Positions 1 through 64,000 of a stretch of 64,000 nt of DNA are shown here, piece by piece (the stretch's first letter is position 1; each line of letters begins with the position of its first letter). The stretch comes from Oscillospiraceae bacterium (lineage in GTDB: Bacteria > Bacillota > Clostridia > Oscillospirales > Ruminococcaceae). Where the stretch lies: positions 1 to 64,000 of the forward strand of contig JAGAJN010000022.1 in NCBI GenBank assembly GCA_017828975.1. The letters run 5' to 3'. The notes under the pieces were generated by a model that worked only from the letters and a program-made list of their open reading frames with translations, did not search any database and was not told where the DNA came from. The position numbers and the translations under genes are program-made.

Positions 1-11
1 AGGTGAATATT

Positions 12-995
12 ATGGAAATCAAAGGCTATACATACGGCTGGGACAGTCACAAGGGAATGCTCGGCACGGAAAAATCGGCAGAATCCATAAAGGCAATGGC
101 GGCAATGGGCGGAAACTGGGCGTGTCTTGCCTTTGCGGTGACACAGGAGAAATTTTCCTCCACCCGCTTCGGCTTCGATTACAGATGGTGCAATACCGAC
201 CGTGAGATAGAAAAGGGCATTGCACAGCTGAAGGAAAACGGTCTGAAGGTATGCTTAAAGCCTATGCTGAACTGTGAGGACGGTACATGGAGAGCGAATA
301 TCACATTCCCCGAAAGAGAATTTCCCGTTTACGACAAGACGGGAAAGCTTGTGAGCTACTGGAACGAGTGGTTTTCCTGCTACACCGCTTTTATCTGTCA
401 TTATGCGGAAATTGCGGAGTATACGGGCTGTGAAATGCTCTGTATCGGCTGTGAAATGATAGGCACGGAGCATAAGGAAGCGGAGTGGCGTGAGCTTATC
501 GCAAAGGTCCGTGAGATATATCACGGCCCGCTTGTGTACAATGCAAATCACGGTAAAGAGGAAAATGTCAATTGGTTTGATGCGCTGGATTATATCGGAA
601 CATCGGCATATTATCCCGTGGCAAGGGAGGGGGGAGCGTCCTCCGAGGAAATGCTGAAAGCATGGGAGCATCACAAAAAGGGTCTTGAATATATCGCCGA
701 AAAGTTCCGCAAGAAGATAATTTTTATGGAAATAGGCTGCCGAAACGCCAGGGGCTGTGCCGTTATTCCGTGGGATTTCGTTCACGTGGAATATCCCCGT
801 GACGAGGACGAGCAGTATAATTTCTATGAAAGCGCATTAAAGGCTATGTGGGACGAACCGTATTTTGCGGGATTTTTCTGGTGGGATTGGAAAACCTTCC
901 TGCTGCCGCCCGAAAAGATCGCCGAGGACACCGATTTCGGCATTCACGGCAAAAAAGCGGAAAAGCTGCTGACGGATTGGTATACAAACAAATAA
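12..995 (+). CDS. GH113-like glycoside hydrolase (327 aa)
   Basis: Probable cytoplasmic (beta/alpha)8-barrel glycoside hydrolase resembling family GH113, whose characterised members are beta-mannanases. No signal peptide is visible, so it would act on imported oligosaccharides. The motif CIGCEM places a likely acid/base Glu at residue 148, and IIFMEIGC places a likely nucleophile Glu at residue 240; the C-terminal part has the Trp-rich GFFWWDW strand typical of clan GH-A. I start at the ATG at 12 because an AGGTG Shine-Dalgarno lies at 1-5; a GTG at 3 overlaps that site. The promoter and any upstream partner lie outside the window. Family placement is by remembered motifs, so the substrate is uncertain. 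Confidence 0.72.
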   Translation: MEIKGYTYGWDSHKGMLGTEKSAESIKAMAAMGGNWACLAFAVTQEKFSSTRFGFDYRWCNTDREIEKGIAQLKENGLKVCLKPMLNCEDGTWRANITFPEREFPVYDKTGKLVSYWNEWFSCYTAFICHYAEIAEYTGCEMLCIGCEMIGTEHKEAEWRELIAKVREIYHGPLVYNANHGKEENVNWFDALDYIGTSAYYPVAREGGASSEEMLKAWEHHKKGLEYIAEKFRKKIIFMEIGCRNARGCAVIPWDFVHVEYPRDEDEQYNFYESALKAMWDEPYFAGFFWWDWKTFLLPPEKIAEDTDFGIHGKKAEKLLTDWYTNK

Positions 996-1011
996 AACGG
1001 AGCGTGACGTA

Positions 1012-1824
1012 ATGGACAAACAGAAAGCCGCAAAAATTATCCTGATAATTTCCTTTGTTCCTTATGGATTGGTGCTTTTGAGCGGCATTTTCGGTGCGAT
1101 TTTCGGAGTGGGATTTTTCTTTGATACGGTCTATGGTTTGGACGGTTTTCTTATCGGTATTCTGGGAGCGGGTATGTCAATGATCTATATCCCCATAATA
1201 CCCGCCTGTCTTATCTATCAAATAGTTTACCTTATCAGAAGCAAGGTGGAATTCCTGAAAAAGATACCGTTTAAAAAATTTGCACCTGTTGCGGGCGGCA
1301 TTGCTTTGGTCATTATCGGGGTGATACTTGTAAACAGTTTCGAATACGAAATAAGTGCCGCAATTCAGAAAAATGCCGCAAAAAGAATGTTGAAAAACGC
1401 CGAGGAAAAGATAGAATACGATATGGCGGAGTATGATCTTGACGGCATTTTCGGCTTTAAGGATTGTATTCACGACTGTATTCTTGTGGATTACGACAAA
1501 AACGAGGTGGGTCTGCTTTACAGTGCGGGCTATGACGAATACTGGTCGGTTAGGCTCGCCCCGACAGACGGTAAAACAGTCGAGTCTATGGAAAGAAAAT
1601 ATATACTGCAAGCGGAAATCCCGCTGAATTCTCCGGGAAAACGGCTGCTGACATTTTCGGAAAATCCGTCAAACAGTCACCGCACTATCGCTATGGTAAT
1701 GGAAATGTCGGACGGCAGCGTTTTGTATGCCGATAATATCTGTGAACCCGATACGGGATATACCCGATACAGCGGCTTGAACAGTTCTATCTTCCGAATT
1801 AAAGCCGAGGACGAGGAGCAATGA
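1012..1824 (+). CDS. Hypothetical membrane protein (270 aa)
   Basis: Not recognised. The N-terminal 110 residues hold about three hydrophobic segments (roughly 8-33, 42-72 and 88-110). They are followed by a soluble, mostly extracytoplasmic or cytoplasmic domain of about 160 residues with no motif I know. A GGAG ribosome site sits 9 bases before the ATG. It follows the glycoside hydrolase by 16 bases, so the two are probably cotranscribed, but the functional link is unknown. It ends just before a strong bidirectional terminator. Confidence 0.6.
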   Translation: MDKQKAAKIILIISFVPYGLVLLSGIFGAIFGVGFFFDTVYGLDGFLIGILGAGMSMIYIPIIPACLIYQIVYLIRSKVEFLKKIPFKKFAPVAGGIALVIIGVILVNSFEYEISAAIQKNAAKRMLKNAEEKIEYDMAEYDLDGIFGFKDCIHDCILVDYDKNEVGLLYSAGYDEYWSVRLAPTDGKTVESMERKYILQAEIPLNSPGKRLLTFSENPSNSHRTIAMVMEMSDGSVLYADNICEPDTGYTRYSGLNSSIFRIKAEDEEQ

Positions 1825-1825
1825 A

Positions 1826-1864
1826 AAGCCGTTCCCCGACAAAATGTCGGGGAACGGCTTCGTT
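1826..1864. terminator. Bidirectional intrinsic terminator
   Basis: A perfect 16-bp inverted repeat (1826-1841 with 1845-1860, loop AAA) lies between two convergent genes. Short T-rich stretches flank both sides, so it can end transcription of the membrane protein gene and of the leftward M23 gene. Confidence 0.85.
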
Positions 1865-1881
1865 CGTATTTTTTCGGAAAA

Positions 1882-2586
1882 TCAGCTTCCGATGGAGGAA
1901 ACAACGGAAGCGGGGTCTATCCAGCTGCCGTTTTGCTTAACGCCGAAATGCAGGTGGGACGGCTCGGCGATTTCCGCTTCGACGCTGCCCACCGCACCGA
2001 TAACGCTGCCTGCGCTGACGGTATCTCCCGTCTTGACGGAAACGGTTTTGTCAAGACCGTAGTAGTGTCCCTCAATGCCGTTTCCATGGTCGATAACGAC
2101 GCACACGCCCCACATGGGGTCGTCACGGACTTCGGTGACTGTGCCCGTGCTCATGGACTTGACGGTCGCTCCCGCATCGGCTCTGATGTCAACGCCGTCG
2201 TGGGTTTTCCAGACGTTCAAAGTGGTGGACTTCACCAGCTCGCCGTTTGAGAAGCTGCCGATTATCTCGCCGTTTACGGGACGCACCATAGGCTGATAGG
2301 AGGGGGCTTCGGTGGGAAGTATCTCCTTTTCCGCTTCGGGGACGGTGACTGCTGCGGACACCTCAGCTTCGGGTACGTTTGTGACGATAACGTCAGCTTC
2401 GGTGATGATAGGTTCTGATGCAATGACAGGCTCGGTCACCACCTCCGCTTCGCCGTGGAGCACCTCGGGAAGCTCGGTTTCAGGCTCCTGCATACTGTTA
2501 TATGCGAAAAATCCCGCCGCAGCCGCAGCTGTAAGCACTGCCGCCGTTGAAATGTAGAGTACCTTGCCCTTTAAAATACTTTTCAT
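1882..2586 (-). CDS. Membrane-anchored M23 peptidase-domain protein, SpoIIQ-like
   Basis: A 234-residue protein with one N-terminal transmembrane anchor (about residues 9-28), an acidic Pro/Glu/Val-rich linker (30-95) and a C-terminal LytM/M23 domain. The zinc ligands look intact: HDGVD near residue 130 and HLHFG near residue 215. The stretch WKTHDGVDIRAD and the adjacent DPMWGVCVVIDHGNG resemble SpoIIQ, the forespore half of the SpoIIQ-SpoIIIAH engulfment channel; clostridial SpoIIQ keeps the metal-binding residues that the Bacillus protein has lost. I prefer the ATG at 2586 because the GGAAGG site is 10 bases away; the ATG at 2595 is too close to it. It is transcribed divergently from infC. 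A general cell-wall hydrolase is the alternative. Confidence 0.7.
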   Translation of the reverse strand: MKSILKGKVLYISTAAVLTAAAAAGFFAYNSMQEPETELPEVLHGEAEVVTEPVIASEPIITEADVIVTNVPEAEVSAAVTVPEAEKEILPTEAPSYQPMVRPVNGEIIGSFSNGELVKSTTLNVWKTHDGVDIRADAGATVKSMSTGTVTEVRDDPMWGVCVVIDHGNGIEGHYYGLDKTVSVKTGDTVSAGSVIGAVGSVEAEIAEPSHLHFGVKQNGSWIDPASVVSSIGS

Positions 2587-2761
2587 GATTAACATTCCTT
2601 CCTTTCTTGTGTTGGCTGTTCCTTGCCGCTGACATTAGTTTTGACAGATTTTTTATCTATATTCGCAGACGGGAAAATTTTTTTCCGAATTTTTTCGGGA
2701 CATTATAATAGGAATAGCGGCTTCGTTCACGGATAATTTACAAATAAAATTCGGAACCCTA

Positions 2762-2790
2762 TTGACAAATCGAGCGCAATGGTGTATAAT
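2762..2790 (+). promoter_or_regulatory. Sigma-A promoter of infC operon
   Basis: Perfect TTGACA at 2762-2767 and perfect TATAAT at 2785-2790, spaced 17 bases. Transcription would start near 2797 and leave a leader of about 170 bases before infC. Confidence 0.9.
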
Positions 2791-2796
2791 GTCAAA

Positions 2797-2960
2797 GGTT
2801 AATAAAGCAGAACGTTCATAACGCTTCTCACCGTATCGTTTAAAATGTATACGGTCAATACAGTTACCGATATGGCGGGCGTGCTATACGTTGGCGTCGG
2901 TGTTTGTATGGGTGAGAACTTTCTGCGTTTTCGCTCATTTTTATTTTGCTTGGAGGTGCT
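2797..2960 (+). promoter_or_regulatory. Structured infC leader, candidate L20-type autoregulatory leader
   Basis: The region between the promoter and infC is non-coding and foldable. TTCTCACC (2825-2832) pairs perfectly over 78 bases with GGTGAGAA (2911-2918). A competing local hairpin CCGTAT/ATACGG uses 2831-2836 and 2849-2854. The 3' strand of the long pair is followed by a GCG-tttt-CGC hairpin and a T-rich stretch at 2939-2948. In Firmicutes the infC-rpmI-rplT operon is controlled by L20 binding a leader with long-range pairing and premature termination. This leader is in the right place with compatible architecture, but I have not matched it to the family consensus. Confidence 0.6.
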
Positions 2961-2965
2961 TTGCC

Positions 2966-3490
2966 ATCAGTACAAACAACAAAGAACTGCAGATCAACGA
3001 AGAGATCAGGGATAAAGAGATCCGTGTCATCGACGTTGACGGCACTCAGCTGGGTGTTATTTCCTCAAAAGAGGCTCAGAAGATCGCTTATGAAAAGAAT
3101 CTCGACCTCGTAAAGATCGCTCCGCAGGCAGAACCGCCCGTATGCCGCATCATGGACTACGGAAAGTATTGCTTTGAACAGAGCAAGCGGGAAAAGGAAG
3201 CTAAGAAGAACCAGAAGGTCGTTGAGATAAAGGAGATAAGAATGTTCTCCACTATCGACACACATGACTTTGAAACAAAGGTAAATCAGGCGATCAAGTT
3301 CCTGAAATCGGGAGATAAGCTTAAGGTTTCCGTAAGGTTCAGGAAAAGAGCTATTGCACATCCCCATCTCGGAGAGGAACTGCTGGAGAAATTCAAGGTT
3401 GCTTGTGCAGAGGCGGGCGTTGTTGACAAGCCCTCGAAAATGGAAGGACGCAGCCTGGTTATGTTCATTTCTCCGAAATCGGGAAAATGA
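2966..3490 (+). CDS. infC: Translation initiation factor IF-3 (ATC start)
   Basis: IF-3 binds the 30S subunit, prevents premature 50S joining and proofreads the initiation codon. The 174-residue product begins in the conserved N-terminal region ending with ELQINEEI and continues through IRVIDVDGTQLG, the Lys-rich linker and the C-terminal domain (about 85-174), a normal length. No ATG, GTG or TTG fits the N-terminus in frame. The ATC codon at 2966 lies 8 bases after a perfect GGAGGT (2952-2957). infC genes are known for rare AUU/AUC-type starts that let IF-3 repress its own synthesis, so ATC is the best-supported start. A GTG or ATG further upstream would add residues encoded by the leader. 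Confidence 0.92.
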   Translation: MSTNNKELQINEEIRDKEIRVIDVDGTQLGVISSKEAQKIAYEKNLDLVKIAPQAEPPVCRIMDYGKYCFEQSKREKEAKKNQKVVEIKEIRMFSTIDTHDFETKVNQAIKFLKSGDKLKVSVRFRKRAIAHPHLGEELLEKFKVACAEAGVVDKPSKMEGRSLVMFISPKSGK

Positions 3491-3583
3491 TCTGCGTTTG
3501 CACAGAGCATACAGCTATTGACCGGAGTACGCTGTTTCGCAGCTGACTCAAATAGTATGTCTAATATTAAGGAGGAATATATT

Positions 3584-3781
3584 ATGCCAAAGCAGAAGAC
3601 TCATTCCGGCGCAAAGAAGCGTTTCAAGCTCACAGGCACCGGCAAGGTTAAATACCAGAAGACCAACAAAAGACACAGACTCACTCAGAAGGCTCACAAG
3701 AGAAAGAGAATAGCTAGAACAGCAGGCGTTTGCGGCTCTGCAAATGCACCTGTAATCAAGCAGCTGATCCCTTACAAGTAA
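3584..3781 (+). CDS. rpmI: 50S ribosomal protein L35
   Basis: A 65-residue, very basic protein beginning [18 protein letters not shown], the classic bL35 N-terminus, and ending in a short KQLIPYK tail. It is a small late-assembly component of the large subunit. The ATG at 3584 follows AAGGAGG (3569-3575). It sits between infC and rplT as in most bacteria, and its synthesis is expected to be tied to the L20-responsive leader upstream. Confidence 0.97.
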
Positions 3782-3832
3782 TCGACACGGGTGATGTTTT
3801 AAACTAAAATTTATTAATGGAGGTATAAGATT

Positions 3833-4186
3833 ATGGCTCGTGTTAAGGGAGCAATGATGACTCGAAAGAGAAGAAATAAAACTTTAAAGCTTGCTAAGGG
3901 CTATTGGGGCGCAAAGAGCAAGCATTTCAAGATGGCTAAGGAAGCCGTAATGAAATCCGGCAACTACGCTTACATCGGCAGAAGACTGAAGAAGCGTGAT
4001 TTCAGAAAGCTCTGGATCACAAGAATTTCTGCGGCTTGCAAGATGAACGGAATGAACTATTCCACATTCATGAACGGTCTTAAGAAGGCGGGCGTTACTC
4101 TCAACAGAAAGATGCTCTCCGAGATCGCTATCAACGATGCGGCAGGCTTCACAGCTCTTACCGAAAAGGCTAAGGCTGCTCTTTAA
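3833..4186 (+). CDS. rplT: 50S ribosomal protein L20
   Basis: A 117-residue basic protein starting [18 protein letters not shown], full length for bL20. It binds 23S rRNA early in 50S assembly, and in Firmicutes it also binds the operon leader to repress infC-rpmI-rplT. A good GGAGG site precedes the ATG. It is the last gene of the operon, followed at once by an intrinsic terminator. Confidence 0.97.
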
Positions 4187-4199
4187 TCAAACAAAATAA

Positions 4200-4257
4200 A
4201 GTCAGAAGTAAACGGCGGCGGTAAAGATTGCCGCCTGCTTCTGGCTTTTTGCTTTTA
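4200..4257 (+). terminator. Intrinsic terminator after rplT
   Basis: GTCAGAAG and GGCGGC on the 5' arm (4200-4218) pair with GCCGCC and CTTCTGGC on the 3' arm (4229-4245), followed by T-rich sequence. It closes the ribosomal-protein operon. Confidence 0.8.
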
Positions 4258-4268
4258 TTGAGGTGTTT

Positions 4269-5066
4269 ATGCTTAAATTTAAGGAAATTTCATCGAAGGA
4301 TAACGCCAATATCAAGCTTTGCAGAAAGCTTTCCGACAGCCGAAAAGCCCGCAGGGAACAGGGTTTGTTCCTGCTGGAGGGCGCAAGACTTGTCTGCGAT
4401 GCACTAAAGGAAAATGCAGAGCTTCACCTTGTTTTTTTCACTCGGACCGCTTTGGAAAAGGCGGAAAACGGAGAGGGAAAATACGGCGAAGCATTGAATT
4501 TGCCTGACGGTGTCCCCCGATTTGTTATCCCCGATGAGCTGGGCGAAAAGATCTCGGGAACGGAGGGCACTCAGGGAGTTTTTGCGGTGTGCAAAATTCC
4601 GTCAGCCGTGAACGAAATGATCAGCGGCGGAAAATATGTTGTTCTGCACACCTTACAGGACCCGGGAAATATGGGCACTGTCATTCGGACGGCAGATGCT
4701 CTCGGCGTTGACGGTGTTATCACTGTGGGCTGCTGTGACCTGTATAACCCGAAAACGGTCAGGTCGGCAATGGGTGCGCTGCTTCGGGTAAACGTTATGG
4801 AAATGTCCGAAGAGGAAATGTTTGACGCACTCCGTTCAAAGGGCATAAAAACCTGTGCCGCAGTTATTGACAGACATGCGGTCTCGGTGAAGGAATGTGA
4901 TTTTTCCTCGGGTGCGGCGGTTATTATCGGAAATGAGGGCAGCGGATTGCCCCGTGAAACTGCCGAAAAATGTGACGAACGCATCACCATAAAAATGCAC
5001 GGCACAGCCGATTCGCTGAACGCCGCCGCTGCCGCCTCCATACTTATGTGGGAGCTTATGAACTGA
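4269..5066 (+). CDS. TrmH/SpoU-family RNA 2'-O-methyltransferase
   Basis: A 265-residue SPOUT (alpha/beta knot) methyltransferase that would transfer a methyl group from SAM to a ribose 2'-OH of rRNA or tRNA. Residues 1-100 form the substrate-binding domain containing LLEGARLVCDAL. The C-terminal knot domain shows the three SpoU motifs: LQDPGNMGTVIRTADALG, VIIGNEGSGLP and ADSLNAAAAASI. Start ATG at 4269 with GAGGTG just upstream; an overlapping GTG at 4263 is inside that site. The exact RNA target cannot be read from sequence. It lies 22 bases upstream of dprA. Confidence 0.88.
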   Translation: MLKFKEISSKDNANIKLCRKLSDSRKARREQGLFLLEGARLVCDALKENAELHLVFFTRTALEKAENGEGKYGEALNLPDGVPRFVIPDELGEKISGTEGTQGVFAVCKIPSAVNEMISGGKYVVLHTLQDPGNMGTVIRTADALGVDGVITVGCCDLYNPKTVRSAMGALLRVNVMEMSEEEMFDALRSKGIKTCAAVIDRHAVSVKECDFSSGAAVIIGNEGSGLPRETAEKCDERITIKMHGTADSLNAAAAASILMWELMN

Positions 5067-5088
5067 TGCTATTGAGGAGCTGTGAAAT

Positions 5089-6294
5089 ATGAATACCGAA
5101 GAGCTGCTGTATCTGATATGGTTCGTTCAGACCTTTGGCGGCGGAAATCATAGGATCTCTCAGATAATTTCCGCTTACGGAAGCGCATATGCCGCATATT
5201 GCGCCGTAACGGGGGGAGAAGCACTTGCAGCTGAGATAATTACCGCATATGAACAGCGTGCAGCTGCCGCTTCGTCTGTTGAGGACAGCAAAAATATTTT
5301 GGGCTACTGCGAGAGAAAGAATATCAAGCTTATCCCCGATCATTCAGATGAATATCCCGAACGGCTGAAAAACATCTACAATCCGCCCCCTTTACTGTTT
5401 TGCCGAGGTAAAACGGAGATACTTGCGGATGAGCTTTCTTTGACCGTCGTCGGCACAAGGCACCCATGTGATTACAGCGTAAGGGTCTGCGATAGGCTCG
5501 CAGGGCAGCTGGCTGAGCTGGGATTTACCATAGCTAGCGGATTTGCCGTGGGAATTGACATCACAGCCCATCTGGCAGCGGTAAGAAACGGCGGCAAAAC
5601 AGTTTCCGTTTTGGGCTGCGGACTTGACGTGGATTATCCCGGACAGAATGTTCAGTATCGTGAGGAGATAATGGAAAACGGCGTTTTTGTCAGCGAAAAG
5701 CTGCCGCTGGAGCAAGGCTCAAAAACAAGCTTTCCTCTGAGAAACCGAATCCTTTCGGGGCTTTCGCTGGGAACTGTTGTGGTGGAAGGCTCGCTGAGAA
5801 GCGGTTCTTTGGTAACGGCTTCGCTGGCTGTTCAGCAGGGGAAGGACGTTTTCTGTATTCCCGCTGCGGATATTTTTGACAGCCGTTTTTCGGGAAACTC
5901 GGCACTTATCAGGGACGGTGCAAAATACGTTGCGTCGGTGAGTGATATTACCGACGAATACTGCGTAAACTATTCCGACAGGCTTGCAAGGCTCAGCGAA
6001 ACGGAGCGTCATTCGCCGTTTTTTGATACGATGAATCCCAATGCGGACAGACCTGTTTACGATGCGGCGGATATTTCCGAGAAGCCCGCAAAGCCAAAGC
6101 CCGTTGATCTTTCGGAGCTGACCGAGGAACAGGCTGCGGTGGTGAAATATCTCAGCGAAAACGGCGAAACCGCTGCCGACGACATTGCCGATGCGCTGGA
6201 CTGCGATGTTTCACAGCTCTTTTCCGTTCTGACCGAGCTGGAGCTTATGGGGAGAATAAGTCAGTCGGCAGGTCAGCATTATTCGATAGGTTAA
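5089..6294 (+). CDS. dprA: DNA-processing protein DprA
   Basis: DprA loads RecA onto incoming single-stranded DNA during natural transformation; it is also kept in many species not known to be competent. The 401-residue protein has an N-terminal helical region (1-80), the Rossmann-like core containing VVGTRHPCDYS, SGFAVGIDITAH and LGCGLDVDYP, and a C-terminal winged-helix (about 340-401). GAGGAG lies 9 bases before the ATG. The dprA-topA-trmFO order matches Bacillus and many Clostridia. Confidence 0.93.
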   Translation: MNTEELLYLIWFVQTFGGGNHRISQIISAYGSAYAAYCAVTGGEALAAEIITAYEQRAAAASSVEDSKNILGYCERKNIKLIPDHSDEYPERLKNIYNPPPLLFCRGKTEILADELSLTVVGTRHPCDYSVRVCDRLAGQLAELGFTIASGFAVGIDITAHLAAVRNGGKTVSVLGCGLDVDYPGQNVQYREEIMENGVFVSEKLPLEQGSKTSFPLRNRILSGLSLGTVVVEGSLRSGSLVTASLAVQQGKDVFCIPAADIFDSRFSGNSALIRDGAKYVASVSDITDEYCVNYSDRLARLSETERHSPFFDTMNPNADRPVYDAADISEKPAKPKPVDLSELTEEQAAVVKYLSENGETAADDIADALDCDVSQLFSVLTELELMGRISQSAGQHYSIG

Positions 6295-6394
6295 TTTCGC
6301 TTTTATGCGTTTTTATAGATAGAACGCTGCGGATATTCCGCTTATATCTGCGGCAATAGTTCAGAACATTAAAGCGGAGAAATGGATATAGATT

Positions 6395-8470
6395 ATGTCG
6401 AAATTAGTAATAGTTGAGTCACCTGCAAAGGCAAAAACCATCAAGAAATATCTGGGCGATGATTTTGAAGTTGTCGCTTCCATGGGACACGTCCGAGATC
6501 TTCCCAAGTCCAAGCTGGGCGTTGATGTTGACAACGGCTTTGAACCCGTTTACACCGACATCAAGGGAAAGGAAGATCTAATAAAATCCCTGAAAAAGGA
6601 AGCAAAGAAAAGCGATCAAGTCTATCTCGCAACCGACCCCGACCGTGAGGGTGAAGCTATTTCATGGCATCTTGCGCAGATGCTTGACCTGCCACTTGAC
6701 GCTGCGGACAGAGTTACATTCAACGAGATAACAAAGAGCGGAGTTCAGGCAGGTATGGCAGCTCCGAGGAAGATAGACATTGACCTGGTGAACGCTCAGC
6801 AGGCAAGGCGTATTCTTGACAGAATTGTGGGCTACAAGCTTTCGCCCTTCCTCTGGAAAAAGGTCAGAAGAGGTCTTTCTGCGGGACGTGTTCAGTCGGT
6901 TGCCGTCAGCATTATCGTTGACAGGGAAAAGCAGATACAGAATTTCAAGCCCGAGGAATATTGGTCCATCGACGCAAAAATGACCGCTCCGTCAAGCAAG
7001 AAGCAGTTTGGTGCGTCATTCTGGGGCGTCGGCGGAAAAAAGACCGAGCTTCACAGTCAGGCGGAAACAGATGCAATTCTCCAAAAGCTGGACGGTGCGG
7101 AGTTTAAGGTAACGGGCGTGAAAAAGTCCGTCAGAAGGAAATCTCCCGCTGCTCCCTTCACCACCTCTACCATGCAGCAGGACGCTTCAAAGCGGCTGGG
7201 CTTCAGTGCATCAAAGACCATGAAAACCGCTCAGACACTTTACGAGGGCGTTGAGATAGAGGGCATGGGCGCTGTCGGTCTTATCACATATATGAGAACG
7301 GACAGCCTGCGTATTTCCGATGAAGCAAGGGCTGCCGCTTACGACTATATCCAGGGCGTTTACGGCAAGGATTACATTCCGTCATCTCCGAAAATTTACA
7401 AATCCAAGGCAAATGCACAGGACGCTCACGAAGCAATTCGTCCCTCAATGCCGTCCCTTACACCCGAAAAGGTAAAGAGCAGCTTGACCACAGAACAGTA
7501 CAAGCTTTACAAGCTTATTTGGGAGAGATTTATCGCTTCTCAGATGGCAAATGCTCTTATGGACACCGTTTCCGTTGAGATAGAAGCAAACGGCGTAAAT
7601 CTCCGTGCTACGGGATATTCCGTGAAGTTTGACGGCTTCACCGTGCTTTATGAGGAGTCCAAGGACGAGGAGAAATCCGTTCTTCCCGAAATTAACGAGG
7701 GTGACATTCTCAAGCTGAAATCCATCGAGGGAAATCAGCATTTCACACAGCCCCCCGCAAGATATACCGAAGCAACGCTTATCAAGGCTCTTGAAGAAAA
7801 CGGCATCGGAAGACCGTCCACCTACGCACCGACCATTTCGACCATAATCAACCGTCTTTACGTTGAAAAGGACGGAAAGGCGTTGAAGCCGACAGGTCTG
7901 GGCGAGGTCACAACTCAGCTGATGAAGGACCATTTCAAGAAGATAGTTGACGCAAAGTTTACAGCGGGAATGGAAAACAGCCTTGACGAGGTTGAAATGG
8001 GCAAAAAGGACTGGGTGCAGACACTTGACGAGTTCTACAAGGAGTTTGCCGATACCCTCAGCGAAGCCGAAAAGGCGATGGACGGCAAGCGTATCAAAGT
8101 CCCCGACGAGGAAACCGACGAGGTCTGCGAGGTCTGCGGAAAGCCTATGGTAATAAAGATCGGACGCTTCGGAAAATTCCTTGCCTGCACAGGCTTCCCA
8201 GACTGCACAAACACCAAGCGTATCGTCAAGGACACAGGCGGAGTTTGTCCCAAGTGCGGCAAAAAGGTATTACAGAAAAAGTCCAAGAAGGGCAAGAAAT
8301 ATTTCGGCTGTGAGGATAATCCCACCTGTGATTTTATGACATGGGATACGCCGACCTCCGACAAATGCCCCAAGTGCAATGACGGCACAACGCTGTTCAA
8401 AAAGGGCGGAAAAATGTTCTGCCTCAAAGAGGGCTGCGGCTACGAGGTGGCTGTCAGAAAGGAAAAGTGA
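6395..8470 (+). CDS. topA: DNA topoisomerase I (type IA)
   Basis: Relaxes negative supercoils by transient single-strand cleavage. The 691-residue protein opens with the Toprim domain (LVIVESPAKAKTIKKYLG and ATDPDREGEAISWHL), has the catalytic Tyr near residue 299 in GLITYMRTDS, and ends with three C-terminal zinc-ribbon modules (from about residue 575; CEVCGKP, CPKCGKK and CPKCNDG). Length and architecture are those of ordinary Firmicutes topoisomerase I. The upstream spacer of 100 bases lacks a strong Shine-Dalgarno; only GCGGAG and GGA are nearby. Confidence 0.96.
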   Translation: MSKLVIVESPAKAKTIKKYLGDDFEVVASMGHVRDLPKSKLGVDVDNGFEPVYTDIKGKEDLIKSLKKEAKKSDQVYLATDPDREGEAISWHLAQMLDLPLDAADRVTFNEITKSGVQAGMAAPRKIDIDLVNAQQARRILDRIVGYKLSPFLWKKVRRGLSAGRVQSVAVSIIVDREKQIQNFKPEEYWSIDAKMTAPSSKKQFGASFWGVGGKKTELHSQAETDAILQKLDGAEFKVTGVKKSVRRKSPAAPFTTSTMQQDASKRLGFSASKTMKTAQTLYEGVEIEGMGAVGLITYMRTDSLRISDEARAAAYDYIQGVYGKDYIPSSPKIYKSKANAQDAHEAIRPSMPSLTPEKVKSSLTTEQYKLYKLIWERFIASQMANALMDTVSVEIEANGVNLRATGYSVKFDGFTVLYEESKDEEKSVLPEINEGDILKLKSIEGNQHFTQPPARYTEATLIKALEENGIGRPSTYAPTISTIINRLYVEKDGKALKPTGLGEVTTQLMKDHFKKIVDAKFTAGMENSLDEVEMGKKDWVQTLDEFYKEFADTLSEAEKAMDGKRIKVPDEETDEVCEVCGKPMVIKIGRFGKFLACTGFPDCTNTKRIVKDTGGVCPKCGKKVLQKKSKKGKKYFGCEDNPTCDFMTWDTPTSDKCPKCNDGTTLFKKGGKMFCLKEGCGYEVAVRKEK

Positions 8471-8476
8471 CGCATT

Positions 8477-8692
8477 ATGATTTGTTCAAATTGCAAGGTT
8501 GATATGAAAAAAGCTGTTATGAATGCGGCGACAGGCGGCGTGCTTTATATAGCAAATGACGAGAAAGCGGACAACAAGCTTTTTTCTGTTAAGAAAAGCT
8601 CAAAGGTAAACTGCTTCTGCTGTCCCGAATGCGGAAAGATCGAGCTTTATGCGGCAGATGCAACGCTTTTTAAGGATAATAAAGATGAATGA
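8477..8692 (+). CDS. Small zinc-ribbon protein (71 aa)
   Basis: Not assigned to a named function. It carries two separated Cys pairs, CSNC near the N-terminus and CCPECGK around residues 49-55, suggesting one zinc-binding ribbon around a short beta-rich core. It is placed 6 bases after topA and overlaps the trmFO start by 8 bases, so it is translated from the same transcript. Position between topA and trmFO suggests an RNA- or DNA-associated accessory role, which is only inference. Confidence 0.7.
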   Translation: MICSNCKVDMKKAVMNAATGGVLYIANDEKADNKLFSVKKSSKVNCFCCPECGKIELYAADATLFKDNKDE

Positions 8693-10016
8693 TACAGTTA
8701 CGGTCATAGGTGCGGGGCTGGCGGGCTGCGAGGCGGCTCATCAGCTGTCCATGCGTGGGATAAAGGTCAGGCTTTGTGAGATGAAGCCCGAAAAATATTC
8801 CCCCGCACATAAATATCACGGATTTGCGGAGCTTGTCTGCTCAAATTCTTTGAAGGCAAGCAGGGTAAATTCGGCGGCGGGTCTGCTTAAAGAGGAAATG
8901 CGCAGGCTTGGCTCTGTCGTTGTGGAATGTGCGGAAAAGACCGCTGTTCCTGCGGGCGGTGCGCTGGCTGTTGACCGTGAAAAATTCTCCGACAGTGTGA
9001 CGGACGCTATTGTGAATGACCCGAATATCACCGTTGTAAGCGGCGAAATTCAGTCTATCCCCGAGGGAAATGTTATTATCGCAAGCGGTCCGCTGACATC
9101 GGGCGGTCTTGCGGAGGACATTAAGCGGCTGACGGGAGATTATCTCAGCTTCCACGATGCCGCCGCTCCCATTGTCACATATGAGTCACTTAACAAGGAC
9201 AGGATATTCTTTGCAGCACGGTACGGACGGGGAGATGATGATTACATCAACTGCCCCTTTACCAAGGAGGAATATACGGCTTTTTATGAGGCGATAGTTT
9301 CCGCAGAATCTGCTCCGCTCCACGATTTTGACCGAGAAAAGGACGCTTCGGGACGGGACGATTTCACCGTTTACGAGGGCTGTATGCCAATTGAGGTGCT
9401 GGCAAAGCGGGGCGAGGAAACTATGCGTTACGGGGCAATGAAGCCCGTGGGACTGACCGACCCCGTCAGCGGAAGGCGTCCTTATGCAGTCGTTCAGCTT
9501 CGCAAGGAAAATTCGGCGGGAACGCTTTACAACATTGTGGGCTTTCAGACAAATCTGAAATTCGGCGAGCAGAAGCGGGTATTTTCGCTTATTCCCGGTC
9601 TGGAAAATGCCGAGTTTGTCCGCTACGGCGTTATGCACAGAAATTCCTTTATCAATTCGCCGAAGATACTTTCGGGAGATTTTTCTCTCAGAGAATATCC
9701 GAATATTTTCTTTGCGGGACAGATAACGGGCGTTGAGGGCTACACCGAGTCCGCCGCTTCGGGAATTATGGCGGGCATAAATATGGCAAGACGCTTAAAC
9801 GGTCGGGACACTCTTATCCTCCCGCCCGAAACAATGATAGGCGGGCTGTCAAGATACATCTCCGACCCGACCGTGACGAATTTCCAGCCTATGGGCGCAA
9901 ATATGGGCATTCTGCCCGACATCGGCGTTCGCATAAAGGACAAGCAGCAGCGTTATCAGGCGGTTGCGGACAGGGCTTTGACGGCATTTGAGGAGTATAT
10001 GAGCGACAAAAAATGA
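8685..10016 (+). CDS. trmFO: tRNA (uracil-54 C5) methyltransferase TrmFO
   Basis: Folate- and FAD-dependent enzyme that makes ribothymidine at tRNA position 54, using methylenetetrahydrofolate rather than SAM. The 443-residue protein begins MNDTVTVIGAGLAGCEAA, a dinucleotide-binding GxGxxG fold, and contains the conserved LVCSNSLKA with a Cys and GVEGYTESAASG near the C-terminus. I choose the ATG at 8685, with AAGGA eight bases upstream, overlapping the small zinc-ribbon gene. Adjacent to topA as in Bacillus, where the gene was called gid. Confidence 0.95.
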   Translation: MNDTVTVIGAGLAGCEAAHQLSMRGIKVRLCEMKPEKYSPAHKYHGFAELVCSNSLKASRVNSAAGLLKEEMRRLGSVVVECAEKTAVPAGGALAVDREKFSDSVTDAIVNDPNITVVSGEIQSIPEGNVIIASGPLTSGGLAEDIKRLTGDYLSFHDAAAPIVTYESLNKDRIFFAARYGRGDDDYINCPFTKEEYTAFYEAIVSAESAPLHDFDREKDASGRDDFTVYEGCMPIEVLAKRGEETMRYGAMKPVGLTDPVSGRRPYAVVQLRKENSAGTLYNIVGFQTNLKFGEQKRVFSLIPGLENAEFVRYGVMHRNSFINSPKILSGDFSLREYPNIFFAGQITGVEGYTESAASGIMAGINMARRLNGRDTLILPPETMIGGLSRYISDPTVTNFQPMGANMGILPDIGVRIKDKQQRYQAVADRALTAFEEYMSDKK

Positions 10017-10025
10017 GGTTATAAT

Positions 10026-11027
10026 ATGGAAGATTTCACGCTGAATATCAAGCTGAATACCGAGGACAGCAAAAGGCTGTTTTTCTATTCGCTATTTAAA
10101 AGGAACGTGGGGACGGCGGTCATGATGGCGGCTTTTCTGCTGTTTTTTGTGCTTATGCCAAGCTATTGGTTTTTTATGGGTGCTGTTCGGCTGAATTTTG
10201 GCGTTTTGCTGACAATATATGTTGCGTCCGTCTGGTGTCTGATATTTTCTTCCTATTTTAGGATAAAAAAGACGACCTATTATGGCGAAGGTGAGTACCG
10301 TTTTTCAGAGGACGGATTGTGTATTTTTGAGAAATATGCAATGAATTTTATCCCGAGAAATGAGCTTTTCAGCTGCGAAGAGTCAGCGGAAATGTTTTTG
10401 ATATTTACAGGAAAAAGCGTGGCGTATCTTCTGCCCAAGCGTGATCTGACTGTTTACGAGGGGGAAAATATCCGTCGGTATTTCGGAAATAAGCTTCAAA
10501 AAAAGGGAAAGCTTTCCGATGAAAAATTCGGCGGTCAGCGTTGTGAGGGTTTCTTTTTTGATGATGAAAGCGTTATTTCCGAAGCTGAAATTATTCCCGA
10601 TAAGGGCTACATAAAAACCGTTGCGGCGGCGAGATATTTTACATTTGATACTGTTTCAAAGGCGGCAATGATGTTTGCGATAATTGCGGGAATAGGTGTG
10701 ACGGCGTTTCGCAGTTACGCTTTCCCCGTGGTATCTGCGGCGGCTTTTTTAGTCATTACGTCCGTCATAAATCTGCAAACTGTCCGCTGTTCACTGGAAG
10801 GACATTTCGCCAAAAACAGCGGCAAAACGTCGGTCATTTTCCGTGACAGCTGCTTTGAATTTGTTTGCGGAAACAGGACGGACAGGGTGTTTTACAGCGA
10901 GATAACCGATGTGAAATACCGCAAGGGTGCAGCCGAGGTGAAAAGCAGTCACGGCGGGAGTATTTTTCTGCCGAGAGTCGGGGGTATTACGGCTATTATG
11001 GAGGAAAGGCGAAATGGAAAAGGCTGA
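10026..11027 (+). CDS. YcxB-like membrane protein (333 aa)
   Basis: Four hydrophobic segments occur in two pairs (about 25-70 and 205-245). Each pair is followed by a beta-rich soluble stretch, so the protein looks like an internal duplication of a two-helix plus YcxB-type domain unit; the first copy has the YLLPKRDL signature. Function of YcxB-like proteins is unknown. It overlaps the next gene, a related single-unit protein, by 14 bases. Confidence 0.6.
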   Translation: MEDFTLNIKLNTEDSKRLFFYSLFKRNVGTAVMMAAFLLFFVLMPSYWFFMGAVRLNFGVLLTIYVASVWCLIFSSYFRIKKTTYYGEGEYRFSEDGLCIFEKYAMNFIPRNELFSCEESAEMFLIFTGKSVAYLLPKRDLTVYEGENIRRYFGNKLQKKGKLSDEKFGGQRCEGFFFDDESVISEAEIIPDKGYIKTVAAARYFTFDTVSKAAMMFAIIAGIGVTAFRSYAFPVVSAAAFLVITSVINLQTVRCSLEGHFAKNSGKTSVIFRDSCFEFVCGNRTDRVFYSEITDVKYRKGAAEVKSSHGGSIFLPRVGGITAIMEERRNGKG

Positions 11028-11547
11028 GTCAAGGCGGATAACCGTCAGGCTGACCTGCGATGAACTGAAACGGTTCTATCGGTTCGATGTTTTGCACAGC
11101 GAGCGGATAGTCTGGTATATCGTAATGATAGCTATTGCCGTTCTCATTTATTTGGCGGCGGCAAAGACGTGGGAAAGCATTATCGTACCCATAGCGGGCG
11201 TGATTTTCCTGGCGGGGCTGATTTTCAATATTTTTGTAAGCTCTCCCGCATATGCCGCCGAGAAAAATGCACCGCCGCCCTATGGCGTAAATGTGGGATT
11301 TGAATTTTTCGGCACATATTACACCGAGCAGAAAAAGGGCGTTACGCTTACCGTCCCTTACGGCGGAATAACAAGAGTGTTTGAGCGGGAAACTGCATTT
11401 TATGTTTATTACGATGTGAGGGCGGTCAGGACGGACGACGTAAAAAAGCGTTCGGGAATTGCTTCTGTCATATCGAAGGAAGGTCTGACCGAGGAGGAAA
11501 TGGAGTTTATACGAACAGTTGTCACACCAAGCAAAGAGGTGAAGTGA
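11014..11547 (+). CDS. YcxB-like membrane protein (177 aa)
   Basis: Two transmembrane helices (about 30-75) are followed by a soluble domain, the same plan as one half of the preceding 333-residue protein. GGAGG lies inside the end of the previous gene, and the overlap suggests translational coupling. The pair probably arose by duplication and may form one membrane complex. No enzymatic motif is visible. Confidence 0.6.
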   Translation: MEKAESRRITVRLTCDELKRFYRFDVLHSERIVWYIVMIAIAVLIYLAAAKTWESIIVPIAGVIFLAGLIFNIFVSSPAYAAEKNAPPPYGVNVGFEFFGTYYTEQKKGVTLTVPYGGITRVFERETAFYVYYDVRAVRTDDVKKRSGIASVISKEGLTEEEMEFIRTVVTPSKEVK

Positions 11548-11548
11548 T

Positions 11549-12088
11549 ATGGACGACGTGAAAGCGGGCAGATTTATCAGCCTGATACTCCGTCATCACC
11601 CCGAAGAAGGGGGTGTAACGCTGGACAGTCACGGTTATGCGGACGTGTCACAGCTTATTTACGGGGTTGCAAAAAAATTTCACGGCTTTAATATGGACGA
11701 TCTTGAAAGGATAGTCAGGGAGAACAACAAGCAGCGTTATTCTTTCAATGAAGATAAAACGAAAATAAGGGCAAATCAGGGACATTCGGTGGCTGGCATT
11801 GACCTTGAACTGAAACCCGTTTCGCCGCCCAAGGTACTTTATCACGGGACGGCAGCGGCGACTGTTCCCATTATTATGGACGAGGGCTTGAAGCCTATGT
11901 CACGGCAGTATGTTCATCTGTCTGCCGAGTATGAAACCGCCGTAAATGTTGGAAAGAGGCACGGAAAGCCTCAGGTTTTGACTATTGACACGAAAGCAAT
12001 GGAGAGGGACGGATTCAGCTTTCTCATCTCCGAAAACGGAGTCTGGCTGACAGATCACGTTCCGCCGAAATACATAGAAAGGAATTGA
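11549..12088 (+). CDS. kptA: RNA 2'-phosphotransferase (Tpt1/KptA)
   Basis: Removes an internal 2'-phosphate from RNA by transferring it to NAD+, producing ADP-ribose 1'',2''-cyclic phosphate. In eukaryotes this is the last step of tRNA splicing; the bacterial role is unclear. The 179-residue protein shows an N-terminal winged-helix half with LRHHP (Arg15-His16) and a C-terminal ADP-ribosyltransferase-like half with VLYHGT and YVHLS. Length is typical of bacterial KptA. It sits 1 base after the YcxB-like gene and 4 bases before plsX. Confidence 0.92.
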   Translation: MDDVKAGRFISLILRHHPEEGGVTLDSHGYADVSQLIYGVAKKFHGFNMDDLERIVRENNKQRYSFNEDKTKIRANQGHSVAGIDLELKPVSPPKVLYHGTAAATVPIIMDEGLKPMSRQYVHLSAEYETAVNVGKRHGKPQVLTIDTKAMERDGFSFLISENGVWLTDHVPPKYIERN

Positions 12089-12092
12089 AGCT

Positions 12093-13097
12093 ATGAATAT
12101 AATCGTTGACGCATTCGGAGGGGACAATGCTCCTCTTGAGGTAATAAAGGGTGCAGCGGACGCCGTTGCAAAGCTTGATGTGGACGTTACTCTGACGGGA
12201 AATGAAAGCATCATCAAAAAGACCGCCGAGGAAAACGGCATCAGCCTTGACCGCATTTCCATTATCCACACGGAGTCGGTCATTGACATTCACGAGGAGC
12301 CTACCGAAGTTATCAAGGGCAAGTCGGACTGCTCAATGGCAGTTGGCTTGAAGGCTCTGGCTGAGGGCAAGGGCGACGCTTTTGTTTCGGCGGGCAGCAC
12401 CGGAGCGCTGGTAGTCGGTGCGACATTTATCGCAAAGCGTTTGAAGGGCATAAAGAGGGCTGCTCTTGCTCCTATCCTTCCCACGGCTAAGGGTCATGTT
12501 ATTCTTATGGACGGCGGCGCAAACGTTGACTGCCGCCCCGAAATGCTTTTGCAGTTCGGCATTATGGGATCCTGCTATATGGAACGTGTTATGGGTCTGA
12601 AATCGCCCAAGGTAGGACTTCTGAACGTTGGTGCGGAGGACACTAAGGGCAGAGAAATGGACATTGAAGCATACAAGCTGCTTAGCAATGCGCCTGTTGA
12701 TTTTTACGGAAATCTTGAAGCAAGAGAGCTGCCCTTCGGCGTTTGTCAGGTGGCTGTTTCCGACGGATTTACGGGAAATATTGCTTTGAAGCTTTACGAG
12801 GGAATGGGTTCCTTCTTTGCGGGGGAGCTAAAGGGAATGCTCACAAGCGGTCTTTCGGGAAAGCTTGCCGCACTTATGATAATGCCAAAGGTCAAGGAGT
12901 TCAAGAAAAAGCTGGATTACACCGAGGTCGGCGGTGCGGTGCTTATGGGTATTTCCAAGCCCGTTATCAAGGCGCATGGCAGCTCCAATGCAAAGGCGTT
13001 TTACAATGCTATCCGTCAGGCGAAAAACTGCGTTGACGGAAAGGTCATTGACGCAATTTCACAGTCACTTGAAGCTGTAAAGGCACAGGAGAAATAA
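12093..13097 (+). CDS. plsX: Phosphate acyltransferase PlsX
   Basis: Converts acyl-ACP to acyl-phosphate, the donor for PlsY in Gram-positive phospholipid synthesis; a peripheral membrane enzyme. The 334-residue protein has the standard start IIVDAFGGDNAP, then VSAGSTGALV, VLMDGGANVDC and VSDGFTGNIALK. In most Firmicutes plsX is followed by acpP and rnc; here a hexapeptide acetyltransferase replaces acpP at that position. Confidence 0.95.
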   Translation: MNIIVDAFGGDNAPLEVIKGAADAVAKLDVDVTLTGNESIIKKTAEENGISLDRISIIHTESVIDIHEEPTEVIKGKSDCSMAVGLKALAEGKGDAFVSAGSTGALVVGATFIAKRLKGIKRAALAPILPTAKGHVILMDGGANVDCRPEMLLQFGIMGSCYMERVMGLKSPKVGLLNVGAEDTKGREMDIEAYKLLSNAPVDFYGNLEARELPFGVCQVAVSDGFTGNIALKLYEGMGSFFAGELKGMLTSGLSGKLAALMIMPKVKEFKKKLDYTEVGGAVLMGISKPVIKAHGSSNAKAFYNAIRQAKNCVDGKVIDAISQSLEAVKAQEK

Positions 13098-13142
13098 TCG
13101 GGCTGAATATTTTCGTACATAATTCGGAAGGGAGTCGGAACT

Positions 13143-13760
13143 ATGACAGAAAAGGAAAAAATGCTGTCGGGAAAGCTTTACGACCCGACAGACAAAGAGC
13201 TTTCGGAGTTAAGAGCAAAGGCACACAGGCTCAGCAAAATGTATAATGATACCTTTGAGGACGAGGAAGAAAAGCGCAGCACCATTTTGAAAGAGCTTGT
13301 TCCGAATATGGGAAAATATTCGGGATTTACAGGACCTGTTTACTTTGATTACGGAGTTTTTACGGAGATAGGCGAGAGATTTTATGCAAATTTCAATCTT
13401 ACTGTTCTCGATGTCTGCCCCGTTAAGATAGGCAATGATGTTATGGTCGGACCGAATGTTTCCATAATGACTCCCGTTCACCCGCTGAGATATGCTGACA
13501 GAAATATGAGAGTTCGGGAAAACGGCGAGCTTTACGATCTGGAATACGGAAAGCCCATAACCATAGGAGATAACTGCTGGATAGCGGCAAATGTTACTAT
13601 AACCGGGGGTGTGACCATCGGAAATGGCTGCGTTATCGGTGCAGGCAGCGTTGTTACAAGGGATATTCCCGATAACTGCCTTGCTGTGGGAAATCCGTGC
13701 AGGGTCATCAGGGAGATAACCGATAAAGATGATGTTTCGCTGAAAGAATATTTATGGTGA
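13143..13760 (+). CDS. Maltose/galactoside O-acetyltransferase-family protein
   Basis: A 205-residue left-handed beta-helix acyltransferase related to Maa, LacA and NodL, expected to move acetyl from acetyl-CoA to a sugar hydroxyl. An N-terminal Mac domain begins TEKEKMLSGKLYDPTD, and hexapeptide repeats cover about residues 95-190. The catalytic-type His is in MTPVHPL. A GGGAGTC site precedes the ATG. The gene stands between plsX and rnc, where acpP is usually found; whether that placement is meaningful is unknown. Confidence 0.88.
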   Translation: MTEKEKMLSGKLYDPTDKELSELRAKAHRLSKMYNDTFEDEEEKRSTILKELVPNMGKYSGFTGPVYFDYGVFTEIGERFYANFNLTVLDVCPVKIGNDVMVGPNVSIMTPVHPLRYADRNMRVRENGELYDLEYGKPITIGDNCWIAANVTITGGVTIGNGCVIGAGSVVTRDIPDNCLAVGNPCRVIREITDKDDVSLKEYLW

Positions 13761-13776
13761 CGAAAGGCGTTTAAAA

Positions 13777-14484
13777 ATGAGTAATAATAATAAGCCCGAT
13801 TTTGAAGCTTTTGAGAAAAAGATCGGATACACATTCAAAAATAAGGAGCTGCTTTTTGAGGCACTTTCTCACTCCTCCTTTGCAAATGAAAACAAGCGGC
13901 AGCGTCATTCAAATGAGCGTTTGGAATTTCTGGGGGACAGCGTTTTGTCCATCATTGTTTCTCGCTATCTGTTTGACCATTTCAAGCATCTGCCCGAGGG
14001 AGAGCTTACCAAGATAAGAGCGTCGCTGGTGTGCGAAAAGGCGCTGTTTGAATTTTCCAGGAAGATAGATCTGGGCAGCTTTATTCTGCTGGGACGGGGC
14101 GAGGAAAATTCGGGCGGACGGGAGCGTCCCTCCATCGTTTCGGACGCTTTTGAAGCGGTCATTGCAGCCGTATATCTGGACGGCGGAATGGAAGCCGCAA
14201 AGCCCTATGTTCTCGGATTTATGCCCGAGGACATCGACAGCAAGAAGGGCAGCACCCTTAACGATTACAAGACCATTCTTCAGGAGATAATCCAGAAAAA
14301 TCCCGAGGAAAAGGTGGAATATGTTTTAAAAGAGCAGTCGGGTCCCGACCACGATAAGGCGTTTGTGGTACAGGTTTGTCTGAACAGCAATGTTATCGGC
14401 GAGGGCAGAGGTCACAGCAAAAAGCAGGCGGAGCAGATGGCGGCTAAGGAAGCGCTGGAGCTTATGGGCTATGATACACAGTAA
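13777..14484 (+). CDS. rnc: Ribonuclease III
   Basis: Double-strand-specific endoribonuclease for rRNA processing and mRNA turnover. The 235-residue protein has the signature NERLEFLGDSV at 46-56, a second acidic cluster in SDAFEAVIAAVYLDGG, and a C-terminal dsRNA-binding domain (about 160-233, ending KQAEQMAAKEALELMG). Normal length. The next gene starts inside its 3' end, so the two are translationally coupled. Confidence 0.95.
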   Translation: MSNNNKPDFEAFEKKIGYTFKNKELLFEALSHSSFANENKRQRHSNERLEFLGDSVLSIIVSRYLFDHFKHLPEGELTKIRASLVCEKALFEFSRKIDLGSFILLGRGEENSGGRERPSIVSDAFEAVIAAVYLDGGMEAAKPYVLGFMPEDIDSKKGSTLNDYKTILQEIIQKNPEEKVEYVLKEQSGPDHDKAFVVQVCLNSNVIGEGRGHSKKQAEQMAAKEALELMGYDTQ

Positions 14485-15511
14485 CATCTCAATTTTCGTT
14501 CCGCATCTGGGCTGTCCTCACGCTTGTTCCTTTTGCAATCAGCGGATTATCAGCGGAAAAACCGAGATTCCTCACGGAGAAGATGTTACACGTTTGCTTT
14601 CGGAGCAGACAGAGCGCATTACCGACAGTGAGCGCCGGAAAAACACCGAGATAGCGTTCTTTGGCGGCAGCTTTACCGCAATTGACCGTGAATACCGCAG
14701 AGAACTGCTTTCGGCGGCTTTTCCGTTTACGGAAACGGGGGGCGGCTGTTTTAAAGGGATACGCTTTTCGACCCGTCCCGACTGTATTGACGGGGAGATA
14801 CTTGAAGAAGCAAAAGGCTTCGGTGTTACCGCAATTGAGCTGGGGGCACAGTCCATGTCCGACAGGGTCCTTGAAATGAACGAGCGGGGACATTCAGCCG
14901 AGGACGTTCGACTTGCGTCTGCCATGATAAGGGAGTTTGGCTTTGAGCTGGGCTTGCAGATGATGGTGGGGCTTTACGGCAGCACGGAAACTGACGAATA
15001 TCACACAATGACCGAGATAATAAAGCTTCGTCCCGACACGGCGAGGATCTATCCCGTTTCCGTTTTACGGGGGACTAAGCTTGCGGAACTGTACAAAAGC
15101 GGTGAGTATGTTCTCTATCCCTTTGAAAAGGCGGTAAACATCTGCGGTGTCATCTACTGCGCATTTACAAGCGCCGGTATTCGGGTGATACGAATGGGAC
15201 TTCACGCCGAGGACGGTGTTGAGGACAATGCTGTTGCGGGATTTTATCACCCTTCATTCGGGGAAATAGTTCGTTCGGATATTGTGAAAAATGTTATTCT
15301 GAAATACTATATGTCCGAAAAAAAGGACAGTTTCCCTATTGAAATATGCGCAAACAGCAGGCTGATAGGTGCTGTTTACGGTCATAAAAAATCTAATCGG
15401 ATATACTTTGAAGAGAAGGGTATACCCGTTGAAATTTCCATAGATAATAACCTAAAGGACAATGAAATTTCCATAAACAAGGAAGTGCAAAATGTATTTA
15501 AAATCACTTGA
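14471..15511 (+). CDS. Radical SAM protein (Elp3-like fold) of rnc-smc operon
   Basis: A 346-residue radical SAM enzyme. The 4Fe-4S motif CPHACSFC (CxxxCxxC) lies at about residues 14-21, followed by FFGGSFTA and an ELGAQSMSDRVLEMNERGH stretch typical of the Elp3/HemN-like group. Proteins of this type recur between rnc and smc in clostridial genomes and have no established substrate that I know. I start at the ATG at 14471 inside the end of rnc, preceded by GGAG; longer forms upstream would be read from rnc in another frame. Its 3' end overlaps smc by 20 bases. Confidence 0.82.
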   Translation: MIHSNISIFVPHLGCPHACSFCNQRIISGKTEIPHGEDVTRLLSEQTERITDSERRKNTEIAFFGGSFTAIDREYRRELLSAAFPFTETGGGCFKGIRFSTRPDCIDGEILEEAKGFGVTAIELGAQSMSDRVLEMNERGHSAEDVRLASAMIREFGFELGLQMMVGLYGSTETDEYHTMTEIIKLRPDTARIYPVSVLRGTKLAELYKSGEYVLYPFEKAVNICGVIYCAFTSAGIRVIRMGLHAEDGVEDNAVAGFYHPSFGEIVRSDIVKNVILKYYMSEKKDSFPIEICANSRLIGAVYGHKKSNRIYFEEKGIPVEISIDNNLKDNEISINKEVQNVFKIT

Positions 15512-18500
15512 GCTGCAAGGCTTCAAATCATTTCCCGATAAAATAAAGCTGGAATTCGGCAAGGGTATGACCGCCGTTGTGGGACCTAACGGAAGCGGTA
15601 AATCCAACATTGGTGACGCTGTTCGCTGGGTGCTGGGCGAGCAGTCCTCAAAGACCTTGCGAGGGGCAAAGATGGAGGACGTTATCTTTGCGGGAACGCA
15701 GTACAGAAAGGCGGTAGGCTTTGCTTCCGTTACGCTGAATATTGTCAACGACAAGGGCTTGCTGTCCATTGACGAGCCCGAAGTTTCCGTTACCCGAAAG
15801 CTTTACAGAAGCGGCGAAAGTGAATATCTTATCAACGGCAGACAGGTGCGTTTGAAGGACATTCTGGAGCTGTTTATGGACACGGGTCTGGGACGTGACG
15901 GATATTCCATTATCGGTCAGGGACGTGTTGCGGAGATAGTTTCCGCAAAGTCCGCAGAACGCCGTGAGATATTTGAGGAGGCGGCGGGGATCTCAAAGTT
16001 CCGTTATCGCCGTGCAGAAGCGGAAAGACGTCTGGCGGCGGCTGAGGAAAATCTCGTAAGACTGCGGGATATTCTCTCAGAGCTGGAGGGACGTGTTGAA
16101 CCGCTGCGTATACAATCGGAAAAGGCGCAGAAGTTTATCACGCTGTCCGAGGAGAAAAAGTCGCTGGAAATTTCCGTATGGATGAAGCGGCTGGACGAAT
16201 TAAAGGAAAATCTCGATGAACTGAACGAAAAGCTGCTTATCAGCAAGGCAGGTCACGAAAACACCTCCGCTGAGCTTAACCGCACCGAAACGGAGGCAGC
16301 CGAGTTTTTCAGGGGAATGCAGGAGGCAACGGCGAAGATAGAGCAGCTTCGCAGCAGATTGCTTGAAGCGGAGCAGGAAAATCAGCAGCTTCATTCGGAC
16401 ATTGCGGTTTTTGAAAATGACATCAGCCACTGCAATGCGGCTATTGAGGAGATAGAGGAAATTCGCAAGAATTCCGAAAATGTCAACCGTGAAAATGAGC
16501 GGTTAATGACCGAAAAGCTTGCTGAAATTGACGAGATAAAGCGGAAAATAGAAGAGTGTACCGAGGGCGCTGCCAAGGCGGAGGAGGATTTCCGAAGGCT
16601 TATCGGCGAGCAGGAAAGCTTTTCAAAGGACTTTGAAGCGGCGGGCGCAGAGCTTAACAAGCTGTACATACGTCAGTCGGAGTTAAAGGTTTCTTTGGCG
16701 GCGGGCGAAACTTCACTTGATGACATTAAGGCAAGCATTGTCCGTGCGGCGGAAAATGAGGAGCAGCAGCGTGTTGCGGCAGAAGAGCTTGTACAGGAAC
16801 GTGCCGAGATAACCGAGGGCATCAAGCTTCTGGAGGAACGGGCGGACGAGCAGAGCAACCGCTTAAACGGTCTGGAACGGCTTTACAAGGGCAAGGCGGA
16901 GAAGCTGTCGGCGGCGGAAAAGGAATTGTCCGACATAAGCTTTGCTATTAGGGAAAAGCAGCAGAGGATAAATCTTCTTTCCGACCTGGAAAACAGCATG
17001 GAGGGCTTTGCGCACAGCGTCAAGACGGTCATAAAGGCGGGGCAGAGCGGGCGTATCGGCGGCATAAGAGGTTCTGTCGCACAGCTTGTAAGCACCGATC
17101 CCGAGTACAGTCTTGCCATTGAAACGGCTCTGGGCGGTGCTATGCAGAATATCATCGTTGACAATGAGGAAACGGCAAAGCGGTGTATCAGATTTTTGCA
17201 GGAGTCCAAGGCGGGACGTGCAACATTTCTGCCGATAACTTCGGTCAGGGGAAATGTTCTGCGGGAAAACGGGCTGGAGAACTGCGACGGATTTATTGCA
17301 ATTGCGTCCGAGCTGGCGGAATATGATGACGAATACAAGGGAATATTTGCCTCCTTGCTGGGAAGAATCGTAATTGCGGAGGATATTGACCTTGCGGCGC
17401 TTATTGCGAAAAAATACGGTTACAAATTTAAGATTGTTACTCTTGACGGACAGGTGATAAATGCGGGCGGTTCCTTTACGGGCGGTTCGTCAAATCGGTC
17501 AAATGGTATGCTGTCCAGAAAGAATGAGATAGAAACTCTGACTGCCGAAGCCGAGAAGCTTGCCGAAAAGCAGCGGACGGCTCAGGCACAGGCAGACAAG
17601 CTTCGTTCGGAAACGGACAAGCTGAAGATCGACACCGAGGACGCCAGAGAGCAGCTTCAGGTCATCTCCAATGACAGGGTTAGGTTTGAAGCGGAAATTC
17701 GCCGAATTGACGGAGTTTCCGAGCAGACAAAAAATGCTTCGGAATTTGCCGCAGAGCAGTCAAGGCTTTTGAAGGAAAAGCTTTCCGAACAGGAAAAAAC
17801 TCTGAAAATCGAATCGGAGGAGCTGGAAAAAATTTCTTCGGAAATTTCCGAAAAGGAATCGGAGGTGTCCGTCGGACGGGAAAAGAACGACGAATTTGCT
17901 GCGGAGAGGGACAAGCTGTCAAACCTTATTTCCGAGATGAAGCTGTCAAAGATTGCCCTTGAAAAGGACGAACAGGCGGCTCAAGATGCAGTCGAACAGA
18001 TAAAAAGAAATGCGGAAAAGCTAAACGATGATTCCGCAAATCAGCTTCTGCGTATCAAAATGCAGGAGAAAATAATCGAGGAAAAGCGGGCACTTATCGA
18101 GGAGCGCAAGCAGGCTCTTGCAGCGGCGGGAGATAATGCTTTGAAGATAAACGAGCAGATCTCACAGCTGCGTGACAAGCACTCCGAATTTGAGCGGAAA
18201 ACCAATGAAAACCGCATAAAGACCTCTGAGCTAAACAGTACAAGAGAAAGCTATGCCACCGAGATAACAAGGCTTGAAGAGCGTTGCGCTTCCGTTCGGA
18301 AAACCGAGGACGGCATCATATCCGAGATGCTGGAGCAGTATAATATATCACGGTCTGAGGCGGCGGAGATAGCCGAGCCTGTGGAGGATATGCTTATTGC
18401 CCAGCGTGACTTGAACGATGTCAAGCAGAAGATACGTTCTCTGGGACACGTTAATGTTGCGGCTATTGAGGAGTACAAGGAGGTTTCCGAGAGATACGAG

Positions 18501-19055
18501 TTTATGTCCGGTCAGATAAAGGACGTGGAGGTATCAAAGAAGGAGATAGAGCGGCTTATTGAGGAGCTTACGGAGAATATGAAAAAGCAGTTCTCCGAAA
18601 GCTTTGAGGCTATCAACACCAACTTCAAGCAGATTTTCGTTGAGCTTTTCGGCGGGGGACGGGCTGAGCTTACCCTTACCGACCCCGAGGACGTTCTGGA
18701 ATCGGGCATTGAGATAAATGTTGCGCCGCCGGGAAAGGTCATCAAAAATCTGTCGCTGCTGTCGGGCGGTGAGCAGGCGTTTGTGGCTATTGCGATTTAC
18801 TTTGCTATCCTCAAAATTAAGCCTGCGCCTTTCTGTATCCTTGATGAGATCGAAGCGGCGCTTGATGATGTGAACGTTACAAAATATGCGCAGTATCTCA
18901 GCAATTTCTATGATACGACACAGTTTATCGTGGTCACTCACCGTCGGGGAACTATGGAGGAAGCTGACATTCTTTACGGTGTTACCATGCAGGAAAAGGG
19001 CATTTCAAGGCTTCTGAGAATGGAGCAGCCTCCTGCGGACATTGAAGCCGAATAA
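15492..19055 (+). CDS. smc: Chromosome segregation ATPase SMC
   Basis: Core ATPase of the SMC-ScpA-ScpB condensin that compacts and segregates the chromosome. The 1187-residue protein has Walker A GPNGSGKS at 31-38, long coiled coils (about 170-500 and 670-1010), a hinge (about 510-660, with SLAIETALGGAMQNI), and the C-terminal signature LSLLSGGEQAF and Walker B CILDEIEAALDD. Length is normal for bacterial SMC. It overlaps the radical SAM gene and precedes ftsY, a widespread Firmicutes order. Confidence 0.97.
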   Translation: MYLKSLELQGFKSFPDKIKLEFGKGMTAVVGPNGSGKSNIGDAVRWVLGEQSSKTLRGAKMEDVIFAGTQYRKAVGFASVTLNIVNDKGLLSIDEPEVSVTRKLYRSGESEYLINGRQVRLKDILELFMDTGLGRDGYSIIGQGRVAEIVSAKSAERREIFEEAAGISKFRYRRAEAERRLAAAEENLVRLRDILSELEGRVEPLRIQSEKAQKFITLSEEKKSLEISVWMKRLDELKENLDELNEKLLISKAGHENTSAELNRTETEAAEFFRGMQEATAKIEQLRSRLLEAEQENQQLHSDIAVFENDISHCNAAIEEIEEIRKNSENVNRENERLMTEKLAEIDEIKRKIEECTEGAAKAEEDFRRLIGEQESFSKDFEAAGAELNKLYIRQSELKVSLAAGETSLDDIKASIVRAAENEEQQRVAAEELVQERAEITEGIKLLEERADEQSNRLNGLERLYKGKAEKLSAAEKELSDISFAIREKQQRINLLSDLENSMEGFAHSVKTVIKAGQSGRIGGIRGSVAQLVSTDPEYSLAIETALGGAMQNIIVDNEETAKRCIRFLQESKAGRATFLPITSVRGNVLRENGLENCDGFIAIASELAEYDDEYKGIFASLLGRIVIAEDIDLAALIAKKYGYKFKIVTLDGQVINAGGSFTGGSSNRSNGMLSRKNEIETLTAEAEKLAEKQRTAQAQADKLRSETDKLKIDTEDAREQLQVISNDRVRFEAEIRRIDGVSEQTKNASEFAAEQSRLLKEKLSEQEKTLKIESEELEKISSEISEKESEVSVGREKNDEFAAERDKLSNLISEMKLSKIALEKDEQAAQDAVEQIKRNAEKLNDDSANQLLRIKMQEKIIEEKRALIEERKQALAAAGDNALKINEQISQLRDKHSEFERKTNENRIKTSELNSTRESYATEITRLEERCASVRKTEDGIISEMLEQYNISRSEAAEIAEPVEDMLIAQRDLNDVKQKIRSLGHVNVAAIEEYKEVSERYEFMSGQIKDVEVSKKEIERLIEELTENMKKQFSESFEAINTNFKQIFVELFGGGRAELTLTDPEDVLESGIEINVAPPGKVIKNLSLLSGGEQAFVAIAIYFAILKIKPAPFCILDEIEAALDDVNVTKYAQYLSNFYDTTQFIVVTHRRGTMEEADILYGVTMQEKGISRLLRMEQPPADIEAE

Positions 19056-19077
19056 TCGCCTGAAAGGGGATAGTTTT

Positions 19078-20358
19078 ATGGGATTTTTTGAAAAAATCAA
19101 GGCGGGTCTTAAGAAAACAAAAGACAGCCTTATGGGAAATATCGAGCGGGTGCTCAATTCCTTTACCAAGATAGACGAGGAATTTTTCGAGGAGCTGGAG
19201 GAAACACTGATAATGTCCGACTTAGGTGCGGAAACCTCCATGGCTGTCTGCGATGAACTTAGAAAGCTTGTCAAGGAACAGGGACTTACTTCCCCTGATG
19301 ACATAAAAAAGGCACTCAAATCCATTCTTGTGGAAATGCTTGGCGAGGACAAAAAGCTTGACCTTTCCACAAAGCCGTCGGTAATTCTCATTATCGGCGT
19401 AAACGGTGCGGGAAAGACCACCACTATCGGCAAGCTGTCGGCTAATTTAAAGGGTCAGGGCAAAAAGGTTTTGGTGGCTGCGGCGGATACATTCAGGGCT
19501 GCGGCTGTTGAGCAGCTGGAGGTATGGACACAGCGAGCGGGTGTTGATATTGTGAAGCATGAGGAGGGTTCAGACCCTGCTTCGGTAGTATTCGACGCTG
19601 TTACCGCTGTTAAGGCGAGAGATATGGACGTTCTTATCTGCGACACGGCGGGACGTCTTCATAACAAGAAAAATCTGATGGAGGAGCTTCGGAAAATTAG
19701 CCGCATTATCCATCAGCAGGCGGAGGGCTGTTCTCTGGAAACGCTGCTTGTTCTCGATGCCACAACGGGTCAGAATGCTGTAAATCAGGCGAAGCTTTTC
19801 AGCGAGGTTGCGGACATTACGGGTATCGTTCTGACTAAGCTGGACGGCACGGCAAAGGGCGGTATCATCGTTTCCATTCACAAGGAGCTGGGTATTCCCG
19901 TAAAGCTTGTGGGTGTTGGCGAGAAGCTGGACGATTTGCAGGAATTTTCCGCAGAAGCCTTTGTGGGCGCTCTCTTTGACGAGGAAACGGATTTTGACTA
20001 TAACTATCACCGTCTTGACGACAGCGAGGAAGATGCAAATGAAGAAGTTCCCGAAGATAGTCAGCCCGAACAGGAAGAAGCGGCTGTCGAAGCGTCTGAA
20101 ACGGTTGACGAGATTCCCAAAGAAAATGCTCCCGAGGAAATAGAGGACACGGAGATACCGTCTATGGAAGAGGACGATGTTATGGTTGTTCCCGAGGACA
20201 GCGGCGATGAAAACGACGGGGAGGACACGGAAGCGTCGGGCGAAAATTCCTCCGCAGAGATCTCCGAAAATAACGGCAAAAAGAGCCTGAAGGACGGCAA
20301 ATTCGGTTTTCTGTTCAAGGAGATCACATTCGGCAAAAAGAAAAAGGATGGAGAATAA
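19078..20358 (+). CDS. ftsY: Signal recognition particle receptor FtsY (acidic tail at C-terminus)
   Basis: SRP receptor GTPase that docks ribosome-nascent chains at the membrane. The 426-residue protein begins MGFFEKIKAGLKKTKDSL, an amphipathic membrane-targeting helix running straight into the N domain. The G domain contains GVNGAGKTTTIGKL (G1), DTAGR (G3) and TKLDGTAKGG (G4). Unlike classic FtsY, whose acidic A domain is N-terminal, the acidic region lies after the NG domain, from about residue 300 to 400. The protein ends with a Phe/Lys-rich segment FGFLFKEITFGKKKKDG. I start at 19078 because GAAAGGGG lies just upstream. Confidence 0.95.
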   Translation: MGFFEKIKAGLKKTKDSLMGNIERVLNSFTKIDEEFFEELEETLIMSDLGAETSMAVCDELRKLVKEQGLTSPDDIKKALKSILVEMLGEDKKLDLSTKPSVILIIGVNGAGKTTTIGKLSANLKGQGKKVLVAAADTFRAAAVEQLEVWTQRAGVDIVKHEEGSDPASVVFDAVTAVKARDMDVLICDTAGRLHNKKNLMEELRKISRIIHQQAEGCSLETLLVLDATTGQNAVNQAKLFSEVADITGIVLTKLDGTAKGGIIVSIHKELGIPVKLVGVGEKLDDLQEFSAEAFVGALFDEETDFDYNYHRLDDSEEDANEEVPEDSQPEQEEAAVEASETVDEIPKENAPEEIEDTEIPSMEEDDVMVVPEDSGDENDGEDTEASGENSSAEISENNGKKSLKDGKFGFLFKEITFGKKKKDGE

Positions 20359-20360
20359 AT

Positions 20361-20933
20361 ATGAGAATAATACTTGCAACCAACAACAAAAACAAGGTCC
20401 GTGAGGTGGGAGAGATACTTTCGCCTTTGGGCTATGAGGTCGTTTCGCAGTCGGAGGCCGGCGTTGACATTGATGTTGAGGAAAACGGCGTTACCTTTGA
20501 GGAAAACGCTTTTCTGAAAGCAAACGCCGTCCACAAGCTGACAAATGAAGCCTGCATTGCCGATGACAGCGGCTTGCAGGTGGACTACTTAAACGGCGAG
20601 CCGGGGGTATATTCCGCAAGATATGCAGAGCCGGGTCATCGCTGCCAAAAGGTGCTTGATAAGCTGTCGGGCGTGGAATATGACAAGCGCACAGCGAGAT
20701 TTGTCTGCTGCATTTGCTATATCGGCAAGGACGGTCAGGCAAAGACCTTTACAGGCAAATGCGAGGGACACATCGGACTTGAAAAGCGGGGCACAAACGG
20801 TTTCGGCTATGACCCTATTTTTATGGTAGGCGAAAAATCCTTTGCGGAAATATCTGCAGAGGAAAAGAATAAGATTAGTCATCGTGCAAACGCACTTTTA
20901 CAGCTTGCCGAATACCTCGGCGGAAAGGACTGA
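20361..20933 (+). CDS. rdgB: XTP/dITP diphosphatase (RdgB/HAM1 family)
   Basis: House-cleaning pyrophosphatase that hydrolyses deaminated purine nucleotides (dITP, XTP) before they enter DNA or RNA. The 190-residue protein has the family start ILATNNKNKVREV, the central ADDSGLQVDYLNGEPGVYSA, and GTNGFGYDPIF with KNKISHRA near the C-terminus. It follows ftsY by 2 bases with GGAG overlapping the end of that gene. Confidence 0.95.
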   Translation: MRIILATNNKNKVREVGEILSPLGYEVVSQSEAGVDIDVEENGVTFEENAFLKANAVHKLTNEACIADDSGLQVDYLNGEPGVYSARYAEPGHRCQKVLDKLSGVEYDKRTARFVCCICYIGKDGQAKTFTGKCEGHIGLEKRGTNGFGYDPIFMVGEKSFAEISAEEKNKISHRANALLQLAEYLGGKD

Positions 20934-20937
20934 TAAT

Positions 20938-21225
20938 ATGCTTACAAGCAAACAGCGTGCAAAGCTCAAAGGCATTGCTTCTACGGAGGATACAATTTTT
21001 CAGGTGGGCAAGGGCGGCATTCCCGATACAATGACCGCTCAGGTGGACGACGCTCTCAGGGCAAGAGAGCTTATCAAGTGCAGAGTGCTGGACAGCGCAA
21101 TGCTTTCTCCCGCCGAGGCGGCAAACGAGCTGGCTGAAAAGACGGGTTCGGAGGTCGTTCAGGTCATAGGCAGTAAGTTCGTGCTTTACCGCAGAAATCC
21201 CAAAGAGCCTAAGATAACTCTGTAA
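20938..21225 (+). CDS. yhbY: YhbY-family CRM-domain RNA-binding protein
   Basis: A 95-residue single CRM-domain protein beginning MLTSKQRAKLKGIAS, with GKGGIPD in the RNA-binding loop. YhbY proteins associate with pre-50S ribosomal particles. I start at the ATG at 20938, 4 bases after rdgB stops. The yhbY-nadD-yqeK-rsfS order downstream is a conserved Firmicutes block. Confidence 0.92.
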   Translation: MLTSKQRAKLKGIASTEDTIFQVGKGGIPDTMTAQVDDALRARELIKCRVLDSAMLSPAEAANELAEKTGSEVVQVIGSKFVLYRRNPKEPKITL

Positions 21226-21228
21226 GCT

Positions 21229-21822
21229 ATGGGAAAAACGGCAATTTTCGGCGGGAGCTTTAATCCCGTTCACAATGGGCATATTAACCTTGTCGGGGAG
21301 ATGATAAATGAGCTTCACCCGGACAGAGTTATTATTGTTCCCACGGGCATTTCTCCGTTTAAGCAGGGGATAAAGCCGATGTTTTCGGGAGAGGACAGGC
21401 TTGAGATGTGCAGGCTGGCATTCGACCGATTTCCCGAGTGTTTGGTGAGTTCCTATGAAGTTGACAATGAGGGCGTAAGCTACACGGTGCTGACCCTGCG
21501 GCATTTTCGGGAAATGTACCCCGATGATGAACTGTTTTTCATAGTGGGCAGCGACATGCTTTTGTCCCTGAAAAGATGGTACAGATTTGAGGAAATAATG
21601 CAGCTTGCCACCATTGCGGCGGCATCACGGGAGGACGGGGATTTTGATACTCTCCGAAAAACCGCAGACGAGCTGTCCCAATTCGGCAGGGTGATACTGA
21701 TAAAAATAACGCCCTTTCCGCTTTCCTCCACAGAAATTCGTGAAAAAATTGAAAACAAGCAGGATTTCTCTTGCTATTTGCCCGAAAAAGTTGTAAAATA
21801 TATTTTGGATAAAAAAGTTTGA
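21229..21822 (+). CDS. nadD: Nicotinate-nucleotide adenylyltransferase
   Basis: Adenylates nicotinate mononucleotide to deamido-NAD, a step shared by NAD synthesis and salvage. The 197-residue protein carries GGSFNPVHNGHINL with the GHIN nucleotidyltransferase motif and ends with PLSSTEIREKI, the second conserved motif (SSTxIR). The gene starts 3 bases after yhbY. Confidence 0.96.
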   Translation: MGKTAIFGGSFNPVHNGHINLVGEMINELHPDRVIIVPTGISPFKQGIKPMFSGEDRLEMCRLAFDRFPECLVSSYEVDNEGVSYTVLTLRHFREMYPDDELFFIVGSDMLLSLKRWYRFEEIMQLATIAAASREDGDFDTLRKTADELSQFGRVILIKITPFPLSSTEIREKIENKQDFSCYLPEKVVKYILDKKV

Positions 21823-21839
21823 CCGGTGGGTGAATTGCT

Positions 21840-22409
21840 TTGATAGGAAATGATGAGCTTTTAGAGGTTTTGCGGCTTAGGCTTTCTAAGAAACGTTTGC
21901 AGCACAGCAAGAATGTTGCAGATGAAGCCAAAAGGCTTGCCGAAAAATACGGCGAAGACCCCGATAAGGCGTATACGGCGGGGCTGCTTCACGATATTTG
22001 CAAGGAGATACCGCCCGAGGAGCAGAAAAATTATGTGCTTCTCAGCCGCAGAGATGTCTGCGATGCCGAAAAGGAAGTTCCGGCGCTCTGGCATTCCATT
22101 GCGGGGGCGTATTATGCGGAATTTGTGCTGGGCTGTCATGATGAGGATATTCTCAATGCGGTGAGATACCATACGGCGGGACGGGGAGAGATGTCCCTTT
22201 TGGAGGAGATAGTGTATATGGCAGATCTTACCTCCGCCGACCGAAGCTACAAGGACGTTTCCCGTATGCGAAAGCTGGCATCGTCCAACCTGAAAAAGGC
22301 TATGCTGGAGGCGGTAAAGTTTTCCGTTTCCGACGTTATGGTGAAGGGCTCGCTTATTCCCGTGCATACTATCAACGCTTACAACCGCTATTGCAAGGAA
22401 GATAAATGA
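21840..22409 (+). CDS. yqeK: HD-domain hydrolase YqeK (symmetrical Ap4A hydrolase type)
   Basis: A 189-residue HD-domain metal-dependent phosphohydrolase. KRLQHSKNVADEAKRLAEKYG supplies the first His and GLLHDICKEIP supplies the HD pair. The YqeK family hydrolyses diadenosine tetraphosphate symmetrically and is usually next to nadD, as here. The start is a TTG at 21840 preceded by GGTGGGTGA; no ATG fits the conserved N-terminus. Confidence 0.9.
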   Translation: MIGNDELLEVLRLRLSKKRLQHSKNVADEAKRLAEKYGEDPDKAYTAGLLHDICKEIPPEEQKNYVLLSRRDVCDAEKEVPALWHSIAGAYYAEFVLGCHDEDILNAVRYHTAGRGEMSLLEEIVYMADLTSADRSYKDVSRMRKLASSNLKKAMLEAVKFSVSDVMVKGSLIPVHTINAYNRYCKEDK

Positions 22410-22430
22410 TTTTTTCAAGGAGTGTAATAT

Positions 22431-22787
22431 TTGGAACAGATCGAATATATAAAAGCCGCTGTCAGGGCGCTTGACAGCAAGCACGCAGAGGATATAAGAG
22501 TTATCGGCATCGGTGATCTGACTATCATTGCGGATTACTTTATTATTGCCGACGGTACAAGCTCCACACAGCTGAGAGCGCTTGCCGATGAAGTTGAGTT
22601 TCAGTTAAAGGAATTGGGCAAATCTCCCGCAAGAGTGCAGGGAAACAGTCAGTCCAACTGGATAGTGCTTGACTACGGCGATTTCGTTGTGCATATCTTT
22701 TATAAGGAAACCAGAGATTTTTACAATCTGGAGCGCCTTTGGAGAGATGGCACGGAGATGGATATTTCCGATTGGCTGATAAAATAA
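22431..22787 (+). CDS. rsfS: Ribosomal silencing factor RsfS
   Basis: Binds L14 on the 50S subunit and blocks subunit joining during starvation. The 118-residue protein contains the family hallmarks ADYFIIADGTSSTQLRALAD and WIVLDYGDFVVHIF. Translation starts at TTG 22431 with AAGGAG upstream. It closes the conserved yhbY-nadD-yqeK-rsfS block. Confidence 0.95.
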   Translation: MEQIEYIKAAVRALDSKHAEDIRVIGIGDLTIIADYFIIADGTSSTQLRALADEVEFQLKELGKSPARVQGNSQSNWIVLDYGDFVVHIFYKETRDFYNLERLWRDGTEMDISDWLIK

Positions 22788-22832
22788 GCATTAATTTGGG
22801 ACAAACATAAAAATATCTTGGGGTGATTTGAG

Positions 22833-23669
22833 ATGTCAGATAATTTCAATAAAACAGGCATAGGTATTGATGATAACAGCGGTCTGCCAACACTTGATGA
22901 TATGTATAAGCCCCCGAAAAAGGACGATATGGGCTATTCGCAGCCGTCCGGTCTGCCGCCCTTGAATCCTGAGAAGGAGGAAGCAGCGTACTATGCTGAC
23001 GGAAGCATTCCGCCGTTTTTCGGTCAGTCAAAGGATAATGGGGGACAGCCGAACGGTTTGCCGCCTTTGAACGGTCAGCCTGTTCAGCCGCAGCCCTATA
23101 ATGGGAATGTTCCTCCGCAGTATAACGCACCTCAGGGGAATGTTCCTCCTCAGTACGCTCAGCCGTACAATGCACCGCCGCAGTACATACAGGCGTATGC
23201 GACAAGGCAGTTTTCCGAGTATGACCTGATGGCAGAGGGCGGCAGAAAGATTGCAAAGGTCATAGGAATAATTTTGATAGTATGCTCGATATTGTCGCTT
23301 ATCTCAAATGTCAGCACAAAGGTTGATTTTGATAATGGCAGCGCCTATGCACTTGGGCAAATTATCGGATATATCCTTCCGCAGGCGTTAAACATCTATC
23401 TTTCTGTCTGCTTTATGAAGGGCGGAAACAAGAGCAGGATATTTTTCGGCGTCATATATCTGATTGCGCTGATAGCTGTAATTGCCATAGTTGTGTTCAC
23501 TGTCAGCGGTGCGGGTGCGCTGCTGGGAGCACAGGCGGCAACAATTGTCGGTCTGGGAATGGGCTTTATACTGCTGATCATGCTGCCTTCCATTGCTCTG
23601 ATGGTATTTATCATCTGGGGCACACTGTTCAGCAAAAAGGTCAAGGCTTACTGCGGGGCGCTTCATTGA
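22833..23669 (+). CDS. Membrane protein with Pro/Gln/Asn-rich N-terminus (278 aa)
   Basis: Function not recognised. Residues 1-125 are disordered and rich in Pro, Gln, Gly and Asn, with repeated GLPPL and NVPPQY motifs. Four hydrophobic segments follow (about 145-162, 175-195, 205-230 and 240-265). The layout resembles the many small Gram-positive DUF-type membrane proteins with a Pro-rich cytoplasmic tail. GGGGTGAT precedes the ATG. It sits between rsfS and leuS with another membrane protein. Confidence 0.65.
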   Translation: MSDNFNKTGIGIDDNSGLPTLDDMYKPPKKDDMGYSQPSGLPPLNPEKEEAAYYADGSIPPFFGQSKDNGGQPNGLPPLNGQPVQPQPYNGNVPPQYNAPQGNVPPQYAQPYNAPPQYIQAYATRQFSEYDLMAEGGRKIAKVIGIILIVCSILSLISNVSTKVDFDNGSAYALGQIIGYILPQALNIYLSVCFMKGGNKSRIFFGVIYLIALIAVIAIVVFTVSGAGALLGAQAATIVGLGMGFILLIMLPSIALMVFIIWGTLFSKKVKAYCGALH

Positions 23670-23693
23670 TCTCCGAAAATGGGAGGTATCTCT

Positions 23694-24203
23694 ATGGCAG
23701 TTGATTTTCACAAATATAAAGAAGCGGGAACGCTGAATTATGAGGTCGCAGATAGTCAGACCGAAAGCGGCGATATTGGCTTTGATATGGATAACAGTAT
23801 GCTTTCGGGAAGCATGGACGAACGCTTGAAAAAAGCAGAGAAGAATGTACAATCTCTGTCTACATTGAATATGGTCTATGGTCTTATAGAAGGCGTGATT
23901 CTCAAGATTGGATTCGGAGCTGCTTTTGGTATTATCGTGGGAGCAGCAGATGTTATTACTGCTTTTCTCCTGCGCAGGAAAAATCGGTTTTCAAGGGGTT
24001 ACACGATATTTGTGTCTATTCTGAGAATGTTAATGACAATACCGATTGCTTTGGGCGTTCTCTTCCCGGATGACGGTCCGGCGGAGCTTATTGACTATAT
24101 CATGGTGCCGATAATCTTTATCCCGGTGGTGCTTATATTCATATTCTCTGTACTGATGTTGTTGTTCAATAAGGACATCAAGGAACTGTTTTCAAAGAAA
24201 TAA
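23694..24203 (+). CDS. Hypothetical membrane protein (169 aa)
   Basis: Not recognised. A soluble N-terminus of about 60 residues with a short charged helix (MDERLKKAEKNVQSL) is followed by three or four transmembrane segments (about 65-95, 105-125 and 135-160). The ATG at 23694 has GGGAGGT upstream. It is 24 bases after the Pro-rich membrane protein, so likely cotranscribed. Confidence 0.62.
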   Translation: MAVDFHKYKEAGTLNYEVADSQTESGDIGFDMDNSMLSGSMDERLKKAEKNVQSLSTLNMVYGLIEGVILKIGFGAAFGIIVGAADVITAFLLRRKNRFSRGYTIFVSILRMLMTIPIALGVLFPDDGPAELIDYIMVPIIFIPVVLIFIFSVLMLLFNKDIKELFSKK

Positions 24204-24247
24204 GCGTAAAAAATTAATTTATATACAATGCAAAGGAATGGTTAAAA

Positions 24248-26689
24248 ATGGCAGAAAAATACGATCACTCAAAAATTGAAGCAAAATGGCAGAAATATTG
24301 GGAGGAAAATCAGACCTTCAAGACCGATGTGTGGGATTTCTCCAAGCCTAAGTACTATGTTCTGGATATGTTCCCCTATCCTTCGGGCGTGGGACTTCAT
24401 GCGGGACATCCCGAGGGCTACACAGCAACGGATATAGTTTCCCGAATGAAGAGAATGCAGGGCTATAACGTCCTCCACCCTATGGGATATGACTCCTTCG
24501 GTCTGCCCGCCGAGCAGTATGCGGTAACGACCGGAAATCACCCCAACGGCTTTACTCAGGAAAATATCAAGACCTTCTCAAAGCAGCTGAAAGAGCTGGG
24601 CTTCGACTATGACTGGTCAAAAATGGTGGCAACCTCCGACCCCGAGTTCTACAAGTGGACTCAGTGGATATTCAAGCAGCTTTATCTGGACGGCTATGCA
24701 AAGTACGTTGATATGCCCGTAAACTGGTGCGAGGAGCTGGGAACAGTCCTTTCCAACGACGAGGTAATCGACGGAAAATCCGAGCGCGGCGGCTATCCCG
24801 TTATCAGAAAGAATATGAAGCAGTGGGTAATAGATCAGCCCGCATTTGCCGAAAAGCTTCTTGAAGGACTTGACGAGATCGATTGGCCCGAGTCCACAAA
24901 GGCTATGCAGCGCAATTGGATAGGCAAGTCCACAGGCGTTGAGGTTAAGTTTGACATTGTGGGCGGCGGTGAGTTCAGCATTTTCACCACCTGTATCGAA
25001 ACTATCTACGGTATCACCTTTATGGTGCTTGCTCCCGACGGTGACATCGTTAAGTCGCTTATGCCCCGTATCACCAACAAGGAAGAGGTTCAGGCATACA
25101 TTGACGAAACTCTTAAAAAGAATGATATGGACCGTACAGAGCTTAACAAGACCAAGTCCGGCTGTGAGCTTAAGGGCGTTACCTGCATAAATCCCGTAAA
25201 CGGCAAGGAAGTCAGAATGTTCATCGGCGATTTCGTTCTGGCAAGCTATGGTACGGGTGCTGTTATGGCTGTTCCTTCTCACGATCAGCGTGACTTTGAG
25301 TATGCAGTTGCGCATAACATTGATATGATTCAGGTAATCGACGGCGATGAAAAGCTTGGTCATGTTGATGTTTCCGAAAAGGCATTTGAAAAGGGCGAAT
25401 ATCTTGGAAAGGGCTACAAGCTGATAAATTCCGAGGAATTCACGGGACTTACCGTTGAGGAAGCAAAGGAAGCCATCACCGTGAAGCTTGAAAAGCTGGG
25501 CGTTGCAAAGCGTACGGTGAATTACCATTTCAGAGAGTGGATATTTGCACGTCAGCGTTACTGGGGCGAGCCTGTTCCCGTTGTTCATACGGAAAACGGT
25601 GAGATACATGTTCTCGACGATGAAGAGCTGCCCCTCATTCTTCCCGAGCTGGAGGACTACAAGGGCAAAAACGGCAAGGCACCTCTGGAAAATGCCGAGG
25701 AATGGAAGAAGTACGACAAAAACGGCGTTAAGGGCACAAGGGAAACCTCCACAATGCCCGGTTCCGCAGGTTCAAGCTGGTACTATTTCAGATATATTGA
25801 CCCCCACAATGACAAGATGTTTGCAGACCCCGAGCTGTTAAAGCACTGGATGCCCGTTGACCTGTATATCGGCGGCCCCGAGCATGCGGTAGGTCATCTG
25901 ATGTATTCCAGAATCTGGAACAGATACCTTTACGACAAGGGACTTGCTCCCACAAAGGAGCCGTTCAAGAAGCTGGTTCATCAGGGAATGATACTTGGCG
26001 AAAACGGCATCAAGATGGGTAAGAGATACCCCGAATTTGTCGTAAATCCCAGTGACATCGTAAGAGATTACGGCGCAGATACGCTCCGTCTTTATGAGAT
26101 GTTCATGGGACCTCTGGAGGTTTCAAAGCCCTGGAGCAGCTCGGCAGTTGAGGGTGCAAGAAAGTTCATCGCAAGAGTATGGAACTTCTTCACAGAGCCT
26201 GCTAACCTTACCGAGGACAATGACGGCGCACTTACAAGAGTTTACCATCAGACCGTTAAGAAGGTCACCGATGACTTTGAGGCACTTGCATTCAACACTG
26301 CTATCAGCCAGATGATGATATTCGTAAATGCCGCTTACAAGGCAGGAAAGTGTCCCGTAGAGTATGCAGAGGGCTTTATCAAGCTGCTTTCTCCCGTTGC
26401 TCCCCATGTCTGCGAGGAGATTTGGAGCGTTCTCGGTCACGACAAGACTATTGCTTACGAGTCTTGGCCTGTTTACGATGAAAAGGAACTGGTAGTTGAT
26501 ACCATTGAGATAGCTGTTCAGGTAAACGGCAAGCTCAAGGGCAAGATATTTGTGGGCGTTGACGAGGAGCAGGATTCCGCTCTTGAAAAGGCAAAGGCTG
26601 TTCCAGAGGTCAAGGCGTTCATTGACGGAAAGGCAATAGTCAAGGAGATCTACGTCAAGGGCAGAATTGTAAATATCGTCGTAAAATAA
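24248..26689 (+). CDS. leuS: Leucyl-tRNA synthetase
   Basis: Class Ia synthetase charging tRNA-Leu. The 813-residue protein has the HIGH-type motif HAGH at 51-54 within PYPSGVGLHAGHPEGY, a CP1 editing domain (about 220-400) with TGAVMAVPSHDQRDFEYA, and the second signature as KMGKR near residue 590 instead of KMSKS. The C-terminal anticodon and tail domains look complete (VNGKLKGKI near the end). No T-box leader fits in the 44-base upstream gap. Confidence 0.96.
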   Translation: MAEKYDHSKIEAKWQKYWEENQTFKTDVWDFSKPKYYVLDMFPYPSGVGLHAGHPEGYTATDIVSRMKRMQGYNVLHPMGYDSFGLPAEQYAVTTGNHPNGFTQENIKTFSKQLKELGFDYDWSKMVATSDPEFYKWTQWIFKQLYLDGYAKYVDMPVNWCEELGTVLSNDEVIDGKSERGGYPVIRKNMKQWVIDQPAFAEKLLEGLDEIDWPESTKAMQRNWIGKSTGVEVKFDIVGGGEFSIFTTCIETIYGITFMVLAPDGDIVKSLMPRITNKEEVQAYIDETLKKNDMDRTELNKTKSGCELKGVTCINPVNGKEVRMFIGDFVLASYGTGAVMAVPSHDQRDFEYAVAHNIDMIQVIDGDEKLGHVDVSEKAFEKGEYLGKGYKLINSEEFTGLTVEEAKEAITVKLEKLGVAKRTVNYHFREWIFARQRYWGEPVPVVHTENGEIHVLDDEELPLILPELEDYKGKNGKAPLENAEEWKKYDKNGVKGTRETSTMPGSAGSSWYYFRYIDPHNDKMFADPELLKHWMPVDLYIGGPEHAVGHLMYSRIWNRYLYDKGLAPTKEPFKKLVHQGMILGENGIKMGKRYPEFVVNPSDIVRDYGADTLRLYEMFMGPLEVSKPWSSSAVEGARKFIARVWNFFTEPANLTEDNDGALTRVYHQTVKKVTDDFEALAFNTAISQMMIFVNAAYKAGKCPVEYAEGFIKLLSPVAPHVCEEIWSVLGHDKTIAYESWPVYDEKELVVDTIEIAVQVNGKLKGKIFVGVDEEQDSALEKAKAVPEVKAFIDGKAIVKEIYVKGRIVNIVVK

Positions 26690-26738
26690 CTATTTCGGCG
26701 TTTAAAAAAGATTTATCCGAAAAATTTTTGATAAACAC

Positions 26739-26768
26739 TTGACAAATGCGGCTCAGGTGTAGTATAAT
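26739..26768 (+). promoter_or_regulatory. Sigma-A promoter of rpsU
   Basis: TTGACA at 26739-26744 and TATAAT at 26763-26768, spaced 18 bases, both perfect consensus. The transcript would start near 26775, about 95 bases before rpsU. Confidence 0.88.
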
Positions 26769-26790
26769 GTAAATTGTTACATTTGATATT

Positions 26791-26825
26791 GCAAAACCGT
26801 TCAGCCGGACGGCTTTGCGGTTTGC
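26791..26825 (+). promoter_or_regulatory. Hairpin in the rpsU leader
   Basis: GCAAA and CCG (26791-26799, one bulged A) pair with CGGTTTGC (26818-26825), enclosing an inner AGCC/GGCT hairpin (26803-26806 with 26811-26814). It lies in the 5' untranslated region of rpsU and could be a ribosomal-protein autoregulatory site; it is not followed by a T-run, so it is not a terminator. Confidence 0.5.
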
Positions 26826-26870
26826 AGTTATTGTAAACCTCTGCCGCAGGGCAAAGGGAGGGAATCATAC

Positions 26871-27044
26871 ATGGCAGAAATTCGTGTTGGCAAAAACGAA
26901 TCACTCGAAACAGCACTCAAGCGTTTTAAGAGATCCTGCGCAAAGGACGGCGTTATCGCTGAGGTTCGTAAGAGAGAACACTATGAGAAGCCTTCGGTAA
27001 AGCGTAAGAAGAAGTCCGAAGCTGCTCGTAAGCGTAAGTTCTGA
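26871..27044 (+). CDS. rpsU: 30S ribosomal protein S21
   Basis: A 57-residue very basic protein starting [19 protein letters not shown] and ending [10 protein letters not shown], standard bS21. It sits near the 3' end of 16S rRNA and helps recognition of the Shine-Dalgarno region. GGGAGG precedes the ATG. It has its own strong promoter and is followed by a terminator, so it is probably monocistronic apart from read-through. Confidence 0.96.
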
Positions 27045-27115
27045 TAGCAAGTGTCAGACTCCGGGTCGTTTTCGGCTCGTAATGGCTCTGGCTTTTGTCG
27101 GAGCTTAAAAAACAT

Positions 27116-27155
27116 CGAAAAAGCGGGCAGGCAAACTGTCCGCTTTTTTATTTTT
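27116..27155 (+). terminator. Intrinsic terminator after rpsU
   Basis: GCGGGCAG (27123-27130) pairs with CTGTCCGC (27136-27143), loop GCAAA, flanked by an A-run and followed by a run of seven T. The next gene must be read by read-through or from a promoter I do not see. Confidence 0.85.
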
Positions 27156-27167
27156 GAGGTGAAAAAT

Positions 27168-27689
27168 TTGCTGTTCACACCCACAAAAGCATATCTCAGC
27201 ATACTTGACGTTACGCCCGAAGTGCTTGATGAAATGGGCGTAAACGCAATTATTCTCGATATAGACAACACTATGACCACCCATGACAATCCCCGTCCCA
27301 TTGACGGGCTTTTCGACTGGCTGGACAGTATGCGCAGCCATGGCGTAAAGCTGATGATAGTGTCAAACAATCACGTCCCGAGGGTGACGCCCTTTGCGGA
27401 GATGCTGGGGATAGATTTCGTTCCCGAGGGGGCAAAGCCGCTTACAAAGGGTTACAGGCAGGCGGCGGAGAAGCTTGGTGTTCCGAAAAAGAACATTGTC
27501 ACTATCGGTGATCAGCTTTTTACGGATATTCTGGGGGCGAAGCTTTTCGGGATAAAATCTATCCTTGTGAAGCCTATTGAGCTTGAAAGGACGAGGTTTT
27601 TCAAGTTCAAGAGGGCGATGGAGAAACTGTTTCTGCCGAAGGAATATCTCGGGGAAACGGTGCCGACCATTGACGGAAAAGTCATATAA
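27168..27689 (+). CDS. YqeG-family HAD-type phosphatase
   Basis: A 173-residue HAD-superfamily IIIA phosphatase. The catalytic DxDxT motif appears as LDIDNTM, motif II as MIVSNNH, and motif III/IV around TIGDQLFTDILGAKLFG. YqeG proteins are soluble; the physiological substrate is not established. The start is TTG at 27168 with GAGGTG before it; reading further upstream would run into the terminator hairpin. Confidence 0.88.
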   Translation: MLFTPTKAYLSILDVTPEVLDEMGVNAIILDIDNTMTTHDNPRPIDGLFDWLDSMRSHGVKLMIVSNNHVPRVTPFAEMLGIDFVPEGAKPLTKGYRQAAEKLGVPKKNIVTIGDQLFTDILGAKLFGIKSILVKPIELERTRFFKFKRAMEKLFLPKEYLGETVPTIDGKVI

Positions 27690-27701
27690 AGGAGAATAGC
27701 T

Positions 27702-28772
27702 ATGGACATTGATTCTATCAAAGACATTATTGCAAAATCTATGATGGACGCTATCGAGCAGCACGGCGGTGATACCTCCATATTCAAGGACGGAAAAAGC
27801 CATTCCTCCGACGAGATCATCAGCATGCTGGACGGCGAAATGAGAAAGCTTGCCGATGCTCAGAAAGCCGAGTTCGAGCGTGAAAAGCAGGAGCAGATAC
27901 AGGCTTCAAATGACAATAAGAAGTACGACATTGACGAAATTATCGCAAGGATAGACAGTGAGCTGCCGCCAAAGCCTATGGTCAGGCTGACCCCGAAAAA
28001 GGCGGAAAATCTCAGCGTTTTCGAGAATAAGCTGGGCGGCGTGCCCTATTTGCCCAAGGATTTTCCGTATCCCGCGGTAAAAAGCGGTCAGTACGAAGGA
28101 AAACCCCTCAGACTGCTTGCACAGCTGAATTTTGAGAAGCTGCCGCATATCCCGTATTTTCCCGAAAAGGGCATTTTGCAGTTTTTCGGCTTTGACGGCG
28201 ATGAGTATATGCTTTTCGGAATGGATTATGATGATCTTGCAGTGCAGAACGGTTTCCGTGTTATTTACCATGAAAATATTCTGACGGATGAAAGCTTGCT
28301 CATTTCTGCAAACGAGCTGCCTGAGTTTTCGGACGAATACGGTGCATTTCCCTTTGACGGGGAATTTCTCCTTGAAACAGAGGATCCGTCCGAATGTGCG
28401 GCGACGATTTACGATGTTTCCTTTTGGGACAGGCTTATGAAGTACTGCGGAGAGGCTGCGGGCTGCGAGTTTAATACTGTCGGTGCTTTGGAAAAGGCGG
28501 GCTTCGGCAGCTTGGAATTTCTATGGGAGAAGCGAAGCAACGAATACTCCTGCATAGGCGGTTATCCCTATTTTACGCAGGACGACCCACGTTTTGCGGA
28601 CGCATACAAGCGGTTTGACACGCTGCTTTTGCAGATAAACAGCTTCTATGACCGTGAAACCTGTGATGAAATTATGTGGGGTGATATGGGAGTGGGGAGC
28701 TTCTTTATTCCCCTTGAAAAGCTTAAAAACTGCGATTTCTCCGAAGTAATGTTTACTTGGGATTGTTGTTGA
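27702..28772 (+). CDS. DUF1963/YwqG-like protein (356 aa)
   Basis: Belongs to the YwqG-type group of uncharacterised proteins. The family core starts near residue 90 (ENKLGGVPYLPKDFPYP, then LLAQLNFEKLP, GILQFFGFDGD) and runs to GDMGVGSFFIP near the C-terminus. An N-terminal 80-residue charged helical extension precedes it. Such proteins often occur among immunity-like or stress genes, but no toxin is seen here. AAAGGAG precedes the ATG. Confidence 0.75.
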   Translation: MDIDSIKDIIAKSMMDAIEQHGGDTSIFKDGKSHSSDEIISMLDGEMRKLADAQKAEFEREKQEQIQASNDNKKYDIDEIIARIDSELPPKPMVRLTPKKAENLSVFENKLGGVPYLPKDFPYPAVKSGQYEGKPLRLLAQLNFEKLPHIPYFPEKGILQFFGFDGDEYMLFGMDYDDLAVQNGFRVIYHENILTDESLLISANELPEFSDEYGAFPFDGEFLLETEDPSECAATIYDVSFWDRLMKYCGEAAGCEFNTVGALEKAGFGSLEFLWEKRSNEYSCIGGYPYFTQDDPRFADAYKRFDTLLLQINSFYDRETCDEIMWGDMGVGSFFIPLEKLKNCDFSEVMFTWDCC

Positions 28773-28789
28773 AATAGGGAGGAAAATCT

Positions 28790-29434
28790 ATGATAACCAA
28801 AAAATGCCGTCAATGCGGAAAAGAGTTCACTCTGACCGACGGCGAAATAGATTTTTTCAAGAGCAAGGGACTTGAACTTCCGAACCGCTGTGCCGATTGC
28901 AGGAAGAAAAACAAGGCGGCAAAGAACACTCCCGCAGCTAACGGTAAAAATCGTCCGATAGCTATCGTTGCTGTTGTTCTGCTGATAATAGCAGCATTGG
29001 TATTCGGATATATCATCTCGCAGATAAACGGCGCAAAGCTGTCAAACAACGATGTTTCCGATATAGCCGAAAGCGTTCGGACAACGGTTTCCGAGGTGAC
29101 CCAAAAATCTGCCGTGACCGAGGTCGAAACGACTGCCGAAGTTACCGAAACGGAAAGTCCTGCAAAGCAGTATCGTTTCAGAAACTCGGATCTGCTGATT
29201 TCCCATTACGAAAAGCATGGCATTGAAATGGGCTTTGCCTCGGCGGAGGAGTATGAGAAAGCAGCCGCTGCCGTTATCAATGCGCCCGATGTCCTTCATA
29301 AATACGAAAAAGAGGACAACGACGACGTTTATTATCTGGAAAGCACCAATGAATTTGTCATAGTGTCAACCGACGGATTTATCCGCACATATTTTAAGCC
29401 AAACAGCGGAAAGGATTATTTTGACAGACAGTAG
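28790..29434 (+). CDS. Zinc-ribbon membrane protein (214 aa)
   Basis: Begins with a zinc-ribbon containing CRQCG and CADCRKK (about residues 5-45), a domain seen in many uncharacterised Firmicutes proteins. One transmembrane helix (about 57-78) follows, then an outer Thr/Glu-rich linker and a small C-terminal domain. The likely topology is zinc-ribbon inside and C-terminal domain outside. Function unknown. GGGAGG lies before the ATG, 17 bases after the DUF1963 gene. Confidence 0.68.
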   Translation: MITKKCRQCGKEFTLTDGEIDFFKSKGLELPNRCADCRKKNKAAKNTPAANGKNRPIAIVAVVLLIIAALVFGYIISQINGAKLSNNDVSDIAESVRTTVSEVTQKSAVTEVETTAEVTETESPAKQYRFRNSDLLISHYEKHGIEMGFASAEEYEKAAAAVINAPDVLHKYEKEDNDDVYYLESTNEFVIVSTDGFIRTYFKPNSGKDYFDRQ

Positions 29435-29454
29435 ACTGCGAAAGGAATGATAAA

Positions 29455-30315
29455 ATGAACGCAAAATTCGGTCCCGCAGGTACTGCGGAAAGTTTTAAGG
29501 AAATGGGCTACAAAAAGTCCGTTCAGCTGCCCGAATATCTCGGGAAATTTGGTCTTGACTGCTTTGAATATCAGTGCGGACAGGGCGTTAGAGTTACTGA
29601 GAAGGCGGCACAGGAAATAGGAAAGGCATTTTCTGACAGCGGGCTTACGCTGTCCGTCCATGCACCGTATTTCATCTCCCTGTCAAGCGTTGAGGAGGAG
29701 AAGCGGCTGAACAGTATCAACTACATACTTCAGTCTGCAAGGGCAGCCGATCAAATGGGTGCGGACAGGATAGTTATCCACAGCGGCTCATGCTCGAAAA
29801 TGTCCCGTGAAGCGGCTCTGGAGCTGGCAAAGGACACTATGCGCCTTGCCAAAAAAGCCCTTGACGAGGAGGGACTGTCCCATATCCACTGCTGTCCCGA
29901 AACTATGGGCAAGGTAAATCAGCTGGGCACTCTTGAAGAGGTGCTGGAGATATGCACGGTGGACGAAAGCTTCATTCCATGCATTGATTTCGGGCATCTG
30001 AACGCTCGTACCTTCGGTGGGATAACCTCTGCATCTGATTACGAAAAAATGCTGGATATGGTGGAAAATAAGCTGGGACACGACCGCCTTGTTAACTTCC
30101 ATTCCCATTTCTCGAAGATAATGTTCACAAACCCCGGCGGCGAAAAAAAGCATCTCACATTTGCCGATAATGAGGGCTTCGGTCCCGATTTTGAGCCGCT
30201 TATGGAGCTTATTGCGAAGAAAAATCTGCACCCCACGTTCATCTGCGAATCGGCGGGAACTCAGACCGAGGACGCAAAGACTATGCGGGACAGCTATTAC
30301 GGCTTTTTAAAATAA
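29455..30315 (+). CDS. Endonuclease IV-like TIM-barrel protein
   Basis: A 286-residue xylose-isomerase-like TIM barrel of the AP endonuclease 2 family. Expected zinc ligands are visible in LSVHAPYF, IVIHSGS, CCPETMGK, IDFGHLN and NFHSHFS. Family members include endonuclease IV (Nfo), which nicks DNA at abasic sites; this one is about the right length, so DNA repair is likely, but a sugar isomerase-like function cannot be excluded. It is 15 bases upstream of aroQ. Confidence 0.8.
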   Translation: MNAKFGPAGTAESFKEMGYKKSVQLPEYLGKFGLDCFEYQCGQGVRVTEKAAQEIGKAFSDSGLTLSVHAPYFISLSSVEEEKRLNSINYILQSARAADQMGADRIVIHSGSCSKMSREAALELAKDTMRLAKKALDEEGLSHIHCCPETMGKVNQLGTLEEVLEICTVDESFIPCIDFGHLNARTFGGITSASDYEKMLDMVENKLGHDRLVNFHSHFSKIMFTNPGGEKKHLTFADNEGFGPDFEPLMELIAKKNLHPTFICESAGTQTEDAKTMRDSYYGFLK

Positions 30316-30330
30316 ACGGAGGAAATTTTT

Positions 30331-30774
30331 ATGAGAAAAATTCTTGTTATCAACGGTCCCAATCTCAATCTTTTGGGGGAGAGAGAGCCGGGAACTTACG
30401 GAAACGAAAGCTATGCGTCCATCTGCGCGGAAATAGGCGAGAGGGCGGCGGCGCTTGGAATGGAGTGCGAGTTTTACCAGTCCAACCACGAGGGCGGAAT
30501 TATCGACAGGATCCACGAGGCTAGGAAGGATATGTGCGGTATAATCCTCAATGCAGGTGCGTATACTCATTACAGCTATGCTATCAGGGACGCTATCGCT
30601 GCGGTGAAGATACCCGTCATTGAGGTGCATATTTCCAATATCCACAACAGGGACGAGTTCCGCTCGAAATCGGTCATTGCACCCGTTTGTGCGGGACAGA
30701 TAGCGGGCTTCGGCAAGCTTTCTTACTTCCTTGGCGTCAATGCTCTTGATGAAATGACAAAAAATCGGAAGTGA
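30331..30774 (+). CDS. aroQ: 3-Dehydroquinate dehydratase, type II
   Basis: Third step of the shikimate pathway, converting 3-dehydroquinate to 3-dehydroshikimate. The 147-residue protein has the type II start ILVINGPNLNLLGEREPG with the catalytic Tyr in EPGTYG, the loop FYQSNHEGGIID, and the catalytic His in VIEVHISNIHNRDEFR. Normal length. CGGAGG precedes the ATG. No other aro genes are next to it. Confidence 0.95.
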   Translation: MRKILVINGPNLNLLGEREPGTYGNESYASICAEIGERAAALGMECEFYQSNHEGGIIDRIHEARKDMCGIILNAGAYTHYSYAIRDAIAAVKIPVIEVHISNIHNRDEFRSKSVIAPVCAGQIAGFGKLSYFLGVNALDEMTKNRK

Positions 30775-30862
30775 TTTTTGTGCAATAAGACAGTGAAATT
30801 CCGCAACTATGTACGGAATGTGTTTAATTGTGCAATTTTATATGATTTTTATAAAAAAGGGC

Positions 30863-30891
30863 TTGCAAAATGCTGAAAAATATAGTAAAAT
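30863..30891 (+). promoter_or_regulatory. Sigma-A promoter of efp
   Basis: TTGCAA at 30863-30868 and TAAAAT at 30886-30891, spaced 17 bases. A leader hairpin follows at 30903-30926 (ATCGGGAA with TTCCCGAT) before the GGAGG of efp. Confidence 0.7.
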
Positions 30892-30953
30892 AAAAGCAAG
30901 CCATCGGGAACAATGCTTTTCCCGATAAGTATTGAAAATTTTGGAGGTAATTT

Positions 30954-31511
30954 ATGATAACAGCAGGCGATTTCAGAAACGGCGTAACCTTTGAAGAGGA
31001 CGGCAACGTACTTCAGGTAGTTGAGTTCCAGCACGTTAAGCCCGGCAAGGGAGCTGCTTTCGTAAGAACTAAGGTAAAGAACGTTATTACAGGCTCCGTA
31101 GTTGAAAAGAGCTACAACCCTTCCGCAAAGTTCCCCTCTGCATTCGTTGAGAGAAAGGATATGCAGTATTCCTACACCGACGGCGATCTCTACTATTTCA
31201 TGGATCCCGAGACCTACGAGCAGGTGCCTATCAGCCACACTGAGCTTCCCGACAACTTCAAGTTCGTTAAGGAAGAGATGATCTGCAAGGTTTGCTCCTA
31301 CAAGGGCAAGGTATTCACCGTAGAGCCCCCCAACTTTGTTGAGCTGGTAGTTACCGAAACAGACCCCGGCTTCAAGGGCGATACAGCTACTAATGCAACT
31401 AAGCCCGCTACTCTCGAAACAGGCGCAGAGATCAAGGTTCCCCTGTTCATCGACCAGGGCGAAACTATCAGAATCGACACAAGAACAGGCGAGTACATGG
31501 AAAGAGCGTAA
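30954..31511 (+). CDS. efp: Translation elongation factor EF-P
   Basis: EF-P enters the ribosomal E site and rescues stalling at polyproline stretches. The 185-residue protein has the three beta-barrel domains; the tip loop reads [16 protein letters not shown] with Lys at the modifiable position, and the C-terminus carries [14 protein letters not shown]. Codon use is strongly biased (AAG, AAC, GAG), matching high expression. TTGGAGG precedes the ATG. Confidence 0.96.
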
Positions 31512-31566
31512 GCTTTTGGCATGAATTCTCATTTACGAATATATTGAATTAAAGGAGGCTGCGGCT

Positions 31567-32037
31567 ATGAAGCTGACTGAAAAAGTATCTTATCTGAGAG
31601 GTCTTATTGACGGTATGGAGATCAAGGACTCCAAGCAGGGTAAGGTCATTGCAATGATCGCCGATATTCTCGGTGAAATGGCTGAGGATATTGAGGATAT
31701 TCAGGATCAGGTTGACGAGGTAGTTGACGTTGTTGACGCTATCGATGAGGATCTCGGTGAGGTCGAGAAGGATTTCTATGACTTCGACGAGGACGACTGC
31801 TGCTGCGGCGACGATGACTGCGACTGCTGCGACGATGATGATTACGACGATGATGACGACTTCGACTTCGACGAGGACGACGACCTTTACGAGGTAGTAT
31901 GCCCCACCTGCGGCGATTCCATTATGCTCAACGAGCAGATGGTTGAGGAAGGTACCATGAACTGCCCTAACTGCGGTGAGCTTCTCGAATTCGACCTTGA
32001 GGACGAAGAAGAGGAAGAGGATTCCGATAAGGAATAA
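31567..32037 (+). CDS. CD1247-like acidic Cys-rich zinc-ribbon protein (156 aa)
   Basis: The N-terminal 50 residues (MKLTEKVSYLRGLIDGMEI, then KVIAMIADILGEMAED) match the N-terminal domain of the CD1247-type family. A run of Asp, Glu and Cys then spans about residues 70-110, including DDCCCGDDDCDCCDD. A C-terminal zinc ribbon follows (CPTCGDS and CPNCGEL) and an acidic tail. The mid-region has seven Cys among acidic residues, suggesting metal binding. Function unknown. AAAGGAGG precedes the ATG, 55 bases after efp. Confidence 0.72.
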   Translation: MKLTEKVSYLRGLIDGMEIKDSKQGKVIAMIADILGEMAEDIEDIQDQVDEVVDVVDAIDEDLGEVEKDFYDFDEDDCCCGDDDCDCCDDDDYDDDDDFDFDEDDDLYEVVCPTCGDSIMLNEQMVEEGTMNCPNCGELLEFDLEDEEEEEDSDKE

Positions 32038-32101
32038 TTTAACTTAGCATATTTCAAGGCATTTGCTTTGAGATAAAATAAAAAATATCTGCAAATCTGT
32101 T

Positions 32102-32235
32102 TCAGGGCGGGGTGAAATTCCTCACCGGCGGTAATGCGCTTTTGCGTTAGTCCGCGACCGAAATGACTGATAAAGAGTTGTTTCGCTGATTTCGGTGCGA
32201 TTCCGAAACCGACGGTCAAAGTCCGGATGAAAGAA
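32102..32235 (+). promoter_or_regulatory. FMN riboswitch (RFN element)
   Basis: The conserved RFN segments appear in order: TTCAGGGCGGGGTGAAATTC at the start, CACCGGCGGTAAT, then AGTCCGCGACC, GATTCGGTGCGATTCCGAAACCGACGG in pieces, and AGTCCGGATGAAAGAA at the end. FMN binding normally reduces expression of riboflavin genes. Here the next gene is the riboflavin transporter ribU, with an intrinsic terminator between, so control by transcription termination is expected. Confidence 0.96.
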
Positions 32236-32292
32236 ACCAGAGGAGTAAACGGTATTTTTCCCCATTGCGGGAGTTTGCCGCTGAACTGTCTG

Positions 32293-32324
32293 TCCCCCGA
32301 ACAAGTGCGTTCGGGGGATTTTTG
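32293..32324 (+). terminator. Expression-platform terminator of FMN riboswitch
   Basis: A perfect 10-bp stem (32293-32302 with 32309-32318), loop AAGTGC, followed by six T. It should form when FMN is bound and stop transcription before ribU. Confidence 0.88.
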
Positions 32325-32357
32325 TTTCAGATTTACGGATAGGAAAGAGGTATTTTT

Positions 32358-33053
32358 ATGGCAAACACAGCAATTGGGGAGAGAGATTCCTACAAGACAA
32401 GAAAAATGGTAATAATGGCGGTTTTCTGCGCTCTGGCGTACATATCCGTGTTCGTTATCCGCATACCTGTGGTTTCATTTCTGAGCTATGAGCCGAAGGA
32501 CGTTATTATCGTTACGGGTGGATTTCTGTTCGGTCCTGCGGCGGCACTGCTTATCTCGGTGGTGGTTTCGCTAATTGAGCTTGTTACCATCAGCGACACG
32601 GGAATTATCGGTGCAGTTATGAACGTTATTTCCACATGTGCATTTGTTGTTCCCGCTGCATTTATCTACAAGAAATACCGCACTATGAAGGGCGCAGTTA
32701 TCGGACTGTTATGCGGTATCCTGCTTATGACGGTTATGATGCTCCTGTGGAATTACCTTATCACACCGCTGTATATGGGCGTTCCCAGAGAAGTTGTCGT
32801 TACAATGCTGCCTACGGTTTTCCTGCCTTTTAATCTGCTTAAAGGCTTCATTAACGGCACACTTACTCTTCTTATCTACAAGCCTCTTGTAAATGCACTC
32901 AGAAAGGGTTCAATGCTTCCTCCTTCCGAGAATGAAGCTTCCGTTAACAGCAAAAGACAGCTTATCGGTATGTATGCTGCCGTTGCGTTTGTGCTTGTTA
33001 CCTGCGTAATGTTCGTTCTGGTTTTAAACGGAACACTTACCTTTGGTGCTTGA
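32358..33053 (+). CDS. ribU: Riboflavin ECF transporter S component RibU
   Basis: Membrane substrate-binding subunit of an energy-coupling-factor transporter for riboflavin. The 231-residue protein has about six transmembrane helices, with MAVFCALAYISVFV in the first and the family stretch FLSYEPKDVIIVTGGFLFGP. The upstream FMN riboswitch supports riboflavin specificity. ECF ATPase and T subunits are not in this window and are probably shared. AAAGAGG precedes the ATG. Confidence 0.94.
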   Translation: MANTAIGERDSYKTRKMVIMAVFCALAYISVFVIRIPVVSFLSYEPKDVIIVTGGFLFGPAAALLISVVVSLIELVTISDTGIIGAVMNVISTCAFVVPAAFIYKKYRTMKGAVIGLLCGILLMTVMMLLWNYLITPLYMGVPREVVVTMLPTVFLPFNLLKGFINGTLTLLIYKPLVNALRKGSMLPPSENEASVNSKRQLIGMYAAVAFVLVTCVMFVLVLNGTLTFGA

Positions 33054-33078
33054 CAAATACTTCATTTTGTGATACAAT
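33050..33078 (+). promoter_or_regulatory. Sigma-A promoter of fluoride-riboswitch unit
   Basis: TTGACA at 33050-33055 overlaps the ribU stop codon, and TACAAT at 33073-33078 lies 17 bases on. The RNA would start near 33085, right at the aptamer. Confidence 0.85.
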
Positions 33079-33086
33079 AGCATAAA

Positions 33087-33151
33087 GGAAATGAGGTTCT
33101 TCCTGCGGACACTTGTCCCGAACCGCTGAAATTTCAGCCGATGACTTCTGC
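33087..33151 (+). promoter_or_regulatory. Fluoride riboswitch (crcB motif)
   Basis: The segment fits the fluoride-aptamer pattern: GGAAATGAGGTTCTTCC corresponds to the conserved GGxxATGAGG..C..CC 5' part, and CGCTGAAATTTCAGCCGATG with CTTCTGC corresponds to the second hairpin and 3' part ending in GATG.CCTC. GAGGTT (33092-33097) can pair with GACTTC (33143-33148). A small extra hairpin GGACA/TGTCC lies between the two parts. The 3' strand of the aptamer is also the 5' arm of a terminator, as expected for a ligand-ON switch. Confidence 0.85.
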
Positions 33152-33181
33152 GAACTTTACGCAGAAGCTGTCGGCTTTTTT
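33137..33181 (+). terminator. Terminator overlapping fluoride riboswitch
   Basis: GCCGA (33137-33141) pairs with TCGGC (33171-33175) and CTTCTGCG (33145-33152) pairs with CGCAGAAG (33160-33167), followed by a T-run. The stem shares bases with the aptamer, so aptamer folding and termination are mutually exclusive. Confidence 0.85.
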
Positions 33182-33196
33182 GTTGGAGGGGTATTT

Positions 33197-34384
33197 ATGA
33201 TAGCAAGCATTGGAATAATACTTATGTCGGGGCTGATACTCGGCAAGCTTACGGGAAAGCTGAAGCTGCCGCCGCTTCTAGGAATGATAGCTGCGGGAAT
33301 GATAATAGGTCCGTACTGCCTGAACCTTCTCGACGAGGTGACATTGACCATCTCGGCAGATATTCGGAAAATCGCACTTGTGATAATCCTTGCGAAGGCA
33401 GGGCTGACGCTTAATGCTGCCGACCTGAAAAGGGTGGGACGTCCCGCTGTGCTGATGTGCTTTCTGCCCGCACTTTTTGAGATAGGCGGATTTATGCTGC
33501 TTGCGCCGAAATTTCTCGGACTGTCCCTGACCGAAGCGGCGCTCCTCGGTTCGGTCATTGCCGCAGTATCTCCCGCTGTTGTGGTACCGAGAATGACAAA
33601 GCTTATTGAGGACAACTGCGGCACGGACAAGGGGATACCGCAGCTTATCCTTGCGGGTGCGGCGGCGGACGATGTGTTCGTCATCGCCGTGTTCTCCGCA
33701 GTTGCGGGGCTGCTCGGAAGCGGTGATTTTTCCGCTGCGGGAATTGCTTCTGTGCCCGTTTCGGTAATTTCGGGGGCGTTGGGCGGTATTCTCTGCGGAT
33801 TGATATTTTCGGCATTTTTCGGGAAATTCCACTTCCGTGATACGGAAAAGATCGTGGTGTTTCTGGCGGTTTCCTTCCTGCTGACGGCTCTGGAATCATC
33901 GCTGGACGGTATTTTTGCCTTCTCGGGACTGCTCGCTGTTATGGCAATGGGTGTTACAGTGCGTGTCCGGCTGCCCTTTGCGGCTTCCCGAATGGCGGCG
34001 AAGTTCTCGAAGATCTGGACGGCTGCGGAGATATTGCTGTTCGTGCTGGTGGGTGCGGCTGTAAATCTCACGTATGCAGCAAAGGCGGGAGCGGCGGTCA
34101 TTCTCATAATCCCCTGCGCACTGCTGTTCAGAATGATTGGAGTGCTATGCTGTCTGATAAAAACACCGCTGAACTTCAAGGAGCGGCTGTTCTGTATGGT
34201 CGCTTATATGCCCAAGGCGACGGTTCAGGCGGCTATCGGCGGTGTTCCGCTGGCAATGGGATTTGGCTGCGGCGAAACGGTGCTTACGGCGGCTGTTATC
34301 TCGATACTTCTCACGGCTCCGCTGGGTGCATGGGGCATTGACTGCTTGTCACAAAAGCTTCTCAAAACAAATCAAGTAAATTAA
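33197..34384 (+). CDS. Cation:proton antiporter (CPA family), fluoride-responsive
   Basis: A 395-residue integral membrane protein with about 12 hydrophobic helices, related to the KefB/NhaP type of monovalent cation/proton antiporters (PLLGMIAAGMIIGPY near the start, LILAGAAADDVFVIAVFSAVA in the middle). The probable fluoride riboswitch upstream places it among fluoride-stress transporters; antiporters are a known minority class behind such riboswitches. Start ATG at 33197 with TGGAGGGG before it; longer reading frames upstream run through the riboswitch terminator. The exact ion is unknown. Confidence 0.85.
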   Translation: MIASIGIILMSGLILGKLTGKLKLPPLLGMIAAGMIIGPYCLNLLDEVTLTISADIRKIALVIILAKAGLTLNAADLKRVGRPAVLMCFLPALFEIGGFMLLAPKFLGLSLTEAALLGSVIAAVSPAVVVPRMTKLIEDNCGTDKGIPQLILAGAAADDVFVIAVFSAVAGLLGSGDFSAAGIASVPVSVISGALGGILCGLIFSAFFGKFHFRDTEKIVVFLAVSFLLTALESSLDGIFAFSGLLAVMAMGVTVRVRLPFAASRMAAKFSKIWTAAEILLFVLVGAAVNLTYAAKAGAAVILIIPCALLFRMIGVLCCLIKTPLNFKERLFCMVAYMPKATVQAAIGGVPLAMGFGCGETVLTAAVISILLTAPLGAWGIDCLSQKLLKTNQVN

Positions 34385-34650
34385 CGATGCGTATTTTTGA
34401 CGTTCATAATATAGTAGTACAATAGAAAAGTCGAATATTTTATGAAGATATTGTTTAAAAAGTGCGATAATTAGTTGTCATTTACTCACAAAATTATAGG
34501 TTGTCGCAGACGACCGATGACGTATCTACCGCATTTTATGGGAATTACGAAAAAATTTACGGGCAAGAAAAAGAAATTTGTTTACAATGACTTTTAAATA
34601 TGATACCATAAAAAGGCAATAATACATTATATATGAACGGTGGTGTTGGT
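34385..34650. other. AT-rich intergenic region, no confirmed feature
   Basis: A poor promoter-like pair (TTGACG 34397, TACAAT 34418, only 15 bases apart) and a 7-bp hairpin GGTTGTC/GACGACC (34499-34515) are visible. There is no clear terminator for the antiporter gene and no ORF with a ribosome site. Confidence 0.4.
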
Positions 34651-35346
34651 TTGAAATATTTCGGAGATGATCTGTCCCCGCTCCATAAGCAGCTTTCGCT
34701 TGTTATTCGCAAATCCGACTGCTTCAACGAGGCAAAGGAGCTTTTTCTGGATATTCACGGAAAGCTGCATCTTGCGGAGGTGAGCGGCGGCGAAAGCGGT
34801 GCGGTCGATAGCCTGACAGCCGATCTCAGCGAGAAGGAGTACCATATTATGCCTACCTCGCGGGACGAAACTATCGCATGGTCCATCTGGCATATTGCAA
34901 GAATTGAGGACCTGACTATGGGAATTCTGGCTGCCGGCGGACGTCAGGTGTTTAACGATGAACGGAAAAGCTTGATGAGATCGCCGTTTTCCGATACCGG
35001 AAATGCTATGAGCGATGATGAGATACTGCTTTTCAGCAATACTGTTGATTTTGAGGAACTGCTGCGTTACAGAAGCGACGTGGGAGAACGCACCCGTGAG
35101 ATCTGGGGTGAACTGCGTCCCGAGGATATGCGCCGCAGGGTCTCCGACAGCGGACTTGAGTGCATTTTCAAGGAGGGCGGCGTTACATCGCAGGAAAATT
35201 CTGCGTGGCTGCTGGATTTCTGGGGCGGCAAGGACGTTGCAGGGCTTATGCTTATGCCTGCAACACGGCATCAGATAGTCCATCTGAATGCCTGCTTTAA
35301 GTATAAGGAATTTATGCGGACGAAAAAGCGTTATTACAGAGATTAA
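34651..35346 (+). CDS. DinB-like hypothetical protein (231 aa)
   Basis: A soluble protein with ETIAWSIWHIARIEDLTMG around residues 70-90 and LMLMPATRHQIVHLN near the C-terminus. These regions resemble the helical-bundle DinB/YfiT fold whose metal site is built from scattered His residues. I place the start at TTG 34651 because GGTGGT lies 6 bases upstream; an ATG at 34633 without a ribosome site would add six residues. Function unknown. A diguanylate cyclase gene follows after 44 bases. Confidence 0.6.
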   Translation: MKYFGDDLSPLHKQLSLVIRKSDCFNEAKELFLDIHGKLHLAEVSGGESGAVDSLTADLSEKEYHIMPTSRDETIAWSIWHIARIEDLTMGILAAGGRQVFNDERKSLMRSPFSDTGNAMSDDEILLFSNTVDFEELLRYRSDVGERTREIWGELRPEDMRRRVSDSGLECIFKEGGVTSQENSAWLLDFWGGKDVAGLMLMPATRHQIVHLNACFKYKEFMRTKKRYYRD

Positions 35347-35390
35347 GGCGTGGCGTTGACGGCATTATCCTGCGGAAAGGGGGAACGGTC

Positions 35391-36974
35391 TTGAGGTCTG
35401 TCAGGAACAGGTTTGCTTTGGCAGCTGCTTTGATCGTGCTGTTTACTGCGATCGTAGTCGGCGGTATAAGCGTGTTGGATAAAAAATATTCTCATAAGGA
35501 GAGCCTTGGCACCAATCTTGGGCTGGAATGTCGTGTTAAGGCTGCGGAGCTGGATAAGCTGCTCTCGGATACAGAAGCCTCCGTAGAGGCCGCTGCAAAG
35601 GCTGCAGGAGAGCTTCTGACGGCGGGCTGTGATGCAGAGGACATCGGAAGGACCGCTGCCCGTATTGCGGAAAACACAGAGGCAACGGCGGTTTACTTTA
35701 TTTCGGACGACAGCTCTTGTTTGTATGCAAGAGAAGCCGCTGCAAAGGATCTGGAGAAAAAGAGCGGCATTACGCTGTCCAAATATGATAATAAGGACGC
35801 AAAGGGGCTTGTATGGTCTGCGCCCCACGAAAATTCGGACATTGGTCAGACTGTTATAAGCTGCGCCTTCCCGGTGTATAACGGAAGCAAGCGTGCTGGC
35901 GTTATCGGTGCCGATATTGATTTTCAGAGATTTTTTGAACGTGCAGACACCGTGCTTGACGGCGGCGGATTTGTTATGCTTGCAAATTCCGAGGGAAAGC
36001 TCCTTACAGAGGGCGGTCTGACCGATGACGAGGCAGACGTTTTTGCTTCGTCGGTTTCGGTGGGCAGACAGCCGGGAGAGCTTTTTGCCTGCAATGTGTC
36101 GGGGAAAAGCTATACATTCTGTCTGGGAGAGCTTTCGGGAAATATGCGGCTGGTTTACGCTGTTCCCGCTAAGGAGATCTCGGCAAAGGCTTCAAAACCG
36201 CTGGCTCTTTCGGGGCATATACTGGTGGTTGTTATGCTGACCATCGGCGGTGCGGCAGCTGCTGCGTATATTGCCGATCGGCATGTTATCCGTCCGCTGA
36301 GGGAGATGAACAACGCTATCAGAAGGATCTCCGACGGTGAGCTGGATACGGATATTTCCTGGCGTTCAAAGGATGAGTTCGGACTTTTTGCGGACGCTTT
36401 GCGCAAGGAAAGGGACAGCTTCCGCAAGAACAGCAGTCAGATAAACGATATTGCGTACAGAGATCCTCTGACAGGCGTCGGAAATTCTGCGGCATACCGT
36501 GAAGCTGTTATGAAGCTGAATGGAAAGATAAGGAAAAGTATCCCGAAATTTACCGTTATAGTGTTCGACATCAACAACCTGAAAAAGGTAAATGACAGTT
36601 ACGGACATAATTTCGGCGATATTCTCATTACCTCCGCAAGCAAGCTTATTCGGGAGACCTTCGAGCCTAACGGCATTTATCGTATAGGAGGCGACGAATT
36701 CTGCGTTATCCTTGAGGGCGATAATGCGGCGATGTACAATGAGCTTCTGAACGATTTTGCAAAGAGTATTGAGCGTTTCAACAATTCGGCGCAGGCAAGG
36801 CTGCCTGTTTCGGTGGCAAGCGGATATTCGCAGTATAATTCCGACGACGACAATTATATGAGCGTTTTCCGTCGGGCAGACAGTGCTATGTACAGTAACA
36901 AGGAAGAAATGAAGAGAACTATGGGTGACGGACTTCCCGAAAAGCGTCATTCCGACCTATTTAAGCCAATATAA
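35391..36974 (+). CDS. Membrane diguanylate cyclase (Cache-like/HAMP/GGDEF)
   Basis: Makes the second messenger c-di-GMP from two GTP. The 527-residue protein has a first transmembrane helix (about 9-27), an extracytoplasmic sensor of about 240 residues that looks Cache-like, a second helix (about 270-295), a HAMP region (to about 345) and a GGDEF domain with intact IGGDEF near residues 432-437. The RxxD inhibitory site usually five residues before GGDEF is absent. The start is TTG at 35391 after AAAGGGGG. It has its own terminator downstream. Confidence 0.9.
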   Translation: MRSVRNRFALAAALIVLFTAIVVGGISVLDKKYSHKESLGTNLGLECRVKAAELDKLLSDTEASVEAAAKAAGELLTAGCDAEDIGRTAARIAENTEATAVYFISDDSSCLYAREAAAKDLEKKSGITLSKYDNKDAKGLVWSAPHENSDIGQTVISCAFPVYNGSKRAGVIGADIDFQRFFERADTVLDGGGFVMLANSEGKLLTEGGLTDDEADVFASSVSVGRQPGELFACNVSGKSYTFCLGELSGNMRLVYAVPAKEISAKASKPLALSGHILVVVMLTIGGAAAAAYIADRHVIRPLREMNNAIRRISDGELDTDISWRSKDEFGLFADALRKERDSFRKNSSQINDIAYRDPLTGVGNSAAYREAVMKLNGKIRKSIPKFTVIVFDINNLKKVNDSYGHNFGDILITSASKLIRETFEPNGIYRIGGDEFCVILEGDNAAMYNELLNDFAKSIERFNNSAQARLPVSVASGYSQYNSDDDNYMSVFRRADSAMYSNKEEMKRTMGDGLPEKRHSDLFKPI

Positions 36975-37008
36975 TGCGGCAGTTTTCAAGTTGCCGCATT
37001 TTTATTTT
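36973..37008 (+). terminator. Intrinsic terminator after GGDEF gene
   Basis: AATGCGGCA (36973-36981) pairs with TGCCGCATT (36992-37000), then T-rich sequence. The stem begins within the stop codon of the cyclase gene. Confidence 0.85.
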
Positions 37009-37017
37009 AAAAAACTC

Positions 37018-37046
37018 TTGACAAAACAATATTGCTGTGCTATAAT
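37018..37046 (+). promoter_or_regulatory. Sigma-A promoter of smpB-ssrA
   Basis: Perfect TTGACA at 37018-37023 and perfect TATAAT at 37041-37046 with 17-base spacing, 32 bases before the smpB start. Confidence 0.92.
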
Positions 37047-37078
37047 GAGATACTACCCAAACGATGAAAGGAGTGCCG

Positions 37079-37546
37079 ATGATGGATAAGGAAAATTTCA
37101 AAACGATAGCCGAAAACCGTCAGGTTCGGCACGAATACTTTATTATCGAAAGCCTTGAAGCAGGCATTGAGCTTGTGGGTACGGAGGTAAAATCTATCCG
37201 TCAGGGCGGGGTAAATCTGAAGGACAGCTGGTGTTCCATTGAGGACGGCGAGCTGTTCGTCAAGCAGATGCACATATCTCCCTATGACCACGGCAATATC
37301 TTCAACAAGGACCCTATGAGGACACGAAGGCTGCTTGTCCACAAAAACGAGATAATGCGGCTTTTCGGCAAGGTGAAGCAGGAGGGGCTTACGCTGATAC
37401 CCGTTTCCATGTACTTCAAGGGTTCGAGAGTCAAGGTTCAGGTCGGGTTGTGCAAGGGTAAAAAGCTTCACGATAAGCGTGCCGATATGGCTTCCAGAGA
37501 TGCCAAGCGTGAGATCGAAAGAGCCGTTAAGGAACGCAACCATTAA
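37079..37546 (+). CDS. smpB: SsrA-binding protein SmpB
   Basis: Partner of tmRNA in trans-translation; mimics the anticodon arm in the decoding centre. The 155-residue protein has AENRQVRHEYFIIESLEAG, GTEVKSIRQGGVNLKDS and a basic C-terminal tail (KKLHDKRADMASRDAKREIER). Two ATGs are adjacent (37079 and 37082), after AAAGGAG. It lies directly upstream of ssrA, its functional partner. Confidence 0.97.
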   Translation: MMDKENFKTIAENRQVRHEYFIIESLEAGIELVGTEVKSIRQGGVNLKDSWCSIEDGELFVKQMHISPYDHGNIFNKDPMRTRRLLVHKNEIMRLFGKVKQEGLTLIPVSMYFKGSRVKVQVGLCKGKKLHDKRADMASRDAKREIERAVKERNH

Positions 37547-37547
37547 C

Positions 37548-37902
37548 GGGGATGTAAAGGTTTCGACGGGGGTTGTGAAGTTCGATAAGCGGGCAGAGGT
37601 CGCCTCATCTCTTTAAACGGGGCAAACGTTTATAAATTTAAACGACAACTCTAATTTTGAATTAGCAGCTGCTTAATTGCTGCTCGTCCGGCAGAGAAGT
37701 ACCGCGGTCTCTGATTCGGGCGTCGACTAGCGGTGAACGTCAGGGGAATTCGTCTGCGCTCCTCTGATGTATCAGCAGACTACCAAGCATCTGAGCCTGT
37801 CCGCCGGCGCTGATGCAAGGGAACGCAAATGACGGAATACGCCCGTAGAAGTTCGTATGGATCGGCTTTCGGACAGGAGTTCGATTCTCCTCATCTCCAC
37901 CA
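37548..37902 (+). ncRNA. ssrA: Transfer-messenger RNA (tmRNA)
   Basis: Rescues ribosomes stalled on broken mRNA. The 5' GGGGATG (37548-37554) pairs with CATCTCC near the 3' end to form the acceptor stem; an encoded ACCA ends at 37902. TTTCGACGGGG and GGAGTTCGATTCTCC give the tRNA-like D and T regions. The peptide tag frame ends NDNSNFELAAA (37641-37673) followed by TAA. The resume codon upstream of this is uncertain; candidate codons in frame start at 37632 or before. Length about 355 bases is normal. Confidence 0.95.
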
Positions 37903-37904
37903 TT

Positions 37905-37935
37905 AAGGCACCGTTTTGCGGTGCCTTTTCCTTTT
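37905..37935 (+). terminator. Intrinsic terminator of ssrA
   Basis: GGCACCG (37907-37913) pairs with CGGTGCC (37919-37925), followed by TTTT and further T-rich sequence, 5 bases after the tmRNA 3' end. Confidence 0.85.
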
Positions 37936-37981
37936 GCTGTATGCATAGGCATCATTTCCCATAGATGGAAGAATCTTTGCA

Positions 37982-38010
37982 TTGCACTTTTGTAACCGTT
38001 TTGTTATAAT
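37982..38010 (+). promoter_or_regulatory. Sigma-A promoter of micro-ORF unit
   Basis: TTGCAC at 37982-37987 and perfect TATAAT at 38005-38010, spaced 17 bases. It would start transcription near 38017, producing an RNA of about 270 bases that ends at the terminator at 38287. Confidence 0.8.
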
Positions 38011-38018
38011 TAGAGTAT

Positions 38019-38123
38019 CCCTTTGAGGAAAGTATCGGTAAAAGACTTTTAGCGGTACCGAGCGACAAACTTTATCGTTCTATTAATGCAATAAACGAAA
38101 TGACAAAGGGGTCGCCTCTTGGG
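38019..38123 (+). ncRNA. Candidate structured leader RNA before micro-ORF
   Basis: Non-coding and foldable. CCC/GGG (38019-38021, 38121-38123) and GAGG/CCTC (38025-38028, 38115-38118) form a closing helix. Inside are TCGGTA/TACCGA (38035-38040, 38056-38061), GCGAC/GTCGC (38062-38066, 38111-38115) and CGTT-TATT/AATA-AACG (38076-38097). This multi-branched layout resembles a cis-regulatory RNA. I do not recognise it as a known riboswitch class. Confidence 0.5.
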
Positions 38124-38147
38124 AAATAACATTAGGAGGTAAAAAAT

Positions 38148-38207
38148 ATGTGCAATTTCTTCGCATCTATCTGTGAGATACTCAAAAACTTCTGCGGTCT
38201 TTACTAA
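38148..38207 (+). CDS. Micro-protein, 19 codons, unknown function
   Basis: The ATG at 38148 lies 7 bases after a perfect AGGAGGT (38134-38140). It opens a short frame encoding MCNFFASICEILKNFCGLY, with stop TAA at 38205. The product has three Cys and is hydrophobic and aromatic, like a short membrane-active or signalling peptide. Its own promoter, long leader and terminator surround it. Nothing in known families could be matched. It could instead be a leader peptide whose translation controls the RNA, but no downstream gene lies before the terminator. Confidence 0.55.
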   Translation: MCNFFASICEILKNFCGLY

Positions 38208-38255
38208 TGAAGTAAATTCATCTGAGAGAATACATACCGTCAAGTGACATATATG

Positions 38256-38287
38256 GCAGCCCGAGGTTTCTCGGGCTGCTTTTATTT
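38256..38287 (+). terminator. Intrinsic terminator of micro-ORF unit
   Basis: Perfect 10-bp stem GCAGCCCGAG/CTCGGGCTGC (38256-38265, 38270-38279), loop GTTT, followed by a T-rich stretch. Confidence 0.9.
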
Positions 38288-38310
38288 CCGAAAATGTCAA
38301 AAAAATGGTC

Positions 38311-38339
38311 TTGAACTATTTTATACATTGTGCTATAAT
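38311..38339 (+). promoter_or_regulatory. Sigma-A promoter of cysteine desulfurase-thiI
   Basis: TTGAAC at 38311-38316 and perfect TATAAT at 38334-38339, spaced 17 bases, 49 bases before the gene start. Confidence 0.85.
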
Positions 38340-38387
38340 AAATAAGTTACTCAAATACCTACGATTTATCAATAAAGGACTGATAAT

Positions 38388-39530
38388 ATGGCAGTTTATC
38401 TTGACAATGCTGCGACCACTAAGCCCTGTGAGGCTGCGGTCGAGGCGGTTATTAACAATATTACGCTGGATTACGGAAACCCGTCCTCGCTGCATAAGCT
38501 TGGACTCAAGGCTGAGGAGGTCATCAGAGAATCCAGAAAGGCGGTCGCTGCCGCTCTTGTCTGCGAGCCGGACTGCGTTTATTTCACCTCGGGCGCTACC
38601 GAAAGCAATAACACCGCTCTTTTCGGAATTGCCGCAAACTACGGAAAACGCCGCAAAAAGCTGGTCATCACCGCTGTGGAGCACTCTTCCGTGGCTGCCC
38701 CCGCAAAGCATCTGGAGGATATGGGCTACGAGGTTGTGCGGATATATCCCGATTCAAGCGGAGAGATCTCTGCCGATGAATTTATAGCCGCTGTTGACGA
38801 GAACACATTTATGGTTTCCTGTATGCTGGTGAACAACGAAACGGGAGCGATCCACCCCGTCAAGAGAATCTTTTCGGCGGTCAAGAGAAGCTTTCCCGAA
38901 TGTGTCACCCACTGCGACGCTGTGCAGGGATTTATGAAGATACCGTTCAAGGCTGCCGACCTGTGCGCAGACCTTATCACCGTCAGCGGACACAAGATAC
39001 ACGCCGTAAAGGGCGCAGGTGCGCTGTTTGTGAAGAAGGGGACAAGAGTTGCTCCGCTTATTTACGGCGGGGGACAGGAGAAGGGGTTCCGTCCGGGAAC
39101 AGAGTCGGTGCCGCTTATTGCTGCGTTCGGTGCGGCGGTGAATTCCATGCGTCCCGGAATAAAAACGGCGTATTCCAATGCGGAGGAGCTGAACCGTTAT
39201 CTTCGGAAAAAGTTGGAAAAGCTGCCGTTTGTTACCATAAATTCCCGTGCGGAGAGCATTTCCCCGTATATACTGAATTTTTCTGCGGAGGGCGTCCGCT
39301 CGGAAACCATGCTTCACTATCTGGAGTCCAATGAGATATATGTTTCCAGCGGTTCTGCCTGCTCAAAGGGCGCAAAAAGTCCCGTTATCGCCGCTATGAA
39401 GCTAAAGGACAGCCTTGCGGATTCGGCTCTGCGTGCATCGTTCAGCCGAATGACCACTTACGGCGACATTGATATGCTTGTTAAATATTTACAGTTAGGT
39501 TATGAAAGTCTTGCAAAAGTAAAAAGATAA
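38388..39530 (+). CDS. Cysteine desulfurase (NifS/IscS family)
   Basis: PLP enzyme that removes sulfur from cysteine and passes it as a persulfide. The 380-residue protein has the substrate region YLDNAATTKP at the start, PLP Lys203 in SGHKIHAVKGAG, and the catalytic Cys325 in SSGSACSKG. It is followed after 13 bases by thiI, the usual partner in Firmicutes, so it probably supplies sulfur for tRNA 4-thiouridine as NifZ does in Bacillus. There are no Fe-S scaffold genes nearby. Confidence 0.94.
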   Translation: MAVYLDNAATTKPCEAAVEAVINNITLDYGNPSSLHKLGLKAEEVIRESRKAVAAALVCEPDCVYFTSGATESNNTALFGIAANYGKRRKKLVITAVEHSSVAAPAKHLEDMGYEVVRIYPDSSGEISADEFIAAVDENTFMVSCMLVNNETGAIHPVKRIFSAVKRSFPECVTHCDAVQGFMKIPFKAADLCADLITVSGHKIHAVKGAGALFVKKGTRVAPLIYGGGQEKGFRPGTESVPLIAAFGAAVNSMRPGIKTAYSNAEELNRYLRKKLEKLPFVTINSRAESISPYILNFSAEGVRSETMLHYLESNEIYVSSGSACSKGAKSPVIAAMKLKDSLADSALRASFSRMTTYGDIDMLVKYLQLGYESLAKVKR

Positions 39531-39543
39531 AAGGAGCACATAA

Positions 39544-40713
39544 ATGAAAGAGATTTTTCTTCTAAAAGAGGGCGAGATCGCTCTTAAAGGTCTGAATAAA
39601 AGGAATTTCGAGGAGGCGTTCATCAAGAATCTGCGTCATCGTCTGAAACCCCTCGGAAAGTTTGAATACACAAGGGCGCAGTCGACCGTTTATGTAATTC
39701 CCGGTGAGGACGTGGACGTTGATGAGGCGTTTTCACGCTGCCGGAAGGTGTTCGGTGCGGCTGCGGTTTGCCGTGCGGCAGTCTGCGAAAAGTCCATGGA
39801 AAGCATTGCGGAAACGGCTGTGGAATATCTCGGAGATGAGCTGTCCTGCAAGAGGACCTTCAAGGTGGAAGCAAAGCGTTCCGACAAGCATTTCCCGCTG
39901 AAATCTCCCGAAATATGCGCAGAATTGGGCGGTATATTGCTTGATAAATTTACAAATCTTTCCGTAGATGTGAAAAATCCCGAAATAACCGTGACGGTGG
40001 AGATAAGGGACACCAACGCCTATGTTCACGCCGTAAGAGTAAGCGGCGCAGGCGGTATCCCCGTGGGAACCTCAGGCAAGGCTATGCTGCTGCTTTCGGG
40101 CGGTATTGACAGCCCCGTAGCGGCGTATATGATGGCAAAGCGGGGCATATGCGTTGAAGCGATACATTTTGCCGCACCTCCCTATACCTCCGAAAGGGCT
40201 AGGCTGAAGGTTGAGCGTCTTTGCGAAAAGCTGACGCCCTACTGTGGCGACATCAAGTTCTTCTGCGTTCCGTTCACGAAGATACAGGAGGCACTTCGGG
40301 ACAATTGCCCCGAGGAGCTGTTCACTATCATAATGCGCCGTCTGATGATGGAAATTGCTCAGCGAGTTGCCGCAAAGGAGGACTGCATGGCGCTTATTAC
40401 GGGAGAGAGTGTCGGTCAGGTGGCAAGCCAGACACTGGGGGCTATGGTCTGCACGGACGCTGCCTGCCGTATTCCCGTGTTCCGTCCCGTTATCGGTATG
40501 GATAAGACGGAAATTATCGAGATTTCCCGAAAGATAGACACCTTTGAAACGTCCATCGAGCCTTACGAGGACTGCTGCACCGTGTTCACGCCCAAGCACC
40601 CCAAGACACGCCCCATTCTGGAGGAGGTCGTCAAGGCACAGGAAAGCTTTGATTTTGAACCGCTTATCGCAGAGGCTGTGGAGAATACGGAGCTTAAAGT
40701 TATCAAATTATAA
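39544..40713 (+). CDS. thiI: tRNA 4-thiouridine synthetase ThiI
   Basis: Activates uridine 8 of tRNA with ATP and inserts sulfur; some family members also serve thiamine synthesis. The 389-residue protein has an N-terminal ferredoxin-like and THUMP part (to about 165) and a PP-loop ATPase with SGGIDSPVAAYMMAKRG near residue 183. The C-terminal rhodanese domain of the Escherichia coli protein is missing, as usual in Firmicutes. The paired cysteine desulfurase upstream would donate sulfur. Confidence 0.95.
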   Translation: MKEIFLLKEGEIALKGLNKRNFEEAFIKNLRHRLKPLGKFEYTRAQSTVYVIPGEDVDVDEAFSRCRKVFGAAAVCRAAVCEKSMESIAETAVEYLGDELSCKRTFKVEAKRSDKHFPLKSPEICAELGGILLDKFTNLSVDVKNPEITVTVEIRDTNAYVHAVRVSGAGGIPVGTSGKAMLLLSGGIDSPVAAYMMAKRGICVEAIHFAAPPYTSERARLKVERLCEKLTPYCGDIKFFCVPFTKIQEALRDNCPEELFTIIMRRLMMEIAQRVAAKEDCMALITGESVGQVASQTLGAMVCTDAACRIPVFRPVIGMDKTEIIEISRKIDTFETSIEPYEDCCTVFTPKHPKTRPILEEVVKAQESFDFEPLIAEAVENTELKVIKL

Positions 40714-40825
40714 TTATCTTGAATACAAATTGTATACGGGGGATTTACCGCGGGTAAAGAGATATACAAAACGTAAAATCAAACAACTGATATTTGTTAA
40801 AATCGACAATAAAACGGCTCAAAAC

Positions 40826-40854
40826 TTGACAAAACGGTTACAAAGTAGTATTAT
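40826..40854 (+). promoter_or_regulatory. Sigma-A promoter of sortase cluster
   Basis: Perfect TTGACA at 40826-40831 and TATTAT at 40849-40854, spaced 17 bases. Transcription would start near 40861, about 80 bases before the first sortase gene. No other promoter is obvious until the terminator at 47591, so the five genes may be one operon. Confidence 0.8.
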
Positions 40855-40940
40855 TAGATTATATAGAAACTGGGGGAGAAGTGTAACCTTTTGTCGGTTT
40901 TGCTGTTTTCTTACTGATTTTCTGCAAATGAGGTGAGCAG

Positions 40941-41912
40941 ATGGCAATGTCTAAATCCGCTCAGGCAGCTTACAAAAAGGCTGTCAAAGCGAAGAAAAAG
41001 AAAAAAAGAGGTCACTGGCTTCTTATACAAAAGGGTGACAGCTTCAAGGAGATAGTCAGCAAGATAATCACGCAGATAGCCTGTGTGGTGCTGGCAGGAT
41101 GTATTCTTATCCTCGGAAATGAGGCAAGGCTCATGCTTGCAAATTTCCGGCTGAATTCCTCCCTGCAGACTATTGTAAAGGATTTTTCCACCGTCGTTTC
41201 CGATGCTGTGGGCGGCGACAAGCTTACACCCGCTGCCGAAAAGCTTTTGCAGCTTAACCCCGATACGGTCGGCTGGGTAGTTATTGACGGCACAAATGTC
41301 AATCTCCCGGTTGTTCAGCGGAAAACTCCCGACGGAAATGAGTATTATCTTACCCGTTCCTTTGACGGTTCGAGCAATAAGGCGGGCACCATATTCCTTG
41401 ATTACAGAGCGACGCTTAATGCCAAGGAGCGTTCGGAAAATCTGGTGCTTTACGGGCATAATCAGCGGGACAAGTCAATGTTCGGCGACCTTGCTCAGTA
41501 TAAGCATAACATCGAATTTTACAAGGCGCACCCGACGGTGACCTTCTGCTCCAACTACCGCACGGACGTTTACAAGATATTTGCAATGTTCGTGACACCC
41601 GTCGAGCCTTATCAGACCAGCGACGGATTTATATTCGATTACCACAATTATATTAATTTTGATGATAACAGCGATTACGATACCTTCTATAATCTTGCGA
41701 TGGAACGCACTCAGATAATCACAGGCGTTGACATTAAGTACGGGGACGAGTTCCTGACGCTGTCCACCTGCAGCAATGAGTTTGAGCCGTCCAGATTTGT
41801 CGTTATCGCAAGAAAGGTCCGCAAGGGCGAGGACGCTTCCGTCGATACTTCGGCGGCGTATGTGAATCCCAACGCAAAGGAGCCTGAGTGGGACGTAATT
41901 TATGGCAGATAA
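40941..41912 (+). CDS. Class B sortase, paralog 1 (323 aa)
   Basis: Membrane transpeptidase that cleaves a sorting motif and attaches proteins to the cell wall or builds pili. A Lys-rich N-terminus and one transmembrane helix (about 41-60) precede the catalytic domain. His173 is in LYGHNQ, Cys277 in LSTCSNE and Arg285 in SRFVVIA, with a DYHNYINFDD segment typical of class B. Start ATG 40941 after AGGTGAG. First of four adjacent paralogs; no obvious substrate gene is next to it. Confidence 0.92.
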   Translation: MAMSKSAQAAYKKAVKAKKKKKRGHWLLIQKGDSFKEIVSKIITQIACVVLAGCILILGNEARLMLANFRLNSSLQTIVKDFSTVVSDAVGGDKLTPAAEKLLQLNPDTVGWVVIDGTNVNLPVVQRKTPDGNEYYLTRSFDGSSNKAGTIFLDYRATLNAKERSENLVLYGHNQRDKSMFGDLAQYKHNIEFYKAHPTVTFCSNYRTDVYKIFAMFVTPVEPYQTSDGFIFDYHNYINFDDNSDYDTFYNLAMERTQIITGVDIKYGDEFLTLSTCSNEFEPSRFVVIARKVRKGEDASVDTSAAYVNPNAKEPEWDVIYGR

Positions 41913-41924
41913 TGAGGTTAGTCT

Positions 41925-42914
41925 ATGTCCGAAAAAAAGAGCTTTGCTCAGCAGTTTATCCCTCAGAAAACCGATTCCGCTGCTGAGATAGTAAGAAAAA
42001 CAGCAGTGCTTATCATAGTCCCTGCGCTGCTCATTGTGGCGGCTGTTGTGGCTTTTCAGGCACTGAACGAGTACCGTGCGGCACAGCTTGACAAGGAGCT
42101 GGCAGAAAAGTACGAAAGTGCGGTCATTACGACTACTGCCGCACCCGAAACCGAAACTCTTCCGCCCGAAACGGAGTCCGAAACGACTACAACCGCACCT
42201 CCGCCGCTTGTTCCTCTGGCGCAGTTTGATGAATTTCTGGCGCAGAATCCCGATACGGCGGGCTGGATAACCGTCCCCGGGACGAACATCAACAATGTTG
42301 TAGTTCAGGCAGCCGACAATGATTACTATCTCGACAGGGATTTTAACGGAAACAAGTCACAGCCGGGAACTATCTATGCCGATTTCAGAGGCATTTTCAA
42401 CGACTATAACCAGTGCGACAACATCGTGCTTTACGGTCATAATCAGGCAAACGGCGCAATGTTCGGCACCCTGAAAAAATACAAGATCACCAAGCAGAAC
42501 ACATCGAATTTCAGCTTCTACAAGGAGCACCCGACCTTTAAGTTCTCCACCCTTTACGAGGAATACGAATATAAGATAATCGCAATGTTCGTTACCGAAG
42601 TAAACCCCGAACAGACAAGGGACGGTCAGATATTCGATTACCATAATTACATATATTTTGATGATAACGTGTGGAAGTACGATACCTTTATCGAGAACGT
42701 TATGGCGAGAACTGCCGTTGATACGGGAGTTGACGTGAACGAGGACGATAAGTTCGTGACACTTTCCACCTGCAGCAACGAGTTTGAGCCGTCCCGTTTT
42801 GTCGTTATCGGCAGACGTGTAAGAGATGGCGAGGACCCGTCTGTCGACACTTCTGCGGCTGTTCTCAATGAAGATGCCATTGAGCCCGATTGGAGCTACA
42901 TTTACAGCCGATGA
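41925..42914 (+). CDS. Class B sortase, paralog 2 (329 aa)
   Basis: N-terminal transmembrane helix (about 24-46), then a Thr/Glu/Pro-rich linker (68-95) and the class B catalytic domain with His172 (LYGHNQ), Cys283 (LSTCSNE) and Arg291 (SRFVVIG). The short cytoplasmic part KSFAQQFIPQKTDSAAEI resembles that of paralog 4, KSFTEMFIPLKTDSTN. Starts 12 bases after paralog 1 with a GAGG site. All catalytic residues are intact. Confidence 0.92.
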   Translation: MSEKKSFAQQFIPQKTDSAAEIVRKTAVLIIVPALLIVAAVVAFQALNEYRAAQLDKELAEKYESAVITTTAAPETETLPPETESETTTTAPPPLVPLAQFDEFLAQNPDTAGWITVPGTNINNVVVQAADNDYYLDRDFNGNKSQPGTIYADFRGIFNDYNQCDNIVLYGHNQANGAMFGTLKKYKITKQNTSNFSFYKEHPTFKFSTLYEEYEYKIIAMFVTEVNPEQTRDGQIFDYHNYIYFDDNVWKYDTFIENVMARTAVDTGVDVNEDDKFVTLSTCSNEFEPSRFVVIGRRVRDGEDPSVDTSAAVLNEDAIEPDWSYIYSR

Positions 42915-42929
42915 TTAGAGGTTATCCCT

Positions 42930-44939
42930 ATGTCTGATGATAAAAAGAACCGTAAGCTTACTGCCGAGGATATCCTTATGGAATTCAAGGATAAGCTTTC
43001 CGGTGAAACCGCCACCCCTCCTCCCGATATTCTTATCGGTGACGACGAGGACGCTATTACTGTTGAAGCAGGCAATGGGCTCTCCGAGGAACGCAGCGAG
43101 GAACTTCTGGAGGATACTCCCGTTGACCCCGATTTCGAGGACGACGGCGTTCCCGCCATTTCCCATGAGGAGGAAAAGCCTGTCGGGAAGGAGCCGCCCT
43201 GCGTATATGACCCCGACGAATATGAGCCCGACGAGATAGACCTTTTCACAGGATTTGATGAGATTGTTCCCGACCCGCAGGATATGGAGCTTTCTTCCGC
43301 TTATTTTGAGGAGGAAGGTGAAGCGTCCCCGAACGAAAAGGCGAACGATACCTCCGAGGGTGATGAAAAGGAAGGATCTCCCAAAAAGCATGGGCGAAAA
43401 AAGAAGGAAAAATCTCCCGAAAAGAAGAAAAGCAGCTTCAGAGACCTTTTCCCAAGGCGGGAGGACAGCGCTTTTGAGATAATCAGAAAGCTTGTGTTCC
43501 TGATTGCGGTTATCGTTTTTGTGGTAGCGGGAGTGATGCTGGCGGTCACGCTTATACAGTCCAAGAGGGCTGTTGACCTGAAAAATTCGCTTACCTCCGA
43601 GCTGGAACAGTTCGAGGTCAGCACGGTCACTTCCATTGACGAAAACGGTAATGTTATTGCCATCGAGCCTACTCAGGAGCAGCAGGATATTGCCGCCATA
43701 GATAAGCTCGAATACCTTAAGAGCAAAAATCCCAACACTGTCGGTTATCTTACCATCAGCGGTGTAGATGTTTACGAGCCTATTTTGCAGACGACGGATA
43801 ATTCCTATTATCTTACTCACGCATTTGACGGCACAGAGAATAAGGCGGGCGCAGTTTTCCTCGATTATCGGGCGGAAATAAGCGCTGACAGGCAGTCGGA
43901 TATGCTTGTCCTTTACGGTCACAACCAGCGGGACGGCACTATGTTCGGCAACCTGAAACAGTACAAGAGAAATGTGGATTTCTACAAGCGAAATCCTTTC
44001 CTTACATTTGAAACGGAGTACGGTTCACAGAAATATGTTATATTTGGATTTTTTGTGACCAATACTCTTGCTAAGCACGACAGCAACGGCGAGGTCTTCC
44101 ATTACCACGATTACCCCGAGCTTTACAGCGAGGAGGTTTACAGCTGGTACATGGGAGAGGTCGCTAAGAGAAACGAGATAATTTCTCCCATTGATGTTAC
44201 CTATGGGGATAAGTTCCTTGTGCTGTCCACCTGCAGCAACGAGTATTCAGGCTCCAGATTTGTCGTTATGGCAAGAAAGCTGCGTCCCGGCGAGTCTGTC
44301 AGCGAGATAGATGTTTCCGATACACAGCTGAACTACGGCTCTAACGAGATCGACTGGTACGCCATTACTTCCGATATTACCACCACTCTTGACAGCAGCG
44401 AAATTGAAAGCTCAATTCATCAGAGCATTGCCGATGAATGGTTTGCTACCATCGGCGAGGCGCTGGAGTCTATACACGGTTCAGATACCGAGGATTGGCA
44501 GAACACCGAGGGCGTTTCCGATACGGATATTACCGACAGTGACGGTACCTCCGCTGTTACCGAGCCGCCCGAGGACACGTCGGATACCGATGCGGAAACC
44601 GCTGTTCCCGAGGTCAGCGACAGCAGCACTTCCAATAGCGAGGATTCCGAAACGTCCGTGATGACCGATGAAAACGGCAGTGAGGTCACCGAGGTCCCCG
44701 TTACGGAGGACACAACGGTCACTTCAAGGACAGCCCCCGTCACCACAGGCACTACCGCTCCCGTGACAAGGCGTCCCAGTGCGCCTACCAGAAGGACTTC
44801 TGCGACGGTTACAGAAAGTGTTCCCCAGACTACCACGTCCCAGGCAGGTGAGGTCGAAACATGGCCTTCGGAAACCGAAAGTGCTGCCACAACAGTTCCT
44901 CAGACAGGCGGCAATAATAAAATGGGAAAAGCCGATTAA
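42930..44939 (+). CDS. Class B sortase, paralog 3, with acidic head and Ser/Thr tail (669 aa)
   Basis: Twice the usual length. Residues 1-180 are an acidic then Lys-rich cytoplasmic extension, a transmembrane helix lies at about 187-209, and the class B catalytic domain (about 255-450) keeps His331 (LYGHNQ), Cys435 (LSTCSNE) and Arg443 (SRFVVMA). Residues 455-669 form a low-complexity extracellular tail rich in Ser, Thr, Asp and Pro. The C-terminus ends with VPQTGGNNKMGKAD, where VPQTGG resembles a sortase sorting motif although no hydrophobic anchor follows. Starts 15 bases after paralog 2. Confidence 0.92.
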   Translation: MSDDKKNRKLTAEDILMEFKDKLSGETATPPPDILIGDDEDAITVEAGNGLSEERSEELLEDTPVDPDFEDDGVPAISHEEEKPVGKEPPCVYDPDEYEPDEIDLFTGFDEIVPDPQDMELSSAYFEEEGEASPNEKANDTSEGDEKEGSPKKHGRKKKEKSPEKKKSSFRDLFPRREDSAFEIIRKLVFLIAVIVFVVAGVMLAVTLIQSKRAVDLKNSLTSELEQFEVSTVTSIDENGNVIAIEPTQEQQDIAAIDKLEYLKSKNPNTVGYLTISGVDVYEPILQTTDNSYYLTHAFDGTENKAGAVFLDYRAEISADRQSDMLVLYGHNQRDGTMFGNLKQYKRNVDFYKRNPFLTFETEYGSQKYVIFGFFVTNTLAKHDSNGEVFHYHDYPELYSEEVYSWYMGEVAKRNEIISPIDVTYGDKFLVLSTCSNEYSGSRFVVMARKLRPGESVSEIDVSDTQLNYGSNEIDWYAITSDITTTLDSSEIESSIHQSIADEWFATIGEALESIHGSDTEDWQNTEGVSDTDITDSDGTSAVTEPPEDTSDTDAETAVPEVSDSSTSNSEDSETSVMTDENGSEVTEVPVTEDTTVTSRTAPVTTGTTAPVTRRPSAPTRRTSATVTESVPQTTTSQAGEVETWPSETESAATTVPQTGGNNKMGKAD

Positions 44940-44971
44940 CGATAGAAATATTTTTAAAGTGAGGGTTCACA

Positions 44972-46018
44972 ATGGCAATGGCAGATGAGGTCAGCGGCGC
45001 TAAATCAAAGCCCGCGGCAGCTCAGAAAAAAAAGAAGAAAAGCTTTACTGAGATGTTCATTCCGCTTAAAACGGACAGCACAAACACAGTCATTGCCAAG
45101 TGCATAACGCTTCTGGCTCTGCTGGCAGTCATTGTCTGCGGTATTGTGCTTATCTGCTATTTTGCGGAGATGATAGAGTCAAAAAATCTCCAGAGCGAGA
45201 TAAGCTATATCTACAATCAGTCGGGCAGTGCGGAGGTCACTCTGCCCGCTGTAACGGAGCCTGCGCAGCCCGGTGACACCGATGAACCCGAGGTCAGAGT
45301 ACCGAAGCCCATCATGCCCAATGCACAGGAGCTTCTTAACATTAACCGGGACACTATCGGTTACGTCCGTATACCCAACACGCATATTGACGGTGCTGTT
45401 GTTCAGAGGAAATCCGAGGACGGAAACGAATATTATCTTAATCACAATTTCAAGGACAAAAAAGCACAATGCGGCACCATTTTCCTGGATATGCGCTGCA
45501 CGCTTACCGATTATGAGCAGTCGGATAACCTTATCCTCTACGGTCATAATCAGGCGGACGGCACTATGTTCGGCGAAATGGACTATTACAGGTGGGATTA
45601 CAATTATTACAAGAAGAATCCGCTTATCTACTTCAACTCCAACTATGAGGAGGGAGTTTATAAGATAATCTCTTCCTTTGTGGTAAATGTTGAGCCCGAG
45701 CATGACAACGGAAATGTCTTTGATTATCATAACTATATCAACTTCAATGATGAATATTCTTATGATACCTTCATAGATGAAATCACCAAGCGAAGCACTA
45801 TCATTACAGGTACCGACGTAAATGAGAACGATAAGTTCCTGACGCTTTCCACCTGTTCCACAGAATGGGAGCCGTCAAGGCATGTTATCGTTGCGAGAAA
45901 GGTCCGTCCCGGCGAAAGCACTGAGGTGGATCTGTCGCTGTTCAGCATCAACCCGAATCCCAAGTGGCCCGCTATATACTATAAGTACAATGGCGGAACA
46001 TATATTGAAGAAGAATGA
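44972..46018 (+). CDS. Class B sortase, paralog 4 (348 aa)
   Basis: Lys-rich N-terminus, one transmembrane helix (about 41-65), a Pro/Glu-rich linker (87-115) and a class B catalytic domain with His192 (LYGHNQ), Cys295 (LSTCSTE) and Arg303 (PSRHVIVARK). The position after Arg is His rather than Phe as in the other three, a small difference in the active-site strand. Start ATG 44972 after GTGAGGG; a second ATG at 44978 is also possible. Confidence 0.9.
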   Translation: MAMADEVSGAKSKPAAAQKKKKKSFTEMFIPLKTDSTNTVIAKCITLLALLAVIVCGIVLICYFAEMIESKNLQSEISYIYNQSGSAEVTLPAVTEPAQPGDTDEPEVRVPKPIMPNAQELLNINRDTIGYVRIPNTHIDGAVVQRKSEDGNEYYLNHNFKDKKAQCGTIFLDMRCTLTDYEQSDNLILYGHNQADGTMFGEMDYYRWDYNYYKKNPLIYFNSNYEEGVYKIISSFVVNVEPEHDNGNVFDYHNYINFNDEYSYDTFIDEITKRSTIITGTDVNENDKFLTLSTCSTEWEPSRHVIVARKVRPGESTEVDLSLFSINPNPKWPAIYYKYNGGTYIEEE

Positions 46019-46058
46019 CCAATCGGCACAAAGTGCATTGAAAGGAAGTTTGCTGTTT

Positions 46059-47573
46059 ATGGAACATAAGTCAAGACTTGGCACTATTGCTGCGGTATGC
46101 GCAGTAGCGGCGTTCTTTACATTTGCAAACTGTATGGTTGGGGAGCTTGATGAAATCTCTCCCGATTACGGTGCTTATGAGAATATGGAAAACGATGTCC
46201 CCAGGGCAGAAGCGGAGGTAAATACCGAGGTACCGCAGGAGACAGATAAGCTTTATACGGAAGCGGATATTACCGAGGAAACGGAAGCAGCTGTTATTAC
46301 AGAGGAGAAAACTCAGAGCAGTACCGAGGCTCCCGAAAGTGAACCTGTTATCCCTTCGGAAATGTCCTCTGCGGAAACCGAGGAAGAGCTTCCCGAAACC
46401 GAGCTTGAAACACAAGCCCCCGAAACTGAGGCTCCCGATGTCGAGATCATCACCGAGGATATGGCTGATGACAATGCGGTTACCGAAAGAGAGTATGAGT
46501 CCCCCCTGGAGGAAAGTGCTCCCGAGGGCGAGGACGCTGTCCCCGTAAAGCCCTATGCGGAAAGAGCGGAGGTTGAGATCATTACTGCGGTCACCACGTC
46601 CGTTCCCGAAACATCTTTCTATCAGACCGAGGCACTGACTGCCTACGATATACCCAATGATGTTGAGTATATGCCGTTTACAGAGGACGAGGTAGCTGTG
46701 CCGTCCGATCCCTTTGATGATGTGGATTACGGCTTTGACTATTTCCCCGAAACTACCGCTCCCACAGAAACCGAAGCTCCCGAGGTGACCGTTCCTGCGG
46801 TGAATTATGCGGAAACTCTTACGGTAAGGGCTAACGGTTCGACTGTCACCCTTGACGCTTACACAATGGTATGCAAGATAGTTGCAAATGAGGTGTCCAC
46901 AAGGTTTAACGACGAAGCTATCAAGGCACAGGCAGTTGCGGCGTATTCCTATGTAAAATACAACAACATTCACGGTCAGTATCCCGATGTGCTGCTGGCA
47001 AATACAGTTCCCGACAAGATCGCTAACTGTGTTTCCGCTGTATGGGGAAAGACCTGCTACTATAACGGCGATGTGGCTCTGTCCTGTTACAGTGCGTCCT
47101 CTGCGGGTGCAACGGCTTCCTCCGTAAATGTATGGGGCGGCGCAAGACCTTATCTGGTAAGCGTTGACTGTCCCTTTGATGCGGGAAATGACCCCAACTA
47201 CGGGCTGACTATGACCATGAGTGAGAGCGACGTCAGATATTATCTGGAGCGTTATCTTGGAACTCAGCTCAGCGATGATCCCGAAAACTGGCTGGTCGTA
47301 TCTTCCAAAATCGACGGAAATTATGTCGGAACGGTGACTGTTGACAATGCTTATACTGTTACGGGCAGACAGCTGAGAGAGAATGTTTTCGGTTACAAGA
47401 TCCGTTCCGCAAGCTTTGATATTTCTTACTCAAACGGCTATTTCACCTTCACCACATACGGCTACGGTCACGGTGTCGGCATGAGCCAGAACGGTGCGAA
47501 TATTCTCGCCAATATGGGTTATGACTATGTTCAGATACTCAAATATTATTTCACGGGAATTACCGTTGCATAA
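46059..47573 (+). CDS. SpoIID/LytB-domain protein with acidic linker (504 aa)
   Basis: Secreted or membrane-anchored. The N-terminus MEHKSRLGTIAAVCAVAAFF is a signal or anchor helix; an acidic Glu/Thr/Pro-rich linker (about 30-240) precedes the SpoIID-type domain (about 255-504). Motifs include EAIKAQAVAAYSYVKY, SCYSASSAGATASS and GYGHGVGMSQNGA, as in SpoIID peptidoglycan lytic transglycosylases and LytB amidase enhancers. The start is ATG 46059, with GAAAGGAAG upstream. Following four sortases by 40 bases, it may open or remodel the wall for sortase products. Confidence 0.85.
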   Translation: MEHKSRLGTIAAVCAVAAFFTFANCMVGELDEISPDYGAYENMENDVPRAEAEVNTEVPQETDKLYTEADITEETEAAVITEEKTQSSTEAPESEPVIPSEMSSAETEEELPETELETQAPETEAPDVEIITEDMADDNAVTEREYESPLEESAPEGEDAVPVKPYAERAEVEIITAVTTSVPETSFYQTEALTAYDIPNDVEYMPFTEDEVAVPSDPFDDVDYGFDYFPETTAPTETEAPEVTVPAVNYAETLTVRANGSTVTLDAYTMVCKIVANEVSTRFNDEAIKAQAVAAYSYVKYNNIHGQYPDVLLANTVPDKIANCVSAVWGKTCYYNGDVALSCYSASSAGATASSVNVWGGARPYLVSVDCPFDAGNDPNYGLTMTMSESDVRYYLERYLGTQLSDDPENWLVVSSKIDGNYVGTVTVDNAYTVTGRQLRENVFGYKIRSASFDISYSNGYFTFTTYGYGHGVGMSQNGANILANMGYDYVQILKYYFTGITVA

Positions 47574-47590
47574 ACATCTGCAAACTAAAT

Positions 47591-47624
47591 AACCCCCGAG
47601 ATCTGCATATCTCGGGGGTTTTTT
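47591..47624 (+). terminator. Intrinsic terminator of sortase-SpoIID cluster
   Basis: Perfect 12-bp stem (47591-47602 with 47609-47620), loop CTGCAT, followed by T-run. It marks the end of the five-gene block. Confidence 0.92.
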
Positions 47625-47640
47625 CAAAGGGGGCATTTCA

Positions 47641-48945
47641 ATGAATATGTACGAGATCATCACCAAAAAGAAGCGGGGCGGTGAGCTTAACGGCGAGGAG
47701 ATAGCTTTTTTTGTCAAGGGCTATGTGGACGGGACGATCCCCGACTACCAGGCGGCGGCGCTGGTCATGGCAATATGGTTCAACTCTATGACCGAGCGGG
47801 AAACTGTTCTGCTGACACAGGAAATGGAACATTCGGGGGACATTCTCAGTCAGTCGGTGGACGGCTTCACTGCCGACAAGCACAGCACAGGCGGCGTTGG
47901 GGACAAGACAACGCTTATTGTGGGACCGATTGCTGCGGCGTGCGGGATATTTGTCCCCAAAATGTCGGGGAGAGGTCTGGGACACACAGGCGGCACCATC
48001 GACAAGCTGGAGTCCATTCCCGGGTTTAACACGGCGCTGTCTGCGGAAAGGTTTGAGGAGATAGTCCGTGACTGCGGATTTGCTATTGCGGGACAGACGG
48101 GAAAGCTTGTTCCCGCGGATAAGAAACTGTACGCTTTAAGGGACAGCATCTCAGCCGTGGATAGCATTCCGCTTATCTGTTCAAGCATTATGAGCAAAAA
48201 GCTGGCAACGGGCGCTGACGGCATTGTCCTTGACGTAAAAACGGGGGACGGCGCATTCATGAAGTCTTATGACGACGCTGTGAAGCTGGCGGAGCTTATG
48301 GTCAAGACCGCCAAAGCAGCGGGACGAAAATGCTCGGCGGTCATCAGCGATATGGAGCAGCCTCTCGGAATGGCTGTGGGAAACTCGCTGGAAGTCATCG
48401 AAGCCTTAGAAACGCTCAAAGGCAGGGGAGAAGCAAGGCTGCGTGAGCTGTCCCTGACACTTGCGGCGGAAATGCTGCTTCTGTCCGGCAAGGGGACAGC
48501 CAAGGAGTGCCGAAAAGCCGCAGAGGAAGCACTTGACAGCGGCAGTGCCATTGATGTTTTCCGTCGGACCGTGAAGGCTCAGGGCGGAGATACCAATGTT
48601 TTTGACGATTACGGGAAATTCCCACGGGCAGCGGCTGTTACGGAGGTAAGGTCGTCGGAAAGCGGATATATCACCCACATTCACTGCGAGGAAACGGGGC
48701 TTATTGCCTGCTCTCTCGGTGCGGGACGGACGGAGCTTGGCGGAAGGATTGACAGCACAGCGGGCATAGTATTTTCGAAAACAGTCGGTGATCATGTTGA
48801 AAAGGGCGAAGTCCTCGGTCGGCTTTACAGCTCGTCCGCCGACGAAAAAACCACCGCTGAGGCTGTGGCGAGATTTTCCGAGGTATTCACATTTTCACAC
48901 GAAAAACCCATACAGATGGAAATCGTCAGAAAAATATTAAGATAA
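47641..48945 (+). CDS. pdp: Pyrimidine-nucleoside phosphorylase
   Basis: Cleaves thymidine, uridine or deoxyuridine with phosphate to the base and pentose 1-phosphate. The 434-residue protein starts MNMYEIITKKKRGGEL, contains DKHSTGGVGDKTTLIVGP and MSGRGLGHTGGTIDKLESIPG (both phosphate/substrate loops), and a C-terminal alpha/beta domain. It is the Firmicutes Pdp type, close to DeoA. AAAGGGGG precedes the ATG right after the previous terminator. Confidence 0.94.
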   Translation: MNMYEIITKKKRGGELNGEEIAFFVKGYVDGTIPDYQAAALVMAIWFNSMTERETVLLTQEMEHSGDILSQSVDGFTADKHSTGGVGDKTTLIVGPIAAACGIFVPKMSGRGLGHTGGTIDKLESIPGFNTALSAERFEEIVRDCGFAIAGQTGKLVPADKKLYALRDSISAVDSIPLICSSIMSKKLATGADGIVLDVKTGDGAFMKSYDDAVKLAELMVKTAKAAGRKCSAVISDMEQPLGMAVGNSLEVIEALETLKGRGEARLRELSLTLAAEMLLLSGKGTAKECRKAAEEALDSGSAIDVFRRTVKAQGGDTNVFDDYGKFPRAAAVTEVRSSESGYITHIHCEETGLIACSLGAGRTELGGRIDSTAGIVFSKTVGDHVEKGEVLGRLYSSSADEKTTAEAVARFSEVFTFSHEKPIQMEIVRKILR

Positions 48946-48971
48946 TTTTTGAATTTTTTTGGCAAAAAGTC

Positions 48972-49000
48972 TTGACAAAATTGAAAAGCTATATTATAAT
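48972..49000 (+). promoter_or_regulatory. Sigma-A promoter of zinc-ribbon protein gene
   Basis: TTGACA at 48972-48977 and TATAAT at 48995-49000, spaced 17 bases, both perfect. Confidence 0.9.
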
Positions 49001-49041
49001 CATAATATACAATGTATAATATACTATCAGGAGGTATTATT

Positions 49042-49485
49042 ATGGGAATGTTCGATAAAATCAGCAAAACTCTCACCGACGCAGGAAAAACAGCCGCAGA
49101 AGCAGGCAAGGACGCTGCAGAAAAGGCAAAAACCTTTGCCGAGGTGACAAAGCTCAATCATCAGATCTCACAGTGTGAGTCCAGAATGAGAGATGCTTAT
49201 GTTTCTATCGGAAAGAAATTCTATGAGGATAACAAGCATATTTCCGGTACCGATTATGACGATTATTTTGTTCAGATCGCTAACGAGAATATGAGCATCG
49301 CATCTCTGCGCAGCCAGATCTCCCAGCTTAAGGGCATCTTCTACTGTCCTGCTTGCGGTGCGGAAAATTCTATGGAAAACATCTACTGCTGCAAGTGCGG
49401 TGCAGGCGGTATCAGACCCGAGCAGCCCGCAGAAAACGAGGAAGTTGATCCTGCCGATGTTTCCGTTGAGGATACAAAGGAATAA
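49042..49485 (+). CDS. Small coiled-coil zinc-ribbon protein (147 aa)
   Basis: Not functionally recognised. An Ala/Lys-rich amphipathic helix (about 5-40, TDAGKTAAEAGKDAAEKAKT) leads into a helical stretch, then a C-terminal zinc ribbon with CPACGAE and CCKCGAG. Proteins of this plan are common and uncharacterised in Firmicutes. ATG 49042 follows a perfect AGGAGGT; strong promoter and terminator suggest a monocistronic, well-expressed gene. Confidence 0.7.
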   Translation: MGMFDKISKTLTDAGKTAAEAGKDAAEKAKTFAEVTKLNHQISQCESRMRDAYVSIGKKFYEDNKHISGTDYDDYFVQIANENMSIASLRSQISQLKGIFYCPACGAENSMENIYCCKCGAGGIRPEQPAENEEVDPADVSVEDTKE

Positions 49486-49508
49486 TTCTGTTCTTCACAA
49501 AAACGCCA

Positions 49509-49549
49509 AAAGCCATCTGTCCCATAATTCGGACAGATGGCTTTTTTGT
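49509..49549. terminator. Bidirectional terminator
   Basis: AAGCCATCTGTCC (from 49509) pairs with GGACAGATGGCTT (49531-49543), loop of 8 bases, T-run on the plus side and a shorter T-run on the minus side. It separates the convergent zinc-ribbon gene and trpS. Confidence 0.88.
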
Positions 49550-49564
49550 TTTACTTCGGAAAAA

Positions 49565-50584
49565 TTACTTAAAATCCACAAAACCGACCTTGCGGTAAGC
49601 CTTTGCAATAGTTTTTGCGGAAATGCGCATTGCGGCCTCGGCGCCTGCGGTGTAACATTCCTTCAGGTAAGCCTTGTCTGCGATAAGGCGCTTGTATTCC
49701 TCACGGACGGGCTTCAGGTGGTCGGCAACTGCTTCACCGACGGCGATTTTGAAATCTCCGTAGCCCTTTCCTTCAAATTCATGCTCTATCTCCTCGTTGG
49801 ACTTGCCCGTTACAACGGAATAGATGCTCATAAGGTTGTTGATACCGTCCTTGCCCTCGGCATAGCGAACGCAGGCCTCGGAGTCGGTGACAGCCTTCTT
49901 GAACTTCCTGATGATAACGTCAGGCTCGTCAAGAATGTAAATGCAGCCGTTCTGATTTTCGTCGGACTTGGACATTTTCTTTGTGGGATCGGCAAGTGAC
50001 ATTACCTTTGCGCCAACCTTGGGGATATACGCATCGGGGACGGTGAACAGCTCGCCATATCTCTGATTGAATCTCTGTGCAACATTTCTTGCAAGCTCCA
50101 GATGCTGCTTCTGGTCAACGCCCACGGGAACCAGGTCTGCCTTATACAGGAGAATGTCGCCCGCCATAAGCACGGGATAGGTGAAAAGTCCCGCATTTAT
50201 GTCGTCGGGGTGCTTCTGGGATTTATCCTTGAACTGTGTCATTCTGGACAGCTCGCCGAACTGTGTGGAGCAGGAGAGTATCCAGTTCATCTCTGCGTGG
50301 TGACGGTTGTGGCTCTGAATGAAGGCAATGGACTTCTTGGGGTCAATTCCGCAGGCAAGTATAAGAGCATACGCCTCGAGGGTGTGCTTTCTCAGCTCTG
50401 CGGGGTCCTGGCGGACTGTGATAGCGTGCATATCAACTATGGAGTAGATGCAGTTATAATCGTCCTGCAGCTTGCCCCAATGGGAAACCGCACCGATATA
50501 GTTGCCCAGGGTAAATGTGCCTGTGGGCTGGATACCGCTGAAAATTATCTTCTTCTGCTCCTGCTGTGTGTTCTGTTCTGACAT
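49565..50584 (-). CDS. trpS: Tryptophanyl-tRNA synthetase
   Basis: Class Ic synthetase charging tRNA-Trp. The 339-residue protein has FSGIQPTGTFTLGNYIGA with the HIGH-type GNYIG, and an intact KMSKSDENQ signature. Start ATG at 50584 on the minus strand after AAAGGAA. It is transcribed after the aminotransferase gene with a 21-base gap, so the two are probably cotranscribed. No T-box leader is visible. Confidence 0.96.
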   Translation of the reverse strand: MSEQNTQQEQKKIIFSGIQPTGTFTLGNYIGAVSHWGKLQDDYNCIYSIVDMHAITVRQDPAELRKHTLEAYALILACGIDPKKSIAFIQSHNRHHAEMNWILSCSTQFGELSRMTQFKDKSQKHPDDINAGLFTYPVLMAGDILLYKADLVPVGVDQKQHLELARNVAQRFNQRYGELFTVPDAYIPKVGAKVMSLADPTKKMSKSDENQNGCIYILDEPDVIIRKFKKAVTDSEACVRYAEGKDGINNLMSIYSVVTGKSNEEIEHEFEGKGYGDFKIAVGEAVADHLKPVREEYKRLIADKAYLKECYTAGAEAAMRISAKTIAKAYRKVGFVDFK

Positions 50585-50605
50585 TTTTATCGTTCCTTTC
50601 GGTTA

Positions 50606-51799
50606 TCAGTCAAACATTTCCTTGGAAAGTCTGCCGAGTATTTCTATTCCCTTGACGATCTGCTCGTCGGTGGGGGTGGAGAAGTTCAGTCTGAATGAGG
50701 AGGTCTTGTCGTTTTCGGAGATCATAAATGCGCTTCCGGGAACAACAGCCACCTTATATTCCGCAACGGCACGCTTGCAGAAGGACATCATATCGCAGCC
50801 GTCGGGGAGAGTTGCCCAGATGAACAGTCCGCCCTCGGGACGGGTGTAGGTGATCTTTTTGGAGAGATTTTTGTCCATCTCCGAGAGCATAAGTCCGCTC
50901 TTTCTTCTGTAAATATCGGGGAGATCTCTGAGATGTCCCTTCCAGTCGTACTCGGTCATATACTTGTGGCAGACCATCTGAGAGAGGATATTTGTGTGAA
51001 CGTCGGAAACCTGCTTGCAGACAACTATCTTCTGGATAACAGGCTTGGGAGCGCAGACATAGCCGACTCTGATTCCGGGGGCAAGCACCTTGCTGAATGT
51101 ACCGGAATAGATAACGATGCCGTCCTTGTCAAGGGTTTTGATGGAGGGGATAGGCTCCCCCGCAAAGCGCAGTCTGCCGTAGGGATTGTCCTCCAGGATA
51201 AGCACGCCGTACTTCTTTGCCAGCTCGTAAACTGTCTTGCGCTTCTCAAAGCTCATGCAAAGTCCCGTAGGGTTCTGGAAGTTGGGGATAAGGTAGATGA
51301 GCTTGACGTTTTTGCGGGTTTTCAGAGTGTCCTCCAGAGCGTTCAGGTCAATTCCGTCGCTTTCAAGGGGAACGCCCACAACGCTGCCCTTGTAGGACTT
51401 GAATGCGTTAAGGCTGCCGATAAAGCTGGGAGCCTCGCAGATAACGGTGTCGTCCTCGTTGCACATTACCTTGCAGGAAAGCTCGTTTGCCTGCTGTGCG
51501 CCCGAGGTGATGATAACGTCGTCAAGCTCGGGGTCAAAGCAGCCGTCCTCTGCAAGCTCCTTTTTCAGGGCTTCACGCAGGGGTGTGTAGCCCTCGGTAA
51601 CGCTGTACTGCAGAGCGGCAATGGGGTTTTCCTTCATAATATCGTCAATTATCTTAGTCACGTCGGAAACGGGAAAGGTGTCGGGTGCGGGATTGCCCGC
51701 AGCAAATGAAATGACCTCGGGGTCGGCGGTGAATTTCAATATTTCACGGATAGCCGAAGCCTGTAAATGCGATACCTTTTCGGAGAAAATATAATCCAT
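50606..51799 (-). CDS. PLP-dependent aminotransferase, class I/II (2-aminoadipate type)
   Basis: A 397-residue fold-type I transaminase. Features are ISFAAGNPAPDTFP near the start, ITSGAQQANELSCKV, NPTGLCMSFEKR, and YSGTFSKVLAPGIRVGY with the PLP Lys in SGTFSK. It is close to LysN/MocR-domain-free aminotransferases acting on aromatic or 2-aminoadipate-type substrates; the exact substrate is unknown. The start is ATG 51799 with AAAGGA upstream. Its neighbour trpS and the aromatic-type fold make an aromatic amino acid link plausible but unproven. Confidence 0.88.
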   Translation of the reverse strand: MDYIFSEKVSHLQASAIREILKFTADPEVISFAAGNPAPDTFPVSDVTKIIDDIMKENPIAALQYSVTEGYTPLREALKKELAEDGCFDPELDDVIITSGAQQANELSCKVMCNEDDTVICEAPSFIGSLNAFKSYKGSVVGVPLESDGIDLNALEDTLKTRKNVKLIYLIPNFQNPTGLCMSFEKRKTVYELAKKYGVLILEDNPYGRLRFAGEPIPSIKTLDKDGIVIYSGTFSKVLAPGIRVGYVCAPKPVIQKIVVCKQVSDVHTNILSQMVCHKYMTEYDWKGHLRDLPDIYRRKSGLMLSEMDKNLSKKITYTRPEGGLFIWATLPDGCDMMSFCKRAVAEYKVAVVPGSAFMISENDKTSSFRLNFSTPTDEQIVKGIEILGRLSKEMFD

Positions 51800-51831
51800 A
51801 AATAAGCGTCCTTTCATAGCTATATGTATCC

Positions 51832-51860
51832 ATTATAACACATAATTTCGGAAATAGCAA
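51832..51860 (-). promoter_or_regulatory. Sigma-A promoter of aminotransferase-trpS (minus)
   Basis: On the minus strand TTGCTA (51855-51860) and perfect TATAAT (51832-51837) are 17 bases apart, 33 bases before the start codon. Confidence 0.82.
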
Positions 51861-51889
51861 CATAAATATGAAAACAACTTACCGATTTG

Positions 51890-51918
51890 TTGAATTTGTC
51901 TGCTGATATTCGTATTAT
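51890..51918 (+). promoter_or_regulatory. Sigma-A promoter of SpoVB/YabM-like gene
   Basis: TTGAAT at 51890-51895 and TATTAT at 51913-51918, spaced 17 bases, 16 bases before the start codon, with AAGGA between. It is back-to-back with the leftward promoter at 51832-51860. Confidence 0.7.
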
Positions 51919-51933
51919 TAAGGACGATGCTTT

Positions 51934-53595
51934 ATGAAAAAACAAAGCTTTTTGGTCGGTTCGGCGATACTTATGGTGTCGGCGGCGGCGGTGAAGATAC
52001 TGGGTGCGGTGTTCAAGATACCGCTGGCAAATATGCTGGGCGGCACGGGAATGGGATATTTTTCCTGCGCATACGGAATATTTATGCCTATTTATGCCGT
52101 TTCCGTCACGGGACTTCCCACGGCTGTGGCTGCGGTCACGGCGGAAAACCGTGCGCTGGGACGTTACGGAAATATCCTTAAAATTCGGAAAACGGCTGTG
52201 GCGGTGTTCGGTCTGTTCGGACTTGCCGCCTCGCTGCTGCTGATGCTGCTGGCTGTTCCCATCTGCCGATTGTCGGGGACGGAATACGTTCTTCCGTCGG
52301 TGCTGATGATAGCGCCCACTATCCTGACAGGCTGCCTGACGGCGGTTTATCGGGGGCTGTGGGAGGGCATGCGGAATATGTATCCCACGGCAATTTCGCA
52401 GGTCATAGAGGCGGCTGTGAAGCTGCTGTGGGGGCTTTCCTTCTGCGGGCTGACATTAGCCCTTGCTCGTGAAAGACCAATGCTGTATGCGGAGCTGTTT
52501 GCGTTTATGGGAGATGACCCTTTGTCGGAGGAAGCGGTGCTGTCGGCGGCATCGGCGGCTGCGGTTTCGGGGATAACCGTTTCGGGGATATTTTCCGCAC
52601 TCTATCTCGCTATAAAGGACGGCTGTCTGCGGCGGGAAATAGGCTTGGAAATTCCCGAAAATACGGACGAAAAGGTCATAGGACAGCTGCTTTCAGTGGC
52701 GGTTCCCGTGGCGGTGGGTTCGCTGATAACTAATCTGACCTCCATTGCCGATCTTGCGACAATTACCGCCATTATCGGGAAAACGGCTGCCGAGAATTTG
52801 GACTATTTTTCGTCAATGTGCGGCGGGCTTGACGAACCGGGACAGATAGCAAACTTCATTTTCGGCAGCTTCACGGGACTTGCCGTGACGGTTTTCAACC
52901 TTGTTCCGTCGTTCACGAATATGTTCGGCAAGGGAATGATACCCGCCATGTCCGAAGCATGGGCGGCGGGGGACAGCGAAAGGATACGACGAAGCGTTTG
53001 TGACGGCATAACCGCCTGTGCTGCGGTTGCGTTCCCCTGCGGGCTGGGAATTTCTGCGCTGGCTGAGCCTGTGCTGTTTACGCTGTTTGCGTCCCGTCCC
53101 GATGAAGCGGCTATCTCCGTAATGCCCTTGAAAATACTGGGGATAGGGGTCGTGTTCCTCTCCCTGACTGCGCCCATATTTGCGATGCTGCAAGCGGCGG
53201 GCAGGGCGGATATCCCCGTAAAGCTGATGGCGGCGGGGGCGGCGGTGAAGCTGCTGTTAAATCTCCTGCTGGTTCCCATACCGTCGGTGAATGTTTCCGG
53301 GGCGGCTATGGCAACAACGGTCTGCTACGGTCTGCTGTCGGCGGTGTCGGTCACGGTGCTTTGTCATCACACCAAAACGGGGCTCAGGGAAGCGTTGTCC
53401 CCGCTTTTCGGCATATGCTTTTCGGGAATGCTCTGCGCTCTGGGTGCGGGACTTGTGTCCGATATGCTGGCTGACAGAGTTTCCCGAGTGGTAAATCTGG
53501 GAATTTCCGTCATTTTCGGCGGTCTGATTTACATAATTAGTATATTTTTGCAGCCCGAATTGATGAAAAGAATGTTGAAAATGCTAAAATCATAA
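51934..53595 (+). CDS. SpoVB/YabM-like polysaccharide flippase (MOP superfamily)
   Basis: A 553-residue protein with about 14 transmembrane helices. The N-terminus FLVGSAILMVSAAAVKILGA and VFKIPLANMLGGTGMGYF match SpoVB/YabM/RfbX-like lipid-linked saccharide flippases. Candidate roles are sporulation cortex assembly or envelope polysaccharide export. It precedes mazG, HU and rqcP, matching the Bacillus yabM-yabN-yabO order. AAGGA lies ahead of the ATG. Confidence 0.88.
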   Translation: MKKQSFLVGSAILMVSAAAVKILGAVFKIPLANMLGGTGMGYFSCAYGIFMPIYAVSVTGLPTAVAAVTAENRALGRYGNILKIRKTAVAVFGLFGLAASLLLMLLAVPICRLSGTEYVLPSVLMIAPTILTGCLTAVYRGLWEGMRNMYPTAISQVIEAAVKLLWGLSFCGLTLALARERPMLYAELFAFMGDDPLSEEAVLSAASAAAVSGITVSGIFSALYLAIKDGCLRREIGLEIPENTDEKVIGQLLSVAVPVAVGSLITNLTSIADLATITAIIGKTAAENLDYFSSMCGGLDEPGQIANFIFGSFTGLAVTVFNLVPSFTNMFGKGMIPAMSEAWAAGDSERIRRSVCDGITACAAVAFPCGLGISALAEPVLFTLFASRPDEAAISVMPLKILGIGVVFLSLTAPIFAMLQAAGRADIPVKLMAAGAAVKLLLNLLLVPIPSVNVSGAAMATTVCYGLLSAVSVTVLCHHTKTGLREALSPLFGICFSGMLCALGAGLVSDMLADRVSRVVNLGISVIFGGLIYIISIFLQPELMKRMLKMLKS

Positions 53596-53612
53596 AAAAT
53601 TTCAAAAAAGGC

Positions 53613-53641
53613 TTGAATTTATCCGCAAGATAGGTTAATAT
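53613..53641 (+). promoter_or_regulatory. Probable promoter of mazG-hup-rqcP
   Basis: TTGAAT at 53613-53618 and TAATAT at 53636-53641, spaced 17 bases; TATAAA at 53639 is an alternative -10. Moderate match only. Confidence 0.55.
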
Positions 53642-53676
53642 AAATAAGTAGCCTTTAAACGGAAGGAGCTATCCCG

Positions 53677-54465
53677 GTGGATTTTAAATTCAAGGATAAA
53701 TACGAAATGGGCGACCTGCTGGAGATAATGAAAATTCTCCGCTCGGAAAACGGCTGCCCCTGGGACAGGGAGCAGGACCACAAGTCCATTCGCAAGGACT
53801 TTATCGAGGAAGTTTATGAAGCTATCGAGGCTATCGACAGCGGCGATTCCGAGCTTCTCAAGGAGGAGCTGGGCGACGTGCTGCTTCAGGTGGTGTTCCA
53901 TTGCAGGATCGAGGAGGAGAAGGGCAGCTTTGACTTCGGCGATGCTGTTGACGGTATCTGCAAAAAGCTGATAGTAAGGCATCCCCACGTTTTCGGAGAT
54001 GTTACTGCGGAAACCAGCGAGCAGGTTCTGAAAAACTGGAATGACATCAAGCAGAAAACCAAGGGTCAGGAAACCTATGCGGAAACTCTCCGTTCGGTAT
54101 CTCCTGCGCTGCCTGCGCTTATGCGGGCACAGAAGGTCGGTCAGCGGGCTGCAAGGGCGGGCATGGATTTCCCGTCGGCAGAAGAGGCGCTTGTCCGTCT
54201 TGAAGAGGAAGCCGCAGAGCTCAGGGCTGCAATGGCTTCGGGAAATGCGGACGATATTTCCGACGAGCTGGGAGATCTGCTGTTTTCGGCTGTGAATGTT
54301 TCCAGACTTCTTAAAAATGACGCAGAGGAAGCCCTTACAAGGGGCATCGGTAAGTTTATGGACAGATTTGAACGTACCGAAAATTTAATCAGGATGCAGG
54401 GGACAGATATGAAGACCCTTAGCATAGATGAGCTTGATGCCTATTGGGATCGGGCTAAGAAATAA
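53677..54465 (+). CDS. mazG: Nucleoside triphosphate pyrophosphohydrolase MazG
   Basis: Hydrolyses non-canonical or excess NTPs to NMP and pyrophosphate. The 262-residue protein has two MazG-type repeats: LRSENGCPWDREQDHKS with KEELGDVLLQVVFHC, and RLEEEAAELRAAM with ISDELGDLLFSAVN. The EExxE and GD metal motifs are present in both. Translation starts at GTG 53677 after GGAAGGAG. This is the yabN position of the Bacillus cluster, without the methylase domain that YabN carries there. Confidence 0.93.
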   Translation: MDFKFKDKYEMGDLLEIMKILRSENGCPWDREQDHKSIRKDFIEEVYEAIEAIDSGDSELLKEELGDVLLQVVFHCRIEEEKGSFDFGDAVDGICKKLIVRHPHVFGDVTAETSEQVLKNWNDIKQKTKGQETYAETLRSVSPALPALMRAQKVGQRAARAGMDFPSAEEALVRLEEEAAELRAAMASGNADDISDELGDLLFSAVNVSRLLKNDAEEALTRGIGKFMDRFERTENLIRMQGTDMKTLSIDELDAYWDRAKK

Positions 54466-54488
54466 CATTTTGTTGGAGGTAAAATATT

Positions 54489-54767
54489 ATGACAAAGGCA
54501 GATTTAATCAATGCAGTAGCTGAAAAGAGCGAGCTGACCAAGAAGGACGCTGAGAAGGCAGTAGCAGCTTTCACTTCCGCTGTTACCGACGCGCTCGTTA
54601 AGGGTGAGAAGGTTCAGATCGTTGGTTTCGGTACCTTCGAGGTAAGAGACAAGAAGGCTAAGATGACCATCAACCCCAGAACCAAGGAGAAGAAGGAAGT
54701 TCCCGCTAAGAAGGCTCCTGCTTTCAAGCCCGGCAAGGCTCTTAAGGAAGCTGTTGACGTTAAGTAA
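54489..54767 (+). CDS. hup: DNA-binding protein HU
   Basis: Histone-like dimer that bends DNA. The 92-residue protein starts MTKADLINAVAEKSELTKKD, has VQIVGFGTFEVRDKKA and the arm motif RTKEKKEVPAKKAPAFKPGK. It is inserted between mazG and rqcP, and uses highly biased codons (AAG, GCT, GTT). GGAGG precedes the ATG. A strong terminator follows. Confidence 0.96.
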   Translation: MTKADLINAVAEKSELTKKDAEKAVAAFTSAVTDALVKGEKVQIVGFGTFEVRDKKAKMTINPRTKEKKEVPAKKAPAFKPGKALKEAVDVK

Positions 54768-54811
54768 TTTCCGCTCTTTGGAAGTTTTTGCTGTTAACTT
54801 TGAATACAGAT

Positions 54812-54846
54812 ATCGGGGTGCAGGCAGCTGCGCCCTGATTTTTTGG
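54812..54846 (+). terminator. Terminator after hup
   Basis: ATCGGGGTGCAG (54812-54823) pairs with CTGCGCCCTGAT (54828-54839) with two G-T pairs, loop GCAG, then six T. Partial read-through would serve rqcP. Confidence 0.82.
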
Positions 54847-54857
54847 GAGGTTTTTGA

Positions 54858-55100
54858 ATGAGACTTGACAAATATCTCAAGGTAACAAGGCTTATAAAGC
54901 GCAGGACCGTCGCAAATGAAGCGTGCGATGCCGAAAGGGTATTCGTCAACGGAAAGCCTGCCAGAGCGTCCTACGAGGTCAAGGTGGACGATATTATCGA
55001 GATAAATCTCGGTCAGCGTCCATTAAAGGTCAAGGTGCTTTCCGTCAGCGAATACGCAACTAAGGATAACGCTGCCGACAACTATATTGTCATTGACTGA
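54858..55100 (+). CDS. rqcP: S4-domain RNA-binding protein RqcP
   Basis: An 80-residue S4-domain protein starting MRLDKYLKVTRLIKRRT, with RVFVNGKPARASYEVKVDD. RqcP (YabO) works with RqcH to elongate Ala tails on stalled nascent chains in ribosome quality control; it is close to the HslR heat-shock family. GGGAGG precedes the ATG. The mazG-hup-rqcP neighbourhood is as in Bacillus except for HU. Confidence 0.92.
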   Translation: MRLDKYLKVTRLIKRRTVANEACDAERVFVNGKPARASYEVKVDDIIEINLGQRPLKVKVLSVSEYATKDNAADNYIVID

Positions 55101-55111
55101 GGGAGAGCATT

Positions 55112-55279
55112 ATGGGTCCTTTTGAGTATGTTGTCGAGAGGATAAACGGCGATTATGCCGAGCTGCGCAGGACTGACGGGGACGGAGAAATTGTCACTGT
55201 GGCAATGGCTCTCCTTCCGCCGGAAACCGATGAGGGCATCAGACTTCGGTTTGAAAATTTTTCTTACGAGGTCCTGTGA
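55112..55279 (+). CDS. DUF3006-type small protein (55 aa)
   Basis: A 55-residue protein with VERINGDYAELRRTDGDG and LLPPETDEGIRLRF, the pattern of the DUF3006 family (an acidic beta-rich domain of unknown function). The ATG at 55112 follows GAGGGAG, 11 bases after rqcP, so it is probably the last gene of that unit. Family members often accompany proteins with processing or secretion roles, but no partner is visible here. Confidence 0.75.
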   Translation: MGPFEYVVERINGDYAELRRTDGDGEIVTVAMALLPPETDEGIRLRFENFSYEVL

Positions 55280-55330
55280 AAATTTTTGCAATCGGCAGAG
55301 TTAACAAAATGCCTGTCTGACAGAAAATTT

Positions 55331-55344
55331 TGTGAACGTTTACA
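55331..55344. promoter_or_regulatory. Palindromic LacI-type half-site pair
   Basis: TGTGAACGTTTACA is close to palindromic with a central CG, the style of LacI-family operators. It lies 385 bases before the regulator gene. A second such element is at 55604-55613. Confidence 0.4.
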
Positions 55345-55564
55345 TTTTCAATCGTTTTCGTTAAGTTGATTTTTATGCAGGGTATAATTTTTGCACAAAA
55401 AGAAATGTTAAATGTAGTTTGGTTTATTAAATTTGACGTGGAAACAAAATGCAATTTGTCCATCAATTTTCCATATAATGACAAAACCATCTGCCAATAT
55501 GTGCAAAAACAGGTTTGATATTTGTGCAGAACGACTAATTTTTATAAATTAATTTTAAAAAGCA

Positions 55565-55593
55565 TTGACATATCGGCTTGTTAGTTGTATATT
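55565..55593 (+). promoter_or_regulatory. Sigma-A promoter of LacI-type regulator
   Basis: Perfect TTGACA at 55565-55570 and TATATT at 55588-55593, spaced 17 bases. Confidence 0.82.
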
Positions 55594-55603
55594 TATAGAC
55601 ACG

Positions 55604-55613
55604 AAAACGTTTT
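55604..55613. promoter_or_regulatory. Candidate operator (CG-centred palindrome)
   Basis: AAAACGTTTT is a perfect palindrome with a central CG just after the predicted transcription start. LacI-family operators have this symmetry, so autoregulation by the adjacent regulator is plausible. Confidence 0.55.
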
Positions 55614-55728
55614 AAACTCTTTTGCGGGGCTAGGCTCCGCTGACAGAATTTAAGTTCATTATGCTATGCCCTACACCTTGAAGTATGAATATGCTTTTAG
55701 GGTATATTCGTGAAAGTGTGGTGTTCGT

Positions 55729-56739
55729 GTGATCTCAATCAAGGATATTGCAGGCGAGTGCGGTGTTTCGATCGCTACCGTCAGCAAGGCACTGAACAAT
55801 CACAAGGACGTAAGCGAGGCTACAAAGCAGCTTGTAAGAGATACCGCAAAAAGGCTCGGCTACCTGCCCAATTCTCAGGCAAGGGCGCTGAAAACCAACA
55901 AGACATATAACATCGGCGTTCTGCTGGTGGAAAATGCCGACAGCGGTCTTGAGCACAGCTACTTTTCATCAGTCCTCAACAGCTTCAAAAGAGAAGCCGA
56001 GAAGCATGGCTATGACATAACATTTATCAGCAGCAATGTAGGTGAGCTTGATGTGACCTACTATGAGCACTGCCTTTACAGAAATGTTGACGGCGTGTTC
56101 ATTGCCTGCGGCGATTTCTACTCGGATAACGTAAGATCCCTGTTGGACAGTCCGCTGCCTCTTGTTACGGTCGATTATATTTCGGACAAGAAGCCGTCGG
56201 TTGTGTCTGACAATGTTCAGGGAATGGGCGATCTGGTGAGATACGTCAGCGGCAAGGGTCATAAAAAGATCGCATACATCTACGGAGATGTTTCCGATGT
56301 TACCAAAGCCCGTATCAAGGGCTATAAGGAAGCACTGGAGCAGCTCGGGCTGACATATCGGGACGAATACATGGTCCAGGGCAAATACCAGGATCCCGTA
56401 AAAACCGAAAGGGTGATGACGGAGCTTCTGAGGCTTCCCGATCCGCCGACCTGTATAATACTCCCCGATGATTTTTCGGCAGTGGGCGCCATGAATGCGC
56501 TGGAGGAAATGGGTATGTCGGTTCCCGATGATATTTCAATTGCAGGCTATGACGGCATTCTGCTGTCAAGGGTTCTGCGTCCGAAGCTTACCACTATCAA
56601 GCAGGATACCGAACGCTTGGGCAGTGAAGCGGCAAAGCTTCTTATCTCCCTGATGCGCAAGGAAATATCCTCTGATACGCCGCCCGTTATAATTCCGGGG
56701 TATCTTCTGGAGGGCGATTCCGTAAAGGAGCTTACATAA
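55729..56739 (+). CDS. LacI-family transcriptional regulator
   Basis: A 336-residue repressor. The N-terminal helix-turn-helix is ISIKDIAGECGVSIATVSKA, followed by hinge helix LPNSQARALKT and a periplasmic-binding-like effector domain with DDFSAVGAMNALEEMG and ISIAGYDG. The start is GTG 55729 with a weak GTGTGGTG site. It precedes a sugar ABC importer on the same strand, so it probably senses the imported sugar. The effector is unknown. Confidence 0.92.
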   Translation: MISIKDIAGECGVSIATVSKALNNHKDVSEATKQLVRDTAKRLGYLPNSQARALKTNKTYNIGVLLVENADSGLEHSYFSSVLNSFKREAEKHGYDITFISSNVGELDVTYYEHCLYRNVDGVFIACGDFYSDNVRSLLDSPLPLVTVDYISDKKPSVVSDNVQGMGDLVRYVSGKGHKKIAYIYGDVSDVTKARIKGYKEALEQLGLTYRDEYMVQGKYQDPVKTERVMTELLRLPDPPTCIILPDDFSAVGAMNALEEMGMSVPDDISIAGYDGILLSRVLRPKLTTIKQDTERLGSEAAKLLISLMRKEISSDTPPVIIPGYLLEGDSVKELT

Positions 56740-56762
56740 GGCTTCGGAAATTTAATTCACGC

Positions 56763-56790
56763 TAATATATTTCAACAATGAAATATATTA
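56763..56790. repeat. AT-rich inverted repeat before solute-binding gene
   Basis: TAATATATTTC (56763-56773) and GAAATATATTA (56780-56790) form a perfect 11-bp inverted repeat around AACAAT. It lies just upstream of the ribosome site of the lipoprotein gene and could be an mRNA-stabilising hairpin or a protein-binding site. Confidence 0.6.
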
Positions 56791-56813
56791 TATATTTAAG
56801 GAGGAAAAAACCA

Positions 56814-58229
56814 ATGAGAAATTTTAAGAAAACACTTGCACTTCTCTCTTCACTCGCAATGGCAGGTACAATGTTCGCAGGCTGCGGCGGTGGCGGTGAT
56901 ACTACTGCTACAACAACAGCAGGCGGCGATTCTGCTGACACAACTGCTGCTGCAGGCGGCGATTCTGCTGAAACAACAGCTGCTGCTGAGGGCGGCGATT
57001 CCGCTGCTGCTGCAGACGAGGGTAAGGTATTCAACATCTACGCTTGGAACGAAGAGTTCAAGGGCTTCTTCGAGAAGTACTACACTGTTCCCGAGGGAAT
57101 CACTGTAAACTGGATCATCAATCCTTCCGATGGCGGCGTATATCAGGAAAAGCTCGACGAGGCTCTCCTTGCTCAGGCTGATGCTGCTGCTGACGACAAG
57201 ATCGATATGTTCCTCGCAGAGGCTGACTATATCAAGAAGTACACAGATACAGATGCTACTCTCGACGTAACATCTATCGGTGTTCAGAAGGCTGACACAA
57301 TGTATCAGTACACAGTAGACGCTGCTTCCGACGCTAACGGCGTTATGAAGGGTGTATCCTTCCAGTGCTGCCCTGCTGCTCTGATTTACAGACGTTCTAT
57401 CGCTAAGGACGTTCTCGGCACAGATGATCCTGCTGCTGTACAGGATGCTCTCAGCGACTGGAGCAAGTTCGAGTCCGTAGCTGCAACAGCTAAGGAAAAG
57501 GGCTACTACATGACAGCTTCTTACGCTGAAACATATCGTACATGGTCCAACAACGCTACTGAGGCTTGGGTTGACGCTAACAATAACCTCGTTGTTCCTC
57601 AGGCAATGAAGGATTACATCGCACAGGCTAAGAACTTCATGGATAAGGGCTACACACTGACAGCCGGCGTTTGGGATGATGAAAAGACTGCTCAGATGTT
57701 TGCTGACGGTAAGACAATGTGCTTCTTCGGTCCCGCTTGGTACTACAACTTCAGCATGGGCAACGCTCAGGATCCCGAAAAGGGCTGCAGCGGCGACTGG
57801 GCTATCGTTGAAGGTCCTCAGGCTTACTTCTGGGGCGGCACATGGCTCCTTGGTGCTACCGGCACTGACAACCCGACAATGCTTGCTGACATCATGAACA
57901 CATTCACAGTTAACGAAGAAGTCTGCACAAACCTCGTTAAGAACGAGATGCAGTTCTCCAACAATACAAAGGTAAATGAAGCAGTTGCTGCTGATCCTGA
58001 GTACGGCAATGCATTCCTCGGCAACCAGAACGATACCGCTGTATTCTGTGAGCTTGCTAAGAACATCAAGTTCGAGAACAAGACTAAGTACGACCAGCTC
58101 CTCAACGAGAACATCACAACTGTATTCCTTGATTACTTCAAGGGCACAATCTCTGAGGAAGAGGCTTACGCTAACTTCTACAAGTTCGTTTCTGAGAAGT
58201 ATCCTGCAGTTACAGTTCCCGCTCAGTAA
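56814..58229 (+). CDS. Sugar ABC transporter substrate-binding lipoprotein
   Basis: A 471-residue extracellular solute-binding protein of the carbohydrate importer family. The signal peptide MRNFKKTLALLSSLAMAGTM ends in a lipobox with Cys24 (FAGC). A Gly/Ala/Thr-rich linker with three GGDSA repeats runs to about residue 70. The mature binding domain starts KVFNIYAWNEEFKGFF. AAGGAGG precedes the ATG at 56814. Biased codons suggest very high expression, and a terminator follows, as expected when the binding protein outnumbers the permeases. Confidence 0.92.
   Translation: MRNFKKTLALLSSLAMAGTMFAGCGGGGDTTATTTAGGDSADTTAAAGGDSAETTAAAEGGDSAAAADEGKVFNIYAWNEEFKGFFEKYYTVPEGITVNWIINPSDGGVYQEKLDEALLAQADAAADDKIDMFLAEADYIKKYTDTDATLDVTSIGVQKADTMYQYTVDAASDANGVMKGVSFQCCPAALIYRRSIAKDVLGTDDPAAVQDALSDWSKFESVAATAKEKGYYMTASYAETYRTWSNNATEAWVDANNNLVVPQAMKDYIAQAKNFMDKGYTLTAGVWDDEKTAQMFADGKTMCFFGPAWYYNFSMGNAQDPEKGCSGDWAIVEGPQAYFWGGTWLLGATGTDNPTMLADIMNTFTVNEEVCTNLVKNEMQFSNNTKVNEAVAADPEYGNAFLGNQNDTAVFCELAKNIKFENKTKYDQLLNENITTVFLDYFKGTISEEEAYANFYKFVSEKYPAVTVPAQ
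56922..57014 (+). repeat. Imperfect tandem repeat in lipoprotein linker
   Basis: Three copies starting GGCGGCGATTCTGCTGA or a close variant lie at 56922, 56955 and 56991, with 33- and 36-base periods, encoding the GGDSA(D/E)TTAAA linker of the binding protein. Copy number is likely to vary between strains. Confidence 0.75.
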
Positions 58230-58259
58230 TTCTTTCTAACGTAACTTAAAAGCACTTGT

Positions 58260-58293
58260 GGGGCAAGGCAAATTCTTGTCTTGCCCCCTTATT
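58260..58293 (+). terminator. Terminator between binding protein and permeases
   Basis: GGGGCAAG plus CAA (58260-58271) pair with TTG plus CTTGCCCC (58275-58287), followed by a T-rich stretch. Partial termination here would lower permease expression. Confidence 0.8.
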
Positions 58294-58380
58294 TTATCCA
58301 TTTAAGCAAATTTTGAAACTTTTTTCACAAATAGTTGTACATTTTTGTGCAGTATGCACGAATTATTGATGACAGCCGCA

Positions 58381-58410
58381 TTGACGTGCAGCTGCAAAAA
58401 TAAATATAAA
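58381..58410 (+). promoter_or_regulatory. Possible promoter of permease genes
   Basis: TTGACG at 58381-58386 and TATAAA at 58405-58410, spaced 18 bases, 85 bases before the permease start. Match is moderate. Confidence 0.45.
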
Positions 58411-58494
58411 GAAATGCAGAATTAATTGTGAGCGCAGTTTCAGATGTTTAGCGGTAATAATACCGGATATTTTTACGTATGAGGTGGTACGAAA

Positions 58495-59457
58495 ATGTCA
58501 AATAACAAGCGTAAATCTATCAGCTATGCAAAATGGGGTTACATATTCATCGCACCTTTCTTTATTGTATTTATCTTCTGTTCGCTCATTCCGTTGGTTT
58601 CGACGTTCTATAACAGCTTCTTCGAGAATTACCGTGACGGTCTGACACAGGTAGGACCTAATTTTGTTGGCTTAGAAAACTACAAAAAGTTGTTCACACC
58701 GGATAACAGTGGTAATATACAGGTTATCGACTATACTGTGAACACAATGATCATGTGGGTCATGGGTGCGATTCCTCAGCTTGTTGTAGCGCTCCTCTTA
58801 GCTATTTTCTTCACAGCAAACCGTCTTAACATCAAGGGACAGGCATTCTTCAAGACAGTTATCTACATGCCTAACCTTATCATGGCATCCGCTTTCTCGA
58901 TGCTGTTCTTTACACTGTTCTCCAATGTCGGACCTATCAACCAGATCATTTCTTCAATGACAGGTGAAGTTTACGACTTCTTCGGAAAGACTGTATCGGT
59001 ACGAAGCCTGGTCGCATTTGTAAACTTCCTGATGTGGTTCGGTAATACCACCATCCTTCTGATGGCAGGTATTATGGGTATCGACCAGAGCCTGTTTGAG
59101 GCTGCTTCCATCGACGGTGCAACTTCTACTCAGGTACTCTTCAAGATCACTCTTCCTCTTCTGATGCCTATCATCGTATATGTTGCTATCACCGCTCTTA
59201 TCGGTGGTCTGCAGATGTTCGATGTTCCCCAGATCCTTACTGCAGGACACGGTAACCCGAACCGAACTTCTATGACGCTTGTAATGTATCTGAACAACTA
59301 CATCTCAACAAGTAAGAACTTCGGTATGGGCGGTGCTATCTCCGCAATTATGTTCGTTATCACCGGCGCACTGAGCTTCGTTGTTTACAAGTCACTTGTA
59401 ACTGACGACAGCCCTAAGAAAAAGGTAAAGAAATCAAAGGGGGCTGAGTTATTATGA
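58495..59457 (+). CDS. Sugar ABC transporter permease (MalF-type)
   Basis: A 320-residue inner-membrane permease with six transmembrane helices. The EAA loop, EAASIDGATSTQVLFKITLP, contacts the ATPase. A long cytoplasmic N-terminus is missing, as in short MalF-type CUT1 permeases. GAGGTGG precedes the ATG. Its stop overlaps the next gene's ATG. Confidence 0.93.
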   Translation: MSNNKRKSISYAKWGYIFIAPFFIVFIFCSLIPLVSTFYNSFFENYRDGLTQVGPNFVGLENYKKLFTPDNSGNIQVIDYTVNTMIMWVMGAIPQLVVALLLAIFFTANRLNIKGQAFFKTVIYMPNLIMASAFSMLFFTLFSNVGPINQIISSMTGEVYDFFGKTVSVRSLVAFVNFLMWFGNTTILLMAGIMGIDQSLFEAASIDGATSTQVLFKITLPLLMPIIVYVAITALIGGLQMFDVPQILTAGHGNPNRTSMTLVMYLNNYISTSKNFGMGGAISAIMFVITGALSFVVYKSLVTDDSPKKKVKKSKGAELL

Positions 59458-60332
59458 GTAATGCTACCGATATGCAGGGACAGAACGAGAGAATCAAGCT
59501 GACTGCTGCAAGAACAGGCGTATACATCTTTATGGTTCTCGTTGCGATCCTTTGTCTTTTCCCGTTCTATCTGCTGATAATCAATGCCTCCAGATCCAAT
59601 GCTGAGTTGCAGGCAGGTTTTACAATGATCCCCAGCTCAAACTTTTTGACAAACCTGAAAACCGCTTGGAATGATACTTCCCTTATCGCTATCCCTAAGG
59701 GACTGCTGAACAGCTTTGTGATCGCTGCATCCTGCTGTCTGCTGTGTACATACTTCTCCGCTCTTACCGCTTACGGTATCCATGTTTACGACTTTAAGGG
59801 CAAGAAGATAGCGTTCAATTTCATCATGGTTGTAATGATGATCCCTACACAGGTATCCGCAGTTGGTTTCATTCAGCTGGTTTCCAAGGTTGGTCTTATG
59901 AACACATACTGGCCTCTGATCATTCCTTCCATCGCATCTCCCGCGGTATTCTTCTACATGAAGCAAAACATCGAGAGTACAATGCCCCTGGAGATCATCG
60001 AAGCTGCCCGTGTTGACGGTGCAAACGAGTTCTTCACCTTCAATGCTATCGCACTTCCTATGCTGAAGCCCGCTCTGGCTGTTCAGATGATCTTCGCATT
60101 CGTTCAGTCTTGGAACAACTTCTTTACTCCTGCGCTGATCATCAGTAAGAAGGATAAGTCAACTGTTCCTATTATGCTTGCACTTCTGCGAAGCGAAATG
60201 AACTCACGTAACGGAGACCTCGGTGAGATCTATATGTTCATCCTGCTCTCCATCGTCCCTGTTGTTCTGGTTTATATCGCACTTTCCAAGTTCATCATCA
60301 AGGGTGTTACTATGGGTGGTGTAAAGGGTTAA
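59454..60332 (+). CDS. Sugar ABC transporter permease (MalG-type)
   Basis: A 292-residue permease partner of the upstream MalF-type subunit, with six transmembrane helices and the EAA loop EAARVDGANEFFTFNAIALP. It starts with an ATGA overlap, so the two are translationally coupled. No ATP-binding subunit follows; a shared MsmK-type ATPase elsewhere is the usual CUT1 arrangement. Confidence 0.93.
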   Translation: MSNATDMQGQNERIKLTAARTGVYIFMVLVAILCLFPFYLLIINASRSNAELQAGFTMIPSSNFLTNLKTAWNDTSLIAIPKGLLNSFVIAASCCLLCTYFSALTAYGIHVYDFKGKKIAFNFIMVVMMIPTQVSAVGFIQLVSKVGLMNTYWPLIIPSIASPAVFFYMKQNIESTMPLEIIEAARVDGANEFFTFNAIALPMLKPALAVQMIFAFVQSWNNFFTPALIISKKDKSTVPIMLALLRSEMNSRNGDLGEIYMFILLSIVPVVLVYIALSKFIIKGVTMGGVKG

Positions 60333-60354
60333 TCCCCAATTTATACGCAATCTG

Positions 60355-60383
60355 CCGCTGTGGTTCGTCCGCAGCGGTTTTTT
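60355..60383 (+). terminator. Intrinsic terminator after permeases
   Basis: CCGCTG (60355-60360) pairs with CAGCGG (60372-60377), then six T. Confidence 0.75.
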
Positions 60384-60666
60384 GTATATCCGGAAGTTTT
60401 TTCGGGATAATATTTATGGAGATTTACTTTGTGAAATGCACAGCCTTCTAATGCAGCCGCAGCCTTAGTGACCGCTGTGACCTATGTTCAGTCCCCCCGG
60501 CGATAGACAGTTACTCCGCCTTTGCCACCCTACTGACACTTTGCATATTACCGTTCTGACCACCCACCACTATTGTATCATCATAAGTTTCAAAAATATA
60601 TCATAATCGAACGCAGTTGTATAACTATCCGACTTTTTACATAAAACGCTTGAAACAGGTGATATT
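60384..60666. other. Intergenic region with no confirmed feature
   Basis: This stretch of about 280 bases holds no ORF with a ribosome site and no recognisable RNA. It is C-rich in parts (60480-60560), unlike neighbouring AT-rich gaps, which may mean it is a degraded gene remnant. No promoter for the next gene was identified with confidence. Confidence 0.35.
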
Positions 60667-61032
60667 ATGTCAGATAGAAAAAGGTCCAAGACAAAGCTTG
60701 TGCTGACAGGCAGCGCAGTCGGATTTCTGAACGGACTGTTCGGTTCGGGCGGGGGAATAGTCGCTGTCCCGCTGCTGCGTTCCTGCGGGACAGACCAAAA
60801 GTCCGCCCACGCATGTTCGCTGGCAGTCACCCTGCCATTGTCCGCATTGTCGGCATTGCTTTATCTCGGAACAAGTGAACTGCCTTGGCAGGACGCACTC
60901 CGCCTGATACCCGCAGGTATTCCCGGAGCGCTTATCGGAGGTGTTTTGCTGAAAAAAATCCCGAATAAACCGCTGAAACGGCTATTCGGGATAATGATGA
61001 TAATCGCAGGTGGGAGGCTTATTTTCCGATGA
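60667..61032 (+). CDS. TauE/SafE-family half protein 1 (121 aa)
   Basis: About four transmembrane helices. The family motif VGFLNGLFGSGGGIVAVPLL occurs near residues 18-37. Full-length TauE/SafE anion exporters are about 240-270 residues with two such halves; this gene encodes the N-terminal half only. The frame ends in an ATGA overlap with the second half gene. AACAGGTGA precedes the ATG. Confidence 0.85.
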   Translation: MSDRKRSKTKLVLTGSAVGFLNGLFGSGGGIVAVPLLRSCGTDQKSAHACSLAVTLPLSALSALLYLGTSELPWQDALRLIPAGIPGALIGGVLLKKIPNKPLKRLFGIMMIIAGGRLIFR

Positions 61033-61382
61033 TATACATTGCGGCTTTCTTCTCTGCAATGCTTGCAGCAATGGGCGTCGGCGGCGGTATGCTGCTGATA
61101 ATGTGGCTGACAATTTTTGGGGGATTTTCCCAGCTCGAAGCCCAGGGGATAAATCTGCTCTGCTTTCTGCCAATCGCCGCCATTGCAGTTGTTATCCACA
61201 GCAAAAACAAGCTGATCAATTGGAAAAAGCTGTTTCCCGTAATCCTTTCGGGATTGGCAGCGGCGGCAGTCGGCTTTGCGGCAGCGCAGGTTGTCGGCTC
61301 GGAAATGCTGTCAAAGCTGTTTGGCGGGTTTATTATGATTGCCGGATTTAAAGAATTGTTTGGGAAATCGGATAGTAAGTAG
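61029..61382 (+). CDS. TauE/SafE-family half protein 2 (117 aa)
   Basis: The second half-size unit, with its own conserved MLAAMGVGGGMLLIM motif and about four transmembrane helices. The ATG at 61029 overlaps the stop of the preceding half gene by 4 bases. The pair may assemble as a heterodimer equal to one full-length exporter. The stop codon is 1 base from the convergent GNAT gene. Confidence 0.85.
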   Translation: MIYIAAFFSAMLAAMGVGGGMLLIMWLTIFGGFSQLEAQGINLLCFLPIAAIAVVIHSKNKLINWKKLFPVILSGLAAAAVGFAAAQVVGSEMLSKLFGGFIMIAGFKELFGKSDSK

Positions 61383-61383
61383 C

Positions 61384-62145
61384 TCACGTGTCGGAAACCG
61401 ATTTTATCTTACTCGCCCCTATCTCCACCCAAGCAGGGCGAAATCCGCAGTTTAAAGCAATATTCCACGAGTGATAATTGGACAGGCTCGTGCCGTAAAA
61501 GGGAATGTCCCCACGGCGGATAATTTCATTTTTCAGCAGAGTGACAAGATACGTCCCCACACCCATCGAACGGTACTTCGGCATTACATCAATGCCTATC
61601 TGCTGCCAATGAGGAGCGTCCTCGGAGCAGCCCGCCATTCCCATAATCTCGCCGCCGTCATATGCGCAGACAACTATCCTGTCGGGACGGTGTGGGAGAA
61701 ATTCTCCGCAGATGGCATTCGGAAAACGCTCATCTCCGTAAAACCCGAAAAACTCTTCGTTGTAAAACCATTTTACATTATAATCCTTTTGCGGACTGAC
61801 ATCACTTTCAGGCAGAAACATATGATAGGTTGATGTGAGCGTGTATCCAAATCCATTCAGTTCTTTTTCAAGCATCAGAAGTTTTGGAATTTCAAAAAGT
61901 GCGTGACCGCTGCTGCTTTCCATAAACTCTCCGAGAAAACGATGAAGCTGTTCATCTGCCGTGATGACAGCATTCTTTCCTGTTGTCACCATATGAAAAA
62001 AGTATTTTTCGGGGGAATAGACACGCCGTCCCTCCCTGATTTTGGAAACTGTCAGAACGTTCTCATTTTTCCGAAAATCATCGGGGGAACAGTTAAACTC
62101 AAGCGACAGCAGGTCAAGCAATCTGTCAAAATATTTGCTTTTCAT
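61384..62145 (-). CDS. GNAT-family N-acetyltransferase (253 aa)
   Basis: A 253-residue acetyltransferase with the acetyl-CoA-binding motif A as QIGIDVMPKYRSMGVGTYLV (about residues 185-205) and IMGMAGCSEDAP before it. The N-terminal half (1-120) is not a GNAT fold I can name. Substrate unknown. The ATG overlaps the stop of the upstream nucleotidyltransferase gene by 4 bases, and AAGGTGAG supplies its ribosome site. Confidence 0.8.
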   Translation of the reverse strand: MKSKYFDRLLDLLSLEFNCSPDDFRKNENVLTVSKIREGRRVYSPEKYFFHMVTTGKNAVITADEQLHRFLGEFMESSSGHALFEIPKLLMLEKELNGFGYTLTSTYHMFLPESDVSPQKDYNVKWFYNEEFFGFYGDERFPNAICGEFLPHRPDRIVVCAYDGGEIMGMAGCSEDAPHWQQIGIDVMPKYRSMGVGTYLVTLLKNEIIRRGDIPFYGTSLSNYHSWNIALNCGFRPAWVEIGASKIKSVSDT

Positions 62146-62924
62146 ATTTTCTCACCTTCTGCCGCAATGACTTGCAGAAACGCCTTGTTAAGGGGTTCCC
62201 AGCTGTTGTCCTTAACTGTTTCCGTGCTGTTTATTATCTGCTCTATCTTCTCAAATTCCGCCTTGATATAGTCGTGAAGAATTTTTATCTTGTCACCCTT
62301 GCCCATCTCGGGAGTTTTCATTTTCACTTCGAGCAGTTTGTTTACAACGGGAAGCAGTTCATGTGGAAGTTCCGTCTTGCATAACTCGGAAAACAACATT
62401 GGCGGTGGAGTGCCTTTGTCTAATATCCATTCGCAGGCAAGTAAAGTTCGCAGTACATAAAAATATTTTTTCAGTTTTACCTTATCGCCGCTTAAATGCT
62501 TTCGATAGTCGGATTTTGCGGTGCTGAAATAATGGTAAAGCCCCTTTTTTACATCAAAATAATCGTTAAGCAGCGATTTAAAACTGTCCCATTTATCGGA
62601 CACACGGTAAATGATAGGGGAGTTGTTCCACTCAAAAACAGTGGGATTTGACTTGTACAGAAGCCGAAGTGTTTTCTGAATATCCCAACCGTTAATGTCG
62701 AAAACATCGTCCAGCTGCCATTCGATAACGTCCCGTGTTTTCTCAAGCTTCAGATAGAAATCCTTTTTGCGGACATAGATAAACCGCACGTCATAGTCGC
62801 TGTCGGGGGACTCAAAGCCCCATGCACGGCTGCCCGATTCAACGCAGAGAAGTATCTCCACATTCTCCTTTTCTTCAATTTCATCAAGCTTTTCCTGTAT
62901 TTTTTGGTATATTATTTCGTCCAT
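62142..62924 (-). CDS. Nucleotidyltransferase (YcgL/RlaP-like)
   Basis: A 260-residue protein of the DNA polymerase beta-like superfamily. The active-site pattern CVESGSRAWGFESPDSDYD supplies the GS and DxD motif (about residues 28-46). It is related to predicted nucleotidyltransferases of the YcgL/RlaP type, which are of unknown function and often found in phage-defence or RNA-repair contexts. GAAAGGAG precedes the ATG. Coupled to the GNAT gene. Confidence 0.8.
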   Translation of the reverse strand: MDEIIYQKIQEKLDEIEEKENVEILLCVESGSRAWGFESPDSDYDVRFIYVRKKDFYLKLEKTRDVIEWQLDDVFDINGWDIQKTLRLLYKSNPTVFEWNNSPIIYRVSDKWDSFKSLLNDYFDVKKGLYHYFSTAKSDYRKHLSGDKVKLKKYFYVLRTLLACEWILDKGTPPPMLFSELCKTELPHELLPVVNKLLEVKMKTPEMGKGDKIKILHDYIKAEFEKIEQIINSTETVKDNSWEPLNKAFLQVIAAEGEKI

Positions 62925-63048
62925 TTATGACGCTCCTTTCCGTATATCAGAGTTTACAGCGCGTGAGGAAAAAGCTGCGGACCACAGCTATCCTGCGGGC
63001 GCGAAGAATGTAAGCTTTCGAAAACTACTAAGGTAAAATCTCCAAAAA

Positions 63049-63468
63049 TCACTTTCTGTTTTTGCGAAATTCCAGATAGCTTTCAAGAATAATAACGGCG
63101 GCTACGGCGTCCACAACAGCCTTGCGCTTTTTTCCCCTGACGTTGGTTTCGTTGAGTATCTGATGTGCCGAAACGGTGGTGCAGCGTTCGTCCCACATAA
63201 CCACCTCAACGCCTGTTTTTTCTGAGATAAGCTTGCCGAAATCACGGCATTTTTCGGCACGGTCGCCCTCGGTGCCGTCCATATTTTTCGGCAGTCCCAC
63301 AACGATAAGCTCGGGCTTCTCCGACTTGACATATCCCGCAATTTTTTCGGCGCAGCGGTCGGCATTGTACTCGTTGATGACGGTCAGGGGGGAGGCGAGA
63401 AACTCGGTTTTATCGCAGACGGCAAGCCCTGTTCTTGCGTCGCCGTAATCCACAGACATAATTTTCAT
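63049..63468 (-). CDS. ruvX: Holliday-junction resolvase-like RuvX/YqgF
   Basis: A 139-residue RNase H-fold protein starting MKIMSVDYGDARTGLAV (the first catalytic Asp in DYGD), with IVVGLPKNMDGTEG and VVMWDERCTTVSA. YqgF/RuvX takes part in 16S rRNA 5'-end processing and is also described as a resolvase. The ATG follows AAAGGACG. It is divergent from the epimerase gene with overlapping promoters. No alaS or other usual neighbour is seen. Confidence 0.93.
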   Translation of the reverse strand: MKIMSVDYGDARTGLAVCDKTEFLASPLTVINEYNADRCAEKIAGYVKSEKPELIVVGLPKNMDGTEGDRAEKCRDFGKLISEKTGVEVVMWDERCTTVSAHQILNETNVRGKKRKAVVDAVAAVIILESYLEFRKNRK

Positions 63469-63483
63469 AGTATCGTCCTTTCT

Positions 63484-63513
63484 ATTGACAGTTTGCCGTA
63501 TATATAGTATAAT
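63484..63513 (+). promoter_or_regulatory. Sigma-A promoter of aldose epimerase gene
   Basis: Perfect TTGACA at 63484-63489 and perfect TATAAT at 63508-63513, spaced 18 bases. Confidence 0.85.
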
Positions 63514-63533
63514 TATGATAAATTAATTTGCAA
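63506..63533 (-). promoter_or_regulatory. Sigma-A promoter of ruvX (minus)
   Basis: On the minus strand TTGCAA (63528-63533) and TATACT (63506-63511) are 16 bases apart. It overlaps the rightward promoter, so the two may compete. Confidence 0.65.
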
Positions 63534-63548
63534 ACGGAGGTAAATTTT

Positions 63549-64000
63549 ATGCTTTACACAATATCTTCCGACAAGCTCACAGCGCAGATCTCCGACTTCG
63601 GTGCGGAGCTTTCCTCGCTGAAAACTGCTGACGGCACAGAGCTGATCTGGCAGGCAGACCCCGAAATATGGAAGCGTCATGCGCCCCTGCTATTCCCGTT
63701 TATCTGCAACACCGAGTCGAAGAAATACACGGTAAACGGCTCGGAATATTCTTTGTCAAATCACGGGTTTGCCAGAGATACGGTTTTTGAGTGCGTTTCG
63801 GAAACCGACGGAAGCGTTCGCTTTGTTCTTAATTCAAACGATGAAACGCTGAAAAAATATCCTTACAAATTTGAGCTGACAGCAGATTACGCACTTTCGG
63901 GAAGCACTCTCACCACATCTGTAACGGTGAAAAATACCGATGACAAGGACATTTTCTTCTTCATCGGCGGACACCCCGCATTTAACTGTCCCATGACCGA
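63549..64000 (+). CDS. Aldose 1-epimerase family protein, 3' part cut off
   Basis: The first 150 residues of a galactose-mutarotase-like protein: SDKLTAQISDFGAELSSLK at the N-terminus, RHAPLLFPFICN, and FFIGGHPAFNCP at the window end with the conserved His of the active site. Such proteins interconvert anomers of hexoses or hexose 6-phosphates (YeaD-like). GGAGG precedes the ATG. The gene runs off the window. Confidence 0.88.
   Translation, partial: MLYTISSDKLTAQISDFGAELSSLKTADGTELIWQADPEIWKRHAPLLFPFICNTESKKYTVNGSEYSLSNHGFARDTVFECVSETDGSVRFVLNSNDETLKKYPYKFELTADYALSGSTLTTSVTVKNTDDKDIFFFIGGHPAFNCPMT

What the first reader, a model, noticed from the sequence alone, without database searches (positions are those of the whole stretch)
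40941..47573. Four tandem class B sortases plus a SpoIID-domain protein in one apparent operon
Four paralogous class B sortases lie head to tail (12, 15 and 32 bases apart), each with intact His, Cys and Arg, one shared promoter and one shared terminator, and a wall-remodelling SpoIID-domain gene at the end. Class B sortases usually occur singly, or with their substrate or pilus genes; here no substrate gene with a C-terminal sorting signal is visible. They differ in linkers and cytoplasmic extensions, suggesting division of labour: different motifs, different substrates or a sortase cascade. I know of no characterised system of this form.
Basis: partly seen in the sequence, partly recalled or inferred. 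Interest (0 to 1): 0.85.

Follow-up and report, generated by a model that had tools for sequence, protein, structure and literature searches.

The report
Four-sortase cell-wall anchoring operon
A gut Ruminococcus-like bacterium carries four ancient, distinct protein-anchoring enzymes in a row with a wall-cutting enzyme, an arrangement kept in dozens of relatives and sometimes fused into one protein, which suggests that anchoring proteins to the cell wall and cutting that wall are coupled here.

Summary
Four class B-type sortase genes and a SpoIID-domain gene stand head to tail (gaps 12, 15, 32 nt between the sortases), with intact catalytic residues; they are the only sortases found in the genome. 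It is no recent duplication: 39 four-copy arrays keep the order s1-s2-s3-s4, each position forming its own group of 39, and SpoIID follows in the 38 whose contig reaches that far. In 15 of 66 sampled genera the sortase and SpoIID domains share one open frame, often behind a CinA-type domain and one membrane span. Two signal types exist: type 1 in 46 of 47 genomes, type 2 in 39 of 39 four-copy but only weakly in 2 of 8 three-copy genomes. Best reading: an in-trans anchoring machine with specialised sortases coupled to a glycan-cutting enzyme. Which sortase does what is inferred, not shown. New variant of a known kind.

The parts
40826..40854 (+). predicted sigma-70-type promoter (TTGACA-17-TATTAT)
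   Evidence: consensus scan, 11 of 12; prediction only
40941..41912 (+). sortase 1 (s1), class B type, 323 aa, N-terminal hydrophobic span
   Evidence: own group of 39 across arrays
41925..42914 (+). sortase 2 (s2), 329 aa
42930..44939 (+). sortase 3 (s3), 669 aa: acidic N-terminus (inside by inference) with the motif LTAEDILMEF (many relatives YTVDDILxEY or similar), hydrophobic span, catalytic domain, about 190 aa Ser/Thr/Glu/Pro-rich C-terminal extension
44972..46018 (+). sortase 4 (s4), 348 aa; diagnostic Trp281 and His286 flanking the catalytic Arg (sortase 1 numbering)
46059..47573 (+). SpoIID/LytB-domain protein (ORF opens at 45990): hydrophobic span, long linker, SpoIID domain with the catalytic Glu
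47591..47620 (.). 12-bp GC-rich hairpin, terminator-like, after the SpoIID gene
   Evidence: prediction only
38388..40713 (+). conserved upstream neighbours: cysteine desulfurase (38388-39530) and thiI (39544-40713)
   Evidence: gene names recalled from the sequence, not scanned; synteny in relatives by profile search
47641..48945 (+). conserved downstream neighbour: pyrimidine-nucleoside phosphorylase-like gene (deoA)
   Evidence: name recalled, not scanned; synteny by profile search

Best explanation
The block is a lineage-conserved machine for covalently anchoring secreted proteins to peptidoglycan. Four membrane-tethered class B-type sortases cleave C-terminal PxTGN-type sorting signals of substrates encoded elsewhere and join them to the wall. 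The SpoIID-type enzyme in the same operon cuts glycan strands at or near the anchoring site, opening or trimming the wall so that the product can be placed. The four sortases are not redundant: they split early and took fixed roles, plausibly on two kinds of signal (type 1, ancestral; type 2, tied to the four-copy array), with s3 adding an inner docking segment and an outer linker. SHOWN by computation: the genes, catalytic residues, old separate groups, sortase-SpoIID linkage and fusion, two signal types and their distribution. INFERRED: enzymatic activity, co-transcription, that these proteins are the substrates, which sortase takes which signal, and what the SpoIID enzyme does for anchoring.
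For: Only four sortases found in the genome, all here. In 39 four-copy arrays each position forms one clean group of 39 (FastTree local supports 0.999-1.0); in a fuller-model tree with six four-copy genomes s3 is 100/100, s4 100/99, four-copy s2 100/100, s1 86/76. Position-specific residues, e.g. s4 W281 (92%) and H286 (100%), s3 C118 (90%), D236 and Y249 (100%), s2 V123 and G290 (92%). Sortase and SpoIID in one open frame in 15 of 66 genera, SpoIID directly downstream in 32 more. One predicted membrane span, before the sortase core, in 8 of 8 fusions read; catalytic Glu in 8 of 8 fusions and 8 of 8 separate proteins, invariant over the 39 array SpoIIDs aligned (of 48 to hand). Seven substrate candidates in the own genome. 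Type 1 in 46 of 47 genomes; type 2 in 39 of 39 four-copy genomes, weakly in 2 of 8 three-copy ones. The X of type-1 NPXTGN is the same in the short and the long protein of a genome in 20 of 23 pairs (shuffled mean 4.3).
Against: Nothing here links a given signal to a given sortase. Two signal types do not explain four sortases. nifS, thiI, deoA and cinA are stable neighbours too, without an obvious link to anchoring, and CinA is also fused to the sortase, so neighbourhood and fusion may partly reflect history. The fused sortases read form one clade with G108 as sister, so fusion to SpoIID may have happened once. In 19 of 66 genera no linked SpoIID was seen; of 12 long-frame loci read, 8 were sortase-SpoIID fusions, one (G098) had a separate SpoIID next, and three (G063, G023, G092) showed none in the stretch, though G063 and G023 have a fusion at another place. 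The type-2 profile was built from four-copy genomes only, which favours them. 11 of its 18 rows lack the proline of PxTGN (e.g. ATATGN), unusual for a sortase motif, though all own-genome signals have it. The signal-pair match may be gene conversion between the two genes, and its shuffles ignore kinship.
Confidence: 0.6

Rival explanations
1. Pilus or surface-polymer assembly: some of the class B sortases polymerise subunits (type-2 proteins as shaft, type-1 as base or tip) and others attach the polymer to the wall.
For: A class B sortase can polymerise a pilin (Spy0129, PMC3019223, passages); type-2 genes sit in tandem with a small type-1 protein at the head of the cluster; multi-sortase pilus loci are known (recalled).
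Against: The candidates read carry long Ala/Thr/Pro- or acid-rich linkers before the signal, typical of single wall-spanning proteins (recalled); no Pfam pilin domain in the six own-genome candidates scanned; substrates are not in the sortase locus. No search for a pilin lysine motif was run.
Confidence: 0.13
2. Redundant housekeeping sortases: the copies raise dosage or are expressed under different conditions, with overlapping substrates.
For: All seven own-genome signals share P.TGN and six of them P[AT]TGN; copy number grew independently in several lineages at this locus, at least three and probably four (my reading).
Against: Four positions kept as separate groups in fixed order in 39 arrays, with diagnostic residues, two of them flanking the catalytic Arg; one shared predicted promoter argues weakly against separate regulation.
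Confidence: 0.17
3. The SpoIID gene is a syntenic passenger (an old sporulation-type gene) with no role in anchoring.
For: Unrelated neighbours are also conserved; 19 of 66 sampled genera show no linked SpoIID among the hits compared, though several of those end at a contig edge; CinA is fused too.
Against: One open frame with the sortase in 15 of 66 genera; the linkage survives where my profiles find no nifS/thiI in about 8 kb upstream (L109, L110, L112, L138); below the sporulation SpoIID equivalog cut-off, 140.8 vs 234.75 bits, and two other SpoIID-domain genes exist in the genome.
Confidence: 0.1

Closest known systems
Class B sortases (S. aureus/B. anthracis SrtB; C. difficile SrtB)
   Same: Sortase domain, His-Cys-Arg, N-terminal hydrophobic span; C. 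difficile SrtB serves seven predicted (S/P)PXTG proteins (PMC4155245, passages).
   Different: C. difficile has one sortase; here four fixed paralogs stand in one predicted operon with SpoIID; the signals are PxTGN and none passes the NPQTN-type model.
Mediterraneibacter gnavus SrtB1-6
   Same: Several class B sortases in one gut Firmicute with specialised roles (SrtB3 superantigens, SrtB4 capsule; PMC13121745, passages).
   Different: There candidate targets lie near the sortase genes; the passages I saw describe neither a tandem array nor a SpoIID gene.
Streptococcal Spy0129 class B pilus sortase
   Same: Class B sortase with a role other than NPQTN anchoring (PMC3019223, passages).
   Different: Works on pilins and is co-located with them; no such genes beside this array.
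Ruminococcus bromii Sca2/Sca5 scaffoldins
   Same: Gut Ruminococcus surface proteins with C-terminal sortase signals (PMC5814915, PMC9112005, passages).
   Different: The passages name no sortase gene for them; not compared by sequence here.
SpoIID lytic transglycosylase of sporulation
   Same: SpoIID/LytB domain and the catalytic Glu (E101 in C. difficile, PMC6221140, passages).
   Different: Long linker; the stretch that probably holds the C. difficile zinc loop is 11 residues here against 38; not in a sporulation locus; in one frame with sortases in relatives.

Membership tests
Class B sortase | Sortase domain over curated cut-off | tested here: met
   PF04203 in 4 of 4
Class B sortase | NCBIfam class B equivalog cut-off (TIGR03064, 153.75 bits) | tested here: inconclusive
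   best NCBIfam hit in 4 of 4 but 132.6-153.5 bits, just below; 12 of 15 PDB hits of sortase 1 are named sortase B or C60B
Class B sortase | Catalytic His, Cys, Arg | tested here: met
   H173, C277, R285 at least 95% invariant in each of four groups, 39 arrays
Class B sortase | Class B fold with beta6/beta7 insertion | not tested
Class B sortase | NPQTN-type substrates | tested here: not met
   TIGR03063: 3 hits at E up to 10, none over cut-off; PxTGN signals instead. Not universal in class B: C. difficile SrtB takes (S/P)PXTG
Class B sortase | Transpeptidase activity | not testable with these tools
   needs an enzyme assay
SpoIID/LytB lytic transglycosylase | Domain over cut-off | tested here: met
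   TIGR02669 121 vs 83.3; PF08486 30.2 vs 23
SpoIID/LytB lytic transglycosylase | Catalytic Glu | tested here: met
   aligned to PDB SpoIID; invariant in the 39 aligned; 16 of 16
Sporulation SpoIID (equivalog) | TIGR02870 over 234.75 bits | tested here: not met
   140.8 bits
Sporulation SpoIID (equivalog) | Zinc-binding loop (H134, C140, H145, C146; described as found only in C. difficile SpoIID, so no general requirement) | tested here: inconclusive
   phmmer leaves 38 residues of the PDB chain against 11 here unaligned at about that place; ligands not aligned one by one
Sortase-assembled pilus locus | Tagged pilin genes beside the sortases | tested here: not met
   none of the neighbouring genes that I read at 38388-49485 ends in such a signal (by eye); the profile's hits are on C36 and C9, none on C10
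Sortase-assembled pilus locus | Covalent polymer | not testable with these tools
   needs wall extracts

The most novel reading that the evidence does not exclude
A sortase-transglycosylase anchoring machine: the SpoIID enzyme and the sortases act as one unit that cuts glycan where a protein is being joined, with four specialised sortases handling two signal classes, a near-universal 'minimal substrate' (a short tagged peptide carrying the same signal as one long surface protein) as partner or competitor, and s3 docking the machine through a conserved inner motif. In relatives the whole machine is one CinA-sortase-SpoIID polypeptide.
Probability: 0.3. Interest if true: 0.82.

Novelty: new variant of a known kind. 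Interest (0 to 1): 0.66.

Why it matters
It would tie protein anchoring directly to cutting of the wall, a step usually treated as separate, in a large group of uncultured gut and rumen bacteria whose surface decides how they bind fibre and host. A sortase and a SpoIID domain in one protein give an immediate physical hypothesis that one purified protein could test. Four conserved paralogs with two signal classes are a natural experiment in how sortases diverge.

Tried and rejected
Self-substrate idea: s3 ends in ...VPQTGGNNKMGKAD, like a sorting motif without a membrane tail. Rejected: the same-genus copy ends ...AAQTDVIKGN and none of the other s3 C-termini printed keeps it.

NPQTN-type substrates: none over cut-off. 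LPXTG model in the own genome: 14 hits at E up to 10; four on C36 are credible and my own profile added three more; of the other ten, those whose C-termini I read show no PxTG motif, and several are matches inside a protein.

General localisation tag: the s3 N-terminal motif as a profile finds only s3 significantly in the own genome; an ABC-2 exporter (E 0.03) and a YceG-like protein (E 1.4) carry look-alikes at their N-termini, and a third hit (E 0.05) lies inside its protein. Left as noticed.

Recent tandem duplication: rejected by the trees.

Loss of the catalytic His in s4: a regex for [YF]GH missed 9 of 39 s4; the alignment shows YAH (8) and YSH (1), so the Gly differs and the His is kept.

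Substrate regex took only the plus strand and found 8; repeated on both strands (32 rows, at least one, a 121-aa G108 ORF ending ...TPTR, probably not a real signal, and some rows the same protein seen twice).

Literature: no paper in the held library for 'sortase b' with 'spoiid', 'multiple class b sortases', 'class b sortase' with 'ruminococc' and 'tandem'. Two of 'sortase', 'cina', 'spoiid' gave 37 papers, 10 listed; none of the listed titles or abstract starts is about such a fusion. Searches were listings; from the listings I opened passages of six papers. Subscription journals are mostly missing from that library.

Full report
WHAT IS THERE. Four ORFs of 323, 329, 669 and 348 aa lie head to tail at 40941-46018 with gaps of 12, 15 and 32 nt. 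Each carries a Pfam Sortase domain over cut-off; TIGR03064, the class B model, is the best NCBIfam hit of each at 153.5, 132.6, 141.2 and 140.4 bits against a cut-off of 153.75. Of 15 distinct PDB sequences matched by sortase 1, 12 are named sortase B or peptidase C60B. The next gene has a SpoIID/LytB domain; its likely start is 46059. The promoter and terminator are consensus predictions. The four are the only sortases that the Pfam model found in the 2.57-Mb, 94.7% complete genome.

CONSERVATION. A profile of the four catalytic domains hit 66 of 100 genomes of the family, one per genus, at E <= 1e-40. I fetched 20 stretches, 19 of them around sortases, and a named search gave 66 further loci: 65 of the 66 titles begin with MAG, and all name Ruminococcus, Oscillospiraceae, Clostridia or Clostridiales. 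Of these 85 sortase loci, 59 have the first sortase well inside and SpoIID as the next profiled gene: 40 with four sortases, 11 with three, 7 with two, 1 with one; 26 are incomplete or show no SpoIID next. Eight stretches are the same places as later loci (L050=L166, L051=L112, L052=L113, L053=L147, L054=L124, L055=L160, L056=L158, L059=L173, read from coordinates and lengths). Without them, and with the window, 39 four-copy arrays have all four ORFs whole; 38 have SpoIID next, and in the 39th, L113, the contig ends first. Three loci (L123, L126, L157) have an extra gene with an N-terminal hydrophobic span between s1 and s2.

AGE OF THE PARALOGS. In a FastTree of all 156 catalytic domains of the 39 arrays, s1, s2, s3 and s4 each form one exact group of 39, local supports 0.999-1.0. 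In a fuller-model tree of 53 domains, with six four-copy genomes, s3 (100/100), s4 (100/99) and four-copy s2 (100/100) hold; s1 is weaker (86/76) and includes the s1 of the three-copy genomes G102 and G114, whose second sortases fall near s1, not with s2. A second such tree of 62 rows agrees; all 20 four-copy rows lie on one side of a branch (100/99), the six G102/G114 rows among them not counted. Arrays of other lineages (G080/G121/G110/G028/G006/G020; G016/G119; G065/G069) have duplications of their own, so copy number grew at least three and probably four times at this locus (reading mine, tree midpoint-rooted). Over 39 arrays the catalytic residues are at least 95% invariant in every position, and 23 columns are position-specific, among them F281 (W in s4) and F286 (H in s4), which flank Arg285.

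SORTASE AND SPOIID. Comparing sortase hits with SpoIID hits: in 15 of 66 genomes both lie in one open frame; in 32 SpoIID is downstream on the same strand within 3.5 kb; in 19 neither was seen. Of 12 long-frame loci fetched, 8 are sortase-SpoIID single frames, G098 has a separate SpoIID next, and G063, G023 and G092 show none in the stretch; the fusions of G063 and G023 lie elsewhere. In the 8, Pfam finds sortase in 8; SpoIID passes in 5 (G033, G076, G103, G067, G034), the other three rest on my profile; a CinA-type domain of some kind is listed in 7, not always over cut-off, and not in G087. Each has one predicted membrane span, between the N-terminal part and the sortase core, so sortase and SpoIID should be outside and CinA inside. 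The catalytic Glu is present in all 8 and in 8 separate proteins. G108 is a CinA-sortase single frame beside a separate SpoIID gene. The fused sortases sit in one clade with G108 as sister, so one origin is not ruled out. In other families of the order, 20 stretches from 15 genomes: G039, G044, G050 and G058 show thiI (and nifS in three) with CinA and sortase, CinA and sortase in one ORF in G039, G050 and G058, and SpoIID next only in G050; 15 stretches hold a sortase with none of these neighbours, and one gave no hit.

SUBSTRATES. The LPXTG model found four tandem small ORFs on contig C36 with signal-peptide-like N-termini and C-termini such as APATGNASAAAIVAVMAVAGAAAVISKKRG. A profile of five such signals found seven: six on C36 (54146-58550) and one on C9; the seventh, a very small ORF with SPDTGN, is weak (E 1.1e-4). 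In 19 relatives the same profile matched 16 at E <= 1. Reading the clusters gave two types: type 1, NPxTGN[AS]PIALAVIPVALAAAAVVAKK, and type 2, xPATGN...VMAVAGAAA...KKRK, whose proline is missing in 11 of the 18 aligned. In 47 genomes (39 four-copy, one of them with its fourth sortase cut by the contig end, and 8 three-copy, one of them cut in the third; 19 of the 66 loci left out as partial, repeated genomes or other lineages) type 2 was found at E <= 1e-3 in 39 of 39 four-copy genomes (1-11 hits; best E at or below 1e-6 in 38) and in 2 of 8 three-copy genomes, one hit each at 5e-5 and 1e-4. Type 1 was found in 46 of 47, usually twice: a frame of roughly 90-150 aa and one of about 390-900 aa. 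The short ones read are little more than a signal peptide, an acidic or Ala/Thr-rich linker and the sorting signal. In 23 genomes with both noted (19 entered by hand, G170 being the genome of G117), the variable residue agrees in 20 and differs in G127, G129 and G139 (shuffled mean 4.3; 0 of 20,000 shuffles as high).

HOW IT MOST LIKELY WORKS. Substrates reach the membrane with their C-terminal signal; a sortase cleaves after Thr (the site known for C. difficile SrtB, PMC4155245, passages) and joins them to peptidoglycan; the SpoIID enzyme, beside or on the same polypeptide as the sortase, cuts glycan nearby. In C. difficile SpoIID needs prior amidase action by SpoIIP (PMC6221140, passages), so an amidase may be required here too. 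The four-copy lineages split anchoring among specialised sortases. Everything after 'candidates carry signals' is inference.

NOVELTY. Class B sortases, SpoIID enzymes and sorting signals are known. Several specialised class B sortases in one gut bacterium are known (PMC13121745, passages). The fixed four-paralog array, its SpoIID coupling, the single-frame sortase-SpoIID and CinA-sortase-SpoIID proteins and the minimal substrate were not met in the held library by the searches named under Tried and rejected; no search was made for the minimal substrate as such. I rate it a new variant of a known kind.

Noticed in passing
L231-L236, L239, L242; L068:4362-7127; L244, L246, L247: CinA-sortase and CinA-sortase-SpoIID single open frames: a CinA-type domain (inside by inference), one predicted membrane span, then sortase and SpoIID. 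Why CinA should be there is unexplained.
   Followed up: partly
L049:7937-8245 (G000 C36) and relatives: A conserved 'minimal substrate' of about 90-150 aa: signal peptide, short linker and a sorting signal matching that of one long surface protein in the same genome.
   Followed up: partly
window 42930-42990; L188; L190: The N-terminal motif of s3 (LTAEDILMEF) also opens an ABC-2 exporter (YTIEDILKEY) and resembles the N-terminus of a YceG-like protein (DDILEEH); weak E-values (0.03 and 1.4).
   Followed up: partly
L069 (G000 C32:3140-3418): The best SpoIID-family hit elsewhere in the genome seems by eye to have Gln where the catalytic Glu is expected (LAQMPADY); not aligned.
   Followed up: no
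L123:2658-3713, L126:2721-3761, L157:8894-9988: A gene of about 350 aa with an N-terminal hydrophobic span, no Pfam match in the one tested (L123), between s1 and s2 in three genomes of one sample series.
   Followed up: partly
L175:4699-10123: The long type-1 candidate gene is followed by a solute-binding protein with a sub-threshold CBM35 match; two ORFs that look like ABC permeases (not scanned) come next.
   Followed up: no
L051, L053, L054: In these relatives the deoA-like gene overlaps the SpoIID gene by 4 nt, so it may be co-transcribed; in the window a terminator-like hairpin separates them.
   Followed up: no
window 35391-36974: ORF with a GGDEF-like sequence (YRIGGDEF), probably a diguanylate cyclase (recalled motif, not scanned).
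   Followed up: no
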